Positions 1 through 64,000 of a stretch of DNA of 64,000 nt are shown here, piece by piece. The first letter of the stretch is position 1, and each line of letters starts with the position of its first letter. Made by a program: the position numbers and the translations under genes. The notes under the pieces were generated by a model. It was not told where the DNA came from. It did not search any database and was given only the letters and a program-made list of their open reading frames with translations. Source of the stretch: Methanolobus vulcani (GTDB taxonomy: Archaea; Halobacteriota; Methanosarcinia; Methanosarcinales; Methanosarcinaceae). The stretch lies in the NCBI RefSeq assembly GCF_900100715.1, contig NZ_FNCA01000002.1:124001-188000 (forward strand), written 5' to 3'.

Positions 1-118
1 CGCTTGAGCGGTATGAACAGTGCTCGCTCCACAGATTAAGGAAGCATCCCTGTTCAACAAGATTAGGTTCTCTTCCCATTTTCTCTGTTATGATCTTTAA
101 GTCATCTTCAGGTAACAT
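1..118 (-). CDS. purL: PurL, phosphoribosylformylglycinamidine synthase II (N-terminal fragment)
   Basis: Only the first 39 codons are in the window; the gene runs off the left edge. The minus-strand reading begins MLPEDDLKIITEKMGREP and contains LWSEHCSYRSS, the hallmark N-terminal WSEHCSYKS motif of PurL, which converts FGAR to FGAM with ATP and ammonia in purine synthesis. The ATG is at 116-118, preceded by a GAGGA-like ribosome site; an overlapping ATG slightly upstream is out of frame and quickly hits a stop. purC lies 8 kb away in the same window. The identification rests on a short but very characteristic motif. Confidence 0.88.
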   Translation of the reverse strand, partial: MLPEDDLKIITEKMGREPNLVEQGCFLNLWSEHCSYRSS

Positions 119-256
119 TCATGTTCCTCGGTAATTGAGTAATTATAATATGGTGATTCTATCAGGGCTTTAAAGAACCCGGAATGTAATAAACATTTCT
201 TTGAACAGGTTTTAACATCTGTGTGTATTTATGTGTTCCATGCAGCTTTTTACAGT

Positions 257-616
257 CTACAGGCATTGATTCTCAAATTCGAAAGTATCCCCCGGTTTAA
301 TCTTTAATTTTTCAGATTTACCATGAGACGTTTCGATGATGTATTTTACCTTTCCTTCGCAGGAGCAAGTACCTATCCAGGCCTTAAGACCGGATGTTTT
401 TATGACCTTTTTTTTATCGTCAAGGAAAATAGCATCAATTGGATAATTGACAAATAGCATATGCAACGAAACTCTCTGGGGTTTCTTCATTACAAATACC
501 AGAGCATAGTCCTCAGGTATCCTCTTACTGAACATAAGTCCCTTGATATGCTTTAGGGTGTTACAGGCAAAATCAACGTCCGTTGCTACCTCTTTACCAT
601 TAGATTTTAATATCAT
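257..616 (-). CDS. DUF192 family protein
   Basis: A 119-residue protein matching the DUF192 family: a GLMFSKRIPEDYALVFVM segment, then the family's aliphatic core around LHMLFVNYPIDAIFLD, and a glycine/proline-rich C-terminus ending KIKPGDTFEF. Members are small single-domain beta proteins, often exported in bacteria. No signal peptide or lipobox is visible, so this version looks cytoplasmic. Function is unknown. It is a single gene divergent from aIF1, with its start about 85 bp from that gene. The family call is from motif recall, not alignment. Confidence 0.75.
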   Translation of the reverse strand: MILKSNGKEVATDVDFACNTLKHIKGLMFSKRIPEDYALVFVMKKPQRVSLHMLFVNYPIDAIFLDDKKKVIKTSGLKAWIGTCSCEGKVKYIIETSHGKSEKLKIKPGDTFEFENQCL

Positions 617-700
617 CGAAGTTTTACTCTATTCATCTATTTAATTAAATGCATATGGAGTGTTTAAAATAGATAATAATGTCGGAGGAAATACCACAAG

Positions 701-1009
701 ATGAGTTCAGAAATGTGTTCAGTCTGCGGACTGCCCAAAGAACTTTGCATTTGCGAAGAAGTGGCAAAAGAGCAGCAAAGAATAATTGTCAAAGTAAATA
801 GAAGAAGGTATGGTAAAGAAGTAACAGTTGTAGAGGGTTTTGATGCCCATGAAATTGATCTTCATGAACTATCTACTTACCTGAAATCTAAATTTGCATG
901 CGGTGGAACTGTAAAAGGAAATTCTGTTGAGCTTCAGGGAAATCACCTGACCCGCATGAAAGATGTTCTTATTGCAAAAGGATTTTCTCCAGATCAGATC
1001 AAGGACTAA
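701..1009 (+). CDS. Translation initiation factor aIF1 (SUI1 family)
   Basis: A 102-residue SUI1/eIF1 homologue that helps the small ribosomal subunit select start codons. An N-terminal Cys-rich knuckle ([13 protein letters not shown], residues 6-18) typical of archaeal aIF1 is followed by the SUI1 fold, with [17 protein letters not shown] in the basic loop and [14 protein letters not shown] in the core. The start ATG follows a GGAGG at about 683-687. The length is normal for the family. A hairpin with a T-tract follows the stop. Given the non-canonical starts suggested elsewhere in this window, the start-selection factor is of contextual interest. Confidence 0.93.
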
Positions 1010-1022
1010 TATTATTCTTGCG

Positions 1023-1047
1023 TGTGTGTGCAGACACACACATTTTT
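1023..1047 (+). terminator. Hairpin plus T-tract after aIF1
   Basis: TGTGTGTG (1023-1030), loop CAGA, and CACACACA (1035-1042) form a perfect 8-bp stem directly followed by TTTTT. It lies 14 bp after the aIF1 stop and looks like an intrinsic-type terminator. Archaeal termination often needs only the T-tract. Confidence 0.55.
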
Positions 1048-1132
1048 ACAGCAGTTAAGCTGACCATATTCTTTAGCATATTTGCTGAAGGATATTTATT
1101 TATTGAAGTCTTCTCTTATTATTATAGATACT

Positions 1133-2290
1133 ATGAAAAGGATCTATATGGACCACAGTGCAACAACTCCAGTCGACCCGCTGGTTGTAGACGCAATGTT
1201 ACCTTTTTTTACTGAGGCCTTTGGCAATGCTTCAAGTCTTCACTCATTTGGAACCGAAGCTGCAGATGCTTTATCCCTGGCACGCAAACAGGTTGCGGAT
1301 GCCATCGGAGCCCATCCGGAAGAGATAATATTCACATCCGGTGGGACAGAATCTGATAATCTTGCAATAAGGGGTGTGGTTCCATACAATAACGGAAAAA
1401 AACACGTTATTACTTCTGTCATCGAGCATCCGGCAGTTCTCAACACATGTGCTTTTCTTGAAGAACTGGGGCATGAGGTCACATATGTTCCGGTAGATGC
1501 TGACGGTGTAGTTGATATGAATATACTTGAGAAGTCTATCAAAGAAAACACCGCTCTTATATCGGTTATGCATGCTAACAACGAAGTTGGTACTATCCAG
1601 CCCATTGAAAAAATATCTAAAATTGCAAAAGAGAACAATATCTATTTCCATACGGATGCTGTGCAGAGTGTGGGGAAGATCCCTGTTAATGTGGATGATC
1701 TGGGCGTGGATATGCTCTCTATTTCATCCCACAAGATACACGGTCCCAAAGGAGTCGGAGCTCTTTATGTCCGCAAGGGAACAAATATCAGTCCGATTGT
1801 TTTTGGTGGGAATCATGAAAAAGGAATGCGTTCAGGGACTGAGAATGTTTCCGGTATTGTGGGATTTGCAAAAGCAATGGAACTTGCAGTTAAACTCCTG
1901 GATGCTGATTCTATACACATGACCCGGATGCGTGATTCACTCATTAGCAGGGTATTTGATACTATTTCCGATGTTCGCCTGAACGGGCATCCTTCCAGAC
2001 GCCTTCCAAACAATGTTAATATGAGTTTCAAATACGTTGAAGGCGAATCCATGCTAATGCTGCTGGATATGCAGGGAGTTGCAGTATCCACGGGTTCGGC
2101 ATGTTCTTCAAAATCACTGAAGGCTTCGCATGTGCTCAGTGCTCTGGAAATAGAAGATGAGTTCATACACGGTTCCCTGAGGATGAGCCTAGGAAGGGAG
2201 AATACCATGGATGATATTGATTATGTGGTCGACGCTTTGCAGGAAACAATTGCTAAATTAAGAGCAATGTCTCCGCTTGCTGGCAAATAA
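1133..2290 (+). CDS. iscS: Cysteine desulfurase (IscS/NifS family)
   Basis: A PLP-dependent desulfurase that takes sulfur from cysteine for Fe-S cluster and thio-cofactor assembly. The ATG at 1133 gives MKRIYMDHSATTPVDP, the standard NifS/IscS N-terminus; an earlier in-frame TTG at 1082 would add 17 unconserved residues. Visible motifs are the cofactor-binding FTSGGTESDNLAI, the PLP-lysine segment SSHKIHGPKG and the catalytic Cys loop STGSACSSKSLKASH. The length of 385 residues is typical. The iscU-like gene starts 3 bp after the stop, so the two are almost certainly translated together. Confidence 0.95.
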   Translation: MKRIYMDHSATTPVDPLVVDAMLPFFTEAFGNASSLHSFGTEAADALSLARKQVADAIGAHPEEIIFTSGGTESDNLAIRGVVPYNNGKKHVITSVIEHPAVLNTCAFLEELGHEVTYVPVDADGVVDMNILEKSIKENTALISVMHANNEVGTIQPIEKISKIAKENNIYFHTDAVQSVGKIPVNVDDLGVDMLSISSHKIHGPKGVGALYVRKGTNISPIVFGGNHEKGMRSGTENVSGIVGFAKAMELAVKLLDADSIHMTRMRDSLISRVFDTISDVRLNGHPSRRLPNNVNMSFKYVEGESMLMLLDMQGVAVSTGSACSSKSLKASHVLSALEIEDEFIHGSLRMSLGRENTMDDIDYVVDALQETIAKLRAMSPLAGK

Positions 2291-2292
2291 CT

Positions 2293-2682
2293 ATGGATAA
2301 AAGGAGGAGTGGTTTGTATTCTAAAAAGGTAATAGAGGAGTTCAGCAACCCGGCAAATGTCGGGGTTATTGAGGATGCTGATGGTGTGGGAGAGATAGGA
2401 AGCACAATAGATGGCGATATAATAAATATATCCATAAAGGTTAAAGACAATATACTGGAAGATGTTAAGTTCAAAACTTTCGGTTGTGTTGTTGCAATCT
2501 CCACATCAAGTGCTGTTGCAAAGCTGGCAAAAGGGAAAACAGTTGATGAAGCCATGGCACTGACAAATGAGGATGTGATAAACTACCTTGATGGTCTTCC
2601 TGAAGGAAAGGACAGGTGCTCAGGTTTTGCTCTTGACGCTTTGAAAATGGCAATTGAAAATTATACTCATAAAAGTAAATGA
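2293..2682 (+). CDS. IscU/NifU-N-like Fe-S scaffold lacking the first cluster cysteine
   Basis: A 129-residue protein with the IscU N-terminus (LYSKKVIEEFSNPANVG) and an almost full-length IscU domain. IscU holds a nascent [2Fe-2S] cluster with three Cys. Here the second (KTFGCVVAIS) and third (KDRCSGFALDAL) are present. The first, normally in a PxCGD loop, reads STIDGD, so the Cys is replaced by Asp. The residue before the third Cys is Arg rather than the usual His. It is coupled to the desulfurase (3-bp gap), so a role in sulfur or cluster handling is likely, but the altered ligand set could mean a different cluster, a weaker scaffold or a sulfur acceptor. Confidence 0.85.
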   Translation: MDKRRSGLYSKKVIEEFSNPANVGVIEDADGVGEIGSTIDGDIINISIKVKDNILEDVKFKTFGCVVAISTSSAVAKLAKGKTVDEAMALTNEDVINYLDGLPEGKDRCSGFALDALKMAIENYTHKSK

Positions 2683-2714
2683 CAGTACATTATAACAAAA
2701 AAAGGTGACTTTCT

Positions 2715-3083
2715 GTGAAAACAACATGTGAGATCATGGTTCAACGTGTATTGCCTGCTATTCGTGCAGAACTTGCGAGATGTATGATATGGGAACACGG
2801 GAAGAACCAGCAGGAAGTTGCAGAGATACTTGAACTCTCAAGAGCTGCAGTGTCCCAATATTTGAATGATAAAAGGGGCGCTGAGGTAGATTTCTCTGAA
2901 GATGCCCAGCAGGAGATCCAGAGGTTTGCAGCGAAACTAATTGAAGGAATGAGTTCCCGGGAACAGGTTGCAGGTATGTGCAACGTGTGTAAATTCGTTC
3001 AGCGCTCCGGCTGGCTGAATAAAAATGAACCGGATGCAGGATATTGTATCCTTTGCGGAGACAGCGAAGTCATTGACTCCTAA
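2715..3083 (+). CDS. HTH regulator with C-terminal Cys cluster (COG2522-like)
   Basis: A 122-residue protein with a GTG start preceded by AAAAAGGTGACTT. Residues about 25-60 form an XRE/Fis-like helix-turn-helix (QQEVAEILELSRAAVSQYLND). The C-terminus has four Cys as CNVCKFV and YCILCG, suitable for a Zn site or an Fe-S cluster. This matches the archaeal family of predicted regulators with a C-terminal metal site. It follows the iscS/iscU-like pair at 32 bp and could sense Fe-S status; that is inference from position. Its 3' end overlaps the nreA start region by 59 bp if nreA begins at 3025. Confidence 0.75.
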   Translation: MKTTCEIMVQRVLPAIRAELARCMIWEHGKNQQEVAEILELSRAAVSQYLNDKRGAEVDFSEDAQQEIQRFAAKLIEGMSSREQVAGMCNVCKFVQRSGWLNKNEPDAGYCILCGDSEVIDS

Positions 3084-4296
3084 TCTTTGCATAAAATGCA
3101 AGGGCAAAGGTCTTTGTGGAAGGCCATACTGCCCTATCCTTGAAAAATTCAAATCCATTGAATCAGTGGTTCCAAGATCATCAGGAGAGACATCCATATT
3201 CGGAGCATCTCCTCCTTCTGTTTTTGTTGGCAGGTACAACTATCCGAATGTGATGGCAGGGCCAATGATTCCTCCGCAGCTTTGCGGGGATGATGCAATG
3301 CAGCTTGAAGACCCCAAAGCATTGCTGAAAATGGGTATACAGGATGTCATAGCTTCCCGCTCCCAGCTTGTAAGGGCAAATACCGGGATCAATGTGAAAA
3401 GAGCCCGTCTTCCTGATAATCCTCTTATCGAAAAATCCCAGGAACTTGCGCTTTCAAAAAATCCGGTGGATACTGAGGCATGGTTCAATAAACCCATCAG
3501 TAACAAGCTGAAATTCGATAATGTGTTGACTCCTATGGGTCCGTCAGGTGACCTTAAGAAGTTCGATATAACTGAGAATCCGAAGGTTCCCAAAAAAGTG
3601 GATTCTCTTGTCTATGACGATGATGCTCTGGCAAAAGATGCCATATCAGAACTCTGGGATGGCAATATCCCTGCCGAACATATCTCACGTCTGCTTTCAA
3701 TCGGTCTTTTAGGTCAGGAAAGAAAACTAGTCCCGACACGCTGGTCAATAACAGCGGTTGATGATATGGTTGGAAAAGACCTTCTTTCTGAGATAAGGGA
3801 TTATCAGCAGTTAAGTGAGGTAACTGTTTTCAGCGGCGGTGTTTTTGGGAATCACTTTGAGATAATCCTGATCCCACGTATGTTCTCTTTTGAACTTATC
3901 GAGGTATGGATGCCCCGTACTGTCTGGTCAGGCGGCAGTACATGGATAGAAGCGGATCACGAGGGTTTTGGGGGAAAAAGGAAGTATTCTAATCTGGCAG
4001 GTGGTTACTATGCAGCCCGCCTTGGTGCCCTTGAATATCTTAGCTCCATAAAAAGACAGGCTACAGTTTTCATGGTAAGGGAGATCCGTCCTGAATACTG
4101 GGCTCCACTTGGAGTATGGGTTGTAAGGGAAGGTGTGAGGGAAGCTTTCAGCAGGGAGCCGGAAAAATTCGGATCTGTTGAACATGCAATTACGAATATT
4201 TCCAGCCGTTTGAAGACCGATAGATCAAAATGGATGGCTCAGGCAGCTATGTTGCCGGACGTCCGTTTCCAGCGAACATTGGATTCTTTCTTCTAA
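3025..4296 (+). CDS. nreA: NreA-type DNA repair protein with PCNA-interacting tail
   Basis: A 423-residue member of the archaeal Nre family, implicated in DNA damage tolerance. An N-terminal zinc-finger-like motif (CIKCKGKGLCGRPYC, about residues 22-36) is followed by the long conserved Nre core. The protein ends QRTLDSFF, a canonical PIP box (QxxLxxFF) for PCNA binding, as described for NreA. Starting at ATG 3025 makes it overlap the regulator by 59 bp. A later start would still keep most of the finger only if it lies before about 3085, and no convincing ATG is visible there, so the overlap is probably real. Confidence 0.9.
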   Translation: MNRMQDIVSFAETAKSLTPNLCIKCKGKGLCGRPYCPILEKFKSIESVVPRSSGETSIFGASPPSVFVGRYNYPNVMAGPMIPPQLCGDDAMQLEDPKALLKMGIQDVIASRSQLVRANTGINVKRARLPDNPLIEKSQELALSKNPVDTEAWFNKPISNKLKFDNVLTPMGPSGDLKKFDITENPKVPKKVDSLVYDDDALAKDAISELWDGNIPAEHISRLLSIGLLGQERKLVPTRWSITAVDDMVGKDLLSEIRDYQQLSEVTVFSGGVFGNHFEIILIPRMFSFELIEVWMPRTVWSGGSTWIEADHEGFGGKRKYSNLAGGYYAARLGALEYLSSIKRQATVFMVREIRPEYWAPLGVWVVREGVREAFSREPEKFGSVEHAITNISSRLKTDRSKWMAQAAMLPDVRFQRTLDSFF

Positions 4297-4390
4297 ATAG
4301 CTCTATATATCTTATTTATCACTATATAGTATATAGTACTCACATTTATGTTCCTGTTTTTACTTTGCCATACTAAATCTATATAGTGGA
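4297..4390 (+). promoter_or_regulatory. Promoter region of the phosphate permease with CTATATAG repeats
   Basis: The 105-bp gap before pit contains a perfect palindrome, ACTATATA-G-TATATAGT (4321-4337). Related CTATATA motifs occur near 4302 and 4379 (CTATATAG). These may be overlapping TATA elements and/or operator half-sites for a phosphate-responsive repressor. No regulator can be assigned from the sequence. Confidence 0.35.
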
Positions 4391-4401
4391 GAATATTATC
4401 G

Positions 4402-5439
4402 ATGAGTCTTTTTGATCCTCTCGTATTGTTACTGGTTGCAGCAGGTCTGTATATGGCATGGAACATTGGTGCCAACGACCTTGCAAATGCCATGGGAACG
4501 TCAGTAGGCAGCGGTGCGTTGTCTATAAAACAGGTAATTATCATCGCAGGTATTTTTGAGTTCGGGGGTGCTGTGCTTTTTGGAAAGAGAGTAACTTCAA
4601 CCATCGCCAAGGGAATCGTTCCAATTGATTCCATTAGTGCAATAGATCCTCATCTTGTGGCCATAGGTATGCTTGCAGCAATACTTGCAGCAGGTTTCTG
4701 GATCACTCTTGCCACGTTCTATAATCTGCCGGTGTCCACAACTCACTCAATAGTAGGAGCAGTTCTTGGGTTTGGTCTGACGGCAGGCTATTATGGAATG
4801 ATAGGTTACAGTGAGATCAAATGGGATGTTCTCACCAAGATCGTAGGTAGCTGGCTTGTATCACCTCTTCTTGGAGCTGTAATTGCTTATATTATATTCA
4901 CTTTAATCAGATATTTCATTCTTCAGAAAACCGATGATCCTTATATCATTGAAAAAAAATTCGTAGTTCTCCAGACAATGACTGCATGTTATATTGCTTT
5001 TGCACATGGTTCCAATGATGTTGCAAACGCAGTAGGTCCGATCTATGCAGGCCTTAATTCTCTTGATATGGCAGGGGTGAGCGTTCCTCTCTGGGTGATG
5101 GTACTTGGAGGTATTGGAATGGTTGTTGGACTTGCTACATGGGGTTATCGTGTCATTGAGACAATAGGAACACGTATCACAGAACTTACCCCTACCCGAG
5201 GTTTTTCAGCAGAATTTGCAACAGCTTCAGTAGTTGTACTTCATAGTTACAGTTCTTTACCAATATCAACCACACACACCCTTGTAGGTTCAGTAATTGG
5301 TGTAGGTCTTGCAGGCGGTCTTGCAGCGGTTGATTTAAGTGTTATCGGAAAGATAGTTGTTTCCTGGATAGTTACCGTACCCGTAGCAGCTCTTACATGT
5401 GCACTGATATTTGCGGGACTGTTGGGAGTTGGAATATGA
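4402..5439 (+). CDS. Inorganic phosphate permease, PiT family
   Basis: A 345-residue integral membrane transporter with the two inverted PiT signature repeats. The first is [20 protein letters not shown] near residue 20. The second is [15 protein letters not shown] near residue 200. [13 protein letters not shown] and [12 protein letters not shown] complete the two repeats. These define the PiT/Pho-4 family of cation-phosphate symporters. About 9-10 hydrophobic helices are apparent. The stop overlaps the start of the next gene by 4 bp (ATGA), a standard pit plus DUF47 pair. Confidence 0.93.
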
Positions 5440-6128
5440 TCAAAAAAGAGTATATTCGTTCCGTATTGAATGTATTTGCGAGTTCACCGTTCAAGCCTCT
5501 TGTAATGCATGCCAACAAAGGCGGGGATTGTGTGAGAAAGCTCAACGAGTCTTTGCAGGCTTACTGCAATGGTGATATGGAAAAGGTCGAAGCCCTGAAC
5601 AAGGAGATCGATGTTATAGAGCATGAAGCAGATGTCATAAAGCAGACCATCCGTTCTGAACTATCATCTTCTATTATGCTTCCTGTACATGCAAATGACC
5701 TGCTTAATTTCCTGAAACCACAGGACTCGATATCCGATGATGCCCAAGAAGTTGCATTCTGGCTTACTGTAAGGAGACTTGAAGCACCAGATGAGATTCG
5801 CGTAGGTTTTAACGACCTTATGAACAAGACTCTTGAAACAGTAGAGCTTTACGAGGATCTTGTGTCTACATTGGGTGAGCTTCTTGAAACATCCTTTAGT
5901 AAAAGAGATGTTGAAGATACTCTTGTACTCGTAACAAAAGTAGAAGAAATGGAGCACCAGGTCGACATCATAGAAAAGGAACTTGTTAAACAGATATTCC
6001 GTAATGAAGATGCTATTGGTGCACTCGGTGTCTACCATCTGGCTCGTCTTGTAAGGGGTATAGGCGATATCGCTGACAAGGCAGAGCATGCAGCCGACAG
6101 ATTAAGAACAATGGTTCTGAGAAGGTGA
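5436..6128 (+). CDS. DUF47/PhoU-like phosphate transport regulator
   Basis: A 230-residue, largely helical protein of the DUF47 family, distantly related to PhoU, usually encoded with PiT transporters and thought to modulate their activity. The ATG at 5436 overlaps the permease stop (ATGA) and gives [19 protein letters not shown]. Acidic/hydrophobic heptads with [15 protein letters not shown] and the C-terminal [13 protein letters not shown] helix match the paired metal-site helices of the family. The coupling to pit supports the role. Confidence 0.9.
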
Positions 6129-6154
6129 TCTTCCTTCTCCTATATTATTTTTAG

Positions 6155-7606
6155 TTATTTGTGAAGACAACTGTCTTCATTCATCTTTTTCAGCAATTCC
6201 ACAACAGAATAAGCTGCACGTGTTACACCCATACTTCTTTTATCAGTATCAGTTCCTGCTGCATATAATCCCTTAATGGGCGTTCTGACATCGGCAAAAT
6301 ACCCATCAATGGTAACTGCAGCCTTTTCAGGGATTGTGATCTGGTTGTGTGTCATTTCAATGTGATTCTCAATTTTCGGAATTGCCTTATATATTGTGTC
6401 ATATGCCTTTTTGATCTGCACATCTTCATTACTATCAGCTTTGAGGATAAATGAAAAACCTACAAGCTGTTTGCCTTTAGGTGCCAGTGAAGTGTCGTAG
6501 TTGCTTATTGGCATTGCCCAGTATGGTGAATCCTTGAACCATATCTCAGAACCGATATAATTGAAATCATCTATCACAGAATCAAGTCCTGTCCATATGG
6601 TCAGGCTCTTTGTGTGTGCAACTCTTTTGAGATCCTGAATATAGACATTCGGAAGACTTTCTATCATATTCGGCAGGTCTGTGACAAATCCTGTGTAGAT
6701 CACTTTGTCAGCCCTGTATACCTCATCAGCTTCAACACCGACTACTTTTCCTCTTTCAGTGATTATCTTCTTTACTTCACAACCGGTCTTTATCTCCACT
6801 GTGTTTGGCAGAGAGAACAAAACAGCGTTAAGTATTCCTTTCAATCCCTTTCTTGGATAACCCTGTGAATAGTTCACTTTATTGGTGGCCAGTCTTCCAA
6901 GTGATGTGAATGGATTGGATACTTTGGTAAGTTTCGCCTGCAGGGATGTATGAACATTTGGTGGCAGGAATGATTTAGGGACTGGCTCAGGGCTTATTTT
7001 TTCGTTGTGCTTAAGTATACTTTCAAGCTGTTCCTCTGGAACACTGTCCCTTACAAAACTGCTTCCTGTAAGAATCCTCTGGGCAGAAGTCTGTTTCATA
7101 TCCTTGCCTGAAAGGAAATGGCAGATGGTATCAATAAAATCATATGTATCTGCTGTCAGGTTAGTTGGCATAAATTCATATACGGACTCTTTGGACAGGT
7201 CAGTTCCAAATGTGGAAAGAGTTAGTGCCTTGGTAATGGCCTGTGTGAGCATTATCCTGTCTTTACGTGGTAGAACATCGAATGTAACAAATTCCTTCAC
7301 ATTGGAAGGTACTTTCATGAAATTATCTTCTGTTCTCACAAAATAATTGCCATATTCTTCAAAGACCGGCTGGTAATCAAAATAGTTATCCATAAGCCTT
7401 CTAAGAGGGCCGACTTCAAGGTGTGTGATGGCGTGAGCACCTGTATCTACCTGGAAACCATCAACTATGTAGCTGTTACAGTTACCGCCAACAAATTTAC
7501 TTTTTTCAAGAACAAGTACTCTATTTCCGTGTTTAGATAGGGTGAGTGCGGATAAGAGTCCACTTATACCGGCACCTACAACTATCACATCGTAATCTTC
7601 CATCAT
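6155..7606 (-). CDS. FAD-dependent phytoene desaturase/isomerase-like oxidoreductase
   Basis: A 483-residue flavoprotein. It has an N-terminal dinucleotide fold (VIVVGAGISGLLSALTLSKHG, then VLVLEKSKFVGGNCNSY) and a C-terminal FAD-closing segment (GLYAAGTDTDKRSMGVTRA), the layout of the carotenoid desaturase/isomerase and amine-oxidase superfamily. The substrate cannot be told from sequence; an isoprenoid or membrane-lipid saturation role is plausible. A GAGGGGA ribosome site precedes tandem ATGs at 7604-7606 and 7601-7603. It lies 23 bp downstream of purC on the same strand and may be cotranscribed with it. Confidence 0.8.
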   Translation of the reverse strand: MMEDYDVIVVGAGISGLLSALTLSKHGNRVLVLEKSKFVGGNCNSYIVDGFQVDTGAHAITHLEVGPLRRLMDNYFDYQPVFEEYGNYFVRTEDNFMKVPSNVKEFVTFDVLPRKDRIMLTQAITKALTLSTFGTDLSKESVYEFMPTNLTADTYDFIDTICHFLSGKDMKQTSAQRILTGSSFVRDSVPEEQLESILKHNEKISPEPVPKSFLPPNVHTSLQAKLTKVSNPFTSLGRLATNKVNYSQGYPRKGLKGILNAVLFSLPNTVEIKTGCEVKKIITERGKVVGVEADEVYRADKVIYTGFVTDLPNMIESLPNVYIQDLKRVAHTKSLTIWTGLDSVIDDFNYIGSEIWFKDSPYWAMPISNYDTSLAPKGKQLVGFSFILKADSNEDVQIKKAYDTIYKAIPKIENHIEMTHNQITIPEKAAVTIDGYFADVRTPIKGLYAAGTDTDKRSMGVTRAAYSVVELLKKMNEDSCLHK

Positions 7607-7629
7607 TTCCCCTCATTACGATAGCGTTC

Positions 7630-8343
7630 TTATTCGAATATTTCTGGCACGATACGCTTTGCAACTTCCTCGTATGCTTTTGAAAGATCTCCTTTATCAA
7701 AGCGGAAAATATCCTTATCCATTGACTTACCTGTGCTCTTGTCCCAGAGGCGGCATGTGTCACATGATATCTCATCGGCAACAACGATCTTGCCATCCAC
7801 TCTTCCAAACTCAAGTTTGAAGTCAGGGAGCAGGAATCCTTTCTCATCAAGGTAGCTCTTCAGTATCTCATTGATCTTAAGAGCCATCTCACGTATCTGT
7901 GCGACCTCTTCATAAGTAGCAATGCCCATTGCAACAGCTATGTCCTCATTCATCATAGGGTCGCCGTGTTCATCGCTCTTGTAATCCATGACAAGTACAG
8001 GTGTCTTGAAAACAGTTCCTTCCTCAATTGGATATTTGCGGGTAATAGAGCCTGCTGCAATATTTCTTGGGATCACTTCAATTGGAATAATCTCTACAGC
8101 ACGGACAAGCATCTCATTGCCGGATTCCATACCAAGGTAGTGTGTTGGAATTCCTTCTTCTTCGAGCATTTCAAAGAGTTTTCTGGAGATCTGGGCGTTG
8201 TAATAACCTTTTTTCTCAGCTTCACTCTTCTTTTTACCGTCAAATGCAGTAAGACTGTCTCTGAACACTGATATTAACTTTTCAGGGTCTTCTGTTTTGT
8301 ATATGGTCTTTGCTTTTCCTGAGTATAATTCTTCTGTTTTCAT
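7630..8343 (-). CDS. purC: SAICAR synthetase
   Basis: Phosphoribosylaminoimidazole-succinocarboxamide synthase, joining aspartate to CAIR with ATP in purine synthesis. The N-terminus [20 protein letters not shown], the central [10 protein letters not shown], and [20 protein letters not shown] near the C-terminus are family signatures. About 237 residues, normal length. The start at MKTEELYSG (8341-8343) is preceded by GGATGAT at good spacing; an ATG pair 9 bp upstream (8352) is an alternative. The promoter region is shared with the divergent nikR. Confidence 0.95.
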
Positions 8344-8454
8344 CTGCATCATCCTTTTAGCAGTATTGTTATTGATTATTTATTATATAGATGTCCTATA
8401 ATTATTTATGTCTTAATTAATGTATCATTTATGTACTAGAAATGCATACTAAAT

Positions 8455-8479
8455 GTTATTATAGTACTGTATTAATAAC
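8455..8479. promoter_or_regulatory. Inverted repeat, candidate NikR operator
   Basis: GTTATTA (8455-8461) and TAATAAC (8473-8479) are perfect 7-bp inverted arms with an 11-bp spacer, 42 bp upstream of the nikR start and in the space shared with purC. NikR-type ribbon-helix-helix tetramers bind spaced dyads, so autoregulation is plausible. This exact sequence is not a consensus I recognise. Confidence 0.4.
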
Positions 8480-8520
8480 TACATTGTTTATTGCGTTTGA
8501 TTATTTTATAGGTGAACCAT

Positions 8521-8943
8521 ATGGAACAGGAACTTATGCGTATTGGGGTATCGCTTCCCGAAAATCTTCTTACTAAATTTGATTCTATCATTGAACAAAG
8601 GGGATATTCATCCCGTTCAGAAGGTATCAGAGATTCTATCAGGAACTATATTACCCATTACGAATGGATGAGTGACGTTAAAGGAAGGCGTGTCGGTACT
8701 ATCACATTGATTTATGATCATACCAAGCGTGGCCTTTCAAGCGCTCTCACCGAGATACAGCATGATTACTCTCATATTATAAAGTCTTCCGTCCACATTC
8801 ATCTTGACCATGACAACTGTCTTGAAGTTATCATACTTGATGGTGAAGGTGAGGAAGTAAAAGCAGTTGCAGAAAGGACTATGGCACTGAAAGGTGTCAA
8901 TTATGTCAAGCTTAACACAGCGCTTCCTGCTGAGAAAATATAA
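8521..8943 (+). CDS. nikR: NikR-type nickel-responsive regulator
   Basis: A 140-residue ribbon-helix-helix/ACT regulator. The DNA-binding part is [19 protein letters not shown] plus [15 protein letters not shown]. The C-terminal ACT-like domain carries the nickel set: a His in the HDYSH segment, then [13 protein letters not shown], matching the HxH...C arrangement of NikR. ATG 8521 is preceded by AGGTGA; a GTG 9 bp upstream overlaps that ribosome site and is less likely. Nickel is central to methanogens (F430, CODH, hydrogenase), but no nickel transporter is adjacent. Confidence 0.9.
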
Positions 8944-8952
8944 ATTTCACAA

Positions 8953-9312
8953 TTAAATTCCTTTTTTGAATGAGGAGTCAATGCTCCTCAATAATTTATC
9001 TCCGGTCTCCGTAAGATAGTATATCTGGAAGTTCTTATCTCGTCTTGAATCCACAAGGTCTGCGTCCTTAAGAAGTTTCAGATGGTATGACAGTGCTGAA
9101 TGTTTATAGTCTGTTATCTCAACAAGCACACATACACAAAGCTCGGTTACCTGAAGCGCTTTGAGAATTCGAATTCTGACAGGATCGGACAGTACTTTGA
9201 AAACAGATACAAGATTGTCTACATTCTCTTTCATAACAGCATGGACTTCAAGTGATGTAGAGTCCGGAAGAATGTATGGTTCCTGAATTATGTTTATGTC
9301 CTGCTCAGTCAT
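8953..9312 (-). CDS. ArsR-family metal-responsive repressor
   Basis: A 119-residue winged-helix protein. The helix-3 sequence ELCVCVLVEI resembles the ELCVCDL metal-binding motif of ArsR/SmtB repressors and keeps both Cys, while the following Asp is Val. The recognition helix HSALSYHLKLLKDADLV and wing DSRRDKNFQIYYL are typical. It is convergent with nikR (9-bp gap). No arsenic or heavy-metal genes adjoin, except the P-type ATPase and haemerythrin further along the same strand. The ligand could be As(III) or another thiophilic metal; this is not determinable here. Confidence 0.85.
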   Translation of the reverse strand: MTEQDINIIQEPYILPDSTSLEVHAVMKENVDNLVSVFKVLSDPVRIRILKALQVTELCVCVLVEITDYKHSALSYHLKLLKDADLVDSRRDKNFQIYYLTETGDKLLRSIDSSFKKGI

Positions 9313-9315
9313 ATC

Positions 9316-9355
9316 TTGACTAATTAGGTTTAAGTAATTAATATGTTTTGACTAA
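9316..9355. promoter_or_regulatory. Direct repeat TTGACTAA upstream of arsR
   Basis: TTGACTAA occurs at 9316-9323 and 9348-9355, 32 bp apart (three helical turns), immediately upstream of the arsR start. AT-rich TATA-like sequence lies between. This is a plausible autoregulatory operator arrangement. Confidence 0.35.
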
Positions 9356-9376
9356 AGTCCATCAAAAACAAATTTT

Positions 9377-9402
9377 AAAAAGGTCTATTTCAGACCTTTT
9401 TC
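9377..9402 (-). terminator. Hairpin with T-tract at the end of the haemerythrin gene
   Basis: AAAAGGTCT and AGACCTTTT form a perfect stem with a 5-nt loop overlapping the haemerythrin stop codon. On the minus strand the hairpin ends in a T-rich stretch. It also faces the arsR promoter. Coordinates may be off by one base. Confidence 0.5.
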
Positions 9403-9792
9403 TATGAAAAGAGATGCATACTTCTTATCAGTAAGCTGTATGTGACCTACAAGCCAGTCTTTGAGGAAGTTGAGGATCTCATAACTGATACCGGCTTTTT
9501 CGTTCTCATAGTCTTTCTTGAATGAGAGCACTTTCTCTACAAACTTTTCATGTTCCAGCTTGTGTTCTTCGTAGTCAGGGTAAGCAAAGCGCTTCATATA
9601 CTTTTCTTCAGTTGTGAAATGGAATTTTGTATACTCTGCCATCTTATTTATGATCTCAAGAGTGACTTCTTTGCTTTTTGCGTTCTTCATTGCATCATGA
9701 AGGTCATTTATCATACCCACGAGGACTTTATGCTGGTCATCGATCTCTTTTATTTGAATACTGTATTTGTCTGACCATGTAATGAGTGCCAT
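9385..9792 (-). CDS. Haemerythrin-like O2-binding protein
   Basis: A 135-residue single-domain bacteriohaemerythrin. The full diiron ligand set is visible: His21 (DDQHK), His58 and Glu62 (FHFTTEE), His77 and His81 (EEHKLEH), and His117 and Asp122 (GHIQLTD). Such proteins bind O2 reversibly and may sense, store or deliver it. No fused signalling domain is present. Context with other oxygen-handling proteins at 14.2-16.3 kb fits protection of an anaerobe. The start ATG is at 9790-9792. Confidence 0.93.
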   Translation of the reverse strand: MALITWSDKYSIQIKEIDDQHKVLVGMINDLHDAMKNAKSKEVTLEIINKMAEYTKFHFTTEEKYMKRFAYPDYEEHKLEHEKFVEKVLSFKKDYENEKAGISYEILNFLKDWLVGHIQLTDKKYASLFIEKGLK

Positions 9793-9914
9793 TAACTATC
9801 ACCAGCTAGTAATTGGCATAGAAATATATATACATTATTATAATTCAAAACAATGGTAAATTCAAAAATGTCTTCTGATTTACATTGTTTCAAATATCCA
9901 TAGTCCTCGCACTC

Positions 9915-12596
9915 TTATTTTTTACTGACTGCTGCTATAACCAATTTCAGCCCTTCTGCAAAGAGGAATGTCACAAAGGCCACAGCAATAGGCATAATCC
10001 ACTCCGCAGGTGACAACGGGATCAATCCGAACGCAACATTCAGTTTTGGGATGTACATAACTGACATAGTTGCAAAGAACGTAGCTGTAACTCCGGTTAT
10101 CATAAAGTGGTTACTGAAGATCCCAATACTGAATACCGATTTTTCAAGAGATCTGAAAGCCAGCGGTATGAACAGGATCATGCTCACAACCGTGGCAAAT
10201 GTCAGTGTTCTTGCCATGGTTGTGTCAGCTACCGGATCGCTCATTTCAAACACAAGGAATGAGGCAATTCCCATTGCAAATGCCAGTGTTATTACCAGGA
10301 AAAGATTTCGCTTTTTAAGGAAATTATCATCAGGATCCCTCGGCGGAATTGTCATTATGCCGGGAGTTGCCGGATCAAGCCCAAGAGATACGGCAGGCAT
10401 TATCTCATTGAACATGTTGATGAAAAGTATCTGCAATGCAAGGAGCGGTATAAGATCAAATCCAAGGAGACTGATTCCTGCCATGATCAGTATTATCAGC
10501 ATGAAATTCCTTGAGATCAGATAGGTTATGAATTTCTCAATATTATTGTAAATGGTCCTGCCGCCACGGACAGCTTCCACGATGGTTGCAAAATTGTCAT
10601 CCTGGAGTATCATGACACTGGATTCTTTTGCAACGTCAGTTCCTTTGATTCCCATTGCAATGCCAATATCAGCTTTTTTAAGAGCTGGTGCATCGTTCAC
10701 ACCATCTCCGGTCATGGCAACTATATGTCCTTTTTTCTGAAGGGCATTCACGATCCTGAGCTTTTGTTCTGGCATTGTCCTGGCATAAACATTTATGTTC
10801 TCAACAATGATGTCAAATTCCTCATCGTTGAGTTCTTCAAGTTCATCGCCTGTGACCGCGCAGTCCTCTGCTATGCGAAGAAGTTTCTCATCCTCATAGA
10901 CTCCACAACCATTTTTGTCATCAAAAAGGCCGATATTTCTTCCGATAGCTTTTGCTGTTTCCTGATTGTCTCCGGTTATCATTATCACTTTGATACCGGC
11001 TTTTCTGCACATAGCAACAGCTTCTTTTGCTTCTTCTCTAGGAGGGTCTATCATTGCCACAAGTCCAAGGAATATCATGTCCTTTTCAAACTCATCAGTG
11101 TCAGCTCCGGCAGACTCTTCCTTGCATGCTGCGGCCAGTACGCGATATGCAGAACTTGCAAATTCCAGGTTTTTATCCAGTATGATCTTTCTGTCCTTTT
11201 GCGTGAGAGGTACACGTTCTCCATTCTTTTCTATAAAACTGCACTGCGGCAGGACAAATTCAGGAGCGCCCTTTGTAAATGAGAAAAATCCACTATCTGT
11301 CTTGTGGATAGTTGTCATTATCTTTCTTTCCGAGGTGAACACGATCTCCTCGGTCGTTTCGTAATCTGTTTCAAGTTCATCCTTCCACAGGTCAACCTTT
11401 GCAGCAGCAACAGTAAGAGCTATTTCAGTGGGATCACCGATAACTTCCCATTTTTCCCCTTTCTTTTCAATGGCAGAATTGTTACAAAGAGTAATTCCCC
11501 TGAGTAAATTAAGGGTAGTATTGTCTTTCTTTACATCAATATTGTTTCCACGTTTCAGGAACTCTCCTTTGGGAATATATCCTGAACCAGTAACATCGAT
11601 TTCAGTTTCGCTGACAAAGAGTTTTTCAACTGTCATCTCATTGCGGGTGAGTGTACCTGTCTTGTCCGTACAGATGATCGTTGTTGATCCAAGTGTCTCC
11701 ACAGCAAGCATTTTTCTAATAATGGCATTGTGTCCTGCCATTTTTTTCATGCCGTATGCAAGGGTTATTGTAAGTGTGAGCGGCAGCCCTTCAGGCACAG
11801 CAGCCACAGCAAGAGCCAGTGATATCAGGAGCATATCACCGAATGGTGCTCCTATGTAGATCCCAATGGCAAATGTAATTGCAGAAGCGAGAACAGCAAG
11901 GAATGCAAGTGTAAGGGAGAGTTTTGTGATCTTTACCTGAAGCGGGGTATGTTCATCCCTGGTCTGGATGAGGCTTGCTATCTGTCCTATCTTTGTTTCC
12001 ATTCCGATGGCTGTGACAAGAGCTTTACATTTACCATGAACAAGCTGAGTACCGGCAAAAATTGTATTATTTTCAGTTTTACCTACCGGCACGCTTTCTC
12101 CTGTAAGGGCTGATTCATCGATCTTAAGGGCAACTGCCTCTAATACAAAAGCATCTGCAGGAACTTTATCCCCCGTCTCAAGAATAAGAATATCCCCTGG
12201 AACAACATTGACTGTAAGTATCTTTAGAAGACGTTTATCTCTCAGCACAGTGGTTTCGGGCTGCACTATACTTTTCAGTGCTTCCATCGCCTTTTCAGCC
12301 CTGTACTCCTGAATGAATCCCAGTATGATGACAACGGCAATTGTGAACATGATTACCCAGAAATCAATGGTCTCACCAATTGCAAGAGAAATCACAGCAG
12401 CGGCTGCGAGCACCCATACTATAAGGTTTACGAACTGTCCTGCAAGGACTTTCAATGCCGTTGTTTTCTTCTTTTCGGTAAGTTCGTTCTTTCCGTAAAT
12501 TGCCAGTCTTTCCTGTGCTTCCTGTTCGGAAAGTCCGTCTCTGGAACTTTTCATTTCGGCGAATAATTCTTCAGAGATATCATTTTCCTGTCCCAC
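9915..12596 (-). CDS. P2-type cation-transporting ATPase
   Basis: An 893-residue P-type ATPase pumping a cation across the membrane with ATP. Visible in order: an N-terminal cation-ATPase domain (GLSEQEAQERLAIYGKNEL), the TGES actuator motif, the PEGLP motif in helix 4, the phosphorylated Asp in DKTGTLT, the nucleotide domain, MTGDGVNDAPALKKADIGIAMG, and four C-terminal helices. PEGLP and GTQLVHGKCKALV place it with P2 (Ca2+/Na+,K+-like) pumps. Helix 6 reads INMFNEIMPA where calcium pumps have VNLVTDGLPA, so selectivity may differ. The GTG start is preceded by GGGAG. Confidence 0.88.
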   Translation of the reverse strand: MGQENDISEELFAEMKSSRDGLSEQEAQERLAIYGKNELTEKKKTTALKVLAGQFVNLIVWVLAAAAVISLAIGETIDFWVIMFTIAVVIILGFIQEYRAEKAMEALKSIVQPETTVLRDKRLLKILTVNVVPGDILILETGDKVPADAFVLEAVALKIDESALTGESVPVGKTENNTIFAGTQLVHGKCKALVTAIGMETKIGQIASLIQTRDEHTPLQVKITKLSLTLAFLAVLASAITFAIGIYIGAPFGDMLLISLALAVAAVPEGLPLTLTITLAYGMKKMAGHNAIIRKMLAVETLGSTTIICTDKTGTLTRNEMTVEKLFVSETEIDVTGSGYIPKGEFLKRGNNIDVKKDNTTLNLLRGITLCNNSAIEKKGEKWEVIGDPTEIALTVAAAKVDLWKDELETDYETTEEIVFTSERKIMTTIHKTDSGFFSFTKGAPEFVLPQCSFIEKNGERVPLTQKDRKIILDKNLEFASSAYRVLAAACKEESAGADTDEFEKDMIFLGLVAMIDPPREEAKEAVAMCRKAGIKVIMITGDNQETAKAIGRNIGLFDDKNGCGVYEDEKLLRIAEDCAVTGDELEELNDEEFDIIVENINVYARTMPEQKLRIVNALQKKGHIVAMTGDGVNDAPALKKADIGIAMGIKGTDVAKESSVMILQDDNFATIVEAVRGGRTIYNNIEKFITYLISRNFMLIILIMAGISLLGFDLIPLLALQILFINMFNEIMPAVSLGLDPATPGIMTIPPRDPDDNFLKKRNLFLVITLAFAMGIASFLVFEMSDPVADTTMARTLTFATVVSMILFIPLAFRSLEKSVFSIGIFSNHFMITGVTATFFATMSVMYIPKLNVAFGLIPLSPAEWIMPIAVAFVTFLFAEGLKLVIAAVSKK

Positions 12597-12647
12597 TTAG
12601 CTTCTCCCTTTATTCCAATTTGATATAAGATAATATATTCGTATCTG

Positions 12648-13481
12648 TCACTGTATCTTTTTTAACCTGTCTGCAAAATCGGATGATATATAATTATCAG
12701 TGCTCATACACACATGTGTTGCAAATTCAATTGCATTGTTGATGATCTCATCCCATTCAGATTCAGAAACAGTGTAAAGGTCTGTAATTTTCCTGTGATG
12801 CAGCATGTATGCGATACCTGCGTTGAAAGTGTCGCCTGCGCCAACAGTACTTACAGTCTCGATTTCAGGAACTGTGTACTGCTTAGAATAAGAAGGTGTT
12901 CTCAGGTAAACTCCACGGGAATTTGCGGTGTAAATAAGTATGTCACATCCTTTTTCGCAGATAAAATCATAAGCTTCATCAGGAGTATTGCATCCTGCTA
13001 TCATTTTCATATCCTCATTTGAGGCTCTGACGATATCTGCAAATTTTATGTTCTCAGATATCATTGATTTGATTTCTTCAAGTGAAGACGAAAGAGAATC
13101 TCTGAAATTCGGGTCATAATACAGTGTGGTACCAGTGTCCTTTGCAGAAATGAGGATATTTTTCAGTCCTGCTCTGATTTCCGGCTTTAATGTCATAATT
13201 GAGCCAAACATGAGTATATCACCTGGTTCAAATTGCGGTATCTCGATATCAAGTCGCTTTTCAGGAAAATCTTCATAGAACTCATATGATGCATCGTTAC
13301 GTTCATTCAGAAATGCAAGTGAAAGAGGTGACTTGCCATTATAAAGAAAAAGATAATCCGTTGAGACTCCGTTTTTCTGGAGAAATTCAGTAATTAAGCT
13401 GCTTATATTGTCCTGTCCTAACTCACTGATAAATGAAACCGGGACTCCTGTTCTTCCAAGAGAGACAGAACTATTCAGCAT
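12648..13481 (-). CDS. PfkB-family carbohydrate kinase (5' end unclear)
   Basis: A ribokinase/fructokinase-like sugar kinase with the C-terminal signature TVGAGDTFNAGIAYM (catalytic Asp in GAGD) and the ATP-site region before it. The first ATG (13481) lies inside the conserved N-terminal motif: the same frame upstream encodes VYTISETFYDILF, then CPGGAMLNSSVSLGR, matching the usual GExxxD...PGGA start of the family. That frame stays open to 13586 but has no ATG, GTG or TTG. Either a non-standard start is used or a single-base change separates it from an out-of-frame ATG at 13576. The substrate is unassigned; fructose is a guess. Confidence 0.8.
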   Translation of the reverse strand: MLNSSVSLGRTGVPVSFISELGQDNISSLITEFLQKNGVSTDYLFLYNGKSPLSLAFLNERNDASYEFYEDFPEKRLDIEIPQFEPGDILMFGSIMTLKPEIRAGLKNILISAKDTGTTLYYDPNFRDSLSSSLEEIKSMISENIKFADIVRASNEDMKMIAGCNTPDEAYDFICEKGCDILIYTANSRGVYLRTPSYSKQYTVPEIETVSTVGAGDTFNAGIAYMLHHRKITDLYTVSESEWDEIINNAIEFATHVCMSTDNYISSDFADRLKKIQ

Positions 13482-13593
13482 GGCTCCACCCGGGCAGGAT
13501 GCTATTGTTTTTCCTTCCTTGAAAAGTATGTCATAAAAAGTTTCACTGATGGTGTAAACATGGGATATGTTATCATCCGCCAGATTTCAGGTT

Positions 13594-13959
13594 TTAATTC
13601 TCAGTAATTTTCAGTATTCCTACAATGTAGGCTACATTTCCACTCTCATCACGTATGAATGTGGTTTTTTCCTCAACGGTTCTGACATGTTCTTTTTTAG
13701 TCCTGATCCTGTATTTCTGTGAAAGGCTGCCAGCACCTTCAAGTGCATTTTCCTTCAGTTCCAGAACTACTCTGTCAAGGTCATCAGGATGAATAAGTTC
13801 TTTGAAGTTCACTTTTCCTGAAGTAAGATCTTCAGTTTTGTAGCCAAATTCCTCAATTGATGAGGATACAAATTCCACTTTCCCATTTTCTTTGCGTATG
13901 AATGCTATTATTCCTGAGTTATCAAGGAGCATTTCAAGGGCTTTAACACGAAGCTCCAT
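13594..13959 (-). CDS. Single PAS-domain protein
   Basis: A 121-residue protein consisting essentially of one PAS domain (ALEMLLDNSGIIAFIRKENG at the start, ELIHPDDLDRVV in the middle, FIRDESGNVAYIVGILKITE at the end). No kinase or output domain is attached. The reading frame is open upstream to 14130 and encodes a charged, coiled-coil-like stretch (ELKETENAELECALKQKD) before the first ATG, but without a standard start codon. So the real protein may be longer or the region may carry a frameshift. The pfkB frame begins about 10 bp after its stop. Confidence 0.7.
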   Translation of the reverse strand: MELRVKALEMLLDNSGIIAFIRKENGKVEFVSSSIEEFGYKTEDLTSGKVNFKELIHPDDLDRVVLELKENALEGAGSLSQKYRIRTKKEHVRTVEEKTTFIRDESGNVAYIVGILKITEN

Positions 13960-14281
13960 TATTTCAAGAATGTCCTTTTGCTTTAGGGCACACTCCAGTT
14001 CAGCGTTCTCCGTTTCTTTTAGTTCTCCCAGTTTGTCTTCCTTTCTGTCATAATTGCTGTAAGTAGCAGCTTTTCCAAAATTTGTATCATGACCGATAAC
14101 AACCCCTCCTGTACATCTTGGTCTAATCCTTTAGAGAATTGCCTGAATAATTATCTCCATCAATAATTTAAGTATTTGTTGTCTACTAGATAGTTCACAC
14201 TAATCATTAATCACTTCCAGAAAGAAATGGTGAAAAATAATTTTCTGGAGCAAAGCCGCCCCAGTCAAGCAAAAAAGATAT
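13960..14281 (-). other. Upstream region of the PAS gene
   Basis: 322 bp between the PAS and FTR-type genes. The PAS-proximal part is open in the PAS frame (to 14130). It also carries, in another frame, a 23-codon ORF starting at ATG 14090 with GGAGGGG upstream (MIQILEKLLLTAIMTERK...). The remainder is AT-rich and likely holds the promoter. No RNA gene is seen. Confidence 0.4.
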
Positions 14282-14557
14282 TTATTTTATGTAAAGTCCG
14301 CACTTGCATGAACCACGGGTTTCAACATCTCTTGTTCTTGCAGCGCATGGGCATATAATCTTCTTGTCCTGTTCTTTGTCTCCTGTTCTCTTCTGGCAGA
14401 AACAGTACCATTCACCGTATTCTCTCTTGTTGTTGGAGATACCTTTTACTGCTGTTGTGATAACATCCCAATCACTATTGAGCTTGTATCCGGTTGTTTC
14501 TGCATTTTTCTTGGACCTTTCATAAAATTCTGCTTCTAGATCATTTTCGAATTTCAT
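14282..14557 (-). CDS. Ferredoxin:thioredoxin reductase catalytic-subunit-like protein
   Basis: A 91-residue protein with the FTR beta-chain cysteine pattern. CFC (in WYCFCQKRTGDKE), CPC (in IICPCAARTRD) and CKC (in GSCKCGLY) correspond to the CPC...CPC...CHC set holding a [4Fe-4S] cluster next to a redox disulfide. It likely passes electrons from ferredoxin to a thioredoxin. The first motif has Phe instead of Pro and the last Lys instead of His. The start MKFENDLEAEF is chosen because GAGAGTG precedes it; an in-frame ATG at 14587 adds 10 residues. It sits 44 bp downstream of the flavodiiron gene. Confidence 0.85.
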   Translation of the reverse strand: MKFENDLEAEFYERSKKNAETTGYKLNSDWDVITTAVKGISNNKREYGEWYCFCQKRTGDKEQDKKIICPCAARTRDVETRGSCKCGLYIK

Positions 14558-14601
14558 AGTAACACTCTCATATGTTGGAATAAACATTCATCTCTATAAA
14601 T

Positions 14602-15813
14602 TTAAGAGTTTGCATTCTCCATTGCAATTTCGGCAAGTCTGTAACCGATTTCCCGGCAGGCTTTTTTGTCTTCTTCATAAGGTCGGAACTTTATTTGCAT
14701 ACTTTCCATGGCAAGCTCGAACTTTGCACTTTCGATCATCTTTTCCATTCCTTTGACTGCACCGCCTCCCCATCCGTAGGAACCGAATAGGAAGTATTTC
14801 TTACCTTTTGGGTGAAGTCCTGTAAGGTATGTCAGGAATCCGGCAATAGTAAAGAACATTCCATTATTCATTGTGGGTGAACCTATGGCAACCACCGGTG
14901 CATCCATGAGTTCTTTCATTGTCATGCTCCAGTCGTTCTTTCTCAGGTGCCTCAGGCGTACTTCAACTCCTGCTGACCTCGCACCTTCGACAATTTCCAT
15001 TGCCATTTTTTCAGTGCTGCCCCACATGGTATCATAGATCACGATTACTTTTGGAACAGTTTCACCGTTTGCCCATTTCAGGTATTGTGTCATAATCTTT
15101 GAAACATCCTTCCTCCAGATGATTCCGTGTGCAGGAGCTATCATTTCAGGATGTACTTCCAGTCCTTTGAGCTTCTCAATATATTTGAGGACCTGAGAAC
15201 CAAAAGGCAACAGTATATTGGCATAGTATATGCCCGCATCTTCCATTACATCATCTACTTCATCATCAAAGCGTTTGGATGTCGCAACATGTTGTCCGAA
15301 TGCGTCATTTGAGAAAAGGAGTTTGTCTTCTTTCACATAGGTCTGCATGCTGTCAGGCCAGTGAAGCATTGTTGCCTCAATGAACATCAATGTCCTTTTA
15401 CCAAGGCTTAACTCATCACCTGTTTTTACAACAGTCAGATCCCAGTTATCAAAACCTTCTTCCTTGTAATACTCTGAAAGACCGGTCTGCCCTTTTGATG
15501 ATGCAAAGACCTTTGCATTTGGTGCGACTTCCAGAACTGCGGAGATTGAACTGGAATGGTCCATTTCAACGTGGTTGGATATGATGTAATCTATCTTTGA
15601 AGGATCGATTATCTGACTGATACGCTTGATCATCTCCCCGGCAAACGGAGCTTTTACTGTGTCAATGAGGGCTATTTTCTCATCGATCACAAGGTATGAA
15701 TTGTAGCTTCCTCCCTTTGGTGTCTCATATCCGTGGAAGTCACGCAGATTCCAGTCAACCACGCCTACCCAGTAGATCCCTTTTGCTATTTCAAGTGGCT
15801 TGTAATCGTCCAT
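14602..15813 (-). CDS. fprA: Flavodiiron protein, F420H2 oxidase type (FprA)
   Basis: A 403-residue class-A flavodiiron protein. The N-terminal beta-lactamase-like domain carries the diiron ligands (NHVEMDHSS, residues 80-88, and later conserved His/Asp including PAHGIIW). The C-terminal flavodoxin domain binds FMN (VIYDTMWGSTEKMA, then GSPTMNNGMFF). In methanogens such enzymes reduce O2 to water with F420H2. There is no extra reductase domain. Just upstream of it on the minus strand is the rubrerythrin-like gene and just downstream the FTR-type gene, a compact oxygen-detoxification set. Confidence 0.93.
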   Translation of the reverse strand: MDDYKPLEIAKGIYWVGVVDWNLRDFHGYETPKGGSYNSYLVIDEKIALIDTVKAPFAGEMIKRISQIIDPSKIDYIISNHVEMDHSSSISAVLEVAPNAKVFASSKGQTGLSEYYKEEGFDNWDLTVVKTGDELSLGKRTLMFIEATMLHWPDSMQTYVKEDKLLFSNDAFGQHVATSKRFDDEVDDVMEDAGIYYANILLPFGSQVLKYIEKLKGLEVHPEMIAPAHGIIWRKDVSKIMTQYLKWANGETVPKVIVIYDTMWGSTEKMAMEIVEGARSAGVEVRLRHLRKNDWSMTMKELMDAPVVAIGSPTMNNGMFFTIAGFLTYLTGLHPKGKKYFLFGSYGWGGGAVKGMEKMIESAKFELAMESMQIKFRPYEEDKKACREIGYRLAEIAMENANS

Positions 15814-15830
15814 TGTACTGCATCTCCTTT

Positions 15831-16319
15831 TTACGTCTGCATTCTGAACTGGGTCGCATCATCAAGCAGTTCATCAATTATCATGTAGTGTCCTCTCTCG
15901 GCAGCTGCAACCTGTTCAAAGAATACTCTTTGTTCTTCGCTCTCTGCCCTTTTGGCAAGCTCCATGTAGAAATATTCACTCTTGTGCTCAAATCTGAGGG
16001 CTGCAAGCAGTATTCCTATTTCTTCCAGTTTTTCATCTGAGAATTCTTCACTGAAAGATGCTTCAAATTTAGGATACGTGAACTCAACCTTTGGTACGTT
16101 CTTACTTTCCCTATACTGCTGGAGATATCCTGCGTGCTTTTTTTCTTCATCCGCAAGGAAAATGTACAATTTGCTTGCAGTTGCGTTCTTCATAACAGAT
16201 GCTTTTTCACTGTAATATGCCATACCCTCTTCCTCAAGTTCGATAGCAAGAGCAATAGCTTCGTCAAGTGACTCAAGATGGTCTAGCTCCTCTGCAATCT
16301 CATGTAGTATATCTTTCAT
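15831..16319 (-). CDS. Rubrerythrin-like diiron protein without rubredoxin domain
   Basis: A 162-residue four-helix ferritin-like protein. Repeated Glu/His iron-ligand motifs are present: ELEEEGMAYY, DEEKKHAGYL, EHKSEYFYMELA and AERGHYMII. The usual C-terminal rubredoxin domain of rubrerythrin is absent. Such proteins reduce peroxide or bind iron in anaerobes. It is encoded 17 bp upstream of the flavodiiron gene and is probably the first gene of that unit. Confidence 0.85.
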   Translation of the reverse strand: MKDILHEIAEELDHLESLDEAIALAIELEEEGMAYYSEKASVMKNATASKLYIFLADEEKKHAGYLQQYRESKNVPKVEFTYPKFEASFSEEFSDEKLEEIGILLAALRFEHKSEYFYMELAKRAESEEQRVFFEQVAAAERGHYMIIDELLDDATQFRMQT

Positions 16320-16596
16320 TTTAGAATCTCCTTTAGGAACTTATGTTGCTAAAATACAAATTTGTCGTTCTCTGTCTGAACAAAAATAAAACCCACTGTA
16401 TCAAATATTATTTAATTCTGGCTTAATATATCTTTCGAGCTTAGTTGCCTGCAATTGCCGGGTTTAGCTATATATTTATATGATATAGGCGACCATTCCA
16501 TGTTTAGAAAACTTTTTATTTGTATCAATACATTAATGTGGTTATATTCCATCTGTTATTTATTTTGAATAAGATTATTTTCATAGAGGTAGATGA
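16320..16596. promoter_or_regulatory. Divergent promoter region between the rubrerythrin-like gene and ino1
   Basis: 277 bp, strongly AT-rich, between divergent genes. A TATA-like stretch (CTATATATTTATATGATATAG, arms CTATAT/ATATAG) at about 16469-16489 faces ino1 and would give a leader of about 80-100 nt. No other element is recognised. Confidence 0.35.
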
Positions 16597-17700
16597 ATGG
16601 ACAAAATAAAAATCGCAATTGCAGGTATAGGCAATTGTGCAAGTTCCCTTATTCAGGGCATTGAATATTACAAAAAAAAGAATGAGGAAGATGCGATAGG
16701 GTTAATGCACTGGGACCTCGGTGGCTACAAGCCTTTCGATATTGATGTAGTAGCTGCTTTTGATGTAGATAAGAGAAAAGTTGGCAAAGATATCTCAGAA
16801 GCGATTTTTGCCCCACCTAATTGTACAGCGGTTTTCTGTCCGGAAATTCCTCCTACGGGTACCATTGTAAAAATGGGCTGTATTCTTGACGGTGTATCAG
16901 AACATATGGTTGACTACAGTGATAACAGGCGCTTTATTCCTTCATCTGATAAAGAGAGCGATAAAGAACAGGTAGTAAAGGAGCTACAGGATTCCGGTGC
17001 AGAGATATTATTGAACTACATGCCCGTAGGTTCTGAGGAAGCGACCCGCTTCTATGCGGAATGCGCCCTTGAGGCAGGAGTTGCATTTATCAATAATATG
17101 CCTGTTTTTATAGTAAGCAATCCCGAGTGGGCTGCTAAGTTTGAGGAAAAGGGTATTCCTATCATTGGTGATGACATAAAGGCACAGCTCGGTGCAACAA
17201 TTACTCACAGGACCCTTGCGGATCTTTTCCGCAAACGTGGTGTGAAACTGGAAAGAACATACCAGCTTAACACAGGTGGAAATACCGACTTCCTGAATAT
17301 GCTCAACAGGAACAGACTTGCTTCCAAGAAGGAGTCCAAAACCGAAGCTGTCCAGTCTGTGGTCGGTCAGAGAATGGACGATGACAATATCCATGTCGGT
17401 CCAAGTGACTATGTTCCATGGCAGAACGATAACAAGTTATGTTTCCTGAGGATGGAAGGTAAACTCTTTGGTGATGTTCCGATGAATATCGAGCTTCGTC
17501 TTTCAGTAGAGGATTCTCCTAACTCTGCCGGAGTTGTCATTGATGCGGTCAGGTGCTGTAAACTTGCACTTGACAGGGGTATTGGTGGAATTCTTTACTC
17601 ACCATCTTCATACTTCATGAAGCACCCACCAAAGCAGTTCACTGATGATGAGGCACATGCGATGACAGATGCTTTCATCAAAGGTGAGCGCGACAACTAG
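16597..17700 (+). CDS. myo-Inositol-1-phosphate synthase
   Basis: A 367-residue NAD-dependent enzyme converting glucose-6-phosphate to inositol-1-phosphate, the head-group source for archaeal inositol phospholipids. The Rossmann start [61 protein letters not shown] and [12 protein letters not shown] are family signatures. The ATG follows AGAGGTAG. Length is typical of archaeal forms. The DUF429 gene follows 14 bp later. Confidence 0.93.
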
Positions 17701-17714
17701 ATAAGGTAAAATCT

Positions 17715-18542
17715 ATGGACTTTGCTGCCACTGGAAAAGAACGCCGGATATTTGGTGTTGATTTCAGTGGTGCAAAAGATGCAGGTCGCAAGATATGGAT
17801 AAGTGAAGGCGTTGTCAGTGACAATATACTTCACATCCATCAATGCTATCCTATTTTTGAAGTTGTTCCTGATAATAGCAAACAGCGCGATGTCTGTCTT
17901 TCTGCTTTACGTGATCTGATATTATCCAACAATAATTCTGTTTTTGGAATGGATTTTCCATTCAGTCTTCCGCATAAATTAATGTCCGGGAAAGACTGGT
18001 GTTCTTTTGTATCTGGGTTTCCTGATGAATATGAGTCAGCAGATGATTTTCGTAAAAAGATGCAGCAAATGGGTGGTAAGACAGAACTGAAACGTCTTAC
18101 GGACGTTGAAGTAAAAGCACCATTTAGCATTTACAATCTCTGGGTTTACAAGCAGACTTATTTTGGGATCCATGATGTTCTGCGTCCCCTTGTAACAGAG
18201 GATAAAGCATGTGCCGTTCCCATGCAAGAACCAGAGTGTGAAAAACCCTGGCTCATGGAGATATGTCCGGCTTCAACTCTGAAAAGTGAAGATCTCTACA
18301 TTGGATACAAAGGAAGGACAGAAAAAGAAGAGATAAAAAGAAAACACATCCTGGATAAACTGATTGAGAAAGGGATGATCGTTTCTGATGATATAAAAGA
18401 GAAGATCATCAGAAACAAAGACGGTGATGCTCTTGATAGTTTTGTAGCAGCCTATGCCACTTATCGCTCAGTCTTAAAAATGAATGATATTATCGGCAAA
18501 CTTCCCGACATATATCTTCGTGAAGGTTATACTTTCTTTTAA
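17715..18542 (+). CDS. DUF429 family protein (predicted RNase H-fold nuclease)
   Basis: A 275-residue protein starting after 14 bp. The N-terminal IFGVDFSGAKDAGRKIWISEG and the later FGMDFPFSLP and GDALDSFVAAYATY are the conserved acidic motifs of DUF429, predicted to have an RNase H-like fold and nuclease activity. The biological role is unknown. It is probably cotranscribed with ino1, though no functional link is evident. Its 3' end overlaps that of the convergent afpA by 4 bp. Confidence 0.8.
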   Translation: MDFAATGKERRIFGVDFSGAKDAGRKIWISEGVVSDNILHIHQCYPIFEVVPDNSKQRDVCLSALRDLILSNNNSVFGMDFPFSLPHKLMSGKDWCSFVSGFPDEYESADDFRKKMQQMGGKTELKRLTDVEVKAPFSIYNLWVYKQTYFGIHDVLRPLVTEDKACAVPMQEPECEKPWLMEICPASTLKSEDLYIGYKGRTEKEEIKRKHILDKLIEKGMIVSDDIKEKIIRNKDGDALDSFVAAYATYRSVLKMNDIIGKLPDIYLREGYTFF

Positions 18543-19084
18543 TCCTTGCTGACACCTAACAGGTCGTAAATATCATCAGGACTATTGATTACTGTAATAT
18601 TTTCCATCTGGGCGAGTTTCTTTGTATTGGTGACATCCACTTCACGCATTTTAAGCTCCATTACACGTCCTTCAGGAGATACTGTTTCCACGGTGCCAAT
18701 TTCCCTGTCAACCGGCAGTATGTAGATAGGTGTGCTACCCTTTGCGGTCTGTGCAACAACGTTTGTGACCAGGGTGTCTGCGATACCATATACTATCTTT
18801 GCAACACTGTTGGATGTTGTTGGGGCAATGATAAGTGCGTCATAGTATCCAACCTGAAGAGGTCCTGCAATAAACGGTGAATTTGGTCCGCCCTCTGTCT
18901 TGAAATTAGGAAAATCCTTCTGGATATCATTCCACATATGGTACCATTTCATAACGGTTTCTCCTTCTTTTGAAAGGAAAACCATTATGTCTATATCGGT
19001 CTTGTTCTTGATATCAACCATTGTCTCATATGTTTCCTTTATAAGGTCCCCTGACCCTGTAATTCCCCATGCTATCCTTTTCAT
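18539..19084 (-). CDS. afpA: Archaeoflavoprotein AfpA
   Basis: A 181-residue homodimeric flavoprotein of the HFCD-like fold (RIAWGITGSGDLIKETYETM at the N-terminus; ALIIAPTTSNSVAKIVYGIADTL in the FMN site). The Archaeoglobus AfpA binds FMN and accepts electrons from ferredoxin and can reduce Isf. Its presence with ferredoxin and Isf genes here supports the same chain. It is the last gene of the minus-strand redox locus, starting 24 bp after the oxidoreductase stop. DmrX-type reductases share the fold, so an alternative substrate remains possible. Confidence 0.85.
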   Translation of the reverse strand: MKRIAWGITGSGDLIKETYETMVDIKNKTDIDIMVFLSKEGETVMKWYHMWNDIQKDFPNFKTEGGPNSPFIAGPLQVGYYDALIIAPTTSNSVAKIVYGIADTLVTNVVAQTAKGSTPIYILPVDREIGTVETVSPEGRVMELKMREVDVTNTKKLAQMENITVINSPDDIYDLLGVSKD

Positions 19085-19107
19085 GATCTGTACCTTCTTT
19101 TAACTTC

Positions 19108-19806
19108 TTAGTATCCTATCAGTGATTCTTTGTTGATCTCACTATCGGGTATTCTCATAGATTGAAGCAGTTCCACCATTGCATCGACCATAGGTGGTGG
19201 TCCGCATACGTAAAATGTTCTTTCCGAATAATCCGGTAATTCTCTGAGTATAAGGTTCTCACAGATGCGCTCCCTGCATCCTGTCCAGTTTTCAGAGGCT
19301 CTGGTGAGTGTATGGAATACCTTAAGGTTTGGATTCTGCTTCTCCATTTCCTCAAGTTCTTCTTTGAATATCATGTCCTCTTCGGTCTTATCACTGCAAA
19401 TAAGCATGATATCCGTATCGAGTTTCATATCCGTGCAGTATTTGCAAATACTGATCATTGGCGTGATACCAATGCCACCACTAAGAAGTGCTATCTTAGC
19501 GTGTTCACCTTCAAATGTAAGCTTACCAAATGGACCTTTTACAGTTGCTTTGTCTCCTGGTACCATGGAATCAAGAATGTTTGAGAACTCGTGTCCTGTG
19601 AGTTTTTTTGTAAATTCGATGTGATCTTTTTCAGTGGGACTGCTGGAGAGTGTAAAAGGCTTACCCTTTTTTTTCTCTCCATCCGTTAGCTTGATGATCA
19701 CATACTGTCCAGCCTTATAATCAAAATCTTCCGGTCTTTTGAACCTGAAACTCTTTACATTATACGCCCTTCTTATGATCTCTGTAACAGGTTCTTCAAA
19801 TTCCAG
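19108..19806 (-). CDS. FNR-like FAD/NAD(P)-binding oxidoreductase, probable CTG start
   Basis: About 233 residues. The N-terminal FAD barrel includes DFDYKAGQYVIIKL and KPFTLSSSPTEKD. The NAD(P) part includes IALLSGGIGITPMISICKY and the C-terminal FYVCGPPPMVDAMVELL. This is the ferredoxin-NADP reductase fold, moving electrons between a pyridine nucleotide and flavin. The first standard start (GTG, 19701) lies inside the FAD barrel. The same frame extends upstream as LEFEEPVTEIIRRAYNVKSF. A perfect GGAGG (19814-19818) sits 7 nt before CTG at 19804-19806, which I take as the start. Isf ends 2 bp upstream. Neither donor nor acceptor can be read from sequence. Confidence 0.85.
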   Translation of the reverse strand: MEFEEPVTEIIRRAYNVKSFRFKRPEDFDYKAGQYVIIKLTDGEKKKGKPFTLSSSPTEKDHIEFTKKLTGHEFSNILDSMVPGDKATVKGPFGKLTFEGEHAKIALLSGGIGITPMISICKYCTDMKLDTDIMLICSDKTEEDMIFKEELEEMEKQNPNLKVFHTLTRASENWTGCRERICENLILRELPDYSERTFYVCGPPPMVDAMVELLQSMRIPDSEINKESLIGY

Positions 19807-19808
19807 AT

Positions 19809-20438
19809 CTATTCCTCCTTACGCAGTTCTTTTGTTGCTATGGCCGTTTTCATGAGTTTGTTCATGGTCCTGTGCAGACTCCTTAGTCCTTCGGAGTCTT
19901 CTGCAACACCTTCTGCGCCTCTGTCCTGTGACCAGAAAGTACCTCCAAGGTTAGATCCGAATGACCCTCCTCCAACAGGTATCATCTCACTGATGACGTA
20001 AAAATTGAGAATATTCTGTATGGCCGGTTCCTGTCCCCCCATCCTGTCTCCACCAACAGCGGTGGCGGCACCAACCTTGTTCATAAAGGATTTAGGATTG
20101 CGCGCAACAACTGCACGACACCTGTCCATGATAGTTTTAGTCTGGGCACTTAATGTACCCTGGTATACAGGAGTGCCAATTATCCATGCGTCTGCCCAGA
20201 GCATCTTATCATAAAGTTCCACAAGATCATCTTTGTGAATGCATCCCTCTTTCTTACGTACACAATAGTCACAATGGATGCAGAATTTCATCTCTTTACC
20301 TCTGGCAGAGAAATACTCTATCTCAGCATCGTATTTTTCCTGTGCGTATCTGAGAGCTTCGTTTACAATGTAGTCTGTGGACTTCTTCCTGGGACTACCT
20401 GAGATGCCCAGCAGGCGAATGCTTCTGTCGTCGGACAT
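19809..20438 (-). CDS. isf: Iron-sulfur flavoprotein (Isf)
   Basis: A 209-residue flavodoxin-fold protein with the compact Isf motif CIHCDYCVRKKEGC (CX2CX2CX6C) binding a [4Fe-4S] cluster next to FMN. The FMN phosphate loop is ISGSPRKKSTDYIV, followed by GTPVYQGTLSAQTKTIMDR. Isf proteins are common in methanogens, accept electrons from ferredoxin and can reduce O2 or peroxide. It lies between the ferredoxin and the FNR-like gene (gaps 19 and 2 bp), supporting an electron-transfer operon. Confidence 0.92.
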   Translation of the reverse strand: MSDDRSIRLLGISGSPRKKSTDYIVNEALRYAQEKYDAEIEYFSARGKEMKFCIHCDYCVRKKEGCIHKDDLVELYDKMLWADAWIIGTPVYQGTLSAQTKTIMDRCRAVVARNPKSFMNKVGAATAVGGDRMGGQEPAIQNILNFYVISEMIPVGGGSFGSNLGGTFWSQDRGAEGVAEDSEGLRSLHRTMNKLMKTAIATKELRKEE

Positions 20439-20457
20439 GGTGGCACTCCATTCTTGT

Positions 20458-20649
20458 TTATTCCAGTGTTATTGCTTCCTGTGGACAGGCATCAACACAG
20501 TTACCACATTCAACGCAGTCATCAGGACGTGCGATAACAGATTTGAGATCTCCGTTTGCGTCTTCCTGTACTTCAATAACGTCTGTTGGGCATGCCTGAG
20601 CACAGGCTCCTATTCCTTCACATTTAGCTAAATCGACTTCTGGTGGCAT
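20458..20649 (-). CDS. Ferredoxin with seven cluster cysteines (predicted [3Fe-4S][4Fe-4S])
   Basis: A 63-residue ferredoxin. The second motif is complete (CVECGNCVDACP, residues 45-56). The first reads CEGIGACAQACP (residues 10-21), with Ile13 where the second Cys of CxxCxxCxxxCP normally sits. Loss of that Cys usually gives a [3Fe-4S] cluster, so one 3Fe and one 4Fe cluster are expected. The partner is probably Isf/AfpA encoded downstream or the cytochrome upstream (14-bp gap). GGAGG precedes the ATG. Confidence 0.9.
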   Translation of the reverse strand: MPPEVDLAKCEGIGACAQACPTDVIEVQEDANGDLKSVIARPDDCVECGNCVDACPQEAITLE

Positions 20650-20663
20650 TTATTTTTCCTCCA

Positions 20664-22085
20664 TTATTTTCTTTTTAAGATGTACATCGTGATTCCAAGA
20701 ACCATTGCAGCAGCAAGTGCACTAAATCCAGGTGTGCTTGCACTACCTGGTTCTGGCTGGGTTCTTTCATCTGCAGGTGTTGATGGGTCGTAAATGATCA
20801 CAGACATTTTGTTCATATCAACAACCGGAACCATTGTTTCTTCACCAAGTAGATGATCGATCATATCCTGTGGAGCTGACCTGTATTTCAGGGTACTCTG
20901 TATTGTAAGGGGATATGCTGCATTTTCAGGCATAACAAATGAGTGCTCTTCTGTTACAGTTTCTTTTGGACCTATCCTGTTGTCCTCAAGAATACTTTCT
21001 GCAAGCCAGAAACTCTTTGTTTCTTCACCATCTGCATCTGCAAGGACATTATTGTACAACATTTTCGCATCTATGATGTTACCATCAGTATCAACGCTTC
21101 CTGCATTGTAAATAGTGTTTCCGTTCACGTCGGTGACTACAACTTCCAGCCACATCTCCCTTATTTCAGAAACTCCCGTAGGGATATTGTGTCCGGCACC
21201 GGAGTTTGTAATGGATACATCAATTAGGACCTCATCCCCTGAAGATGCAACTTCCGGTGCTGATAATTCCATTGTGGTGGCCTTTTGAAGCCTTTCAACT
21301 GCCATATCAGCTACGCTCTCAGCACCAAACATTGGTGGTATCAAAGTATTTCCACCAACAATGTCATGTAATGGAATATGATCTCTTTTAGGAGCACCTG
21401 AACCGGCACGTCCGGGATTAGCCTTGAATTCGGTAATACCTTCTGTCATGTGACAGTCCTGACATACAACGTCCTCTTCGGCATACTGGCTTTCTTTCCA
21501 GGTCGAGTATGTATCATCAATAACAAGCCCGTTTACAGGGTTGATAACCTGATGGCACATTCCGCAGTATTCTGACTGAGTAAAAAGCTTGAGGTATTCG
21601 GATTCATGGTAATTACCTCTGGCGTCATCGAATGGTCCCCATTTGGTATTACCAGGAGTTACTGTAAATGGTGCATTACCTGTACCATTACTTCCAGATA
21701 CTACGTGACAGAAATCACACTGTACTCCAAGTTTGGCAATATCAGACATTTCGGAACCATCTATTGGTGGGATCTCTCCGCTAACAACCCCTATTGGTGT
21801 GTGACAGCGTGAACAGAACTCATCCAGCGAGCCATTTGTGTCTTCACTTGCTATCTTTACCTCTTCAAGATAAAATGGGTCCAGGTATGCATTAAAGTGC
21901 ATTGTTCCTTCCCATTCAGCATAAATTATAGCATGGCATTGCCTGCATTTACTTTCATAGGCAAAATCGTCCGAGCTGTATTCCCCAGCTTGTGTTGCCG
22001 GTGTTGCAGTTGCAATGCTTCCTGTGCTAAGTAGTAAAAGCATTGCTGCCAGGACCAGACCAAGCTTTACAACGGTTCCCCTCAT
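20664..22085 (-). CDS. Exported five-haem cytochrome c with PGF-CTERM anchor
   Basis: A 473-residue protein. A signal peptide (residues 1-28, LGLVLAAMLLLLSTGS) is followed by five CXXCH haem-c motifs near residues 47, 91, 123, 174 and 208. A beta-rich domain with GAGHNIPTGVSEIREMW follows, a motif seen in other multihaem cytochromes. The C-terminus is PGF, then a hydrophobic helix and LKRK: a PGF-CTERM signal for archaeosortase processing and lipid anchoring at the S-layer. It is therefore a surface electron carrier. It is first in the block cytochrome-ferredoxin-Isf-FNR-AfpA. From memory, Methanosarcina acetivorans has a comparable five-haem cytochrome beside similar flavoproteins. Confidence 0.92.
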   Translation of the reverse strand: MRGTVVKLGLVLAAMLLLLSTGSIATATPATQAGEYSSDDFAYESKCRQCHAIIYAEWEGTMHFNAYLDPFYLEEVKIASEDTNGSLDEFCSRCHTPIGVVSGEIPPIDGSEMSDIAKLGVQCDFCHVVSGSNGTGNAPFTVTPGNTKWGPFDDARGNYHESEYLKLFTQSEYCGMCHQVINPVNGLVIDDTYSTWKESQYAEEDVVCQDCHMTEGITEFKANPGRAGSGAPKRDHIPLHDIVGGNTLIPPMFGAESVADMAVERLQKATTMELSAPEVASSGDEVLIDVSITNSGAGHNIPTGVSEIREMWLEVVVTDVNGNTIYNAGSVDTDGNIIDAKMLYNNVLADADGEETKSFWLAESILEDNRIGPKETVTEEHSFVMPENAAYPLTIQSTLKYRSAPQDMIDHLLGEETMVPVVDMNKMSVIIYDPSTPADERTQPEPGSASTPGFSALAAAMVLGITMYILKRK

Positions 22086-22128
22086 GTCCTCTCCTCTACA
22101 TCATACTTATGTTTCTTAGTGTACCTGG

Positions 22129-22152
22129 ACACCGGTTTACCCAAACCGGTGT
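22129..22152. repeat. Perfect 10-bp hairpin in the cytochrome leader
   Basis: ACACCGGTTT (22129-22138), loop ACCC, AAACCGGTGT (22143-22152). It lies 44 bp upstream of the cytochrome start, with no T-tract on the minus strand after it. It could be a 5'-UTR stability element or a protein-binding site rather than a terminator. Confidence 0.6.
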
Positions 22153-22167
22153 AAAGGCAAAATTGAT

Positions 22168-22187
22168 GTAAAAGGGATAAATCCCTT
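22168..22187 (-). terminator. Hairpin with T-tract after the CMD gene
   Basis: AAGGGAT and ATCCCTT (22172-22187) form a stem 12 bp after the CMD stop, followed on the minus strand by a short T-run. It probably ends the DUF2180-CMD unit, or partly separates it from the cytochrome operon. Confidence 0.5.
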
Positions 22188-22199
22188 ATATTCTTTTGA

Positions 22200-22568
22200 T
22201 TACTTAAGCTGCTTCAGTGCATCTCTGCATGCAGCAACAGCAGGAGCTCCGGATGTGATGAAAATGACATCCATTACTTCCATGATCTCTTCCTTTGTTG
22301 CACCGCTTTTAAGCGCACTCTTCATCTGTGATACTACACAGCGTTCACACTGTTTGGATGCGACTACTGCAAGTGCTATGAGTATCTTTGTCTTTGCAGG
22401 GAGTGCACCATCTTTAAGCAGTTTGTGGTTACACATGTTATATTTGTGTACAAATTCAGGTTCAAGTTCCCCTAACGTTTCTAATATCTGTGGTGTGAAT
22501 CCCAGCTTGTCGGACATATCATCAATTATCTCTCTGTGTCCGCATTCTTTACCTCTTTCTCCGCACAT
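22200..22568 (-). CDS. Carboxymuconolactone decarboxylase-family (AhpD-like) protein
   Basis: A 122-residue helical protein with the CMD/AhpD motif: a CxxC pair ([20 protein letters not shown]) followed by Glu-rich [12 protein letters not shown] proteins with a CxxC usually act as thiol peroxidases or disulfide reductants. The start [11 protein letters not shown] (22568) follows AGGAG; an in-frame GTG-like start 51 bp upstream would add unconserved residues. Extra Cys ([14 protein letters not shown]) are notable. It is the third gene after two DUF2180 genes, in the redox locus. Confidence 0.85.
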
Positions 22569-22624
22569 TTTCTCTACTCCTTTCTTCTTTTTATGATATA
22601 AAATCAGGGATGTTCCCATCCCGA

Positions 22625-22843
22625 TTAATCGAATCCGTCTTCAATTGTCTGATCAAAACAGTATTTGCAAAGAATTCTTGGCAGTCCCTTTGGCAGTCTC
22701 TGTACATTAGGTGGTTGTCCAACGGATACAGGAAGTTCAAGTTCCTTACAGTGATCGTTACATATACCTTTTCCACAGGCAATGCAGATTGATGTTGCTT
22801 CTGTATCTTTTCCATCTTCCATGCAGTCATAACATTTCATCAT
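22625..22843 (-). CDS. DUF2180 family small Cys-rich protein (copy 2)
   Basis: A 72-residue protein with MKCYDC, then [13 protein letters not shown] and CKYCF, a treble-clef or B-box-like zinc-binding layout. It is similar to the adjacent upstream copy (shared start MKC(Y/F)(D/E)C, central CI.CG.G.C..H, C-terminal C..C). DUF2180 is found in methanogens and has no known function. The ribosome site GGTGAT overlaps the end of copy 1, so the pair is translated in tandem. Confidence 0.75.
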
Positions 22844-22851
22844 GATATCAC

Positions 22852-23091
22852 CTAGTAGTTCTCCTTCAGGGCTTCATGACATGGCATACAAAGCACTTTC
22901 TTCCAGTGCTGTACATCCTTGTAGTCACAGGAAATTCCCATTCCACATTTCAGCTTAATGCTGTATTCACCCTCCCATACAGGTGTTTCTTCTCTTACAA
23001 GGTGGTCCTTGCAAACTCCTCTCCCGCAGATTATACAGACAGCAACTGTGTCACTATCTTTTCCATTTTTTGCACATTCAAAGCATTTCAT
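22852..23091 (-). CDS. DUF2180 family small Cys-rich protein (copy 1)
   Basis: A 79-residue protein with MKCFEC, CIICGRGVCKDHL, CGMGISC and CMPCH. It has the same metal-binding skeleton as copy 2 but more Cys in the second half. The start at ATG 23091 is supported by GTGATC just upstream; the GTG at 23100 is inside that site. CMPCH formally matches a CXXCH haem motif, but there is no signal peptide, so metal binding is more likely. It is the first gene downstream of a large palindrome (23173-23204). Confidence 0.75.
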   Translation of the reverse strand: MKCFECAKNGKDSDTVAVCIICGRGVCKDHLVREETPVWEGEYSIKLKCGMGISCDYKDVQHWKKVLCMPCHEALKENY

Positions 23092-23172
23092 GACGATCAC
23101 TCTGTCAATATGTTGTTTGTTCGCAAATCTTTCTGTTCGTCATTTCTGCAGATGCGAATAATAACTTGCATG

Positions 23173-23204
23173 ATATTGGTATATACAGGTGTATCTACCG
23201 ATAT
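23173..23204. promoter_or_regulatory. 32-bp near-perfect palindrome, candidate operator
   Basis: Symmetric blocks ATAT, GGTA, ATACA / TGTAT, TACC, ATAT are separated by single mismatched positions and a central GG. It is located about 80 bp upstream of the DUF2180 start and 260 bp upstream of mer, in a 375-bp divergent intergenic region. The size and symmetry suggest a dimeric repressor or activator site controlling the redox locus. Confidence 0.5.
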
Positions 23205-23352
23205 TCCCCCGCAGATATGAATAATAAATCTTCTAACGTTTACTGAATATATCTGTAACGGTAAATACAGCTTCTTTTTTTATCAGGTGTTCCTGTCCTG
23301 CAGTACTCTATAAATCTAATATTTATGACAAATTATTTTTACCTGGAATTGA

Positions 23353-24447
<1,095 letters not shown>

Positions 24448-24474
24448 ACAAGAAAAGAACGTCGGAGGCATTTA

Positions 24475-25503
24475 ATGGCCCATCCAAAAATATTAGAGGT
24501 CATTGAGCACGACACCTGTACTGCTTGTGGGGCATGCGTTTCAGCATGTCCTGCTGGTGCTATTGTTATGAACAAGCATGCAGAAGTCCGTGACCCTGAT
24601 AATTTAGAATACTACGTCAAAGGCGCAGCACCTGATGTATGTGAGCACTGTCTCACATGTGGAAGGCTTTGTCCGGTGATTGACGGATATGTAGAAGACG
24701 AATTTGCAAATGTAAAAGAGTTCTTTGGAGCAAAGAGCACCATACACGGCCAGGACGGTGGTGTAACTTCTATTCTTGCAAAGGCTCTGCTGGAAACCGG
24801 CACGGTAGATTGCATCGTTGGTATCGCCAGAGATGGTTTATGGGATACTGAACTTATACTTATGACCAAGCCGGAAGATGTTGACAGGACAACAGGTACA
24901 AAGTATACCTATGATTCCGTACTTTCAGCACTCAGGGAACCTTTTGAGAAATACGATAAAATAGGTGTAATTGGCGTACCCTGCCAGGCGCACGGCGCAC
25001 GTCTCCTATTTGAGAACAACAATGATAAGATCGTTGTAATCCTTGGTCTTCTGTGCATGGAAAGTTTCTATCACGATGTAATGACTGAGAAGATAGTTCC
25101 TGAAATTATGGGACTCAACCTTGATGATGTTGTTAAGATGGACTTCGGAAAAGGTAAGTTCTGGAACTACACAAAGGACGGCGAAGCTCACAGTGTAAAG
25201 ATTCCTGAAGTTGCTCACCACGCAAGAAACCCATGCCACCACTGTTGTGACTATACATCAGTATCTGCTGATATATCACTTGGGTCAGTTGGTACACCTG
25301 ATGGCTGGAACTGTGTGCTAATAAGAACTGATGTAGGCAAGAAGATGTTCGAGCTTATCAAGGATAAGGTCGAGATCATGGAAGATCCAAAACCAGGAAT
25401 GGACCTGATCAAGAAACTTGCCCAGATGAAACACGATAACAACTCAGGCCACTACCTTGAAGTCTGTGAGAAATTCTCATTTGATGAATGTGGCATTCAC
25501 TGA
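24475..25503 (+). CDS. fpoF: F420H2 dehydrogenase subunit FpoF (FrhB family)
   Basis: 342 residues. Two ferredoxin-type [4Fe-4S] motifs lie at the N-terminus (CTACGACVSACP; CEHCLTCGRLCP). The F420H2-binding FrhB core follows (GQDGGVTSILAKALLETG, GVPCQAHGARLL, NPCHHCCDYTSVSADISLG). In Methanosarcina fpoF lies next to mer and apart from the fpo operon, exactly as here. The protein oxidises F420H2 and feeds electrons to the Fpo complex or to ferredoxin. Frh/Fdh beta subunits are relatives, but the mer linkage favours FpoF. GTCGGAGGC precedes the ATG. Confidence 0.93.
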   Translation: MAHPKILEVIEHDTCTACGACVSACPAGAIVMNKHAEVRDPDNLEYYVKGAAPDVCEHCLTCGRLCPVIDGYVEDEFANVKEFFGAKSTIHGQDGGVTSILAKALLETGTVDCIVGIARDGLWDTELILMTKPEDVDRTTGTKYTYDSVLSALREPFEKYDKIGVIGVPCQAHGARLLFENNNDKIVVILGLLCMESFYHDVMTEKIVPEIMGLNLDDVVKMDFGKGKFWNYTKDGEAHSVKIPEVAHHARNPCHHCCDYTSVSADISLGSVGTPDGWNCVLIRTDVGKKMFELIKDKVEIMEDPKPGMDLIKKLAQMKHDNNSGHYLEVCEKFSFDECGIH

Positions 25504-25516
25504 TGGTTTATCAAAT

Positions 25517-26044
25517 ATGCATATGAGAAGAGCGTTCTACATTGGACGCTTTCAACCATTTCATCTCGGACACTACTCTTTAATTAAAGATATTGCCCAG
25601 GATGTGAACGAAGTAGTAATTGGTATAGGCAGTGCCCAGAAAAGCCACGAGCCTAAGAACCCATTTACCGCAGGTGAGCGCGTAATGATGATCAAGCATG
25701 CCCTTGAGGATGCTGGAATTAAACATTACGCGATTCCTCTGGAAGATCTGCAAAGAAACGCTGTGTGGGTCTCCCATATTATTTCTATGACACCACCTTT
25801 TGATGTGGTCTATTCTAACAATCCGCTTGTTGTACGTCTTTTTCAGGAATCCGGTATTCCGGTGGAGCAACCTCCAATGTATCAGAGAGAGGGTTATTCC
25901 GGTAGTGAGATTCGAAAAAGAATGCTAAAAGATGAGGATTGGAAATCCCTTGTCCCCAGGGCTGTTATTGATGTCATCGATGAGATAGATGGTGTGAACA
26001 GACTCAAGAGCGTGTCACAATCCGACAAGGATTATAATGATTAG
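25517..26044 (+). CDS. Nicotinamide-nucleotide adenylyltransferase, archaeal type
   Basis: About 175 residues. It makes NAD from NMN and ATP. The nucleotidyltransferase start RRAFYIGRFQPFHLGHYSLI contains the HxGH motif, and GYSGSEIRKRML contains the ISSTXXR-like C-terminal motif. It begins 14 bp after fpoF; ATGs at 25517 and 25523 are both possible. The position downstream of mer-fpoF suggests cotranscription of redox-cofactor genes. Confidence 0.92.
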   Translation: MHMRRAFYIGRFQPFHLGHYSLIKDIAQDVNEVVIGIGSAQKSHEPKNPFTAGERVMMIKHALEDAGIKHYAIPLEDLQRNAVWVSHIISMTPPFDVVYSNNPLVVRLFQESGIPVEQPPMYQREGYSGSEIRKRMLKDEDWKSLVPRAVIDVIDEIDGVNRLKSVSQSDKDYND

Positions 26045-26070
26045 GTGTTTGGCATTTTTCTGTTTTTTGT

Positions 26071-27510
26071 TCAGTTTTCTCTTCTCCACCTGACACCTTC
26101 CTTGCCATCCTCTATAATGATGCCTTTCTCTTTAAGTTCATCACGTATTGAATCAGCTTTTGCCCAGTCCTTTTCAGCACGTGCTTTATCCCTGAGTTCT
26201 ATCAGTTCATTGATCTTCTCATCTGATATTCCGTTGCTTAGTTCTTCTGAATTTGCCTTATCATCATCTTCAAAGATTCCAAGAACTTCGTTTATCTCCG
26301 AATAGAGATCCAGTACCTTTTCAAGAGAGGGCCTTCCGGGTTTTTCATTTGCGATTATGGAATTGATCTTGCGGCTGAAAACAAAAAGCTCGCCTATTGC
26401 TTTCCTGGTATTGAAGTCATCATCCATCGCATCAATAAAAGCAGACCTGCTTTCATCTATCAGTTCTGAAAGTCCACAGTCATTGTTATTATCCGGTGCT
26501 TCCGAAACAGAATGTTTTACGTTAGAGATTGTGTTCAATAATCTCTTTCTTGCTCTTCCTGCTTCCACAAGCGCATCCTCGCTAAAGTCAATAGTACTCC
26601 TGTAGTGAGTGTAGACTATGAAGAACCTGATAGTTCCGGGAGGAAATTTAGCAAGTACTTCTTTTATGGTAAAGAAGTTACCAAGGGACTTTGACATTTT
26701 TTCCTTATCAATAGTAAGAAAACCATTGTGTATCCAGTACTTACTGAAAGGATGAATTCCTGTACAGCTTTCGGACTGGTGTATCTCGGCTTCATGGTGC
26801 GGAAATATCAGGTCCATTCCTCCGCCGTGAATATCCAGTTGCTGTGAGCAATATTTCATGGACATGACAGAACATTCGATATGCCACCCCGGTCTACCTC
26901 TTCCCCATGGACTGTCCCAGCCCGGTTCATTGTCAGGAGAGCTTTTCCAGAGTACAAAATCAAGCTGATACCTTTTGTCGTCCTCTACATCGATCCGGCA
27001 CCCGGAACCTTCCATTAAACCTTCAACGGTCTGGTGACTAAGTATTCCTATTCTGTCCGCAGACCTTTCAAGGTCATAGTACACGTTTCCTTTTTGGGTT
27101 GCATAAGCAGCGCCATTTTTTATAAGTCGGGCAACGGTATCAATGATATCTTCTATATGTTCTGTAACTTTAGGACGTGTATCAGGTTCCATGACTCCAA
27201 GGGCCTTCATATCCTCTTCAAAAGATGCAGTGAACTTTCTCGAAAGTTCGAAGGCATCCTCTCCGCTTTCCTTTGCCCTGTCTATCACCTTATCATCAAC
27301 ATCAGTGATATTGGACACATAATTCACGTCATATCCCCGGTATATCAGGTAGCGTCTGATAACATCAAAAGAAACATAACTTCTGGCATGTCCCAGATGA
27401 CAGTGGTCGTAAACAGTGGGTCCGCACACGTACATATTTACTATCTTGCCATTTAAAGGGACAAAATCCTCATTTTCCCTTGTTAATGTATTGTAAACTC
27501 TGAGCACCAC
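26071..27510 (-). CDS. cysS: Cysteinyl-tRNA synthetase
   Basis: A class I synthetase of about 479 residues charging tRNA-Cys. The HIGH motif appears as HLGH (DHCHLGHARSYVSFD), the zinc Cys in MYVCGPTVYD, the KMSKS motif in KEKMSKSLGNFFTI, and GRPGWHIECSVMS in between. AGGTG, 6 nt upstream, favours the GTG start at 27508-27510; the frame continues upstream to another GTG at 27519. Many methanogens use the SepRS/SepCysS route instead; Methanosarcinaceae often carry both. A tRNA-Cys gene lies 22 bp upstream on the same strand. Confidence 0.95.
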   Translation of the reverse strand: MVLRVYNTLTRENEDFVPLNGKIVNMYVCGPTVYDHCHLGHARSYVSFDVIRRYLIYRGYDVNYVSNITDVDDKVIDRAKESGEDAFELSRKFTASFEEDMKALGVMEPDTRPKVTEHIEDIIDTVARLIKNGAAYATQKGNVYYDLERSADRIGILSHQTVEGLMEGSGCRIDVEDDKRYQLDFVLWKSSPDNEPGWDSPWGRGRPGWHIECSVMSMKYCSQQLDIHGGGMDLIFPHHEAEIHQSESCTGIHPFSKYWIHNGFLTIDKEKMSKSLGNFFTIKEVLAKFPPGTIRFFIVYTHYRSTIDFSEDALVEAGRARKRLLNTISNVKHSVSEAPDNNNDCGLSELIDESRSAFIDAMDDDFNTRKAIGELFVFSRKINSIIANEKPGRPSLEKVLDLYSEINEVLGIFEDDDKANSEELSNGISDEKINELIELRDKARAEKDWAKADSIRDELKEKGIIIEDGKEGVRWRREN

Positions 27511-27532
27511 AGTAAACACCTAATAAATAAAA

Positions 27533-27605
27533 TGCCGAGAGAGAGATTCGAACTCCCGGAAAACCGCTCTGCAGGCGGTCACATTAGCCACTCTGTCATC
27601 TCGGC
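27533..27605 (-). tRNA. tRNA-Cys (GCA), discriminator A73
   Basis: A 73-nt cloverleaf on the minus strand: acceptor GCCGAGA/TCTCGGC; a weak 3-bp D stem ACA/TGT; anticodon stem ACCGC/GCGGT with loop CTGCAGA (anticodon GCA); T arm GGGAG-TTCGAAT-CTCTC with one G-U pair. The base following the acceptor stem is A. CCA is not encoded. It sits immediately upstream of cysS with 22 bp between, so a joint transcript that is processed is likely. Confidence 0.93.
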
Positions 27606-27906
27606 AGGATGATATAAGATTTTAAAAATCCTATACAGCATACTCTATTAATCTATTTATGTGTTGGCATTATTCCCTATTATCTCTACTTTAGCGGTTG
27701 CATTTTTTATATACTTTGACCATGAAAATATTTATTTATTAATACATTCAATCTTTCTTTAATCGGGTAAGTGTAAAATGTTTTCTTATTTTTGTCTTCT
27801 CTCAGGGGATTAGGAATGAAACAGGTTTCTATAGTAAGAAGCTATGGACTTCATTCCGGTATCTTCGGCAGGAATTGAAAACAGAACTAAGGAGTGTTGA
27901 AGATAG
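27606..27906 (+). promoter_or_regulatory. Promoter region of the large sensor kinase and of the tRNA
   Basis: 301 bp with no gene assigned. TTTTATATA at 27705-27713 is a good TATA box facing the kinase, which would leave a leader of about 170 nt. A 20-codon ORF starts at ATG 27816 within that leader; I do not call it a gene. Confidence 0.4.
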
Positions 27907-30900
27907 ATGTCCGGAGAGTCCAAAAGGACTTCAGGTGCTCTGTCATTTATGGGACATGGGTACATAGCGTTAATGGGTGCTTTATTAGCTCTAGTTATGT
28001 TGATGGCTATTCTCTGGCAGGTTAGTCTCCTATATCAGGAGAATCTAATACTTAACAAGCAGGTAGAAGTCGACGCACAATTATTATCCAGTGGTAACAC
28101 TCTGGAAAATAACATCAACAATATTCTATCTCATCTTGACGGACTAGATGCCTTTGCCAGGGCAAATCCTACACAAGAGTCGATGGATACTCATTTTCAA
28201 GCATTTGCTTTTGGTTTATATTCCGGGTCATCGGTCATTAGATCTATCGAGGTGTATACCAATTTTTCAAAAGCCTATGTTTATCCTCTTGAAGGTAATG
28301 AAGTTGTAGCTAACCGATCTTTGGAAAATCTGATTAACGATGAACGACCCCAGATTCGCGCTGATGTAATAAAAGCAATTGAGAATCATGACGCAGTAAT
28401 AAGTGGTCCTTATGAAATGCAGCGTGGTGGTCTTGGTATTGTAGTCCGGCGGCCAGTCTATATCAACGGTTCCTTATGGGGTATTGTTTCAATGGTCATT
28501 GATGTACCACCGTTGCTTCAGGCATCAGGATTAATGACTGGGAATGAGAATATAGACATGGCCCTACGTGATGATTCGGGACATTTATTATTTGGATCAA
28601 CTGAAATATTTCAGATGGATCCTGAAATTTATCCTGTAGTTCTTTCAGATAGCACCTGGCAACTTGCCGCAGTCCCCAAAGGCGGATGGGAAAACTCTGT
28701 GGCCGACACTTTTCTGATATTTCAAAAAGGCGGCATCATCATTGTCATTCTCCTGACATTGATTGTTTATCTTCTGTTAAGTTATAGTGTTTCCCTTAAG
28801 AATGAAGTTGAGGTTCGCACAGCTTCCCTGAAGGAATCAGAAAAACGCTATCGTCAATTATTTGATAAGAATTCTGACTCGCTTTTCCTGATCGATGAAA
28901 ATTGTAAGATCCTGGATGCTAATAAGGTTGCAGAGGATCTTTATGGGTATGGCAGAAGTCAGTTGTTGAAAATGGATGCATTTGACCTGTCGCCGCTACA
29001 TCTTCAAAATACTAAATCTCCATTGAAGGAAATAACGGACGATGGTGCACAGTTCCAGTGGACTCATGTGCGCAGGAATGGAACTGAATTTCCGGTTGAC
29101 ATCAATGCCAATCCTATTGTTCTGGATGGTCAGAGATACATTCTTGCCAGTGTGAGAGACATAACTAACACTAAAAAAATAGAAAATGCCCTGATAGAAA
29201 GTGAAAGCAGGTATAGATTACTTACTGATACTGCAAGGGATTTCATAATAGTCCATGACCTTCAGGGCAGGATCCTATATGCAAATAAGGTTGCTGTTGA
29301 ATTAAGCGGTTATTCGGAAAAAGAACTTCTTTCAAGAAACGTAACTGAATTCGTATCTCCTGATGAACAGGAAAAAATGTACAAGCGCAAAGTTCACCGT
29401 GTTAAAAGTGACAGGGAAACCTACCTTTATGAAACGGTATTCATTGATAAAGATGGAAATGAGGTACCGGTCGAAGTAAGCTCTGTTCCTATGGAGGGTG
29501 AAAATGTCAAGCCCAGCATTCTCATTGTTGCCCGTGATATCACTGAACGCAAGATGACAGAGTCTGCACTCCTTAAATCCGAGGAAATGTTCGCCACGGT
29601 GTTCAATACCGTACCTGACAGCATTATGCTCACATCTTTTGATGGAAAAATCATCAGTGTGAATGACAGTTTCCTGAAAAACAAGGGATTCAGGATGGAT
29701 GAACTCCTCGGCTTTTCAATATTCGACCTTTCATTATGGCCTGATCCTGCAATATGTAAACAATACGTTAATCAGCTTACTTTCCATGGAATTGTTCGAA
29801 ATTTTGAGACTGAAATTCATACTAAACAGGGTGAGATACACTCTGTTATAATTTCAGGAGATATTATTTCTACTGATTCTGAAAAGTATATATTGACCGT
29901 ATTCAGGAATATCACTGAACTCAAAGATACAGAAAATGAACTAAAGAAAAGCAAATTCCTTTTGGACGAGGTCAGTGAAATAGCAAGTATTGGTGGCTGG
30001 AGCCTTGATATCTCTTCCGGTGAAGTTACATGGACCACAGAGGTATTTAAGATCCATGATATGGAACCCGGAAGCAGGATACATATAAACGAGGGGTTGG
30101 ATTATTATGCTCCCGGCTCCAGAGAGATTATCAACAAAGCTGTTCAGGACGCAGTAGAAAAAGCGCAGCCATATGATCTTGAACTTGAGCTGATAACTTC
30201 AAAAGGTCATCATAAATGGGTTCGTGCAAGCGGTCGCCCGTTTGTCGATGGCAATAAGGTCACAAAAATCATTGGCTCTTTCCAGGACATAACCGATCGT
30301 AAACTTGCGGAATTTGAGCTTATTATACAGGATCGTTTACTCAACGAAATGGGAGACATTGCAAAAATAGGAGGCTGGGAATTCGATCTTTTATCGGGTA
30401 AGTCGACATGGACCCGTGAAGTTGCAATAATTCATGATCTTGACCCCGATACAAGTGCAAATGTAGACCTTAGTTTGCAATATTATCCTCCTGGTTCACG
30501 TGAAACAATTTCTAAGGCTTTCCAGAATGCAGTTGAAAATGGAGAATCTTATGATCTTGAACTCGAATTTATTTCTGCAGATGGTATATACAAATGGGTG
30601 AGAACGGGTGGACAACCTGTTTTTGAAGATGGTAAGATCGTTAAAGTCGTTGGATTTTTACAGGACATCACTCATCTTAAAAAAGTGGAAGTTGAACTTC
30701 AGAAACAGAGGTCGCTCCTTGATGAAGTTGGCGATATTGCAAATATAGGTGGCTGGGAGTTTGATGTTGACACTGGAGAAGGTACGTGGACTTCCGAAGT
30801 TGCCAGAATTCATGGTTTAGAACCTGATGATCCTACAAACAAGGATATAGGGCTGAATTTCTTCGTATCGGAATCGAAAAAAAGAATTGAGGCTGCTATA

Positions 30901-33717
30901 AAGAATGCAATTGAAAAGGCACAGCCATATGACCTGGAACTTGAACTTATATCTGCAGACGGTGTGAATAAGTGGGTGCGTACTCTTGGTCGTCCGGTTT
31001 TGAAAGATGGTAAGGTTGTAAAGCTAACCGGATCTATGCAGGATATCACGGAAAGAAAACTGGCTGCTGACAGATTACGTGAGAGTGAGGTCCGGGTAAA
31101 AAAGAAGCTTGATGCCATTATGGAACCGGATGGGGATCTCGGAGAACTGGAACTTGCTGATATAGTTGACATCGAAGCCCTGCAAAAGTTAATGGATACA
31201 TTTTACCAGCTCACCAATATGGGGGGAATGGCTATACTTGATCTCAAGGGTAATGTTCTGGTAGCTATCGGTTGGCAGGACATATGTACAAAATTCCATC
31301 GGGTTCACTCTGAGACCTGCAAGCATTGCCTTGAAAGTGACCTTGAACTGACCCTGGGCGTAGAGCCAGGAACGTACAAGTTCTACAAATGCAAGAACAA
31401 CATGTGGGATATGGTAACTCCTATAATGCTGGGTGGTTTGCATCTGGGAAATCTGTATGTTGGCCAATTTTTCCTTGATGATGAAGAGATCCCCTATGAC
31501 ACATTCAGGCGTCAGGCAAAGGAATATGGTTTTGATGAAAAAGAATACTTAGAGGCACTTGATAGGGTTCCACGCTGGAGCAGGGAATCTGTGGATTCGC
31601 TGATGACCTATTATTCTCTTCTTACCAACCTGATATCTACATTAAGTTATAGTAATGTCAAGCTTGCAAGAACCCTGAACGAACGTGATGACCTGCTCAC
31701 ATCACTTCATGAAAGTGAAGAACGTTTCCGTGCTACATTTGAGCAGGCGGCAGTAGGTATGTGTCTGGCTAACATGAATGGTTTCTTGATCCAAACGAAT
31801 CAGCGTTTTTGTGATATTATTGGATATGATAATGAGGAACTTATCCAAATGAATTTTGTCGATGTTACCTATCAGGAAGATTTGGGTAAAGAATTATCTA
31901 TGGTAGAAGAGTTAGTTTCAGGAGAAAGGAACGATTATTCTATCGAAAAACGCTATGTTCGTAAAGATGGAAACGTAATATGGGTCAATGTCACCGTTGC
32001 AATTGTAAAGTCTTCTGATGGCAGACCACAGTATTTTATCGGTATGATCGAGGATATCGATTCCAAAAAACAGGCAGAAGCAGAGATCAAACTAAAAAGC
32101 AATGCTCTGGAAAATTCACTGAATGGTTTTGACATAGTTAGTTCAGAAGGTAAATTTGTTTACGCCAATAAAGCTTACCTTAAAATGTGGGGTTACGATG
32201 ATATAAGTGAGATATTGGGAACGTCTCCTATTGGTCATTGTAATGACCCTGGAGTTCCGGCAGAGATTATTAGCAATCTAAAGGAAAAAGGTGAATATGC
32301 CATTGAATTTACCGCTCTGCGTAAAGATGGTTCCACTTTTGAAGTCTTGATGTATGCTCAGCTTTTCGAAGATATTCAAGGCAATGAAATCTATATGGGC
32401 TCTTCTATCGATATTACTGATCGCAAAAAAGCAGAGGAAGAAATTCTTCGTTACAATGAACGCTTGAATATGCTCCATAATATAGATACTAAAATTATTT
32501 CGTCAGTATCTTCCAGGCAGGTTGCTGATGAAGTGCTAAATCACTTACGTAAACTGGTTCCATGTTCCATTGCAAGTTTAAGACTTGTCGATTCTGACAC
32601 AAATGAAAAGGTTGTCTTTGCAGTAGATTCTGAAAATGAATCCTGGTTAACTGTTGGAACACGTTCCTCTCTTGACAGTTTACCTGATCTTGATAAATTG
32701 AAAGCCGGACAATCAGTAATGATTACTGATTTGAATTCGTATAAGACTCCTGATTCTGAGCTGGCGAAGACATTTGCCGAAGAACAGATTCATTCGGGTT
32801 TTGTTGTTCCATTGATTATAGATGGGGAATTGATGGGCATTTTAAGTCTTGCATCAGATAAGCCTGATTTTTTTAATGAGGAATATCAGGAAATAGTAGA
32901 GGAGGTTGCCAACCAGCTTGCTATAGCTATACATCATTCACGTCTGAATGATCAGATACGTCAGCATGCTGATGAGCTAGAGCAACGCGTAGCTGAACGT
33001 ACATCTCAACTTCAGGTTGCCAATAAAGAACTCGAAGCTTTCACTTATTCCGTATCTCACGACTTGCGTGCTCCTTTAAGAGCCATAGACGGTTTCTCAA
33101 GGATCATAACAGAGGACTATGAGGAGCTTTTTGACGATGAAGGAAAACGTCTTTTCAATGTGATAAGAACTAATACGCGGAAAATGGACAAGCTTATCAC
33201 AGACCTTCTGGGACTTTCCAGGATTGGTAGAAATGAGATGAATTGCACTTTTGTAAACATGAAAACTATGGTAAATTCAGTTTACAGTGATTTGATGGTC
33301 AATGGAAACAATAATGATATCCAGTTCAATGTTTCTGATCTCCCGGATAGCTATGCAGATACATCTCTTACGAAGCAAATATGGGTCAACCTTCTTTCCA
33401 ATGCCATCAAATATAGTTCAACCCGGGAAAAAGGTGTCGTTGAAGTAGGAGCTTATAATGAAAACGGAATGAATGTTTACTACGTAAAGGACAATGGTGT
33501 GGGCTTTGATCCTAAATATTCTCATAAGCTCTTTGGAATATTCCAGCGTCTGCATAGTGAGAAGGAATTTCCGGGAACAGGTGTTGGACTTGCCATTGTA
33601 CAGCGTATAGCAAGAAGACATGGTGGCGATGCCTGGGCGAAGGGAGAACTTGACAAAGGAGCTACATTTTACTTTTCATTACCTGTAAAAGATGGAGATG
33701 ATGTGTGTGGAGAATGA
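27907..33717 (+). CDS. Large membrane sensor histidine kinase (CHASE, multiple PAS, PocR, GAF)
   Basis: 1936 residues. Order: TM helix about 18-40; extracellular CHASE-like domain to about 265 (RGGLGIVVRRPVYINGSLWG); TM helix about 275-300; three PAS domains starting near 311, 432 and 558; three near-identical PAS units (IGGW...) near 686, 810 and 937; a PocR ligand-binding domain about 1081-1250 (ETCKHCLESDLEL); PAS near 1269 and 1396; GAF about 1521-1680; HisKA with phospho-acceptor His about 1718 (YSVSHDLRAPLRAIDGFS); HATPase to the end. It probably integrates an external ligand and cytosolic redox or small-molecule signals. Overlapping and adjacent receiver genes are the likely partners. 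Confidence 0.92.
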   Translation: MSGESKRTSGALSFMGHGYIALMGALLALVMLMAILWQVSLLYQENLILNKQVEVDAQLLSSGNTLENNINNILSHLDGLDAFARANPTQESMDTHFQAFAFGLYSGSSVIRSIEVYTNFSKAYVYPLEGNEVVANRSLENLINDERPQIRADVIKAIENHDAVISGPYEMQRGGLGIVVRRPVYINGSLWGIVSMVIDVPPLLQASGLMTGNENIDMALRDDSGHLLFGSTEIFQMDPEIYPVVLSDSTWQLAAVPKGGWENSVADTFLIFQKGGIIIVILLTLIVYLLLSYSVSLKNEVEVRTASLKESEKRYRQLFDKNSDSLFLIDENCKILDANKVAEDLYGYGRSQLLKMDAFDLSPLHLQNTKSPLKEITDDGAQFQWTHVRRNGTEFPVDINANPIVLDGQRYILASVRDITNTKKIENALIESESRYRLLTDTARDFIIVHDLQGRILYANKVAVELSGYSEKELLSRNVTEFVSPDEQEKMYKRKVHRVKSDRETYLYETVFIDKDGNEVPVEVSSVPMEGENVKPSILIVARDITERKMTESALLKSEEMFATVFNTVPDSIMLTSFDGKIISVNDSFLKNKGFRMDELLGFSIFDLSLWPDPAICKQYVNQLTFHGIVRNFETEIHTKQGEIHSVIISGDIISTDSEKYILTVFRNITELKDTENELKKSKFLLDEVSEIASIGGWSLDISSGEVTWTTEVFKIHDMEPGSRIHINEGLDYYAPGSREIINKAVQDAVEKAQPYDLELELITSKGHHKWVRASGRPFVDGNKVTKIIGSFQDITDRKLAEFELIIQDRLLNEMGDIAKIGGWEFDLLSGKSTWTREVAIIHDLDPDTSANVDLSLQYYPPGSRETISKAFQNAVENGESYDLELEFISADGIYKWVRTGGQPVFEDGKIVKVVGFLQDITHLKKVEVELQKQRSLLDEVGDIANIGGWEFDVDTGEGTWTSEVARIHGLEPDDPTNKDIGLNFFVSESKKRIEAAIKNAIEKAQPYDLELELISADGVNKWVRTLGRPVLKDGKVVKLTGSMQDITERKLAADRLRESEVRVKKKLDAIMEPDGDLGELELADIVDIEALQKLMDTFYQLTNMGGMAILDLKGNVLVAIGWQDICTKFHRVHSETCKHCLESDLELTLGVEPGTYKFYKCKNNMWDMVTPIMLGGLHLGNLYVGQFFLDDEEIPYDTFRRQAKEYGFDEKEYLEALDRVPRWSRESVDSLMTYYSLLTNLISTLSYSNVKLARTLNERDDLLTSLHESEERFRATFEQAAVGMCLANMNGFLIQTNQRFCDIIGYDNEELIQMNFVDVTYQEDLGKELSMVEELVSGERNDYSIEKRYVRKDGNVIWVNVTVAIVKSSDGRPQYFIGMIEDIDSKKQAEAEIKLKSNALENSLNGFDIVSSEGKFVYANKAYLKMWGYDDISEILGTSPIGHCNDPGVPAEIISNLKEKGEYAIEFTALRKDGSTFEVLMYAQLFEDIQGNEIYMGSSIDITDRKKAEEEILRYNERLNMLHNIDTKIISSVSSRQVADEVLNHLRKLVPCSIASLRLVDSDTNEKVVFAVDSENESWLTVGTRSSLDSLPDLDKLKAGQSVMITDLNSYKTPDSELAKTFAEEQIHSGFVVPLIIDGELMGILSLASDKPDFFNEEYQEIVEEVANQLAIAIHHSRLNDQIRQHADELEQRVAERTSQLQVANKELEAFTYSVSHDLRAPLRAIDGFSRIITEDYEELFDDEGKRLFNVIRTNTRKMDKLITDLLGLSRIGRNEMNCTFVNMKTMVNSVYSDLMVNGNNNDIQFNVSDLPDSYADTSLTKQIWVNLLSNAIKYSSTREKGVVEVGAYNENGMNVYYVKDNGVGFDPKYSHKLFGIFQRLHSEKEFPGTGVGLAIVQRIARRHGGDAWAKGELDKGATFYFSLPVKDGDDVCGE

Positions 33718-34156
33718 AGTGGAAATCATACTTGTAGAGGATAATCCTAATGATATGGAATTAGCTCTCAGGGCATTGAAGAAGAACAACATTAGTAATA
33801 ATATCGTTGTTCTTGGTGATGGTGAACAGGCTCTTGATTATCTTTATGGCAGAGATGAATTTGCAGATACTGATCAATCTGTGAATCCCCGTCTGATCTT
33901 ACTTGACCTGAAACTTCCAAAGATGGATGGTCTTGAAGTTCTGAAAGTAATAAAGAGCGATCCTGAGAAAAAAATGATTCCGGTTGTGATGCTCACCTCA
34001 TCAAAAGAAGAATCTGATGTTGTTGAAAGCTATCGTCTGGGGGTTAACAGCTATATTGTAAAACCGGTGGATTTTGATAATTTCGTGGAAGCAATACGTA
34101 ATATTGGTTTCTACTGGTTGTTGATGAATGAATGTGCAAACTGTAAGAAGGAGTAA
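33701..34156 (+). CDS. Stand-alone response regulator receiver
   Basis: About 151 residues: one receiver domain with acidic pocket (LVEDNPND), phospho-Asp (LILLDLKLPKMDG), Thr/Ser (MLTSS) and Lys (VKPVDF). It has no output domain; Rcp1/CheY-like. It overlaps the kinase gene by about 17 bp, so translation is coupled. Several starts are possible (ATG 33692, 33701, GTG 33707); GGAG at 33694 favours one of the later two. It probably shuttles phosphate from the large kinase. Confidence 0.9.
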   Translation: MCVENEVEIILVEDNPNDMELALRALKKNNISNNIVVLGDGEQALDYLYGRDEFADTDQSVNPRLILLDLKLPKMDGLEVLKVIKSDPEKKMIPVVMLTSSKEESDVVESYRLGVNSYIVKPVDFDNFVEAIRNIGFYWLLMNECANCKKE

Positions 34157-34157
34157 T

Positions 34158-35702
34158 ATGGAAATAGATCCCGGTTTGCGAATATTGTTTGTAGAGGATG
34201 TTCCATCTGATACGGAACTGGCAGAAAGGATACTGCGAAAGGACGGTTTAGTCTTCAGCTCGATCAGGGTAGAGACTGCCGATGAGTTCCTGAAGCAGCT
34301 AGACGAATTCAGGCCGGATATAATTATTTCTGATTATAGTCTTCCTGTTTTTGATGGAATGCATGCGCTCAAGTTGCTTCTGGATTATGATAAAAACATT
34401 CCTTTCATAGTTTTTACAGGTTCTCTGAATGAGGAAACAGCAGTAAAATGTATGAAAGAAGGTGCAACGGATTATGTTCTCAAGGATCGCATTAAAAGAT
34501 TGCCTTTCTCAGTAAGGGAGGCCCTTGATAAAAAAGAAGCCTTATTTGCAAAAGAGATAGCGGAAGATTCTCTCATGAAAAGTGAGGATCGATTAAAACT
34601 TGCTATGGAAGTGTCAGGCCAGGGTTTCTGGGACTGGGATATGGATACGGACAAAGTATATTTCAGTCCGGGGTGGTATTCCATGCTTGGATACAGTCCG
34701 GGAGATCTGCCAGAAACTTTCGATGCGTGGAAATCCATCTTACATCCGGATGATCGTGATCTTGTTATTTCCAGATTACTTGATAATCTGAGGAACAGGG
34801 AAATATTCCAGATGGATTTCAGGATGTGTTCAAGTGACGGGACATGGGTATGGATCACAGGTCATGGAAAGCCGTTCGATATAGATAAGAACAATGTTCC
34901 TCACAGGTCTATAGGTACCTGTATTGATATAACTGACAGAAAACTTGCCGAAGAACAGATGTTAAGGGCAAGAATTGCTGCTGAAGAGGCTAACCAGTAT
35001 AAAAATGAATTGCTGGCAAATATCACCCATGAACTTAAAACTCCTCTAAGTTCAGTGATAGGTTTTTCTGACGTCTTGCTGGAAGGAATGCCAGGTCGCT
35101 TGAATGATGCACAGCAGGAATATATTTCTATAATCAATAAGAGTGGGAGCCGATTACTAGAGCTGGTCAACAGAATGCTGGATCTGTCTATGATAGAATC
35201 AGGACGGATGGATCTGAGCTATGAAAGTTTCAGTCCTGAATATGTTCTGTCTATCGTTCTTAAAAGGACAAGTTCAATGGCAGCCAAAAAGAACATTTGC
35301 GTAAATTCTATGGTTGAGCCGGGTCTTGAAGAGATCACAGCTGATGCTGATAAGGTAACAGAGATGCTTTACAATATCGTGGAAAATTCTTTGAAATTCA
35401 CTCCCGAAGGTGGCAAGATCTCAATATCTGTAAAGGAAAACGATGGAAACGTCTACTTTGAAGTTTCAGATACGGGAATCGGAATTCATAAAAAGGATAT
35501 GGAAAGGATATTCGAGCCTTTTGTACAGTTAGACGGTTCTGTAAGTCGTAAACATGGTGGTGTAGGTCTTGGTCTGATGCTTGTAAGGGAATACGCAAAA
35601 ATGCATAATGGAGAGGTAATAGTGGAAAGCGAGTGTGGTAAAGGCAGTAAATTCACACTTAAACTACCAAGAGCTCCCGAAAACCTGAAACTCAATGTGT
35701 AA
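34158..35702 (+). CDS. Receiver-PAS-histidine kinase protein
   Basis: About 514 residues. An N-terminal receiver has phospho-Asp in IIISDYSLPVFDG. A PAS_3-type domain follows (GQGFWDWDMDTDKVYFSPGW, ILHPDDRDLV), then HisKA (LLANITHELKTPLSSVIGFS, phospho-His) and HATPase (NIVENSLKFTPEGGK; VSDTGIGI; GVGLGLMLV). No membrane helix. The ATG at 34158 is preceded by AAGGAG, 1 bp after the receiver stop. The three genes form a phosphorelay without any DNA-binding output encoded here. Confidence 0.92.
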   Translation: MEIDPGLRILFVEDVPSDTELAERILRKDGLVFSSIRVETADEFLKQLDEFRPDIIISDYSLPVFDGMHALKLLLDYDKNIPFIVFTGSLNEETAVKCMKEGATDYVLKDRIKRLPFSVREALDKKEALFAKEIAEDSLMKSEDRLKLAMEVSGQGFWDWDMDTDKVYFSPGWYSMLGYSPGDLPETFDAWKSILHPDDRDLVISRLLDNLRNREIFQMDFRMCSSDGTWVWITGHGKPFDIDKNNVPHRSIGTCIDITDRKLAEEQMLRARIAAEEANQYKNELLANITHELKTPLSSVIGFSDVLLEGMPGRLNDAQQEYISIINKSGSRLLELVNRMLDLSMIESGRMDLSYESFSPEYVLSIVLKRTSSMAAKKNICVNSMVEPGLEEITADADKVTEMLYNIVENSLKFTPEGGKISISVKENDGNVYFEVSDTGIGIHKKDMERIFEPFVQLDGSVSRKHGGVGLGLMLVREYAKMHNGEVIVESECGKGSKFTLKLPRAPENLKLNV

Positions 35703-35729
35703 AAATTTCCTGATGAGAACTATTTCATT

Positions 35730-36281
35730 TCAGTCAAATAAGTAATCACACCAGTCCGCAGATCCCGGCCTGAATTCTTCTTCAAGTTCCTCTGTATCAC
35801 CATTTCTGAGTCCCCCGATGATCTGCCTTATATTCTTCAAAGTTTTTTCCGCACTTTCCTCGGTAGTGTTAATTTCAAAAACTTTCTCACACCACTCCAC
35901 AGCCTCTGCAAGGATTATATCAAGAGCCTCAGCTTCGAGGTTCTCTTTTACTTTCTCTTCGGAATAATTCCTTTTTTCAAGTCTTCCTTTTAGTACTGCA
36001 GGGTCTGTCCTCAGTACAATAACAATATCGGCTATATGGTGAGAAAGATGGCTGTCAACGATGGTTGCAGTATATGATCTGTCCTGGAGCTCCAGAACCC
36101 TGTCATAAACCTGGTCCATATCAGCCACAACACAGTCCCTTTCGGTATCTATTTCTGAGTAGAGCTTCTCTTCTTTGATCAACTCATTGAGGTGTATCAC
36201 CTGATAGTAAGGATCCTCCTCAAGCAATCTTGTCACTGATGTCTTTCCAGTTCCTGGTGTTCCTGTGATACCGATAAGCAT
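35730..36281 (-). CDS. Adenylate kinase AK6/Fap7 family
   Basis: A 183-residue P-loop protein with Walker A GTPGTGKTSVTRLL. AK6/hCINAP/Fap7 proteins act in small-ribosomal-subunit maturation and have adenylate kinase/ATPase activity. The motif VDSHLSHHIADIVIVLRTDP and the C-terminal WCDYLFD fit the family. It is convergent with the kinase cluster and monocistronic. Confidence 0.88.
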   Translation of the reverse strand: MLIGITGTPGTGKTSVTRLLEEDPYYQVIHLNELIKEEKLYSEIDTERDCVVADMDQVYDRVLELQDRSYTATIVDSHLSHHIADIVIVLRTDPAVLKGRLEKRNYSEEKVKENLEAEALDIILAEAVEWCEKVFEINTTEESAEKTLKNIRQIIGGLRNGDTEELEEEFRPGSADWCDYLFD

Positions 36282-36460
36282 AGTTAAGAATAAGCCTTCA
36301 AATGCTTAATTCTTGTGATACTGCGTATTCGTATTGTCTAAATTATTGTCCCTTAATTACATATACTAAAATGACATAAATAATTTATAGTGGGGAGATT
36401 CTTTAGATGGCTAAACTAAGTTATCCTGTTTTCTTTCTGCATTGAACATCGGAGTGGGTA

Positions 36461-36532
36461 ATATAGCATAGCCAGAATACATCTGTATGATGGTGCAAAT
36501 TTGAATTGAGATGTTCACAGCGAATGCTATAT
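36461..36532 (+). repeat. 9-bp inverted repeat enclosing 54 nt, leader of the DUF1328 gene
   Basis: ATATAGCAT (36461-36469) and ATGCTATAT (36524-36532) are perfect inverted arms. A smaller dyad ATACA-TC-TGTAT lies inside. It is located 43-114 bp upstream of the DUF1328 start, so it could form a closed RNA element in the leader or be a promoter dyad. Confidence 0.4.
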
Positions 36533-36574
36533 TTCGTCGAATTATCTAATGAAAAATAAGTATGGGAGTATAAA

Positions 36575-36730
36575 ATGGCATCTTTAATAGGACTATCGAT
36601 AGCGTTTTTAGTATTGGCCCTTGTAGCCTATATTTTTGGAGCAAGAGGAATTGCCGGTTTATCAATGGAAATTGCAAAATGGCTGATAGTAATTTTTGTA
36701 ATACTTGCAATTATATCTCTGTTCTTCTAA
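36575..36730 (+). CDS. DUF1328 mini-membrane protein
   Basis: 51 residues in two hydrophobic helices, [18 protein letters not shown] and [16 protein letters not shown], joined by the conserved [13 protein letters not shown], the pattern of DUF1328/YtjA-like proteins (two TM helices with a GIAG loop). GGGAG lies 8 nt before the ATG at 36575. Function is unknown. The gene stands alone between AK6 and the trp operon. Confidence 0.8.
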
Positions 36731-36822
36731 CAAAAAGTCAGCTACAGTTTTAAATCAAATGTGCAAATAAATAGTTATAAGTCTACTGTTATCTTTACGA
36801 TGGAAATTATGACTCTTTATTT

Positions 36823-37005
36823 TTATTTTAAAAACCTTTTCTCATCAAGAAATCCTATCCGGTTCCTTCCAGAACTCATGATTTCTTGCAGAGTCAACGG
36901 ACTTTCTTGTTCCAGTCCAGCGTTTTCTCCAGGAAGATTCCCATGGTTTCCTTTTTGGGCTAATGCCATATTTTCCCAAATGAATACTTCCTCCTTTCTG
37001 TTCAT
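36823..37005 (-). CDS. Small hypothetical protein
   Basis: A 60-residue ORF downstream of trpG (gap about 90 bp), starting MNRKEEVFIWENMALAQKG and ending GRNRIGFLDEKRFLK. Composition is hydrophilic and protein-like, unlike its antisense frame. A strong GGAGG occurs at codons 4-6 and could serve the internal ATG at residue 13 instead. No family recognised. The frame is also open upstream to 37077. Confidence 0.4.
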   Translation of the reverse strand: MNRKEEVFIWENMALAQKGNHGNLPGENAGLEQESPLTLQEIMSSGRNRIGFLDEKRFLK

Positions 37006-37097
37006 TATTAATAAAATTGTATAGAATCCTCTAATCAATCTGAAATATGAGTTACAGGGAAAACCTTGCAACATCAATTAGCTAGTTGGTAATCAGC

Positions 37098-37688
37098 TTA
37101 GTTCTTATGCCTCGACTCAGCGATTTTCAGGAAATTCTTGATGATCCACAGTCCTTCTTCTGTAAGAATGGATTCAGGATGGAACTGCACACCGTACACA
37201 GGATATTTCTTGTGCTCGACTGCCATGATTATATCATCATCTGTCTTTGCAGTGACCTTGAGGTCATCTGCCAGTTTTTCAATGGCAAGTGAATGGTATC
37301 TTCCGCCCTTGAACTTATCTTCAAGTCCTTCAAAAAGCGGAGATTCCTCATGGCTGATGTCAGATGTTTTTCCATGAATGGGGCCATCCTTTGCATGCCC
37401 GATGGTTCCACCAAAAGCAGTGTTTATTGCCTGGTGGCCAAGACAAACACCAAGTACAGGTTTTTCCGGGCCAAATTCCCTGATAACATCAAGACATGAT
37501 CCTATGTCCTCTTTTTTGTGAGGTGTGCCCGGACCAGGTGATATAACGATTGCATCAGGGTTGATTTCCTTCACTTCTTCAAGGGAAATGGTGTTAGGAA
37601 CGACCATAGTATCAGGTTCGTATATGGAAACATAGTCCACGAGATTCCAGACAAAAGAATCCTTGTTATTTATGAACAATACCTTCAT
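37098..37688 (-). CDS. trpG: Anthranilate synthase component II (glutamine amidotransferase)
   Basis: 196 residues. A class I glutaminase supplying ammonia to TrpE. The oxyanion loop is VISPGPGTPHKKEDIG, the catalytic Cys is in PVLGVCLGHQAI, and the His/Glu are in GVQFHPESIL. The start overlaps the trpE stop by 4 bp. It is the last gene of trpDFEG. Confidence 0.95.
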   Translation of the reverse strand: MKVLFINNKDSFVWNLVDYVSIYEPDTMVVPNTISLEEVKEINPDAIVISPGPGTPHKKEDIGSCLDVIREFGPEKPVLGVCLGHQAINTAFGGTIGHAKDGPIHGKTSDISHEESPLFEGLEDKFKGGRYHSLAIEKLADDLKVTAKTDDDIIMAVEHKKYPVYGVQFHPESILTEEGLWIIKNFLKIAESRHKN

Positions 37689-39256
37689 TGTTTTCCTCCT
37701 ATGGCCTTTATCATTGCAGCCATTTTCCTTTCGGTTTCGTTGTATTCGTAAGTCGGATCAGAGTCAGCAACAATACCGGCTCCCGCCTGTACGTAAGCTG
37801 TGTTATTCTTGATAAGCACTGTCCTTATGACAATGGCAAAGTCAGCGTCACCATTCCATGAATAGTAACCTACACCGCCGCCATAGATTCCTCTGGACTC
37901 CGGTTCAAGGTCATCTATTATTTCCATTGCCCTTATCTTTGGTGCACCTGAAAGAGTTCCTGCAGGGAATATGGCACGTGTGGCATCGAACTGGTCGCAC
38001 TCGTCCCTGAGCTCGCCGCTTACTGTGCTCTCTATGTGCTGAAGGTGGGAATATTTCACCACGCTCATAAGGTCATCAACCTTAACGGTTCCACCTTTTG
38101 AGACCATTCTTACATCATTGCGTCCAAGGTCAACAAGCATTACGTGTTCTGCACGTTCTTTCTTGTCTCTTAGCATCTCCTGTGCAAGTTCTTTGTCCTC
38201 TTCGTCATTATTGCCACGTGGGCATGTTCCTGCAATAGGATTTGTGATGACTTTCCTGTCAAAGACTGTCATAAGGGTTTCGGGGCTTGCACCTACGATG
38301 CCTATATCCTTGAAGTTGAAAATATACATGTAAGGGCTTGGATTGATGTTCCTGAGCCTGATGTAGAGTTGCAGAGGCGTCTGCTTCATTTTCACAGTGT
38401 ACCTGCGTGAAGGAACTACCTGGAAAATATCTCCGTCAATTATATGCTGTTTTGCAATTTTTACAGCTTCTTCGTAGGCTTCCTGGTCCATGTTGGCGAC
38501 CGGCACCTCGGTATCTGCTGCAGGAATATCCTCGCTGATACTTATGACCGAAGCCATCTGAAGTGATCTTTCCATTAGTTGAGCTTCAGATACAGCATGC
38601 TCGTAAACATCGTTGAGGTCGCTTGATCCAGTTATAAATGGTGTAATTACGATATATGTTTCGTTTGTAATGTGGTCAAAGACAAAGGTCTTTGACATGA
38701 TAGCAAAGTGCATGTCAGGTACATCTGCATCAGGCTTCTTGTCCCGGTCTAACCATGAATCGTAAACAAGGTCGTAACTGTTGTAGCCGATAGCTCCTCC
38801 AAGGAATGTCTGCCTGTCAAAACGCTTCTGGTTCAAGATATGAGTTCCGGTGCTTGTAGGATATATCTTCCTGAAAGCTGCCAAGGCATCATCACCTTCG
38901 CTTACCTTGACCCTAAACTTGCCACCGATAAGAGAATCTACATCTCCCATTGATTTGAGCTTATTGTAGATGTGCTTTGTAAGCTCGGAGTTCATCTGGC
39001 ACTCGATGGTGATGTGCCTGTCTTTAATAGATACGACCATCTCAGGCTCATAACCTACAAATGAATATCTTGCATGTCTTTTTTCCTTCTCTACCGACTC
39101 AAGCAGATAGGAATGTCCTGCATTCTGCAGGGTTGCATAGAGTTGCAACGGGCTGCAAATGCTATTCACTTTTGTCATGAGCTGCACTATGGCAGGCTTC
39201 TGTGAATTTTCAACGAGGGTTTTGAAATCCTCTTTGTTAAGATCAAAATCAACCAT
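37685..39256 (-). CDS. trpE: Anthranilate synthase component I
   Basis: 523 residues, converting chorismate to anthranilate. The N-terminal LLES element (SYLLESVEKEKRHARYSFVG) forms the tryptophan feedback site. The chorismate core includes DIFQVVPSRRYTVKM, PSPYMYIFNF, GASPETLM, NPIAGTCPRG, ERAEHVMLVDLGRNDV, FPAGTLSGAPKIRAMEII and GIYGGGVGYYSWNGD. AGGTG precedes the ATG. It overlaps trpF by 8 bp. Confidence 0.96.
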   Translation of the reverse strand: MVDFDLNKEDFKTLVENSQKPAIVQLMTKVNSICSPLQLYATLQNAGHSYLLESVEKEKRHARYSFVGYEPEMVVSIKDRHITIECQMNSELTKHIYNKLKSMGDVDSLIGGKFRVKVSEGDDALAAFRKIYPTSTGTHILNQKRFDRQTFLGGAIGYNSYDLVYDSWLDRDKKPDADVPDMHFAIMSKTFVFDHITNETYIVITPFITGSSDLNDVYEHAVSEAQLMERSLQMASVISISEDIPAADTEVPVANMDQEAYEEAVKIAKQHIIDGDIFQVVPSRRYTVKMKQTPLQLYIRLRNINPSPYMYIFNFKDIGIVGASPETLMTVFDRKVITNPIAGTCPRGNNDEEDKELAQEMLRDKKERAEHVMLVDLGRNDVRMVSKGGTVKVDDLMSVVKYSHLQHIESTVSGELRDECDQFDATRAIFPAGTLSGAPKIRAMEIIDDLEPESRGIYGGGVGYYSWNGDADFAIVIRTVLIKNNTAYVQAGAGIVADSDPTYEYNETERKMAAMIKAIGGKQ

Positions 39257-39926
39257 TGATACACCTTGCTTCTTCTATAAACCTGCATACCTTTGCAGGG
39301 TCTTTCTTTCCATCTGTTTCCACACCGGAGGCGGTATCCACAGCAAAGGGCATTACCTTGTTAACCGCATCTCTGACATTGTCTGGTTTAAGCCCTCCGG
39401 CAAGAATCACCGGAGCTTCCGCGTTCTCTACTACTTTTCTGCTAACTGACCAATCGTGCACAAGTCCTGTGCCGCCGCTTACTCCTGCCTTGCCTGAATC
39501 AAGAAGTATGCCGTCTATCAGGTCATTCTCATAGAGGTCATCTATCTCTGCCATCATTTCAGATGGCAGTTCCCTGCATTCTACCGGCACGACAAATGTC
39601 CTGATTATCTTCTGGTGTGTGTTGTTACGTATGATCGCTATTTCATCTGCTTTGAGGTTGTTGTGGAGCTGAACTACATCCGGGTTGACCTTTTCGATAA
39701 GTTCCAGTGCTTCCTGGCCGCTGGATGGCATTATCACAAGTACTGAGTCCACAAAGAAAGGTACTTTCCTGACAAGTTCTGCGGCGGTCTTGGCATCCAG
39801 TTTCCTGGGAGTGTTCACAGGAACTTCTGTGATGAAACCCACAGCATCAGCTCCGCAGCTAACTGCCAGTTCAATGTCCTCAGCAGTTTTCATTCCACAT
39901 ATTTTAACTCTGGGCAGATACTTCAT
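39249..39926 (-). CDS. trpF: Phosphoribosylanthranilate isomerase
   Basis: 225 residues, TIM barrel. VKICGMKTAEDIELAVSCGADAVGFI at the N-terminus is the TrpF signature (catalytic Cys in KICG). DGILLDSGKAGVSGGTG and PVILAGGLKPDNV close the phosphate site, and the general-acid Asp is in FAVDTASGVE. It overlaps trpD by 23 bp and trpE by 8 bp, showing tight coupling. Confidence 0.95.
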   Translation of the reverse strand: MKYLPRVKICGMKTAEDIELAVSCGADAVGFITEVPVNTPRKLDAKTAAELVRKVPFFVDSVLVIMPSSGQEALELIEKVNPDVVQLHNNLKADEIAIIRNNTHQKIIRTFVVPVECRELPSEMMAEIDDLYENDLIDGILLDSGKAGVSGGTGLVHDWSVSRKVVENAEAPVILAGGLKPDNVRDAVNKVMPFAVDTASGVETDGKKDPAKVCRFIEEARCING

Positions 39927-40941
39927 CTATGACTCCCTGAATTTTGTCGTCATCGCTGAATTCTATCAGTTTCTCCAGTGCTTTGCCGCTGTCAATTACT
40001 TCCTCTGCAAGAGGAATTGCTTCCTTGATAGAGGCTGCCTTTCCGGCAACATAGAGGGCCGCGGCTGAGTTCATTACAATGATGTCTCTCTTAGGACCCT
40101 TCTCACCCTTCAATATCCTTATGATATCTATTGCATTCTCCTTAGGTGTGCCGCCTGCAATATCCTCAGGAGTTGCTTTGTTGATTCCAAGTTCTTCTGG
40201 AGTGATTGTGTAGGTAGTGATGTTTCCATCTTTAAGTTCAGCAACGTATGTCTCTGAGAAGTTGGATATCTCATCCATGCCGTCACCGTAGACTACCATT
40301 GCCCTGTCAACTCCCAGTTTTTTCATGACCTGGGCGAAAGGCTCGCAGAGGCTCCTGTCAAATACGCCAACAAGCTGCACTTTTGCATTTGCAGGGTTTG
40401 TGAGTGGTCCGAGAATGTTGAAAACAGTTCTTACTCCCATTTCCTGTCTGATTGGTCCAACCCTTTTCATTGCAGGATGGAAGATAGGGGCGAACATGAA
40501 TCCGATTCCGTTCTTTTCTATGGATTCAGTTACTTCTTCAGGTGCTTTGTCCACTTTTATCCCGAGTTCTCTCAGGACATCGGCACTACCGGAAAGTGAA
40601 GTTATTGAACGGTTACCGTGCTTTGCAACAGCCACGCCGGTTGCTGCGGTAACTATTGCAGAGGCTGTTGAGATATTGATGGTGTTGCGCTTGTCTCCTC
40701 CGGTTCCCACAACATCCACAAGTGCACCGTCAACCTTCGGAGCAATTGTGTTTGCAGCTTTCTTCATACCGGTTGCAAAACCCGCGATCTCATCCGGGGT
40801 CTCTCCCTTCATTTTAAGAGAAATGAGGAGGCCGCCTATCTGTGCGTCTGTGGCCTCTGTGAATATTTTGGTGATTGCATCCTCAGCTTCTGTAATTGTG
40901 AGGTCCTGCTTTTCACTTACCTTCTTGATGTAGTCCTTCAT
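39904..40941 (-). CDS. trpD: Anthranilate phosphoribosyltransferase
   Basis: 345 residues. Motifs VDVVGTGGDKRNTINISTASAIV, KHGNRSITSLSGSADVLRELG and NILGPLTNPA are TrpD signatures. The ATG (MKDYIKKVSEKQ) at 40939-40941 is preceded by AGGTG; a TTG 15 bp upstream is in frame but less likely. First gene of trpDFEG; trpC, trpB and trpA are not in the window. Confidence 0.95.
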   Translation of the reverse strand: MKDYIKKVSEKQDLTITEAEDAITKIFTEATDAQIGGLLISLKMKGETPDEIAGFATGMKKAANTIAPKVDGALVDVVGTGGDKRNTINISTASAIVTAATGVAVAKHGNRSITSLSGSADVLRELGIKVDKAPEEVTESIEKNGIGFMFAPIFHPAMKRVGPIRQEMGVRTVFNILGPLTNPANAKVQLVGVFDRSLCEPFAQVMKKLGVDRAMVVYGDGMDEISNFSETYVAELKDGNITTYTITPEELGINKATPEDIAGGTPKENAIDIIRILKGEKGPKRDIIVMNSAAALYVAGKAASIKEAIPLAEEVIDSGKALEKLIEFSDDDKIQGVIDEVSAQS

Positions 40942-40961
40942 TTTAGCACCTATCAACGCAA

Positions 40962-40981
40962 TAATGTATATATTTGTACAA
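40962..40981 (-). promoter_or_regulatory. trp promoter with TATA box and TGTACA site
   Basis: Reading the minus strand, TTGTACAAATATATACA contains a TATA element immediately after TGTACA (40975-40980). TGTACA is the core of the TRP box bound by TrpY in Methanothermobacter. Only one copy is seen. The predicted start would lie very close to the trpD ATG. Confidence 0.4.
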
Positions 40982-41324
40982 TATTGATTAAAGATGACTA
41001 ATTATATTTAAGGATTGTGGGTTTGAAGGCTTTGTGTAAAAACTAGAGGTTGTGTAGAAAGTAATGATTCGGTGCAAAAAAAGAAAAGAGTCTATGCATA
41101 ACTAATTTCAAAGCAAATTATCATTAAAATTAATGTAACGAAAACATCTTTACATCCTTATGATTTGCTTTTTTGCAATTTACTAAGTAGTTTCATCTTC
41201 ACTCATGAATCTCATGATTCAATAAATATAACAGTTCTCAACATATTTTGTATATACAGTTATTTTTAAGTAATTTGTATACTTTTGAACAGCAAATCCC
41301 ATTTAATTCAAATATTGGAGATAA
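40982..41324. other. AT-rich intergenic region upstream of DUF1699
   Basis: About 340 bp with no ORF or RNA gene recognised. Contains a small dyad TGAATC-TCAT-GATTCA near 41206-41221 and TATA-like TTTGTATATAC (about 41249) and TTTGTATAC (about 41275) repeats upstream of the DUF1699 gene. Confidence 0.3.
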
Positions 41325-41729
41325 ATGATGAAAATAAGAGTTGTAAGTTCAAAAGAAGAAATCAATAACCTCGGTTCTAATGAAGAAATGATTCATCTTG
41401 CATTCAGGCCATCAAACACAGACATATTCAACCTCATAACAAAATGTCCTGATGTGAAAGCACTTCATATACCAAGTTCCTACATAAGAACAATTTCCAA
41501 ATCCACTCAGATGTTTTTGGAGATGAAAGGTATAGCACTCATTGAAGGTGATGTATGGGGTCACAGGAAAGACATCAATGAATACTCTGAAGTTTCTGAA
41601 AGTGTATATGAACGCTTTGACCAGTACAGAGCAAATGGTCTTTCTGATGAAGAAATTGCAGCAAAGATGGAAAGAGAATTGCATATGAGCACAGATTTGA
41701 TTAAGTTCCTGCTTAAAAACAGAAAGTAA
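41325..41729 (+). CDS. DUF1699 family protein
   Basis: 134 residues beginning MMKIRVVSSKEEINNL with LAFRPSNTDIFNLITKCPDVKALHIPSSYIR, matching the Methanosarcina-restricted DUF1699 family. No catalytic motif or membrane segment is seen; the C-terminal half looks helical (GLSDEEIAAKMERELHM) and might be a DNA- or protein-binding module. GGAG precedes the tandem ATGs. Function unknown. Confidence 0.7.
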   Translation: MMKIRVVSSKEEINNLGSNEEMIHLAFRPSNTDIFNLITKCPDVKALHIPSSYIRTISKSTQMFLEMKGIALIEGDVWGHRKDINEYSEVSESVYERFDQYRANGLSDEEIAAKMERELHMSTDLIKFLLKNRK

Positions 41730-41763
41730 GGTGTATTCAGATACTTAATACCCTTATTTTTTT
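41728..41763 (+). terminator. Intrinsic-type terminator after DUF1699
   Basis: AAGG-T-GTATT pairs with AATACCCTT (9 bp with a single bulged T), followed by a run of seven T. It begins at the stop codon. Confidence 0.65.
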
Positions 41764-42030
41764 ATACAAAAATCTAAAATGCAAAATTTACATCAATATC
41801 TAATTCATACATTTCTTGAATCAGAATGCACATCTGATGGCACTATTTTCCATAGGATTTCATTGACTTGCAGATTCTATGAGTTAGTTCCTACAAAATT
41901 ATCTGATTTTGATCTGATTATGTAAAACCGCAAAAAATGGCTTCTCTCCGGAAAATGCTGAACGATTCCGGTTTACAAGTGAAAAATAACGTCAGAAAAC
42001 AATAAACAAAACGAAGAGTAAACACAAACA
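41764..42030. other. Non-coding gap before the feo operon end
   Basis: 267 bp without a supported gene. CCGGAA...TTCCGG (about 41949-41976) may form a weak hairpin ending the feo transcript. Otherwise nothing recognised. Confidence 0.3.
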
Positions 42031-42348
42031 TCAGTTTAATGCCTGCTCTCCGCACAAAATTCTGCCCTTATCGGTCAATTTGTATGATTTCATATTCATG
42101 CTTCCGGAAGAAAGTTCAGGGTCTGCGCAGACCCTTGAACAGCCCTTACAGCCACCTGTACACTCACATCCCGCCGCATTCTCGATGCAGCATTCTATGT
42201 CACCTTTCTTTTCCATGATGTTCAGGAGATCCCTGAACTCATCCTGTCGCAGGTTGAGCCTGTCTGCAATGGTGCGGGTGGTGAGATTTTCTCCGGAATC
42301 CATCATCTCTGCCATTCTTCTCAGAAAATACCTGTAACCAACCACCAT
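42031..42348 (-). CDS. FeoC-like winged-helix protein with Cys cluster
   Basis: 105 residues. The N-terminal winged helix (TRTIADRLNLRQDEFRDLLNIMEKKGDIECC) is followed by CECTGGCKGCSRVC, a dense Cys motif like the Fe-S/metal loop of FeoC, and a short basic C-terminal strand. FeoC proteins modulate FeoB stability or feo expression. It is encoded at the end of the feo unit, overlapping the membrane gene by 1 bp. The assignment is from context and layout. Confidence 0.65.
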   Translation of the reverse strand: MVVGYRYFLRRMAEMMDSGENLTTRTIADRLNLRQDEFRDLLNIMEKKGDIECCIENAAGCECTGGCKGCSRVCADPELSSGSMNMKSYKLTDKGRILCGEQALN

Positions 42349-42809
42349 TATGCTCCTTCCCGGAACACCAGTACTTCGTTAAGTGAGAATCTGTTTTTCC
42401 AGTACAATATCCCTGCAATTGAAAGCAATCCCAGGTAGATGCCCGGCCTGAAAGTTTCCATTATGCTCCATCCTTTATAGTCATCAGGAACAATGAACGA
42501 ATCAAGCAGGTTTCCGGCCATGATTAGCAGGTAAACTGCCGCAAATATCAGTGACATCAGAATTCCTACGTAAACAAAAGACACTCCTGCGTTAATGCCC
42601 TGATGCATCTCCCAGAGTCCGTTGAGAAATACTGCACCAATGACCATGAGACAGAATCCTCCAAGTATATCTCCTGGTACGAACAATAGTCCTGCTATTC
42701 CCGTATCGATTCCAAGACCCTCAGCAATGTTCAGAAGCCCGAAGAAAACGTACAGCACTCCTGCAAGCGCTGCAAATGCTATTTCTTTATTACCGTAACT
42801 GTGTGTCAT
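42348..42809 (-). CDS. Integral membrane protein of the feo operon
   Basis: 153 residues with four predicted helices (FAALAGVLYVFFGLLNIA; FCLMVIGAVFLNGLWEM; VSFVYVGILMSLIFAAVYLL; GIYLGLLSIAGILYW). No family recognised. Gaps of 34 bp to feoB and overlap with the FeoC-like gene suggest an accessory role in iron uptake, but nothing in the sequence proves this. Confidence 0.65.
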   Translation of the reverse strand: MTHSYGNKEIAFAALAGVLYVFFGLLNIAEGLGIDTGIAGLLFVPGDILGGFCLMVIGAVFLNGLWEMHQGINAGVSFVYVGILMSLIFAAVYLLIMAGNLLDSFIVPDDYKGWSIMETFRPGIYLGLLSIAGILYWKNRFSLNEVLVFREGA

Positions 42810-42843
42810 ATCTATTATCTCCCTAAAGTTTCAGTTTAGAATA

Positions 42844-44865
42844 TCAGGCCATCAGTCCCATGCGTGTGCCGGCCTGATATATTACAAATGCAAATCCCCA
42901 TGCCAGTGAGGTTCCGTAAGCAAGCTGGAATAGTGTCCATTTCCATGACCCCGTTTCTCTTTTTATAACTCCAATGCAGGCGAAACATGGTGCGTACAGA
43001 AGGGTAAAAACCATGAGTCCGAGTGCTGCAAGAGGTGTCATTGATCCGGCTGAAAGTATATTTGAGAGGCTTTCCTCGTTCTCTCCGACTCCATAGAGCA
43101 CGCCCATGGAACCAACTACTATTTCCTTTGCCACAACACCAAACAGAAGTGCAACTGCTATTTTCCAGTCAAATCCAAGCGGTGCGACAAGAGGCTCAAG
43201 TATCTGTCCTATCATGCCTATCATGGACTCTGTAGTTCCATAGATTTCCTGGGAAGCGAATGTTCCACTGCTTCCGGGTGCAGGAATTGATGCCAGTAAC
43301 CACACACCTACCACACCGATCAGGATGATGGTTCCGGCTTTCTTGAGGTATATCTTTCCTCGCTCCCACATGTGAATGAAGCTTCCTTTCAGGGTTGGAA
43401 CCTTATATGACGGGAGTTCCATGATGAAAGGCGCGTCCTCTCCTTTGAGAATGGTACTGCGCATGAGTTTTGCACTTACAACAGCGACCAGGATGCCAAG
43501 AGCATACAGAATGAAGATCACAACTCCTGCATCCCTGCCAAAGAATGCCCCGGCCAGGAGAACATAAACCGGAAGCCTTGCTCCGCAGGACATGAATGGA
43601 GTTATCAGAATGGTGATGAGACGGTCCCTTGTATCTTCAATGGTACGGGTTGCCATAATTGCAGGCACATTACATCCGAATCCCATTACAAGGGGTATGA
43701 AAGATCTTCCATGCAGTCCTATCTTGCTCATCAGCTTGTCCATTATGAATGCGGCTCTTGCCATGTAGCCACTGTCTTCCATAAGGGAAAGCATAAAGAA
43801 GAGCAGGAGAATGTTCGGAAGGAATATTATAACTGAGCCTACACCTGCTATCATTCCTTCCCCTACAAGGGATGCCAGCCATGGAACAAGGATTGCAGTT
43901 GTAGCTGTTTCTGCCAGCCATCCGAAGAATATGTCTATCATATTCATGAAAGGGGTTGCAAAGGTGAAAGTGACCTCAAAAGCCGCCCACATGAGCGACA
44001 GGAATATTGGTATTCCTAATGCTTTGTTTGTCACTACTCTGTCAACCATGTCCGATCCGCTTAGGTGGGATGTATTGATATTACAAACCTGTCTCAGCAT
44101 TGTCTGTATGGTCTTGTATCTCTGGTCAGCAACCTTTGCCTCCAGGATATCGGCATCGGTTTCGTTCAGTATTATCTGTATTTTCGGGAAACTATCACTC
44201 TCCTTACCTTTTTTGATTATGTTCTCGTCACCCTCAAGCAACTTCAAACCAAACCATCGTGATGGATAATGTGCAAAGTAGGGGTCACTGTCGAGAATGA
44301 CTCTCAGTTTCTCTGCTTTGTCTTCGATCTCATCATCATACGTGAATACGTTCCCTGTAACCCTTGTCCTGTGCAGTTCATTGGTGACTGCATCAAGAAG
44401 CCCTTCTATGCCGTTGCCTTTGCTTCCTATTGTGGATACAACGGGAACTTCCAGGAATTCCTGCATCTTTGTTTCATCAATATTGTCACCTTTTGCAAGG
44501 GCAAGGTCTGTCATGTTCAGCGCAATAATGAGCCGGACGCCAAGTTCCATCAACTGGGTTGTAAGGTACAGGTTTCTTTCAAGGTTTGTTGCGTCGATTA
44601 CCTGAACCACAACGTCCGGCTTTTCTTCAATAATAAAGTCTCGGGCAATAATCTCATCAAGAGAGTACGCTGTGAGACTGTATGTGCCCGGAAGGTCAAC
44701 TATCTCCATCATCACATCATTATGCACTCTTTTACCGATCTTGCGTTCCACCGTAACGCCGGGCCAGTTGCCCACATGCTGTTTTGAACCGGTAATCGCG
44801 TTGAATATGGATGTCTTTCCAACATTCGGGTTCCCGGCAAGTGCAACAGTAATTTTTTCTGTCAT
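42844..44865 (-). CDS. feoB: Ferrous iron transport protein B
   Basis: 673 residues. N-terminal G domain with GNPNVGKTSIFNAITG (G1), DLPGTYSL (G3) and NMTD (G4), a helical linker, then the FeoB membrane core with two Gate motifs (FMLSLMEDSGYMARAAFIMD; CGARLPVYVLLAGAFF) and the C-terminal LYAPCFACIGVIKRETGSWKW. It imports Fe2+ with GTP hydrolysis. feoA is 29 bp upstream. Confidence 0.96.
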   Translation of the reverse strand: MTEKITVALAGNPNVGKTSIFNAITGSKQHVGNWPGVTVERKIGKRVHNDVMMEIVDLPGTYSLTAYSLDEIIARDFIIEEKPDVVVQVIDATNLERNLYLTTQLMELGVRLIIALNMTDLALAKGDNIDETKMQEFLEVPVVSTIGSKGNGIEGLLDAVTNELHRTRVTGNVFTYDDEIEDKAEKLRVILDSDPYFAHYPSRWFGLKLLEGDENIIKKGKESDSFPKIQIILNETDADILEAKVADQRYKTIQTMLRQVCNINTSHLSGSDMVDRVVTNKALGIPIFLSLMWAAFEVTFTFATPFMNMIDIFFGWLAETATTAILVPWLASLVGEGMIAGVGSVIIFLPNILLLFFMLSLMEDSGYMARAAFIMDKLMSKIGLHGRSFIPLVMGFGCNVPAIMATRTIEDTRDRLITILITPFMSCGARLPVYVLLAGAFFGRDAGVVIFILYALGILVAVVSAKLMRSTILKGEDAPFIMELPSYKVPTLKGSFIHMWERGKIYLKKAGTIILIGVVGVWLLASIPAPGSSGTFASQEIYGTTESMIGMIGQILEPLVAPLGFDWKIAVALLFGVVAKEIVVGSMGVLYGVGENEESLSNILSAGSMTPLAALGLMVFTLLYAPCFACIGVIKRETGSWKWTLFQLAYGTSLAWGFAFVIYQAGTRMGLMA

Positions 44866-44894
44866 TTTACCACCATTGTCGCAATTTACCTGCG

Positions 44895-45131
44895 TTACTT
44901 GAGAACCTCTACAAGAACAGTTTCAGCCTCTCTTTTTCTGAGGGAAAGATTGTATCCTTTCAGTTTGAATTCAACAGGGTCTCCTAATGGTGCTCTTCTG
45001 ATAACGTCTACTCTTGTACCGGGAGTAAGTCCCATATCCAGAATTCTCTTTCTTGAAGACTTCTGGCCTGTCACTTTCACAACCTTCACCGATGTGTCAG
45101 GTTCTATGAAATCCAGTTTTTTTTCATTCAT
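44895..45131 (-). CDS. feoA: Ferrous iron transport protein A
   Basis: 78 residues, SH3-like fold. KVVKVTGQKSSRKRILDMGLTPG and VEFKLKGYNLSLRKREAETVLV match FeoA, the small cytosolic partner of FeoB. The ATG at 45129-45131 (MNEKKLDFIEPD) follows AAGGCCATAAC; the frame is open upstream without conservation. First gene of the feo unit. Confidence 0.93.
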   Translation of the reverse strand: MNEKKLDFIEPDTSVKVVKVTGQKSSRKRILDMGLTPGTRVDVIRRAPLGDPVEFKLKGYNLSLRKREAETVLVEVLK

Positions 45132-45160
45132 GTTATGGCCTTTTGTTTGTTTACTTTTAG

Positions 45161-45172
45161 TAGGTATACCTA
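45161..45172. promoter_or_regulatory. DtxR-like palindrome in the feo promoter
   Basis: TAGGTATACCTA is a perfect 12-bp palindrome, part of GTTAGGTATACCTAC, close to the TTAGGnnnnCCTAA pattern of DtxR/IdeR/MntR-type sites. A TATA box (AGTATATACT, 45185-45194) lies upstream on the minus strand, so the palindrome covers the expected transcription start, ideal for iron-dependent repression. Confidence 0.6.
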
Positions 45173-45374
45173 ACATAGTTAATTTAGTATATACTATTTT
45201 TGGTTTGCATTTTTTATTTCGTTTCACTACTTAGTATTGCAGGGACAACACAACTTAGAAAATACAATTTAGTCTATGGGATGTGTTTTAAAGCAGCGTA
45301 GCTGCTGGATTTACCAAAATAGATACAGAAAAAGTAAATCCAATTTTAAAAAAATAAGAAAAAGTGAAAGACCA

Positions 45375-46859
45375 TTATTGACCTTCGATCAATTCATAAA
45401 TTTTTTCCATGTCAAGGCAGCTTTCAACTACTCTGGCAAGTTCCTCATAAGCCTCATCTTCTGTGGTCACAGTTTCAGGGTGATATTCCACGCCCTTCTT
45501 TTCTGTAAGATATATCATGAGAGCATGGCGAATGTTCTCATTCTCGAAAAGTCCGTGCAGGTATGTACCCACTACAGTTCCGCTTTCATCAATGCTGCCA
45601 TCATCCCCGAATACTGTTCTCGGTGTTTTTGTTGCACCCATGTGAATCTCATATCCCCATATTTCATCACCCTTTATGTGATTGAATATGGGTCCGTCTG
45701 CGACAATCTCCTTCTTGACCTGAACTGTTCTCTTTTTGTATTCTCCGAATGATGTTTCGGTTTCAAGAAGTCCCAGTCCTTCATAGTCTGCCTCAACTCC
45801 ATTTTCAACACCGGAATCGTGGATGACCTTTCCAAGCATCTGGTAGCCGCCGCAAATTCCAAAAACAACTGCCTTGCCTTTGAGGTTCTTTATCTGAACA
45901 TCCATGCCGCTTGACTGGAGGTCAAGGAGGTCACTAACAGTGTTCTTTGTTCCGGGGATGATAACACAATCCGGGTTGCCCAGATTCTCATCAAGGTCTA
46001 CGTATCTGACTTTAGCTATTCTTTCAAGTGGTTCAAAATCTGTGAAATTGGATATTCTTGGAAGGCGGATCACTGCGATATCGATGTCATTGATATCTTC
46101 GTTCTCTTCACGTCCTTTTTTCTTCTTCCTGATCGCCATGGAGTCTTCGGATGGTATCTTGAGCTTGTAATAAGGCAGAACTCCAAGAACCGGAACTTCA
46201 GTGAGATTCTCAAGTTGCTTAAGGCCGGGTTCAAGTATTGCGGGGTCGCCTCTGAATTTATTGATCACAAAACCTTTGAGGTTCTTAGCCACATCTTCAG
46301 GCAACAGTGCCTTTGTACCATAGAGGCTTGCAAAGACTCCTCCTGACTCAATATCTCCTACGAGGATTATGGGTGCCTGTGTGATGCGTGCGGTTCCCAC
46401 GTTGACGATATCACGGTCATAGAGGTTGATCTCTGCGGCACCTCCTGCTCCTTCCATCACTATAAGATCGTATTCTGATTCAAGTCTTTCAAGTGCGCCT
46501 CTGAGCACATCATGCATTTCGTCTATTGAATCATAGTAATTTCCGGCGGATTTGTCTGCATATGGTTCCCCGAGTACGATGACCTGTGATGTCCTGTCTC
46601 CTTTTGGTTTGAGGAGCACGGGGTTCATGTCTGCAGTGGGCTCAACTCCGGCAGCTTTGGCCTGAATAGCCTGGGCAATTCCAATTTCCTTTCCATCTTT
46701 TGTTATCCATGAATTCAGGCTCATGTTCTGGGCCTTAAATGGTGCAACCTTGTATTTTCTGGAGAGTATCCTGCAGAGTCCCGTGACCATTATGCTCTTG
46801 CCAACGTCCGATGCAGTACCGAGTACCAGTAATTTTCTAGCTTTTTTCTTGTTTTCCAT
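45375..46859 (-). CDS. cobQ: Cobyric acid synthase
   Basis: 494 residues (CobQ/CbiP). An N-terminal MinD-like ATPase part (LVLGTASDVGKSIMVTGLCRIL; NPVLLKPKGDRTSQVI; MEGAGGAAEINL) is joined to a glutaminase-like part with FGICGGYQMLG and TYLHGLFEN. It amidates the corrin side chains using glutamine. Divergent from the cbi operon with a 114-bp promoter gap. Confidence 0.95.
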   Translation of the reverse strand: MENKKKARKLLVLGTASDVGKSIMVTGLCRILSRKYKVAPFKAQNMSLNSWITKDGKEIGIAQAIQAKAAGVEPTADMNPVLLKPKGDRTSQVIVLGEPYADKSAGNYYDSIDEMHDVLRGALERLESEYDLIVMEGAGGAAEINLYDRDIVNVGTARITQAPIILVGDIESGGVFASLYGTKALLPEDVAKNLKGFVINKFRGDPAILEPGLKQLENLTEVPVLGVLPYYKLKIPSEDSMAIRKKKKGREENEDINDIDIAVIRLPRISNFTDFEPLERIAKVRYVDLDENLGNPDCVIIPGTKNTVSDLLDLQSSGMDVQIKNLKGKAVVFGICGGYQMLGKVIHDSGVENGVEADYEGLGLLETETSFGEYKKRTVQVKKEIVADGPIFNHIKGDEIWGYEIHMGATKTPRTVFGDDGSIDESGTVVGTYLHGLFENENIRHALMIYLTEKKGVEYHPETVTTEDEAYEELARVVESCLDMEKIYELIEGQ

Positions 46860-46973
46860 TGCAACCGCCCTAATAATATTTTTGGATTCTTATACTATTT
46901 CGTAATAATGCAACAGTTTTATGAAGGGCAACTTATATCTACTTAACTCCAGTTTATCTTAGTTAGGTGGAAT

Positions 46974-47528
46974 ATGACTGAACTTTTGCATGTAAGTGGC
47001 GGCCCTACAAAACCAGAAATTATCGCAGTTTCGTTATCTAAACTTGATTTAGCAGACGGTTGCAGATTTTTTGATATTGGTTGTGGAACAGGAGCCGTGT
47101 CAATAGAAGCTTCAAAAATGGTACGTGACATCAGTATATGCGCTATTGATGCAAGGGAAGAAGCCATTAGTGTAACGAAGAAAAATTTCGAAGCATTTAA
47201 GATTAACAATGCACAAGTGTTTTCCGGTGAATCATCTGAGATCCTTGAAAAACAGGAAGTTGGTTCAATAGATTGTGCATTCATTGGCGGCACAAAGAAT
47301 ATTTCCCGTGTGCTTGAAGTGCTTGCCGAGAAAAAGGCAAAAAGTATTGTATTGAATGCGGTCAGGATCGAGACTGTCGTAAACGTAATAAACAAGATGA
47401 AAGAACTTGACTTATTCGATGAGGCACTGCATATTATAGTATCTCGCAGCGCGCCGATAACTGGCGAAACTATGTTCAAGCCGGAAAATCCGATCTATAT
47501 TGTTGTCGGCAAGTCCGGTAAAAACTGA
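46974..47528 (+). CDS. cbiT: Cobalt-precorrin-6B C15-methyltransferase / decarboxylase subunit CbiT
   Basis: 184 residues. A class I SAM methyltransferase with FFDIGCGTGAVSIEAS and the N-terminal VSGGPTKPEIIAVSLSKL typical of CbiT. First gene of the corrin-ring operon; GGTGGAAT precedes the ATG. Confidence 0.92.
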   Translation: MTELLHVSGGPTKPEIIAVSLSKLDLADGCRFFDIGCGTGAVSIEASKMVRDISICAIDAREEAISVTKKNFEAFKINNAQVFSGESSEILEKQEVGSIDCAFIGGTKNISRVLEVLAEKKAKSIVLNAVRIETVVNVINKMKELDLFDEALHIIVSRSAPITGETMFKPENPIYIVVGKSGKN

Positions 47529-47566
47529 CGTTAACTTAATTTATCTTTATTTAATGGTGATAAAAA

Positions 47567-48178
47567 ATGCTTGTAGGAGTAGGACTTGGTCCGGGTGATC
47601 CGGAGCTTCTGACATTGAAAGCTGTTGAAAGCCTGAAAAATGCATATAAGGTATACGTTCCCGGTCGAATGGCAGCCGACTTGGTAGCACCTTATGCAGA
47701 ATCAGAAATTCTCGATTTCCCAATGCTGACCGATTATGAGGTACTCAATGAGGTCTGGAAAAAGAATGCTGATATGCTTGCTGAGGAATCAAAGGATAAT
47801 CTAATTGTCTTTGGTCTTATCGGAGACCCAAATTTCTTCTCAACTTTCACTCATTTAAAACGTGTAATGAAGAAATTCTATCCTGATGTTGAGACTGCAA
47901 CAATTCCGGGCATCAGCTCGATCACATCTTTCGCTGCACAGACTGGTGCTGAGGTTGACTCATCATTTGAGGTAAGCGATGGTTCAGACAGCAAGTATAG
48001 AATAAGGCTCAAGGCAAGCAGGCCACTTGAGATCATCGAATCATATGAAAAGGAAGGCTTTAACAAGTTCACTTTCTGCGAGCGCCTTTTCAGTGACAGG
48101 GAAGTAATAATCACAGAAAGGGATAAGATTCCTGAAAAAGGCAACTATTTCAGTATAATCTATGCCCAGAAGGAATAA
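47567..48178 (+). CDS. cbiL: Cobalt-factor II C20-methyltransferase
   Basis: 203 residues of the tetrapyrrole methylase fold: [21 protein letters not shown] at the start, [16 protein letters not shown] and [13 protein letters not shown]. Matches CbiL (SAM-dependent C20 methylation). Somewhat short at the C-terminus compared with some CbiL proteins. Overlap-free, 38 bp after cbiT. Confidence 0.9.
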
Positions 48179-48194
48179 TCACAAGGTGAATGCA

Positions 48195-48938
48195 ATGACA
48201 GATAAGAAAGTCTATTTTGTAGGGTCCGGCCCGGGAAATGCAAAATACATTACCGTAATGGGCAAAGAGCTTCTTGAAGGGGCTGACCTTGTAATCTATG
48301 CAGGTTCCCTTGTAAATCCTGAAGTTGTAAACTACTGTAAAGGCGAAAAGATTGACAGTTACGGACTTACCCTTGATGAGACCAACCAACTTATAGTTGA
48401 CAATCTAGAAGCAGGTAAGAAGGTCGTAAGATTACACAGCGGCGACCCATCACTTTACGGTTCAATCGTAGAGCAGATCGAGGAACTCAAGAAGTTCGAT
48501 GTAGAAGTTGAGATAATTCCTGGTGTATCTTCAGTATTTGCAACAGCAGCAGCGCTGAAGACCCAGCTTACACTTAATGATGTCTCAGAAACTCTTATTA
48601 TAACACGTCCTGCAGGTAAGACACTTGAGAAGGACCAGATCAAGGAACTCTCAAGACATGGCGCAACCATGGCTGTGTTTTTGGGAACCCAGAAGATCGA
48701 GCAGATCATGGAGAAAGTGGAATATCCAGACGACACTCCTGTGGCAGTTGTTTTCCATGCATCATGGCCTGACCAGAAGATCATTAAGGGCACTGTTGCA
48801 GACATTGCCGGCAAGGTCAAGGAAGCAGGTATCAAGCGCTCCGCAATGATCCTTATCGGTGGAGTTGTAGAGCCTGTAGAATATGGTAACTTCGGGAGGT
48901 CTTACTTATACGGAGTGGCACAAGAACCGCTGTCATAA
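48195..48938 (+). CDS. cbiF: Cobalt-precorrin-4 C11-methyltransferase
   Basis: 247 residues: [75 protein letters not shown] are CbiF/CobM signatures. ATG 48195 is preceded by AAGGTGA. The 3' end overlaps the probable start of cbiG by about 30 bp. Confidence 0.93.
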
Positions 48939-49450
48939 CCTTTGAGAGAAATCTTGAGGTTGCAGAGCGCCTGGCAGAACATCTGGATGCAGATATCCTG
49001 ATGTTCGATAAAACCATCTTCAGAAAGGCATTTGAAGAATATGATGCCATCGTGGCAGTGTTTGCCACCGGCATTGTTGTCCGTGAGATAGCACCGCTTA
49101 TAGTGAATAAGTGGAAGGATCCTGCAGTGGTAGTTGTAGATTCTAATATGAATTTTGCAATTCCTCTGCTTGGTGGTCATCATGGAGGCAACGAAGTTGT
49201 CAGGAAGATAGCTGAAATTGGTCCTGTTCCGGTTGTAACTACAGCTACTGAGGTCCACAACAGGAATTCGGTGGAAGGAATTGCCAAGTCGCTTGGATGT
49301 GACATTGTCAATAAGCCATCCACTGTTCAGGTGAATTGCGCTCTGCTTGATGAGGATGTTGAAGTCCTCGAAATAAAAGGTCCAAAGATAGTCATTGTCG
49401 GAGACGATGTTTCGGTCCTGAAACGAGAAGAAAAGGCTGAGGGCAAATGA
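48908..49450 (+). CDS. cbiG: Cobalamin biosynthesis protein CbiG, N-terminal part (probable ATA start)
   Basis: About 180 residues. CbiG opens the ring at C20 by hydrolysing the delta-lactone. The motif [21 protein letters not shown] and [16 protein letters not shown] are CbiG hallmarks. The first standard start (ATG 49001) would delete a conserved first strand. The same frame upstream gives [21 protein letters not shown]. Between the in-frame TAA (48887) and 49001 there is no ATG, GTG or TTG, but GGGAGG (48894-48899) sits 8 nt before ATA at 48908. The C-terminal domain is a separate gene overlapping by 4 bp. Confidence 0.85.
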
Positions 49451-49800
49451 TCATAGGTATGGGAGCCCGAAGGGGTATTGACAGTCAGGAAGCCATCGAT
49501 GCGATAAACAATGCGCTTGCGGAGGTAGGCAGAAGTATCGGTGATGTGGAAGGACTGGCATCAGCAAAACTTAAAGAGAACGAGACTGGACTGCATGAAG
49601 CAGCTAAGTTCTTCGGGCTCACAATAACGTTCATAGATCACGACGAATTGAATAACTATGATGCGCCGTCGGCTTCGCAGGCAAAACGCTTCGGGCTTAG
49701 GGGCGTTGCAGAACCTGCTGCACTGGCGCTGTCGGAAAAAAAACAATTGATACTAAGGAAGAAGGTATATGGAAGGGTCACAATCGCAATCGCAGAGTAA
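49447..49800 (+). CDS. CbiG C-terminal domain protein (CobE/GbiG_C)
   Basis: 117 residues: [47 protein letters not shown] and GVAEPAALALS match the CobE/CbiG C-terminal domain, which in many organisms is fused to CbiG. Here it is encoded separately with an ATGA overlap. Confidence 0.9.
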   Translation: MIIGMGARRGIDSQEAIDAINNALAEVGRSIGDVEGLASAKLKENETGLHEAAKFFGLTITFIDHDELNNYDAPSASQAKRFGLRGVAEPAALALSEKKQLILRKKVYGRVTIAIAE

Positions 49801-50560
49801 AGGTAAACTCTACATCATCGGAATAGGTCCGGGTTCAGTCGAACAGTTGACAGTGAAGGCAAGGGATGTAATCATGACATCAGATTACATTGTCGGAAAC
49901 GGTACCTATCTTGACCAGATGGCAAGCCTGCTGGATAAACAGGAGATAGTCCGCAGTGCCATGGGTAAGGAAGTTGACCGCTCACGCAAGGCAGTGGAGC
50001 TTGCGCAGGATAAAGTTGTTTCCATGATAAGCGGTGGAGATGCCAACGTTTACGGTATGGCAGGTCTTGTTCTTGAAGTTGCAGAACACGCTGGTCTTGG
50101 TGTTGAGGTAGAGGTTCTGCCTGGTGTAACTGCAATTACAGCAGCTGCAAGTGTTGTTGGAGCACCTATTGTCAATGATATGTGTACCGTAAGTCTCAGT
50201 GACCTTCTGACACCATGGGAAGTCATCGAGAAAAGACTTGATGCAGCAGCATCAGCAGATTTTGTGATGTCACTCTACAATCCAAAGAGCCGCCAGCGCA
50301 AATCCAATTTCTCAAAGGCCATTGATATCATCAGAAAGTACAAGGAAGATTCAGTTCCTGTAGCTCTTGTTAAAAATGCCCTGAGGGACAGTGACCAGGA
50401 TTACGTTGTCACAACCCTTGGCGAGGTTATGGACTACAACGACTGGGTCGACATGAGTACAACAATCCTTATCACAACAAATGATTCCCGTATATGGGAT
50501 TCACCATACGGTAAGAGAATAATCACTCCAAGGGGGTATCATCGGAAATATGACTATTGA
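49769..50560 (+). CDS. cbiH: Cobalt-precorrin-3B C17-methyltransferase
   Basis: 263 residues of the tetrapyrrole methylase fold: LYIIGIGPGSVEQLTVKARDVI, MISGGDANVYGMAGLVLEVA and VLPGVTAITAAASVVGAPIVNDM. CbiH performs C17 methylation with ring contraction. Start at ATG 49769 overlaps the previous gene by 32 bp; a conserved core begins about residue 12. Confidence 0.92.
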   Translation: MEGSQSQSQSKGKLYIIGIGPGSVEQLTVKARDVIMTSDYIVGNGTYLDQMASLLDKQEIVRSAMGKEVDRSRKAVELAQDKVVSMISGGDANVYGMAGLVLEVAEHAGLGVEVEVLPGVTAITAAASVVGAPIVNDMCTVSLSDLLTPWEVIEKRLDAAASADFVMSLYNPKSRQRKSNFSKAIDIIRKYKEDSVPVALVKNALRDSDQDYVVTTLGEVMDYNDWVDMSTTILITTNDSRIWDSPYGKRIITPRGYHRKYDY

Positions 50561-51254
50561 TTCCAAAAAGACTGACACAAGTATTGAAGAGCTTGTGGAA
50601 ATGACAACTGAGATCGACCCTGATCTCGTTGCTATCTGCAATGACCTTGGTTCACAGACCGATGAGGCCAAGGCAATTTACATGACAAGCCGCAACATTG
50701 CCCGCAAGCTTGTGGGTGATGAAACTCCTGAGGATCGCGTGAAACAGCGCTGTGTAACCTCAACCGGTGACCCTGCAGTAGCAGACATCATGCGCTTTGT
50801 CAATGATCCTATAAATGCAGGTGTTGAGGCAATTAGAAAGGGAGCTCCCATTCTTGTTGACATCAACATGGTCAAGTCAGGAATTACCAAGAGAGGCCAC
50901 AACTGTGAGATTATCTGTGTACTTGACAAGGATGAGGATGCAGAACTTGCTAAAAAGTACGGTATTACAAGAACTGCAGCAGGATTCCTGAAATGCAAGG
51001 ATATTCTTGAAGGTTCAATTGTTGCAATAGGCAATGCACCATCCGCTGCATTTGCAGTATGCAGGATGATAGAACACGGCATCAAACCAGCTATCATTGT
51101 AGGCACACCTGTAGGTTTTGTCAACGCAGCAGAATCAAAGGAAGTTGTCAGGGGCGCACCAGTTCCATCAATCACATGTGTGGGTACACGTGGTGGAACA
51201 CCAATGGCAGTTGCCTGTATAAACGAACTTGTTACAATAGCAAATGAAGATTAA
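50550..51254 (+). CDS. cbiC: Cobalt-precorrin-8 methylmutase
   Basis: 234 residues. CbiC migrates the C11 methyl to C12, giving cobyrinate. The catalytic His lies in a KRGHNCEIIC-type segment; VDINMVKSGI and IGNAPSAAFAVCRMIEHG are family signatures. Last gene of the cbi run; overlaps cbiH by 11 bp. Confidence 0.93.
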   Translation: MTIDSKKTDTSIEELVEMTTEIDPDLVAICNDLGSQTDEAKAIYMTSRNIARKLVGDETPEDRVKQRCVTSTGDPAVADIMRFVNDPINAGVEAIRKGAPILVDINMVKSGITKRGHNCEIICVLDKDEDAELAKKYGITRTAAGFLKCKDILEGSIVAIGNAPSAAFAVCRMIEHGIKPAIIVGTPVGFVNAAESKEVVRGAPVPSITCVGTRGGTPMAVACINELVTIANED

Positions 51255-51278
51255 TGTGTTCTTGTTTGAACACATTAA
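51251..51278. terminator. Bidirectional terminator hairpin
   Basis: TTAATGTGTTC (51251-51261), loop TTGTTT, GAACACATTAA (51268-51278): a perfect 11-bp stem spanning the cbiC stop, followed by T-rich sequence. Separates convergent cbiC and the surface-protein gene. Confidence 0.7.
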
Positions 51279-51305
51279 CCTATTCTTATTTTACAACTGT
51301 CTTTC

Positions 51306-53072
51306 TTATTTTATCTTTCTCATAATATACAAACTAGCTACTACTGCAGCAACACTCATCAATCCTGAAAATCCCGGTCCTTCTTCTCCTTGCCCATCCT
51401 GCTGAACATTGTTGTTATTTCCATTCTGGAAATTACCGTTTGCTCCGATTGTGAAAACTCCTGCATCAGGTGCCCTGTCATATAGAGATCTGCCATCGCT
51501 GTCTGGATTAATATATACGGTTCCGGTTTCTGCCCGCTTTGAGCCTGGGATTTTCGTACCATAGGGGACCAGGGCAGTTTCGATGAAAATATCCATGTTT
51601 CCATCATCGGGCAAAAACTCTGCAGGAATGCTCAGGTACATCTTATTTCCCTGCATGGTGATCAGGTGAGTTGCTTCCCTTACGCTGTACTTTCCATTGT
51701 ACATTCCAAACATAGTTCCTGAAAGATCTCCATTGTACAGGCCAAAGCTGAGCATGTAGTCCGGGCTATTGTCCTGGTTTGTGTCAAAGTAAACAGTGGT
51801 GATAGCTCCATCATCCAGTTCGAGACTTGCATATGCAATAGTTATCAGCATGATGTTGTCCGTGAAGCCGATATCCGCAGATATGATGTCATCACCATCG
51901 TATCCAAAACCAGTTGAGTCTCCTGCAGCATCAGTAAGTGTCTTTTTGTCTGCTCCATATGCAAGAAGGGGTTTGATCGAGCCGTCAGCAGTGTTAAGAG
52001 CACCCTGTCCGTAATCAGGTACACTGTCCATTTCCCCTCCAAGTGAGCCCTGCAAGCTGAAAGAATCTGCTGTGATGTACATATTCCCGTCATCATTTCC
52101 AAGCATTGAGAGGGGTATTCCAAGGAATACTTTATTTCCTGAAACTTTGAAGGTAGCATCATTGTATGGTACCCCGATAGGTGTGCTCCTTGTATCCGAG
52201 TAACCTAATTTTGCCATCTCTGAGCCTGTTTTTATCATTTTGATATTTGCATCTGTTCCGGTAAGGGCTCCAACTGCATATTCTATCCTGTAATCCACAC
52301 CGAAAGTGGGAGGCGCCTGTTCCGTATTGGTAAATCCAGTTGCAAGTTTCTGGTCAGCATCGATGGATATCCAGCCGGTGATGTCTTCGCCATAAGAATA
52401 TCCACTGGACTCGATATTCTGGTTATAGATCACTTCGACGTTCAGGACATCATTCGTTACACTTGCACTCATCTCTCTAATATCTGCTGAACTGGTGTCT
52501 CCGATTTTATCAGTAACAGTTCCTCCAGCCAGATCCAACCCTGAGGTCTCAACACTCCCTGTTGCAGTATTGAATACTCCCTGATCAGGGGCACGGTCAA
52601 AGTCAAGGGCTTTTACCATCTGATCATGGAGAGCAACAACAACATTCATGTTCCCATCATCATTTCCAAGTGCCGAAAGAGGCAGTGTTATGAAAATTTG
52701 ATTGCCCTGCGCATAAATAGAGTCACTGTACAGTGTGTTGTCGTTTAGTGTGGTTGTCACCATGGGTTCTGAATAAATAATGCTCATGTAACTGAATTGA
52801 TACACATAGTCTGCACCATTATCAGCATAGCCGGTCAGAACATTCTTATCAGTGTCAATAAATACAGCTCCGTAGAAACTGTAATCTGCTACATCTTCTG
52901 TACAGGTTATTGTAATGTAAAGGTTATTTCCATCAGTTGAAACATCAAGTGAGCTTATATCCTGTGAATCAAAATCTCCGATAGTATCGGAAATAGCTGC
53001 ATATGATGTGCCTGCTATCCCGATGATTATAGTAAGAACTAGTCCAGCCAATAATATTATTTTGAAATTCAT
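51306..53072 (-). CDS. Surface protein with repeated beta domains and PGF-CTERM anchor
   Basis: 588 residues. Signal peptide (MNFKIILLAGLVLTIIIGIAGTSYA). Three related extracellular beta-rich units start D.IGD.D...DI near the N-terminus, the middle and about two thirds along; each has paired Asp-rich turns (FIDTDKNVLTG, SIDADQKLATG, YFDTNQDNSPD). Gly/Asn-rich linker, then GPGFSGLMSVAAVVASLYIMRKIK in the PGF-CTERM pattern (PGF, helix, basic tail). Likely lipid-anchored at the cell surface; ligand unknown. The start MNFK at 53070-53072 follows GGTGG; an upstream in-frame ATG is less likely. Confidence 0.8.
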   Translation of the reverse strand: MNFKIILLAGLVLTIIIGIAGTSYAAISDTIGDFDSQDISSLDVSTDGNNLYITITCTEDVADYSFYGAVFIDTDKNVLTGYADNGADYVYQFSYMSIIYSEPMVTTTLNDNTLYSDSIYAQGNQIFITLPLSALGNDDGNMNVVVALHDQMVKALDFDRAPDQGVFNTATGSVETSGLDLAGGTVTDKIGDTSSADIREMSASVTNDVLNVEVIYNQNIESSGYSYGEDITGWISIDADQKLATGFTNTEQAPPTFGVDYRIEYAVGALTGTDANIKMIKTGSEMAKLGYSDTRSTPIGVPYNDATFKVSGNKVFLGIPLSMLGNDDGNMYITADSFSLQGSLGGEMDSVPDYGQGALNTADGSIKPLLAYGADKKTLTDAAGDSTGFGYDGDDIISADIGFTDNIMLITIAYASLELDDGAITTVYFDTNQDNSPDYMLSFGLYNGDLSGTMFGMYNGKYSVREATHLITMQGNKMYLSIPAEFLPDDGNMDIFIETALVPYGTKIPGSKRAETGTVYINPDSDGRSLYDRAPDAGVFTIGANGNFQNGNNNNVQQDGQGEEGPGFSGLMSVAAVVASLYIMRKIK

Positions 53073-53179
53073 TATACCACCAAACAAATCTGCCAAATGC
53101 GTCCAATTGACATTGCTAAAAAATATGCTACATTTTTATTTAACCGTTATGAAATTTGTCCGGTTTGTATGGAGCTATC

Positions 53180-53833
53180 TTACAAGAAAAATCTTAGGTG
53201 ATTTGAATAAACCATCCATAGTCCTACGATTATAAGTATAATGCCTGCTCCTTTTTTGAGCTCGATATCGTATTCTGATATTTTGCTAAGCCTGTCACCA
53301 GATAGTTTTGCAAAATAAGCGATAATTATCATTGGAATTGCAAAACCTATTGAATATATTATCAGAAGTCCTGCGCCATAAAGTACGTTTCCTTCAAGTG
53401 CAACAAGGGTGAGGATAGATGCAAGTATAGGTCCAACACATGGGATCCATACTATTCCAAGTGTCGCTCCGATTATAAGTCCGCCAATAAGTCCTTTTCC
53501 TTCTGTGTGGAGTTTTCCTGTGTATTGAGACAGGGATGTAAATAAGTTCTTTTCCATGAGCATTGATATGCCCATGAAAATGATTATTAGCTCTGCAACA
53601 ATTCTGAGTTCGCCAATATAGGGTAAAAAATACTCTCCGAATGCTGATGCTGCAATGCCCATTACGGTGAATGAAAAAGTAAGTCCGGCAATTATTGCCA
53701 GGGGGCGAAGTCTGCTGTTTCCAGTTGAGTATGCAAGTACGATTGGAAGCAAAGGTAATACACATGGAGAGAACACGCTCACAATTCCTGCAAAAAAAGA
53801 TGCCACTGGAGATAGTGTGCTTGCATCAATCAT
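53180..53833 (-). CDS. CcdA-type transmembrane thiol-disulfide transporter
   Basis: 217 residues, about six helices. Two intramembrane Cys-Pro motifs, VFSPCVLPLLPIV and VWIPCVGPILASI, are the redox pair of CcdA/DsbD proteins that move reducing equivalents across the membrane, used in cytochrome c maturation. It starts directly at the thioredoxin stop (TAAATG), so the two act together. The five-haem cytochrome at 20.7 kb is a plausible beneficiary. Confidence 0.9.
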   Translation of the reverse strand: MIDASTLSPVASFFAGIVSVFSPCVLPLLPIVLAYSTGNSRLRPLAIIAGLTFSFTVMGIAASAFGEYFLPYIGELRIVAELIIIFMGISMLMEKNLFTSLSQYTGKLHTEGKGLIGGLIIGATLGIVWIPCVGPILASILTLVALEGNVLYGAGLLIIYSIGFAIPMIIIAYFAKLSGDRLSKISEYDIELKKGAGIILIIVGLWMVYSNHLRFFL

Positions 53834-54319
53834 TTAATCAACTATTGATTTTCTATATTTTATTGCGTTATCAAGCAAATCTGTAAATTTGCTTTTAGTT
53901 GTCAGACCGATGTACCTTGCATAATTTCTATCTGTTGTAACCTGACCATCTGTTCCCATGTAGACGTAACCATTCTCTCCGTTCTTAACTATGACAAACG
54001 AGTCTGGGATCGAATAGATGTTAAAACTGGCAGCAAATGCACCTGCCTTGTCCGAGTTGAGATATACTACAGATGCTTTTCCTTCGTATTCCAGTGATAT
54101 CTCCGCCATTATGGGTTTTTGTGAGCTGCAGGCAGGGCACCAATCAGTTCCTATTTCCATCAGAACAGGTCCCTGTGCTAATAGATCATTAAGTTCCTGT
54201 GCACTTGTGATCTCTATTATCGCACTGTTTTCCATCGCTTCTTTATTGTCGCCTGTCATTCCTGCGACTATGAAGAGCACTGAAATCAAGACTATTATCG
54301 GCAGGACTAATTTATTCAT
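53834..54319 (-). CDS. Membrane-anchored thioredoxin-like protein
   Basis: 161 residues. An N-terminal hydrophobic segment (LVLPIIVLISVLFIVAG) exports or anchors the protein. The thioredoxin fold has active site WCPAC (IGTDWCPACSSQKPIM) and the cis-Pro region YSIPDSFVIV. It likely receives electrons from the adjacent CcdA-like protein and reduces extracytoplasmic disulfides such as apocytochrome Cys. Confidence 0.88.
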   Translation of the reverse strand: MNKLVLPIIVLISVLFIVAGMTGDNKEAMENSAIIEITSAQELNDLLAQGPVLMEIGTDWCPACSSQKPIMAEISLEYEGKASVVYLNSDKAGAFAASFNIYSIPDSFVIVKNGENGYVYMGTDGQVTTDRNYARYIGLTTKSKFTDLLDNAIKYRKSIVD

Positions 54320-54444
54320 GATATCACATTTCTCTGGTCAAGGGTTCTTAGCATTCTGTCTGGCTTATATTTAAACTATGATGATTTATAGTTTGTGTGT
54401 ATTTGGCAATAATGCACAAAACCATAATCTAAAAAAAGAAAATA

Positions 54445-55134
54445 TTATTTCTCTGAATTAGCAAGAACTTTCCATTTAAGGAGAACTCCTTCTTCCATTT
54501 TCTCGGCATCAATGAGCTCGAGCTTCTGTATATCTTTTTCAGTAAAACCTTCACCATCTGTAAAGGTTGGTGCTGTCTTTCCGCCGATTATTAAGTTCCC
54601 TACAAATGTATAAAATTCATCAACAAGCCCGTTTGATATCATTCCCCAGTTAAGCGTTGCACCGCCTTCGATCATTAAGCGTTCAATTCCCTGGTTTTTG
54701 AGTTCTGACATGGCTTTTTTAAGGTCCACATTTTCCTCACCTGCAACAACAATTATTGCCTGCTCTTTCAGAAGATCTACTTTATCTGCCGGAGCAGATT
54801 CTGAAACGATAATGATACGCTTTCCTTTCCCTTTTTTAAAGATGTCAGCATCAAGAGGTGTCCTTGCTTTGCTGTCAACAATAATTCTCGCGGGGTTCTC
54901 ATCCCTACCTGATGAAATCCTTTCTTCCTTGAGTTCAGCAGATTTCACCGTCAGGCTTGGATCATCGGCAAGTACTGTTCCGATACCCACCATTACTGCA
55001 TCGGATCCTGCACGTAACTTATCCATACGGTTGAAGTCTATCTGGCCGGAAATCCTTACTTGCTTTCTTTCTTTTGTGGATATCTTACCATCGGCAGACA
55101 TTGCTGAATTTATAAATACAAATGGCCGTTCCAT
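54445..55134 (-). CDS. 2,5-diamino-6-ribosylamino-pyrimidinone 5'-phosphate reductase
   Basis: About 229 residues, RibD C-terminal/RIB7-like fold. PFVFINSAMSADGKIST, GSDAVMVGIGTVLADDPSLT, PARIIVDSKARTPLDADIF and MIEGGATLNWGMI match the archaeal riboflavin/F420 pathway reductase. Uses NAD(P)H. Start MERPFVF at 55134 with GTGAT upstream; an in-frame GTG at 55143 adds three residues. Confidence 0.92.
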   Translation of the reverse strand: MERPFVFINSAMSADGKISTKERKQVRISGQIDFNRMDKLRAGSDAVMVGIGTVLADDPSLTVKSAELKEERISSGRDENPARIIVDSKARTPLDADIFKKGKGKRIIIVSESAPADKVDLLKEQAIIVVAGEENVDLKKAMSELKNQGIERLMIEGGATLNWGMISNGLVDEFYTFVGNLIIGGKTAPTFTDGEGFTEKDIQKLELIDAEKMEEGVLLKWKVLANSEK

Positions 55135-55184
55135 TGGAATCACTATTAAAAAAGATTGTCTGGGTATTGCTACCCATAAAATGA

Positions 55185-56036
55185 TTAATTTTCAACGATT
55201 GCTTTCATGAGATTACGGTCACGCAGAAGTCCCAGGAATCTCTGGTTTGCATTGACGATCGGGATCTGGTCTATCTTGTTCCTCTTCATCTTCAATGCAC
55301 ATTCGCTGACACCTGATATGTATGCAGCTTTTACAAGGTCACTGACCATTACATCCTTTACTGGTATGTCAGGTACTTTAACTCTTGAAACGCTGTAATA
55401 AATGCTCATGGTATCCCTCATGGATTCCCATGTCCATTCGTCGTCATCTGAACCATTGGACATATCAGACATCTCTACTGAATCCTCGATAACACTGGCA
55501 CTTATGACATCACGGTCTGTGATAATACCTACAACTTCAAGATTGCTGTCTATTACCGGTGCAGCCTTTGCTTTTGCAAGTTCCATGACCCTTGCGGCAA
55601 CATTGAGCGGTGTATCTGTCCATATAGGAACAACAGTCTTGTTCATATACTGTCCAACATGGTCTGTTATGTTGAGTTCTGCAATGGATGCAACAATATC
55701 AGCAACGGATATGATGCCTACAAGCTTCTCATCTTTTACAACAGGAAGTCTTCTGATGTTGTGCTCCATAAGTATCTTTGCAGCATCGACAATGCTTCCA
55801 TCAGGGTCTATAACTACAGGGTTGCGGGTCATTAAAAGTGCGAGTTGTTCTTCTTCTGGATTTTTCAGAAGGTTAGCTCTGCTCACAACACCTACGATCT
55901 TACCGTCCTTTAATACCGGAACACCTGATACTCTCTTCTCTTTGAGCAAGGCGTGTACTTCATCTCTTGATCCCGGGAGAGTTGCGTATGCAACTTCTGT
56001 TCTCATTATATCAGAGACTTTGATGTTTTTTGGCAT
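55185..56036 (-). CDS. Four-CBS-domain protein
   Basis: 283 residues with two Bateman modules (four CBS repeats: VSDIMRTEVAYATLPGSRDE; LLMTRNPVVIDPDG; HVGQYMNKTVVPIWTD; VKDVMVSDLVKAAYISG). CBS pairs bind adenosine nucleotides or SAM. No catalytic or DNA-binding domain attached, so a ligand sensor with unknown partner. Follows uspA by 11 bp. Confidence 0.9.
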   Translation of the reverse strand: MPKNIKVSDIMRTEVAYATLPGSRDEVHALLKEKRVSGVPVLKDGKIVGVVSRANLLKNPEEEQLALLMTRNPVVIDPDGSIVDAAKILMEHNIRRLPVVKDEKLVGIISVADIVASIAELNITDHVGQYMNKTVVPIWTDTPLNVAARVMELAKAKAAPVIDSNLEVVGIITDRDVISASVIEDSVEMSDMSNGSDDDEWTWESMRDTMSIYYSVSRVKVPDIPVKDVMVSDLVKAAYISGVSECALKMKRNKIDQIPIVNANQRFLGLLRDRNLMKAIVEN

Positions 56037-56047
56037 GGTGAAACTCC

Positions 56048-56506
56048 TTACTCTTCCTCTTCAGATTCGCCTCGTACTACAAGTACGGGTACCATTGAGT
56101 TTCTTGTTACCTTTTCTGCAACACTTCCAAGAAGGAACCGGTCAAATCCGGTCTTTCCGAGAGTTCCCATTACAATAAGGTCAATGTTGTTGTTATTAGC
56201 AAATTCGATTATCTCATGGCTGGGGTTACCTTCAAGGACCACGGTTTCAACGGTAACACCTTCTTTCTTTGCCAGCTCTTCAACTGATTCAGTAGCTCCG
56301 TTAGCTTCATTTTCCAGAAGTTCGTACATCATTTCCCATCCGGCATCCATAGGGATTGATGCAAAAGCCGCAGTATCAACAACATATCCTGCATATAATT
56401 TCGCACCACTCATTTTTGCGAGTTCAACGCTGTGCATAACTGCTTTCTGGTTTTGTTTGGATCCATCGGTTGCAATAAATATATTTTTATACAGAGTACT
56501 TGTCAT
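56048..56506 (-). CDS. Universal stress protein (UspA family)
   Basis: 152 residues with the ATP-binding USP motif GTLGKTGFDRFLLGSVAEKV followed by VPVLVV, and N-terminal IFIATDGSKQNQKAVMHSVELA. Nucleotide-binding stress protein. Encoded with the CBS protein. Confidence 0.92.
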   Translation of the reverse strand: MTSTLYKNIFIATDGSKQNQKAVMHSVELAKMSGAKLYAGYVVDTAAFASIPMDAGWEMMYELLENEANGATESVEELAKKEGVTVETVVLEGNPSHEIIEFANNNNIDLIVMGTLGKTGFDRFLLGSVAEKVTRNSMVPVLVVRGESEEEE

Positions 56507-56536
56507 TGTCCCTCTCCTTCGTAAATATATCCCTGT

Positions 56537-57643
56537 TTAAATTATTACAGATAGTATATCATCGGGTCGCGCTCTTCTCACAATCCCACTTATTATTTCC
56601 CTTGTACCTGTGAGATTGCTTGAATCCCCATTAATGATCATGATTTTTGCTTTATTTCCTTCAAGAATAGAACCGGTGTTCTCAAGTCCTAATATTGTTG
56701 CTCCCATAAGCGTACACATCATAAATACTTGTCTGTCCTCTATGCCAAAAATTTTAGCTAAAATCTCCATCTCAGAGAACATATTGACAGAATTAAGCAT
56801 TACATTATCGGTTCCCACTGCCACTTTAATTCCTTCGTCAAGCATTTTTGCAACAGGTGACATTCCAACACCAGTAATAAAATTAGATCGTGGACAGACC
56901 ACTATAGGTATGTCTTCCTCTGCAACCTTTTTTAGGTCAGACGCTTCTGCATGTGTCATGTGGATCAATATATCAGGATCAAGTGATAATGCCATGTCTA
57001 TATCACTTCGGTTATTCTCGCCGGAGTGAATAGCAAATGTTGCACCGTATTTTGCTGTCTGTTCTCTTGCAGTTTCAAGTATGCTCATATCCATGTCATT
57101 AGTACCGCTCATTCCTAGTCCATCAGCACATGCCAGTATATCATCCAGTTCTGTGCGAAGTTCTTCTGTATTTTCGGTTTTCACCGGTCTGGCAAATATT
57201 CTCCTTTCTATCTCTGATGAACTGAGAGCTTCTTTGAGATCATTGATCCCATTTACTCCACCTTCTCTGAAATCTGCAAAAGCATATGTGCCTGTATAAT
57301 TCATATCGCAGATGGAGCTTTTCATCGCTTCAATCATTTCATCATGGGGAGTACTGTTCAATATGCGATGTTTGAATCCATCAGGTGGTTTTACGAGCTG
57401 GTCAAGGTCTCTTTTTACATAGTGTCCAACGGTTTCACCAAGAACAGGATCCTTGCAGACAGAATCACCTATATGGGTGTGTGCATTAACAAAACAGGGA
57501 GCAATGATCAATTGTGAATCATTTTTTTTCTCATGCACTTCCTTGATGATGCCATCCTCTACGACAATATAACCTTCAATGACCTCTGCCTCTGGTCCGT
57601 ATATTATTTTTCCGGATATTGTTTGTTCCCATGACATGAACAT
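56537..57643 (-). CDS. Amidohydrolase (metal-dependent deaminase-like)
   Basis: 368 residues. Metal ligands as APCFVNAHTHIGD (HxH), FAIHSGENN, HMTHAEASDL and VAVGTDNVML (Asp) give the TRZ/ATZ/MTA-SAH deaminase subgroup of amidohydrolases. Substrate unassigned; an adenosine- or pterin-like deaminase is possible. Shorter than the usual ~430 residues of MTA/SAH deaminases. Start at ATG 57643 or 57637. Confidence 0.8.
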   Translation of the reverse strand: MFMSWEQTISGKIIYGPEAEVIEGYIVVEDGIIKEVHEKKNDSQLIIAPCFVNAHTHIGDSVCKDPVLGETVGHYVKRDLDQLVKPPDGFKHRILNSTPHDEMIEAMKSSICDMNYTGTYAFADFREGGVNGINDLKEALSSSEIERRIFARPVKTENTEELRTELDDILACADGLGMSGTNDMDMSILETAREQTAKYGATFAIHSGENNRSDIDMALSLDPDILIHMTHAEASDLKKVAEEDIPIVVCPRSNFITGVGMSPVAKMLDEGIKVAVGTDNVMLNSVNMFSEMEILAKIFGIEDRQVFMMCTLMGATILGLENTGSILEGNKAKIMIINGDSSNLTGTREIISGIVRRARPDDILSVII

Positions 57644-57725
57644 GCATTAATGGCTTTAATCCTTTATAAGCACTTATCAAGTATATGTTTTCAGTTTTCA
57701 TTTACGGTGCTTTTTAGACGCTATA

Positions 57726-57733
57726 TTTATATG
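57726..57733 (+). promoter_or_regulatory. TATA box of the candidate RNA gene
   Basis: TTTATATG lies about 26 bp upstream of the first base of the predicted RNA helix (57755-57757), the canonical archaeal spacing. Confidence 0.55.
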
Positions 57734-57754
57734 CCTCAGCTGTAGTAGATAAAC

Positions 57755-57942
57755 GTGCGTATTGTTAGGTCCTTGCATGAGAGCATGGCAGAGCCTATCT
57801 GTGATTGTACAGACAACCTCAATACGCTACATTGGATAGTGCGATAAAGCCTGTCACGAGGGAAACTGGGAAGGACAGCGGAAATTCCAATAGGATGATC
57901 TCCCGGAGTTAGTGCGCCAGACGACAGCATTATCCTTCTTTT
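57755..57942 (+). ncRNA. Candidate structured RNA of unknown family, ~190 nt
   Basis: Three helical domains in a row. Domain 1: GCGTATTG (57757-57764) pairs with CAATACGC (57820-57827), enclosing TAGG..CCTA topped by TGCATG-AGAG-CATgGCA, and TCTGT-ACAGA. Domain 2: ATTGGA (57831-57836) with TCCAAT (57886-57891), enclosing CTGTC/GACAG. Domain 3: AGGATGAT (57892-57899) with ATTATCCT (57929-57936), followed by TCTTTTC. A TATA box is correctly spaced upstream and no ORF is convincing on either strand. It lacks the conserved RNase P and SRP motifs I know. It could be a stand-alone sRNA or a leader/riboswitch of the DUF167 gene, with domain 3 as its terminator. Confidence 0.65.
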
Positions 57943-58000
57943 CATACGATCATTTGTTTTGTTCGTTGGATGTTAATCTGGAATATGGGGAAGTGGCACA

Positions 58001-58327
58001 ATGTCTTTTGAGGATGCTCTAAAAGAGGTAGATTCCGGGGTCATTATTGATATTGAAGTAACACCTGGCTCAAAGGTCCTTTGCGTGCCAAGCGGTTATA
58101 ATCTATGGAGAAAACGCATCGAAGTGCGTTTGTCTCAGAATGCTCAGAAAGGTAAAGCCAATGAACAACTTATCTCTGCTCTTGCAGACCTGTTTGGACT
58201 GCGTAGTTCTGATGTATCTTTTGTAAATGGGATGCATAACTCTAAGAAATCTCTTCTTTTGCAGAGTGCTGAATATTCTAATGTAGCAGCAGTTCTCAGA
58301 GACAAACTGCCTGATGATGCTGTTTAA
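58001..58327 (+). CDS. DUF167/YggU family protein
   Basis: 108 residues: VIIDIEVTPGSKVLCVPSGYN, EVRLSQNAQKGKANEQLISALADLFGL and ALADLFGLRSSDVSFVNG match the small DUF167 family of unknown function. GGGGAAGTGG precedes the ATG. No separate TATA box is seen between the RNA element and the gene, so the two may be one transcript. Confidence 0.88.
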   Translation: MSFEDALKEVDSGVIIDIEVTPGSKVLCVPSGYNLWRKRIEVRLSQNAQKGKANEQLISALADLFGLRSSDVSFVNGMHNSKKSLLLQSAEYSNVAAVLRDKLPDDAV

Positions 58328-58429
58328 TCTTAATGCTCCTGTTATGTTTTTCATATGCCTTAATACTTTCACCTCGCTTGCCTTCTCTTAATATATGCAG
58401 ATGACAATCTAGTATCTGAGGTGAAATAC

Positions 58430-58510
58430 ATGGATGAATATTTCGACAACCTGGTAGAAAGAGCATACTACTATGAACAGTTTGATCAATTCGTTCGCTA
58501 TTACAAGTAA
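58430..58510 (+). CDS. 26-residue mini-ORF with strong ribosome site
   Basis: ATG at 58430 after GAGGTG (58418-58423, 6-nt spacing), the best match to the archaeal anti-SD in this region, and an AT-rich TATA-like TTAATATATG at 58388. The product MDEYFDNLVERAYYYEQF followed by DQFVRYYK is acidic and aromatic, amphipathic-helix-like. Its last codons and stop lie in the left arm of a large hairpin. No homologue recalled; function unknown. Confidence 0.55.
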   Translation: MDEYFDNLVERAYYYEQFDQFVRYYK

Positions 58511-58592
58511 ATTTATCATGTCCTGTCGCAACGATTCCCTCCCAATCCCAAAATGTTTGCTTTCGATTGCGACAGGTCTTTACTTGTAATAG
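58498..58592. repeat. 95-nt long-arm hairpin
   Basis: Outer arms CTATTACAAGTAAA (58498-58511) and TTTACTTGTAATAG (58579-58592), 14 bp perfect; inner arms CCTGTCGCAA (58522-58531) and TTGCGACAGG (58567-58576), 10 bp perfect; 35-nt pyrimidine-rich loop. It overlaps the end of the mini-ORF and precedes the Toprim gene by 116 bp. It may be a terminator, an RNA element or a relic of a small inverted-repeat element. Confidence 0.7.
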
Positions 58593-58708
58593 TATCTCTT
58601 TTTTATATCTGTTTTGTTTCATGTTTTCAAAGGTCATTCTTTAATCAAATGAAAGGCAATTTACAATCCTGTTTGTACAATAATACTTTTAAAATCTGGA
58701 CAATTGCC

Positions 58709-59176
58709 ATGCGACCAAGAAAACCCGGCTCAAAAAGATATTTGAAAGCTCCTTTGATCGTATATGAGAATAGAATGGAGCAGATGGATAACTTACTGGA
58801 TGAGCTTCAGGATTTTGTAGATAAGGGTTCAATTATTGTCGTGGAAGGAAAAAGAGATGTAATTGCATTAAAGTCTCTTGGGTTTCATGCTGAGTTCAGA
58901 CTGGCCACTCATTATTCGATTGTAAATTTCTGCGAAGACCTTGCAAAGAACGGAAAGGAGATAGTGATTTTAACTGACTGGGATCGCAGAGGCAACATAC
59001 TTGCTGATAAACTCGTAAAGAATCTGCATTCGCTAGGGGTAAATCCGGATACAAGAATTAGGGAACTTATTGTGTCCCTGGTTCAAAAAGAGATAAAAGA
59101 TATCGAAAGTCTACCCGGGTACGTAGAAAAACTCAGAAAGATAACCAAAGGTACAGATACAACCGATTCTCTCTAA
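58709..59176 (+). CDS. Toprim-domain protein
   Basis: 155 residues. Toprim motif: the catalytic Glu in IIVVEGKRDVIALKSLG and the DxD-like ILTDWDRRGNILADKL. Similar small archaeal Toprim proteins resemble the 5S rRNA maturase RNase M5 or primase-type domains; the function is unknown. ATG 58709 lies only about 15-20 nt downstream of TTTTAAAAT (58686), implying a nearly leaderless transcript. Confidence 0.85.
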   Translation: MRPRKPGSKRYLKAPLIVYENRMEQMDNLLDELQDFVDKGSIIVVEGKRDVIALKSLGFHAEFRLATHYSIVNFCEDLAKNGKEIVILTDWDRRGNILADKLVKNLHSLGVNPDTRIRELIVSLVQKEIKDIESLPGYVEKLRKITKGTDTTDSL

Positions 59177-59191
59177 CTTCATAACACCTTT

Positions 59192-59560
59192 TTAGTGGTG
59201 TTGGGGTTCAAAACTACGCTCAAATTCCGGATATAGTTCAGATTTGTCCATAAGCTCATCATAGACATCGTGCCTTGGACTAACTATAACTACATGGGCA
59301 GGAGGATGAATCTTCCTCAATTTACTGATTGCAGCGCCTGCGTTGTTGTCAAGCTCCACAAGTGCAGCAGAATTGCATCTGGCTTTCAGTGGTACACCTG
59401 CAACACTAACCAGAAGGTTATCCGCATAAACAGGTTCTATTCGTTTAGGTTTTGATACAAACCTCATTCTTCCGTAATGCTCAAGATCATGTAATGCCAC
59501 GTTGACTTTGTCAGCATTGTCACCCCGGATCACAGCAAAAGATTTAACTCCAATCCCCAT
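59192..59560 (-). CDS. DUF356-like hypothetical protein
   Basis: 122 residues: FAVIRGDNADKVNVALHDLEHYGRMRF at the N-terminus and PPAHVVIVSPRHDVYDELMDK near the C-terminus. Recalls the methanogen DUF356 family; no catalytic motif seen. Convergent with the Toprim gene, with a short AACACC/GGTGTT hairpin between them (59183-59202). Confidence 0.55.
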   Translation of the reverse strand: MGIGVKSFAVIRGDNADKVNVALHDLEHYGRMRFVSKPKRIEPVYADNLLVSVAGVPLKARCNSAALVELDNNAGAAISKLRKIHPPAHVVIVSPRHDVYDELMDKSELYPEFERSFEPQHH

Positions 59561-59749
59561 TCCAGAAAATCCCCTTGTGTAATTTTTTCATATATTTCTC
59601 TCATTGTTTACGTTTTTTAGGCTCCCGCACCTAATATGCCTGGATTTCCTAGCCTAGATATAATTAAAACTTTTTACAGTAATAAACCTTTCTATTCTAG
59701 GAAATACAGGACTAGAACAATAATAGAAATTATTATTTTCTGGTATTTA

Positions 59750-60565
59750 TTATTTTCCAAGTTCTTTTGAACGGTTGGATGATTCAATAACAGCCTGCAT
59801 AAAAGCGGATCTGATGCCGTATTCTTCAAGAACTTTAATTCCTCTTATGGTTGTTCCCGCAGGAGATGTTACCATGTCCTTCAGTTCACCTGGGTGAGTT
59901 TCGGTCTCAAGTGCCATTTTTGCAGCACCCAGAACTGTCTGTGCTGCAAGTACAAGTGCACTTTTTCTGTCAAGTCCTTCGTATACTGCACCATCTGCCA
60001 TTGCTTCTATAACAGGGAATATATATGCGGGTCCACTGCCTGAAAGCCCTGTTACTGCGTCCATGAGATTTTCAGGAACCTGGATCGCACTTCCAACTGA
60101 ACTGAATATTGCAAGAGCATCCTCTGCATCTTCTTTTGAGGCATTACTTCCCTGTGTGATGGCAGAAGCAGCTTCAGCAACAGTTGCAGCAATATTTGGC
60201 ATAACTCTTATGACTCTGGTTCCTTCATTGAACTCGCTTTCAATATCCGCAAGTTTGACACCTGCTGCAATGGAAATGATCAGTTTGTCCGAGTCAATAT
60301 CATCTTTTATGCTTGCAATTACTTTCTTTAGAATCTGTGGTTTTACCGCAAGCACAATTATATCAGAATTAATAACTGTAGCTGCATTATCTGTAGATAC
60401 GTTAACTCCTACATTCTGTTTAAGTTCATCTAGGGATGGCTCATAGAGGTCACTTGCATATACATTGGATGGAGCAAAAAGTCCGGCGTCGCATATTCCT
60501 TTAATTAATGCACTGCCCATTTTTCCTGTTCCGATAAATCCGAGTTTTTTACCTTCAAGGCTCAT
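59750..60565 (-). CDS. proC: Pyrroline-5-carboxylate reductase
   Basis: 271 residues. NAD(P) Rossmann start LGFIGTGKMGSALIKGI, VRVMPNIAATVAEAASAI, and C-terminal signature LSGSGPAYIFPVIEAMADGAV with TVLGAAKMALE and SPAGTTIRGIKVLEE. Last step of proline synthesis. Confidence 0.95.
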   Translation of the reverse strand: MSLEGKKLGFIGTGKMGSALIKGICDAGLFAPSNVYASDLYEPSLDELKQNVGVNVSTDNAATVINSDIIVLAVKPQILKKVIASIKDDIDSDKLIISIAAGVKLADIESEFNEGTRVIRVMPNIAATVAEAASAITQGSNASKEDAEDALAIFSSVGSAIQVPENLMDAVTGLSGSGPAYIFPVIEAMADGAVYEGLDRKSALVLAAQTVLGAAKMALETETHPGELKDMVTSPAGTTIRGIKVLEEYGIRSAFMQAVIESSNRSKELGK

Positions 60566-60591
60566 TTTATCACTCTGGTAATTTTGATTAT

Positions 60592-61083
60592 TTATTTTCT
60601 CTTGATGGTCACTATGTCCCCAAGAGTAGTTCCACGATTAAGTCTTTCACCACTCCAATCATTATCTCCGGTTCTTTCCGTGAGCTTGAGATCGAGCGCT
60701 TTTTCTATCTTTTGGCGAACATCGTCCTCAGGTACGATCTCCTCACGCTCTATCTTTTTGACAAGTGTTGCTTTTTCCTTGATCTTTGAAGCCAGCTGGT
60801 CGTGTGACCACTTCTTTCGTTCTCTTGCTTCTTTTATTGCCTGTCCGTACTCATCTATTAGTTCGTCAACTATCATTCCAGGGGCTTTCCTTGGTGGTCT
60901 GCTGCTTCCAGTTGCTGAAGCTGGCCGACGGCTTACAGGTGCAATCTTCTTGGATACAGGACTGCGCTTTCCTGCTGCAGTACCATATTGTGAACATCTT
61001 CCACATACTGTAAGTTCACTACCGTCAATATTTACTTTAAAAGAATCGCCTCTGATCTCGGCGCCACATATTTCACACTGCAT
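60592..61083 (-). CDS. Multiprotein bridging factor aMBF1
   Basis: 163 residues. An N-terminal zinc ribbon (CEICGAEI...VCGRC), a flexible basic linker (residues about 40-70), then an XRE-type HTH (YGQAIKEARERKKWSHDQLASKI). The archaeal homologue of the MBF1 coactivator, associated with ribosome/transcription. Starts 80 bp from the divergent pan gene. Confidence 0.93.
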   Translation of the reverse strand: MQCEICGAEIRGDSFKVNIDGSELTVCGRCSQYGTAAGKRSPVSKKIAPVSRRPASATGSSRPPRKAPGMIVDELIDEYGQAIKEARERKKWSHDQLASKIKEKATLVKKIEREEIVPEDDVRQKIEKALDLKLTERTGDNDWSGERLNRGTTLGDIVTIKRK

Positions 61084-61166
61084 AGATCTTCAACTCATAA
61101 AGTGTCTAATCTCTTCTTTACGAAAGGGCTATATACCCTTTGCACTTAAATAGTATTCGGAGGCAC

Positions 61167-62456
61167 ATGAGCGAGACCAGCGACAGTGACTTTGAGCACG
61201 GCAGGTATGATTTTACCTCTGTGAACAAAGCCGACTATGACTATGTCGGTTCAGATAATGAGGAAGATTTTTCCAAATATCTGTTAGACCGTATGAGACA
61301 GTTAGAGTCCAGGAATACTCTCCTGAAGGAACAATGCGACCAGATCGAGTCGGAAAAACGTTTTGTTGAGAGCCAGAAGCTCAAATATGAACGTGAGGTG
61401 CGCAGACTGCAGGCGGAAGTTGACCGTCTGAAAACAGTTCCTCTTGTAGTGGCAACAATAATGGATGTCATTTCAGAGGAAAAAGTGCTTGTCAGAAGTT
61501 CCACGGGACCGCAGTTCATGGTCAATGTATCACAGTACCTGAATGAAGAATCTTTAGTTCCAGGTGCAAAAGTTGCATTGAACCAGCAGACACTTGCGAT
61601 CGTGGAAGTGATCCCTACAAGTGAAGACCCTGCAGTTTCAGCAATGGAGGTAATAGAGTCACAGGATGTGGACTACGAAGATATAGGTGGACTGGATTCA
61701 CAGATACAGGAACTTATTGAATCTGTGGAATTGCCACTGACAAAACCGGAGGCTTTCCAGCGTATAGGTATCACTCCGCCAAAAGGCGTTCTCCTGTACG
61801 GTGAGCCAGGTACCGGTAAGACCTTGCTGGCAAAGGCCGTTGCACACAGGACAGAAGCCACTTACATAAGGGTGGTAGGTTCTGAACTTATACAGAAGTA
61901 CATTGGTGACGGTTCTAAACTTGTCAGAGAACTCTTCGATATGGCAAGGAAAAAATCCCCAAGTATCATCTTCATCGATGAACTGGATGCAATTGCTTCA
62001 AGGCGTCTGAATGACACCAACGGTGCAGACCGTGAAGTTCAGAGGACACTTATGCAGTTGCTTGCGGAAATGGATGGTTTTGATAACAGGGGCGATGTAA
62101 GAATTATCGCAGCTACAAACAGGCTGGATGTTCTTGACCCTGCTATTCTGAGACCTGGCAGATTTGACAGGATAGTCAATGTACCAATGCCGGACGAAGA
62201 AGCACGTGCAAATATCTTCAGGATACACACACGTTTCATGTCCGTTGCAAAAGATATTGACTTTAGGAAACTGGCAAAACTCACTGAGAAAGCAAGCGGT
62301 GCAGATCTGAATGCCATTTCCATGGAAGCAGGCATGCTTGCTGTAAGACTTGACAAGAAAACAATCTCCATGGATGATTTCCTTGAGTCTGTGCAGAAGG
62401 TCATGTCAAAGAAAGAAACTGAAAAGGAAGTTCTTCCGGAAGGAATGTTCATTTAA
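61167..62456 (+). CDS. pan: Proteasome-activating nucleotidase PAN
   Basis: 429 residues. N-terminal coiled coil ([16 protein letters not shown]...), OB domain ([21 protein letters not shown]), then the AAA+ domain with [19 protein letters not shown] (Walker A), [14 protein letters not shown] (Walker B) and [11 protein letters not shown] (arginine finger). It unfolds substrates for the 20S proteasome. The C-terminus ends GMFI: hydrophobic-Phe-X rather than the usual hydrophobic-Tyr-X docking motif. The ATG at 61167 follows GGAGG; an in-frame ATG 27 bp upstream is unlikely. Confidence 0.96.
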
Positions 62457-62504
62457 CATTCCTGCTGGTAAGTTACTTCACTACCTTTTTTCATATTATT
62501 TTTA

Positions 62505-63104
62505 GTGAATAGCTCATACCGTCATTTTCATATTAAAGATGAGATCCGCATACTTGGTATAGATGATTCTGCGCTTCTCAGCGATAAAATAACTATAGTC
62601 GGAGCCTTCTTTCGTGGCGGTAAATGGCTTGATGGCGTACTTCGCTCAGAGATTACAAGGGATGGTCTGGACGCAACTGGCAGGATCGTTTCAATGGTTA
62701 ACAACAGCAAACATTTGCCACAAATTCGTGCCATAATGCTGGATGGTGTTACTTATGGCGGTTTCAATCCTGTGGACATCGTTTATCTTTATGAAAGAAC
62801 CAATGTTCCGGTAATCGTCCTGATGCGTGACCTGCCAGATTTTGAAAGTATAGAAAAGGCTCTTTCATTTCTCCCTGAATCAGAAATGAGAATGGAAATT
62901 ATTAGAAAGGCTGGGAAGATTAGCAGTGTTGTAACAAAAGATAACAAAAATCCTGTTTTTTTCCAGTGTTCTGGAATTGATTATGATATTGCCGCAAAAA
63001 TAATAAAAATAACTTCAACAAGGAGCAATATCCCTGAGCCACTCAGAGTTGCTCATCTGATAGCTACGGGAATTGTCCTTGGCGAATCAAGAGGAAAGGC
63101 CTGA
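62505..63104 (+). CDS. DUF99 family protein
   Basis: 199 residues with GTG start. IRILGIDDSALLSDKITIVGAFFRGG and LDGVTYGGFNPVDIVYLYERTNVPVIVLMRDLPD match the archaeal DUF99 family; members are reported as deoxyuridine-type endonucleases. Acidic residues (IDDS, LDGV) could be catalytic. No paired gene. Confidence 0.85.
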   Translation: MNSSYRHFHIKDEIRILGIDDSALLSDKITIVGAFFRGGKWLDGVLRSEITRDGLDATGRIVSMVNNSKHLPQIRAIMLDGVTYGGFNPVDIVYLYERTNVPVIVLMRDLPDFESIEKALSFLPESEMRMEIIRKAGKISSVVTKDNKNPVFFQCSGIDYDIAAKIIKITSTRSNIPEPLRVAHLIATGIVLGESRGKA

Positions 63105-63145
63105 TCTTGTTCTACAAATACAAGCCTACTTTACGAATGTGAATG

Positions 63146-64000
63146 TTATTTCGACTTGTTGACAAGTTCGACACCCTCATTCATGAGAGCATCTGCTCTT
63201 TCCTCTGTCTTTGATTCTGCAAATATCCTGATTATTGGCTCGGTTCCTGATGGTCTTATAAGCACCCAGCCATCGTCATACCAGACCTTAACTCCGTCAG
63301 TTGTGTCTACCTCGTTGTCTCCGGCAAGAACCTCTTTCTTAACTTTCTCCATAGTTGCAGTTGAGTCCTTAATCCTTATCTTTGTCTTGGAGTTACAGTA
63401 TTCAGGCACACTCTGGGCAAGTTCTGAAATCTTCTGTCCGTTTGCAATTATCTCAAGGAATTTAGCGCATGCCATAGCACCGTCACGGCAGTACTGGTGT
63501 TCAGGGAAGATGAGACCTCCATTGCCCTCTCCTCCGAATACTGCTCCTATTTCCATCATTTTACGTGCCACGTTAATGGAACCTACAGCAGTCCATACAA
63601 GTTCAACGCCGGCTTGTTTGGCAACGTCGAGCATACGCGATGAGGAACTGACCGGTGTGACTATTGGTCCCTTTTTCCTTGCAAGGACATATTTAGCCAT
63701 CATTGCAAGCTGTATCTCTTCCTCGATGAAATTTCCATTTTCATCAAAGAATACTGCACGATCTGCATCCCCATCCTGTGCAACTCCCATGTTTGCACCT
63801 GTTTTTTTAACGATATCCGCAAGTTCTGTAAGTACATCAGGAGTTGGTTCCGGGTTTCTCCATGGGAAATTACCATCTACCTGTCCGTTGATAGTTATGA
63901 CCTCACATCCGAGTTTTTGTAACAGGAAAGGAAGCGTGGTAGATCCTGCACCGCACCCGGTATCAGTTACGACCTTAAATTTCTTTTCACGGATGAGCTC
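63146..64000 (-). CDS. Phosphoglucosamine/phosphomannomutase family enzyme (5' end cut off)
   Basis: 285 codons present; the gene continues past the right edge. The frame encodes VVTDTGCGAGSTTLPFLLQKLG and NPEPTPDVLTEL before the metal-binding loop MGVAQDGDADRAVFFDENG, then FGGEGNGGLIFPEHQYCRDG and the phosphate-binding VLIRPSGTEPIIRIFAE. A standard alpha-D-phosphohexomutase (domains 2-4 visible); the catalytic Ser domain lies outside the window. GlmM is the most likely role, from general similarity only. Confidence 0.9.
   Translation of the reverse strand, partial: ELIREKKFKVVTDTGCGAGSTTLPFLLQKLGCEVITINGQVDGNFPWRNPEPTPDVLTELADIVKKTGANMGVAQDGDADRAVFFDENGNFIEEEIQLAMMAKYVLARKKGPIVTPVSSSSRMLDVAKQAGVELVWTAVGSINVARKMMEIGAVFGGEGNGGLIFPEHQYCRDGAMACAKFLEIIANGQKISELAQSVPEYCNSKTKIRIKDSTATMEKVKKEVLAGDNEVDTTDGVKVWYDDGWVLIRPSGTEPIIRIFAESKTEERADALMNEGVELVNKSK

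Follow-up and report, generated by a model that had tools for sequence, protein, structure and literature searches.

A 64,000-nucleotide stretch of the Methanolobus vulcani genome (the window) was analysed, and on its forward strand we found a core of 179 nt, with predicted transcript ends, which is a structured and strongly conserved RNA. We consider it very probable, judging from sequence comparison, that this RNA is a two-hairpin H/ACA guide sRNA with its own TATA promoter and that it directs pseudouridylation of 23S rRNA. The class of RNA is a known one, but this RNA is missing from Rfam. In the proposed mechanism, transcription of the guide sRNA would be driven by the TATA promoter, L7Ae would bind the two kink-turns, and Cbf5-Nop10-Gar1 would bind the stems and the ACA boxes. 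Each internal loop would then base-pair with the 23S rRNA sequences flanking one uridine, and Cbf5 would convert this uridine to pseudouridine. In E. coli numbering, hairpin II would most likely act on helix 69 at position 1915, and perhaps also at 1917, and hairpin I most likely on the A-loop uridine 2554 or 2555, with 2586 in the peptidyl transferase center as a possible further target.

Folded alone, the sequence had an unremarkable energy (z = -1.0; 34 of 200 shuffles folded equally well). Only comparison with relatives can therefore decide on the structure, and the evidence for it is covariation, which was also what the initial annotation had proposed to examine. In the MAFFT alignment, which was not itself fitted to the structure, 92.1% of the cells pair and two-sided changes were observed in 27 of the 47 pairs. 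Since the structure was proposed after inspection of the alignment, the control in which the partner strands are slid provides the fair comparison; when the strands were slid by 1-3 columns, 32-42% of the cells paired and 5-10 pairs contained two-sided changes. The phylum-wide model-fitted alignment showed two-sided changes in 46 of the 47 pairs, with 488 double-changed cells, and 91.7% of its cells pair versus 34-43% in the slid versions. Covariation across relatives was strongly positive.

As read from the aligned sequences, the RNA is composed of two consecutive archaeal H/ACA hairpins, not of three domains (Table 1). The first of the three domains described in the initial annotation, closed by an 8-bp helix, was retained as hairpin I, while the rest turned out to be a single hairpin enclosed by the outer helix P2. 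The lower stem of hairpin I is paired in 94% of the cells, with two-sided changes in 7 of its 8 pairs in the phylum-wide alignment, and compensating variants in its upper part were found at loci L064, L069, and L056. A local hairpin UCUGU/ACAGA was also considered within hairpin I and was rejected, as the variants of L064, L069, L080, and L056 compensate only in CUUGCA/UGUACAG. In hairpin II, the lower stem is paired in 96-100% of the cells of the MAFFT alignment, and all 8 of its 8 pairs show two-sided changes phylum-wide. The upper part of hairpin II contains helix 8, with two-sided changes in 7 of 8 pairs in the MAFFT alignment, and helix 9, in which the pair closing the kink-turn (57876/57893) is exchanged from C-G to U-A. 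Helix P2 covaries inside the order and is missing from the other families of the phylum, indicating that it is an extension. A long-range pairing GUCCUU/AAGGAC was discarded, as it is not retained in other genera.

Table 1. Features of the predicted guide RNA, all on the plus strand and numbered by window position.
Feature	Position	Strand	Details and evidence
TATA box TATTTATAT	57724..57732 (approx.)	+	TTTATAT-like; constant distance 5' of the first helix in 55/55 aligned relatives
Two-hairpin H/ACA guide RNA (predicted), core	57757..57935	+	R1/R2 model matches; covariation
Hairpin I	57757..57827	+	Lower stem 57757-57764/57820-57827, 8 bp, GCGUAUUG/CAAUACGC
Hairpin I, predicted 5' guide strand U-UAGGUC	57765..57771	+	Unpaired in the model; pocket UUAGGUC/ACAACCU
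Hairpin I, upper part	57772..57812	+	Helices 2-4 of the covariation analyses; GA stem 57772-57777/57806-57812, CUUGCA/UGUACAG; apical stem-loop beyond the kink-turn
Hairpin I, kink-turn UGA/UGUGA	57778-57780/57800-57804	+	
Hairpin I, predicted 3' guide strand ACAACCU	57813..57819	+	Complementarity to 23S rRNA
ACA box of hairpin I (U-ACA)	57829..57831	+	N-ACA right 3' of the lower stem in nearly all aligned sequences
Outer helix P2 around hairpin II	57834..57935	+	57834-57842/57927-57935, 9 bp, GGAUAGUGC/GCAUUAUCC
Hairpin II	57849..57922	+	Lower stem 57849-57857/57912-57922, GCCUGUCAC/GUGCGCCAGAC
Hairpin II, predicted 5' guide strand GAGGGAAA	57858..57865	+	GAGGG invariant in alignment A1; pocket GAGGGAAA/AGUUA
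Hairpin II, upper part	57866..57906	+	GA stem 57866-57873/57899-57906, CUGGGAAG/UCUCCCGG; apical stem-loop 57880-57888
Hairpin II, kink-turn GA/GAUGA	57874-57875/57894-57898	+	
Hairpin II, predicted 3' guide strand AGUUA	57907..57911	+	GUUAG invariant in alignment A1
ACA box of hairpin II (G-ACA)	57924..57926	+	N-ACA right 3' of the lower stem in nearly all aligned sequences

It has been known that archaeal H/ACA guides consist of a lower stem, a pocket, an upper stem, a kink-turn, and an ACA box located 14-16 nt from the pocket top (PMC7991803), and that the upper 'GA stem' has 10 layers and the lower stem 9 (PMC4652768). All of these hallmarks are present twice in series, including an upper stem of about 10 layers; counted on the alignment, the GA stem has 10 layers in hairpin II and 9-10 in hairpin I. 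The kink-turns, with tandem G.A and a 3-nt bulge, are conserved in both upper stems and are predicted L7Ae sites. The distance from the pocket to the ACA box is 15-16 nt in hairpin I. In hairpin II it is 15 nt at locus L057 and 17 nt in the window, where a 2-nt bulge is present, and the latter value exceeds the usual 14-16 nt unless these two lower-stem nucleotides bulge out. The presence of P2 after the ACA box is not usual in H/ACA RNAs and speaks against the assignment. The genome contains genes for Cbf5 (455.9 bits) and Nop10 (77 bits). When the RNA was scanned against Rfam, no family was matched at the gathering score nor at E<=10. Nor is it an RNase P RNA: it does not match RF00373, and the archaeal RNase P RNA of this genome is located elsewhere (G000:C8:269808-270190). 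The RNA had been described as unassigned and as a possible new sRNA; it is a free-standing non-coding RNA, but the term unassigned no longer applies, as the parts that define archaeal H/ACA guides are present in both hairpins.

The TATA box noted ahead of the folded region lies 25-30 nt 5' of the RNA, and its spacing is constant in 55 of the 55 relatives examined; on this comparison, the RNA has a TATA promoter of its own. An ORF survey confirmed that the gap holds no supported protein gene, and a 69-aa antisense ORF (57736-57945) was rejected as a protein, as its frame falls into shifted fragments in relatives. The U-rich tract that had been taken for the end of the RNA did not hold up, since the tract after 57935 is no conserved part.

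A DNA search detected the RNA in 27 of the 27 genomes of the genus, in a single copy per genome, and it was found in all 86 of 86 near-complete genomes and 14 of 14 genera of the family. Covariance model R1, which was built from 27 diverse sequences and also matches the 57757..57935 region in its own genome, has matches in 174 of 393 sampled genomes of the phylum; within the order, it matches 115 of 118 near-complete genomes (27/27 genera). The broader model R2, which matches 57757-57927 in the window with 144.7 bits, recovered the RNA in 27 of 40 genomes picked from those without an R1 match, so the RNA looks near-universal in this archaeal phylum by model matching. In all, most families of the phylum have it. 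Most genomes carry one copy; genome G186 carries two full-length copies on different contigs (L147 and L148, 113 and 111 bits).

Targets were predicted in 13 lineages by scoring all uridines (about 650) in the 23S rRNA of the same lineage for pairing on both sides of UN/UNN, with pocket strands cut by hand and sites given in E. coli numbering. The 5' strand of hairpin II is complementary to CCCUC in helix 69-71 and its 3' strand to UAACU in helix 69. U1915 in helix 69 ranked first to third of the about 650 uridines in 11 lineages. In a twelfth lineage (G202) the U1915 site was the top match of hairpin II, and the automatic label missed it since helix 69 reads CUAUAA there. Shuffled guides reach the U1915 score of 23.5 somewhere in 23S rRNA in 25% of trials, and this score is not significant alone. 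The scan gave no support for U1917, and no good conserved site was found when 16S rRNA was searched.

The two strands of hairpin I can pair with two sites. The 5' strand is complementary to GCCUA of the A-loop and to GACC after U2586, and the 3' strand to AGGUUGU of the A-loop and to GGUU before U2586. In 10 of the 12 lineages in which the A-loop motif was located, U2555 or U2554 ranked first and U2586 second to fifth. The A-loop score of 30 was reached by shuffled guides in 0 of 150 trials and thus stands alone, whereas the U2586 score of 20.5 was reached somewhere in 23S rRNA in 54% of trials. For U1915 and U2586, the predictions depend on the repeated appearance of the sites in lineages that are not independent of one another and on what was already known about these sites. 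Um2563 and Gm2564 have been reported in the A-loop of M. acetivorans, and the accessible part of that source does not mention pseudouridine there (PMC12605026); our search found no report of an A-loop pseudouridine in Methanosarcinales.

Here, we need to consider that U2586 might be the sole target of hairpin I, as in haloarchaea, and that the match to the A-loop arose by chance. In nearly all lineages the pocket core GUC/AACC(C/U) suits U2586, and Haloarcula is known to have a pseudouridine at 2586 (PMC2584109). U2586 ranked first in G449 and G192, whose sequences resemble those of haloarchaea, and also in G237, in which the regular expression did not find the A-loop motif. However, the A-loop outscores U2586 in most lineages at a level that no shuffled guide attained, and the A. 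fulgidus hairpin Af4.2b guides L2601, which lies past L1970 by the U1915-to-U2554 spacing of related 23S rRNAs (PMC4652768). We therefore regard exclusive guiding of U2586 as rather unlikely.

Known relatives were then compared with the RNA. Two haloarchaeal H/ACA hairpins with a long spacer between them have been predicted, HP1 for 2621 (2586) and HP2 for 1956 and 1958 (1915 and 1917) (PMC2584109), and for the haloarchaeal homologue of hairpin II, pairing in two registers has been suggested (PMC2584109, PMC4652768). A pattern scan of named genomes detected 31 loci with the hairpin II pocket, nearly all in haloarchaea (Haloarcula, Haladaptatus, Halonotius, and others), and 30 of the 31 have a hairpin with an AACCC pocket and an ACA box upstream at variable distance. 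The haloarchaeal HP1/HP2 (Hvo1/Hvo2) RNA is presumably the one named sR-h45. Both RNAs have two H/ACA hairpins in identical order with ACA boxes and kink-turns at the same positions (PMC2584109, PMC4652768), they share the hairpin II pocket GAGGGU/GUUAG, and hairpin I retains GUC/AACCC for U2586. They also differ. First, the present RNA lacks the long spacer, and within the order its hairpin II sits inside P2. Second, the A-loop is a better partner for its hairpin I than U2586 is. Of the haloarchaeal targets, 1915 is supported here, 2586 is secondary in methanogens, and 1917 is unsupported by the scan. In our judgement, based on the model matches within the phylum, the pockets of the named loci, and the published description, the RNA is likely to be orthologous to the haloarchaeal HP1/HP2 pair.

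In A. fulgidus, Af4.3 is assigned to L1970 (equivalent to 1915) and Af4.2b to L2601, a difference of 631 (PMC4652768). The U1915-to-U2554 spacing is 627-633 in 11 of 12 measured 23S rRNAs, and the U1915-to-U2586 spacing is 665 nt in G192 and G449, equal to that in Haloarcula (2621 minus 1956). By this spacing, L2601 would be the A-loop uridine, and Afu-4 would have the target pair predicted here; Afu-4, compared by its published targets alone, differs in having a third hairpin, Af4.1, with a 16S target (PMC4652768). In Pab40/Pf7 of Pyrococcus, the third hairpin (Pa40.3, L2016) likewise guides the U1915 equivalent (PMC2584109, PMC4652768), but there are three adjacent hairpins and the sameness of the other two targets is not established. 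As the A. fulgidus difference matches the U1915-to-U2554 spacing, we infer that the A-loop was targeted first and that haloarchaea moved to U2586. We tentatively suggest that the hairpin I pocket was retargeted from A-loop 2554/2555 in methanogens to U2586 in haloarchaea through intermediates able to do both. If this is true, hairpin I would also be a guide for an A-loop pseudouridine, at 2554 or 2555, in methanogens.

A role outside rRNA modification, either as a non-guide sRNA regulating mRNAs or as an H/ACA-like RNA serving mainly another purpose, appears very improbable. Some archaeal H/ACA RNAs have been suggested to act on targets outside the ribosome (PMC4652768), and one pocket score by itself is not significant against shuffles; nevertheless, no other unpaired parts are as conserved as the pockets, which rank functional 23S sites first across lineages, and the homologous hairpins of haloarchaea and Archaeoglobus are tied to rRNA sites (PMC2584109, PMC4652768). 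With the guide assignment, a universal yet unannotated RNA of methanogens and their relatives is given a likely role in ribosome modification, and an alignment and covariance model are supplied for a family absent from Rfam. It predicts testable pseudouridines in the core of the ribosome, in helix 69, the A-loop, and the peptidyl transferase center. Since the preferred site of the pocket seems to differ between methanogens and haloarchaea, guide retargeting becomes testable, and Methanosarcina acetivorans and Haloferax volcanii are tractable species for this question.

A DUF167 gene lies 200-700 nt downstream of the RNA in most relatives, distant families included, and the order amidohydrolase-RNA-DUF167-Toprim (window 56537-59176) is kept across families of the phylum, for example at L142 and L150. 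This old gene order would suit the other proposal of the initial annotation, a cis-acting leader (attenuator or riboswitch) of DUF167, but we consider this reading very improbable, since the RNA keeps its TATA box and structure without an adjoining DUF167 (L051, L056, L057, L071, L072, L145, L165, and L170) or with DUF167 inverted and 1.7 kb away (L081), the conserved part stops before DUF167, and every invariant block is explained by H/ACA anatomy. We thus take the RNA to be a gene of its own. In some families, an archaeal DnaG-like gene adjoins the amidohydrolase-RNA-DUF167-Toprim block. Downstream of DUF167, a 26-codon ORF, MDEYFDNLVERAYYYEQFDQFVRYYK (58430-58510, plus strand), shows 77-100% identity across the genus at a constant position, and a long nested inverted repeat (58496-58596, -35 kcal/mol) contains the 3' end of the ORF, which has the appearance of a conserved microprotein carrying a terminal stem.
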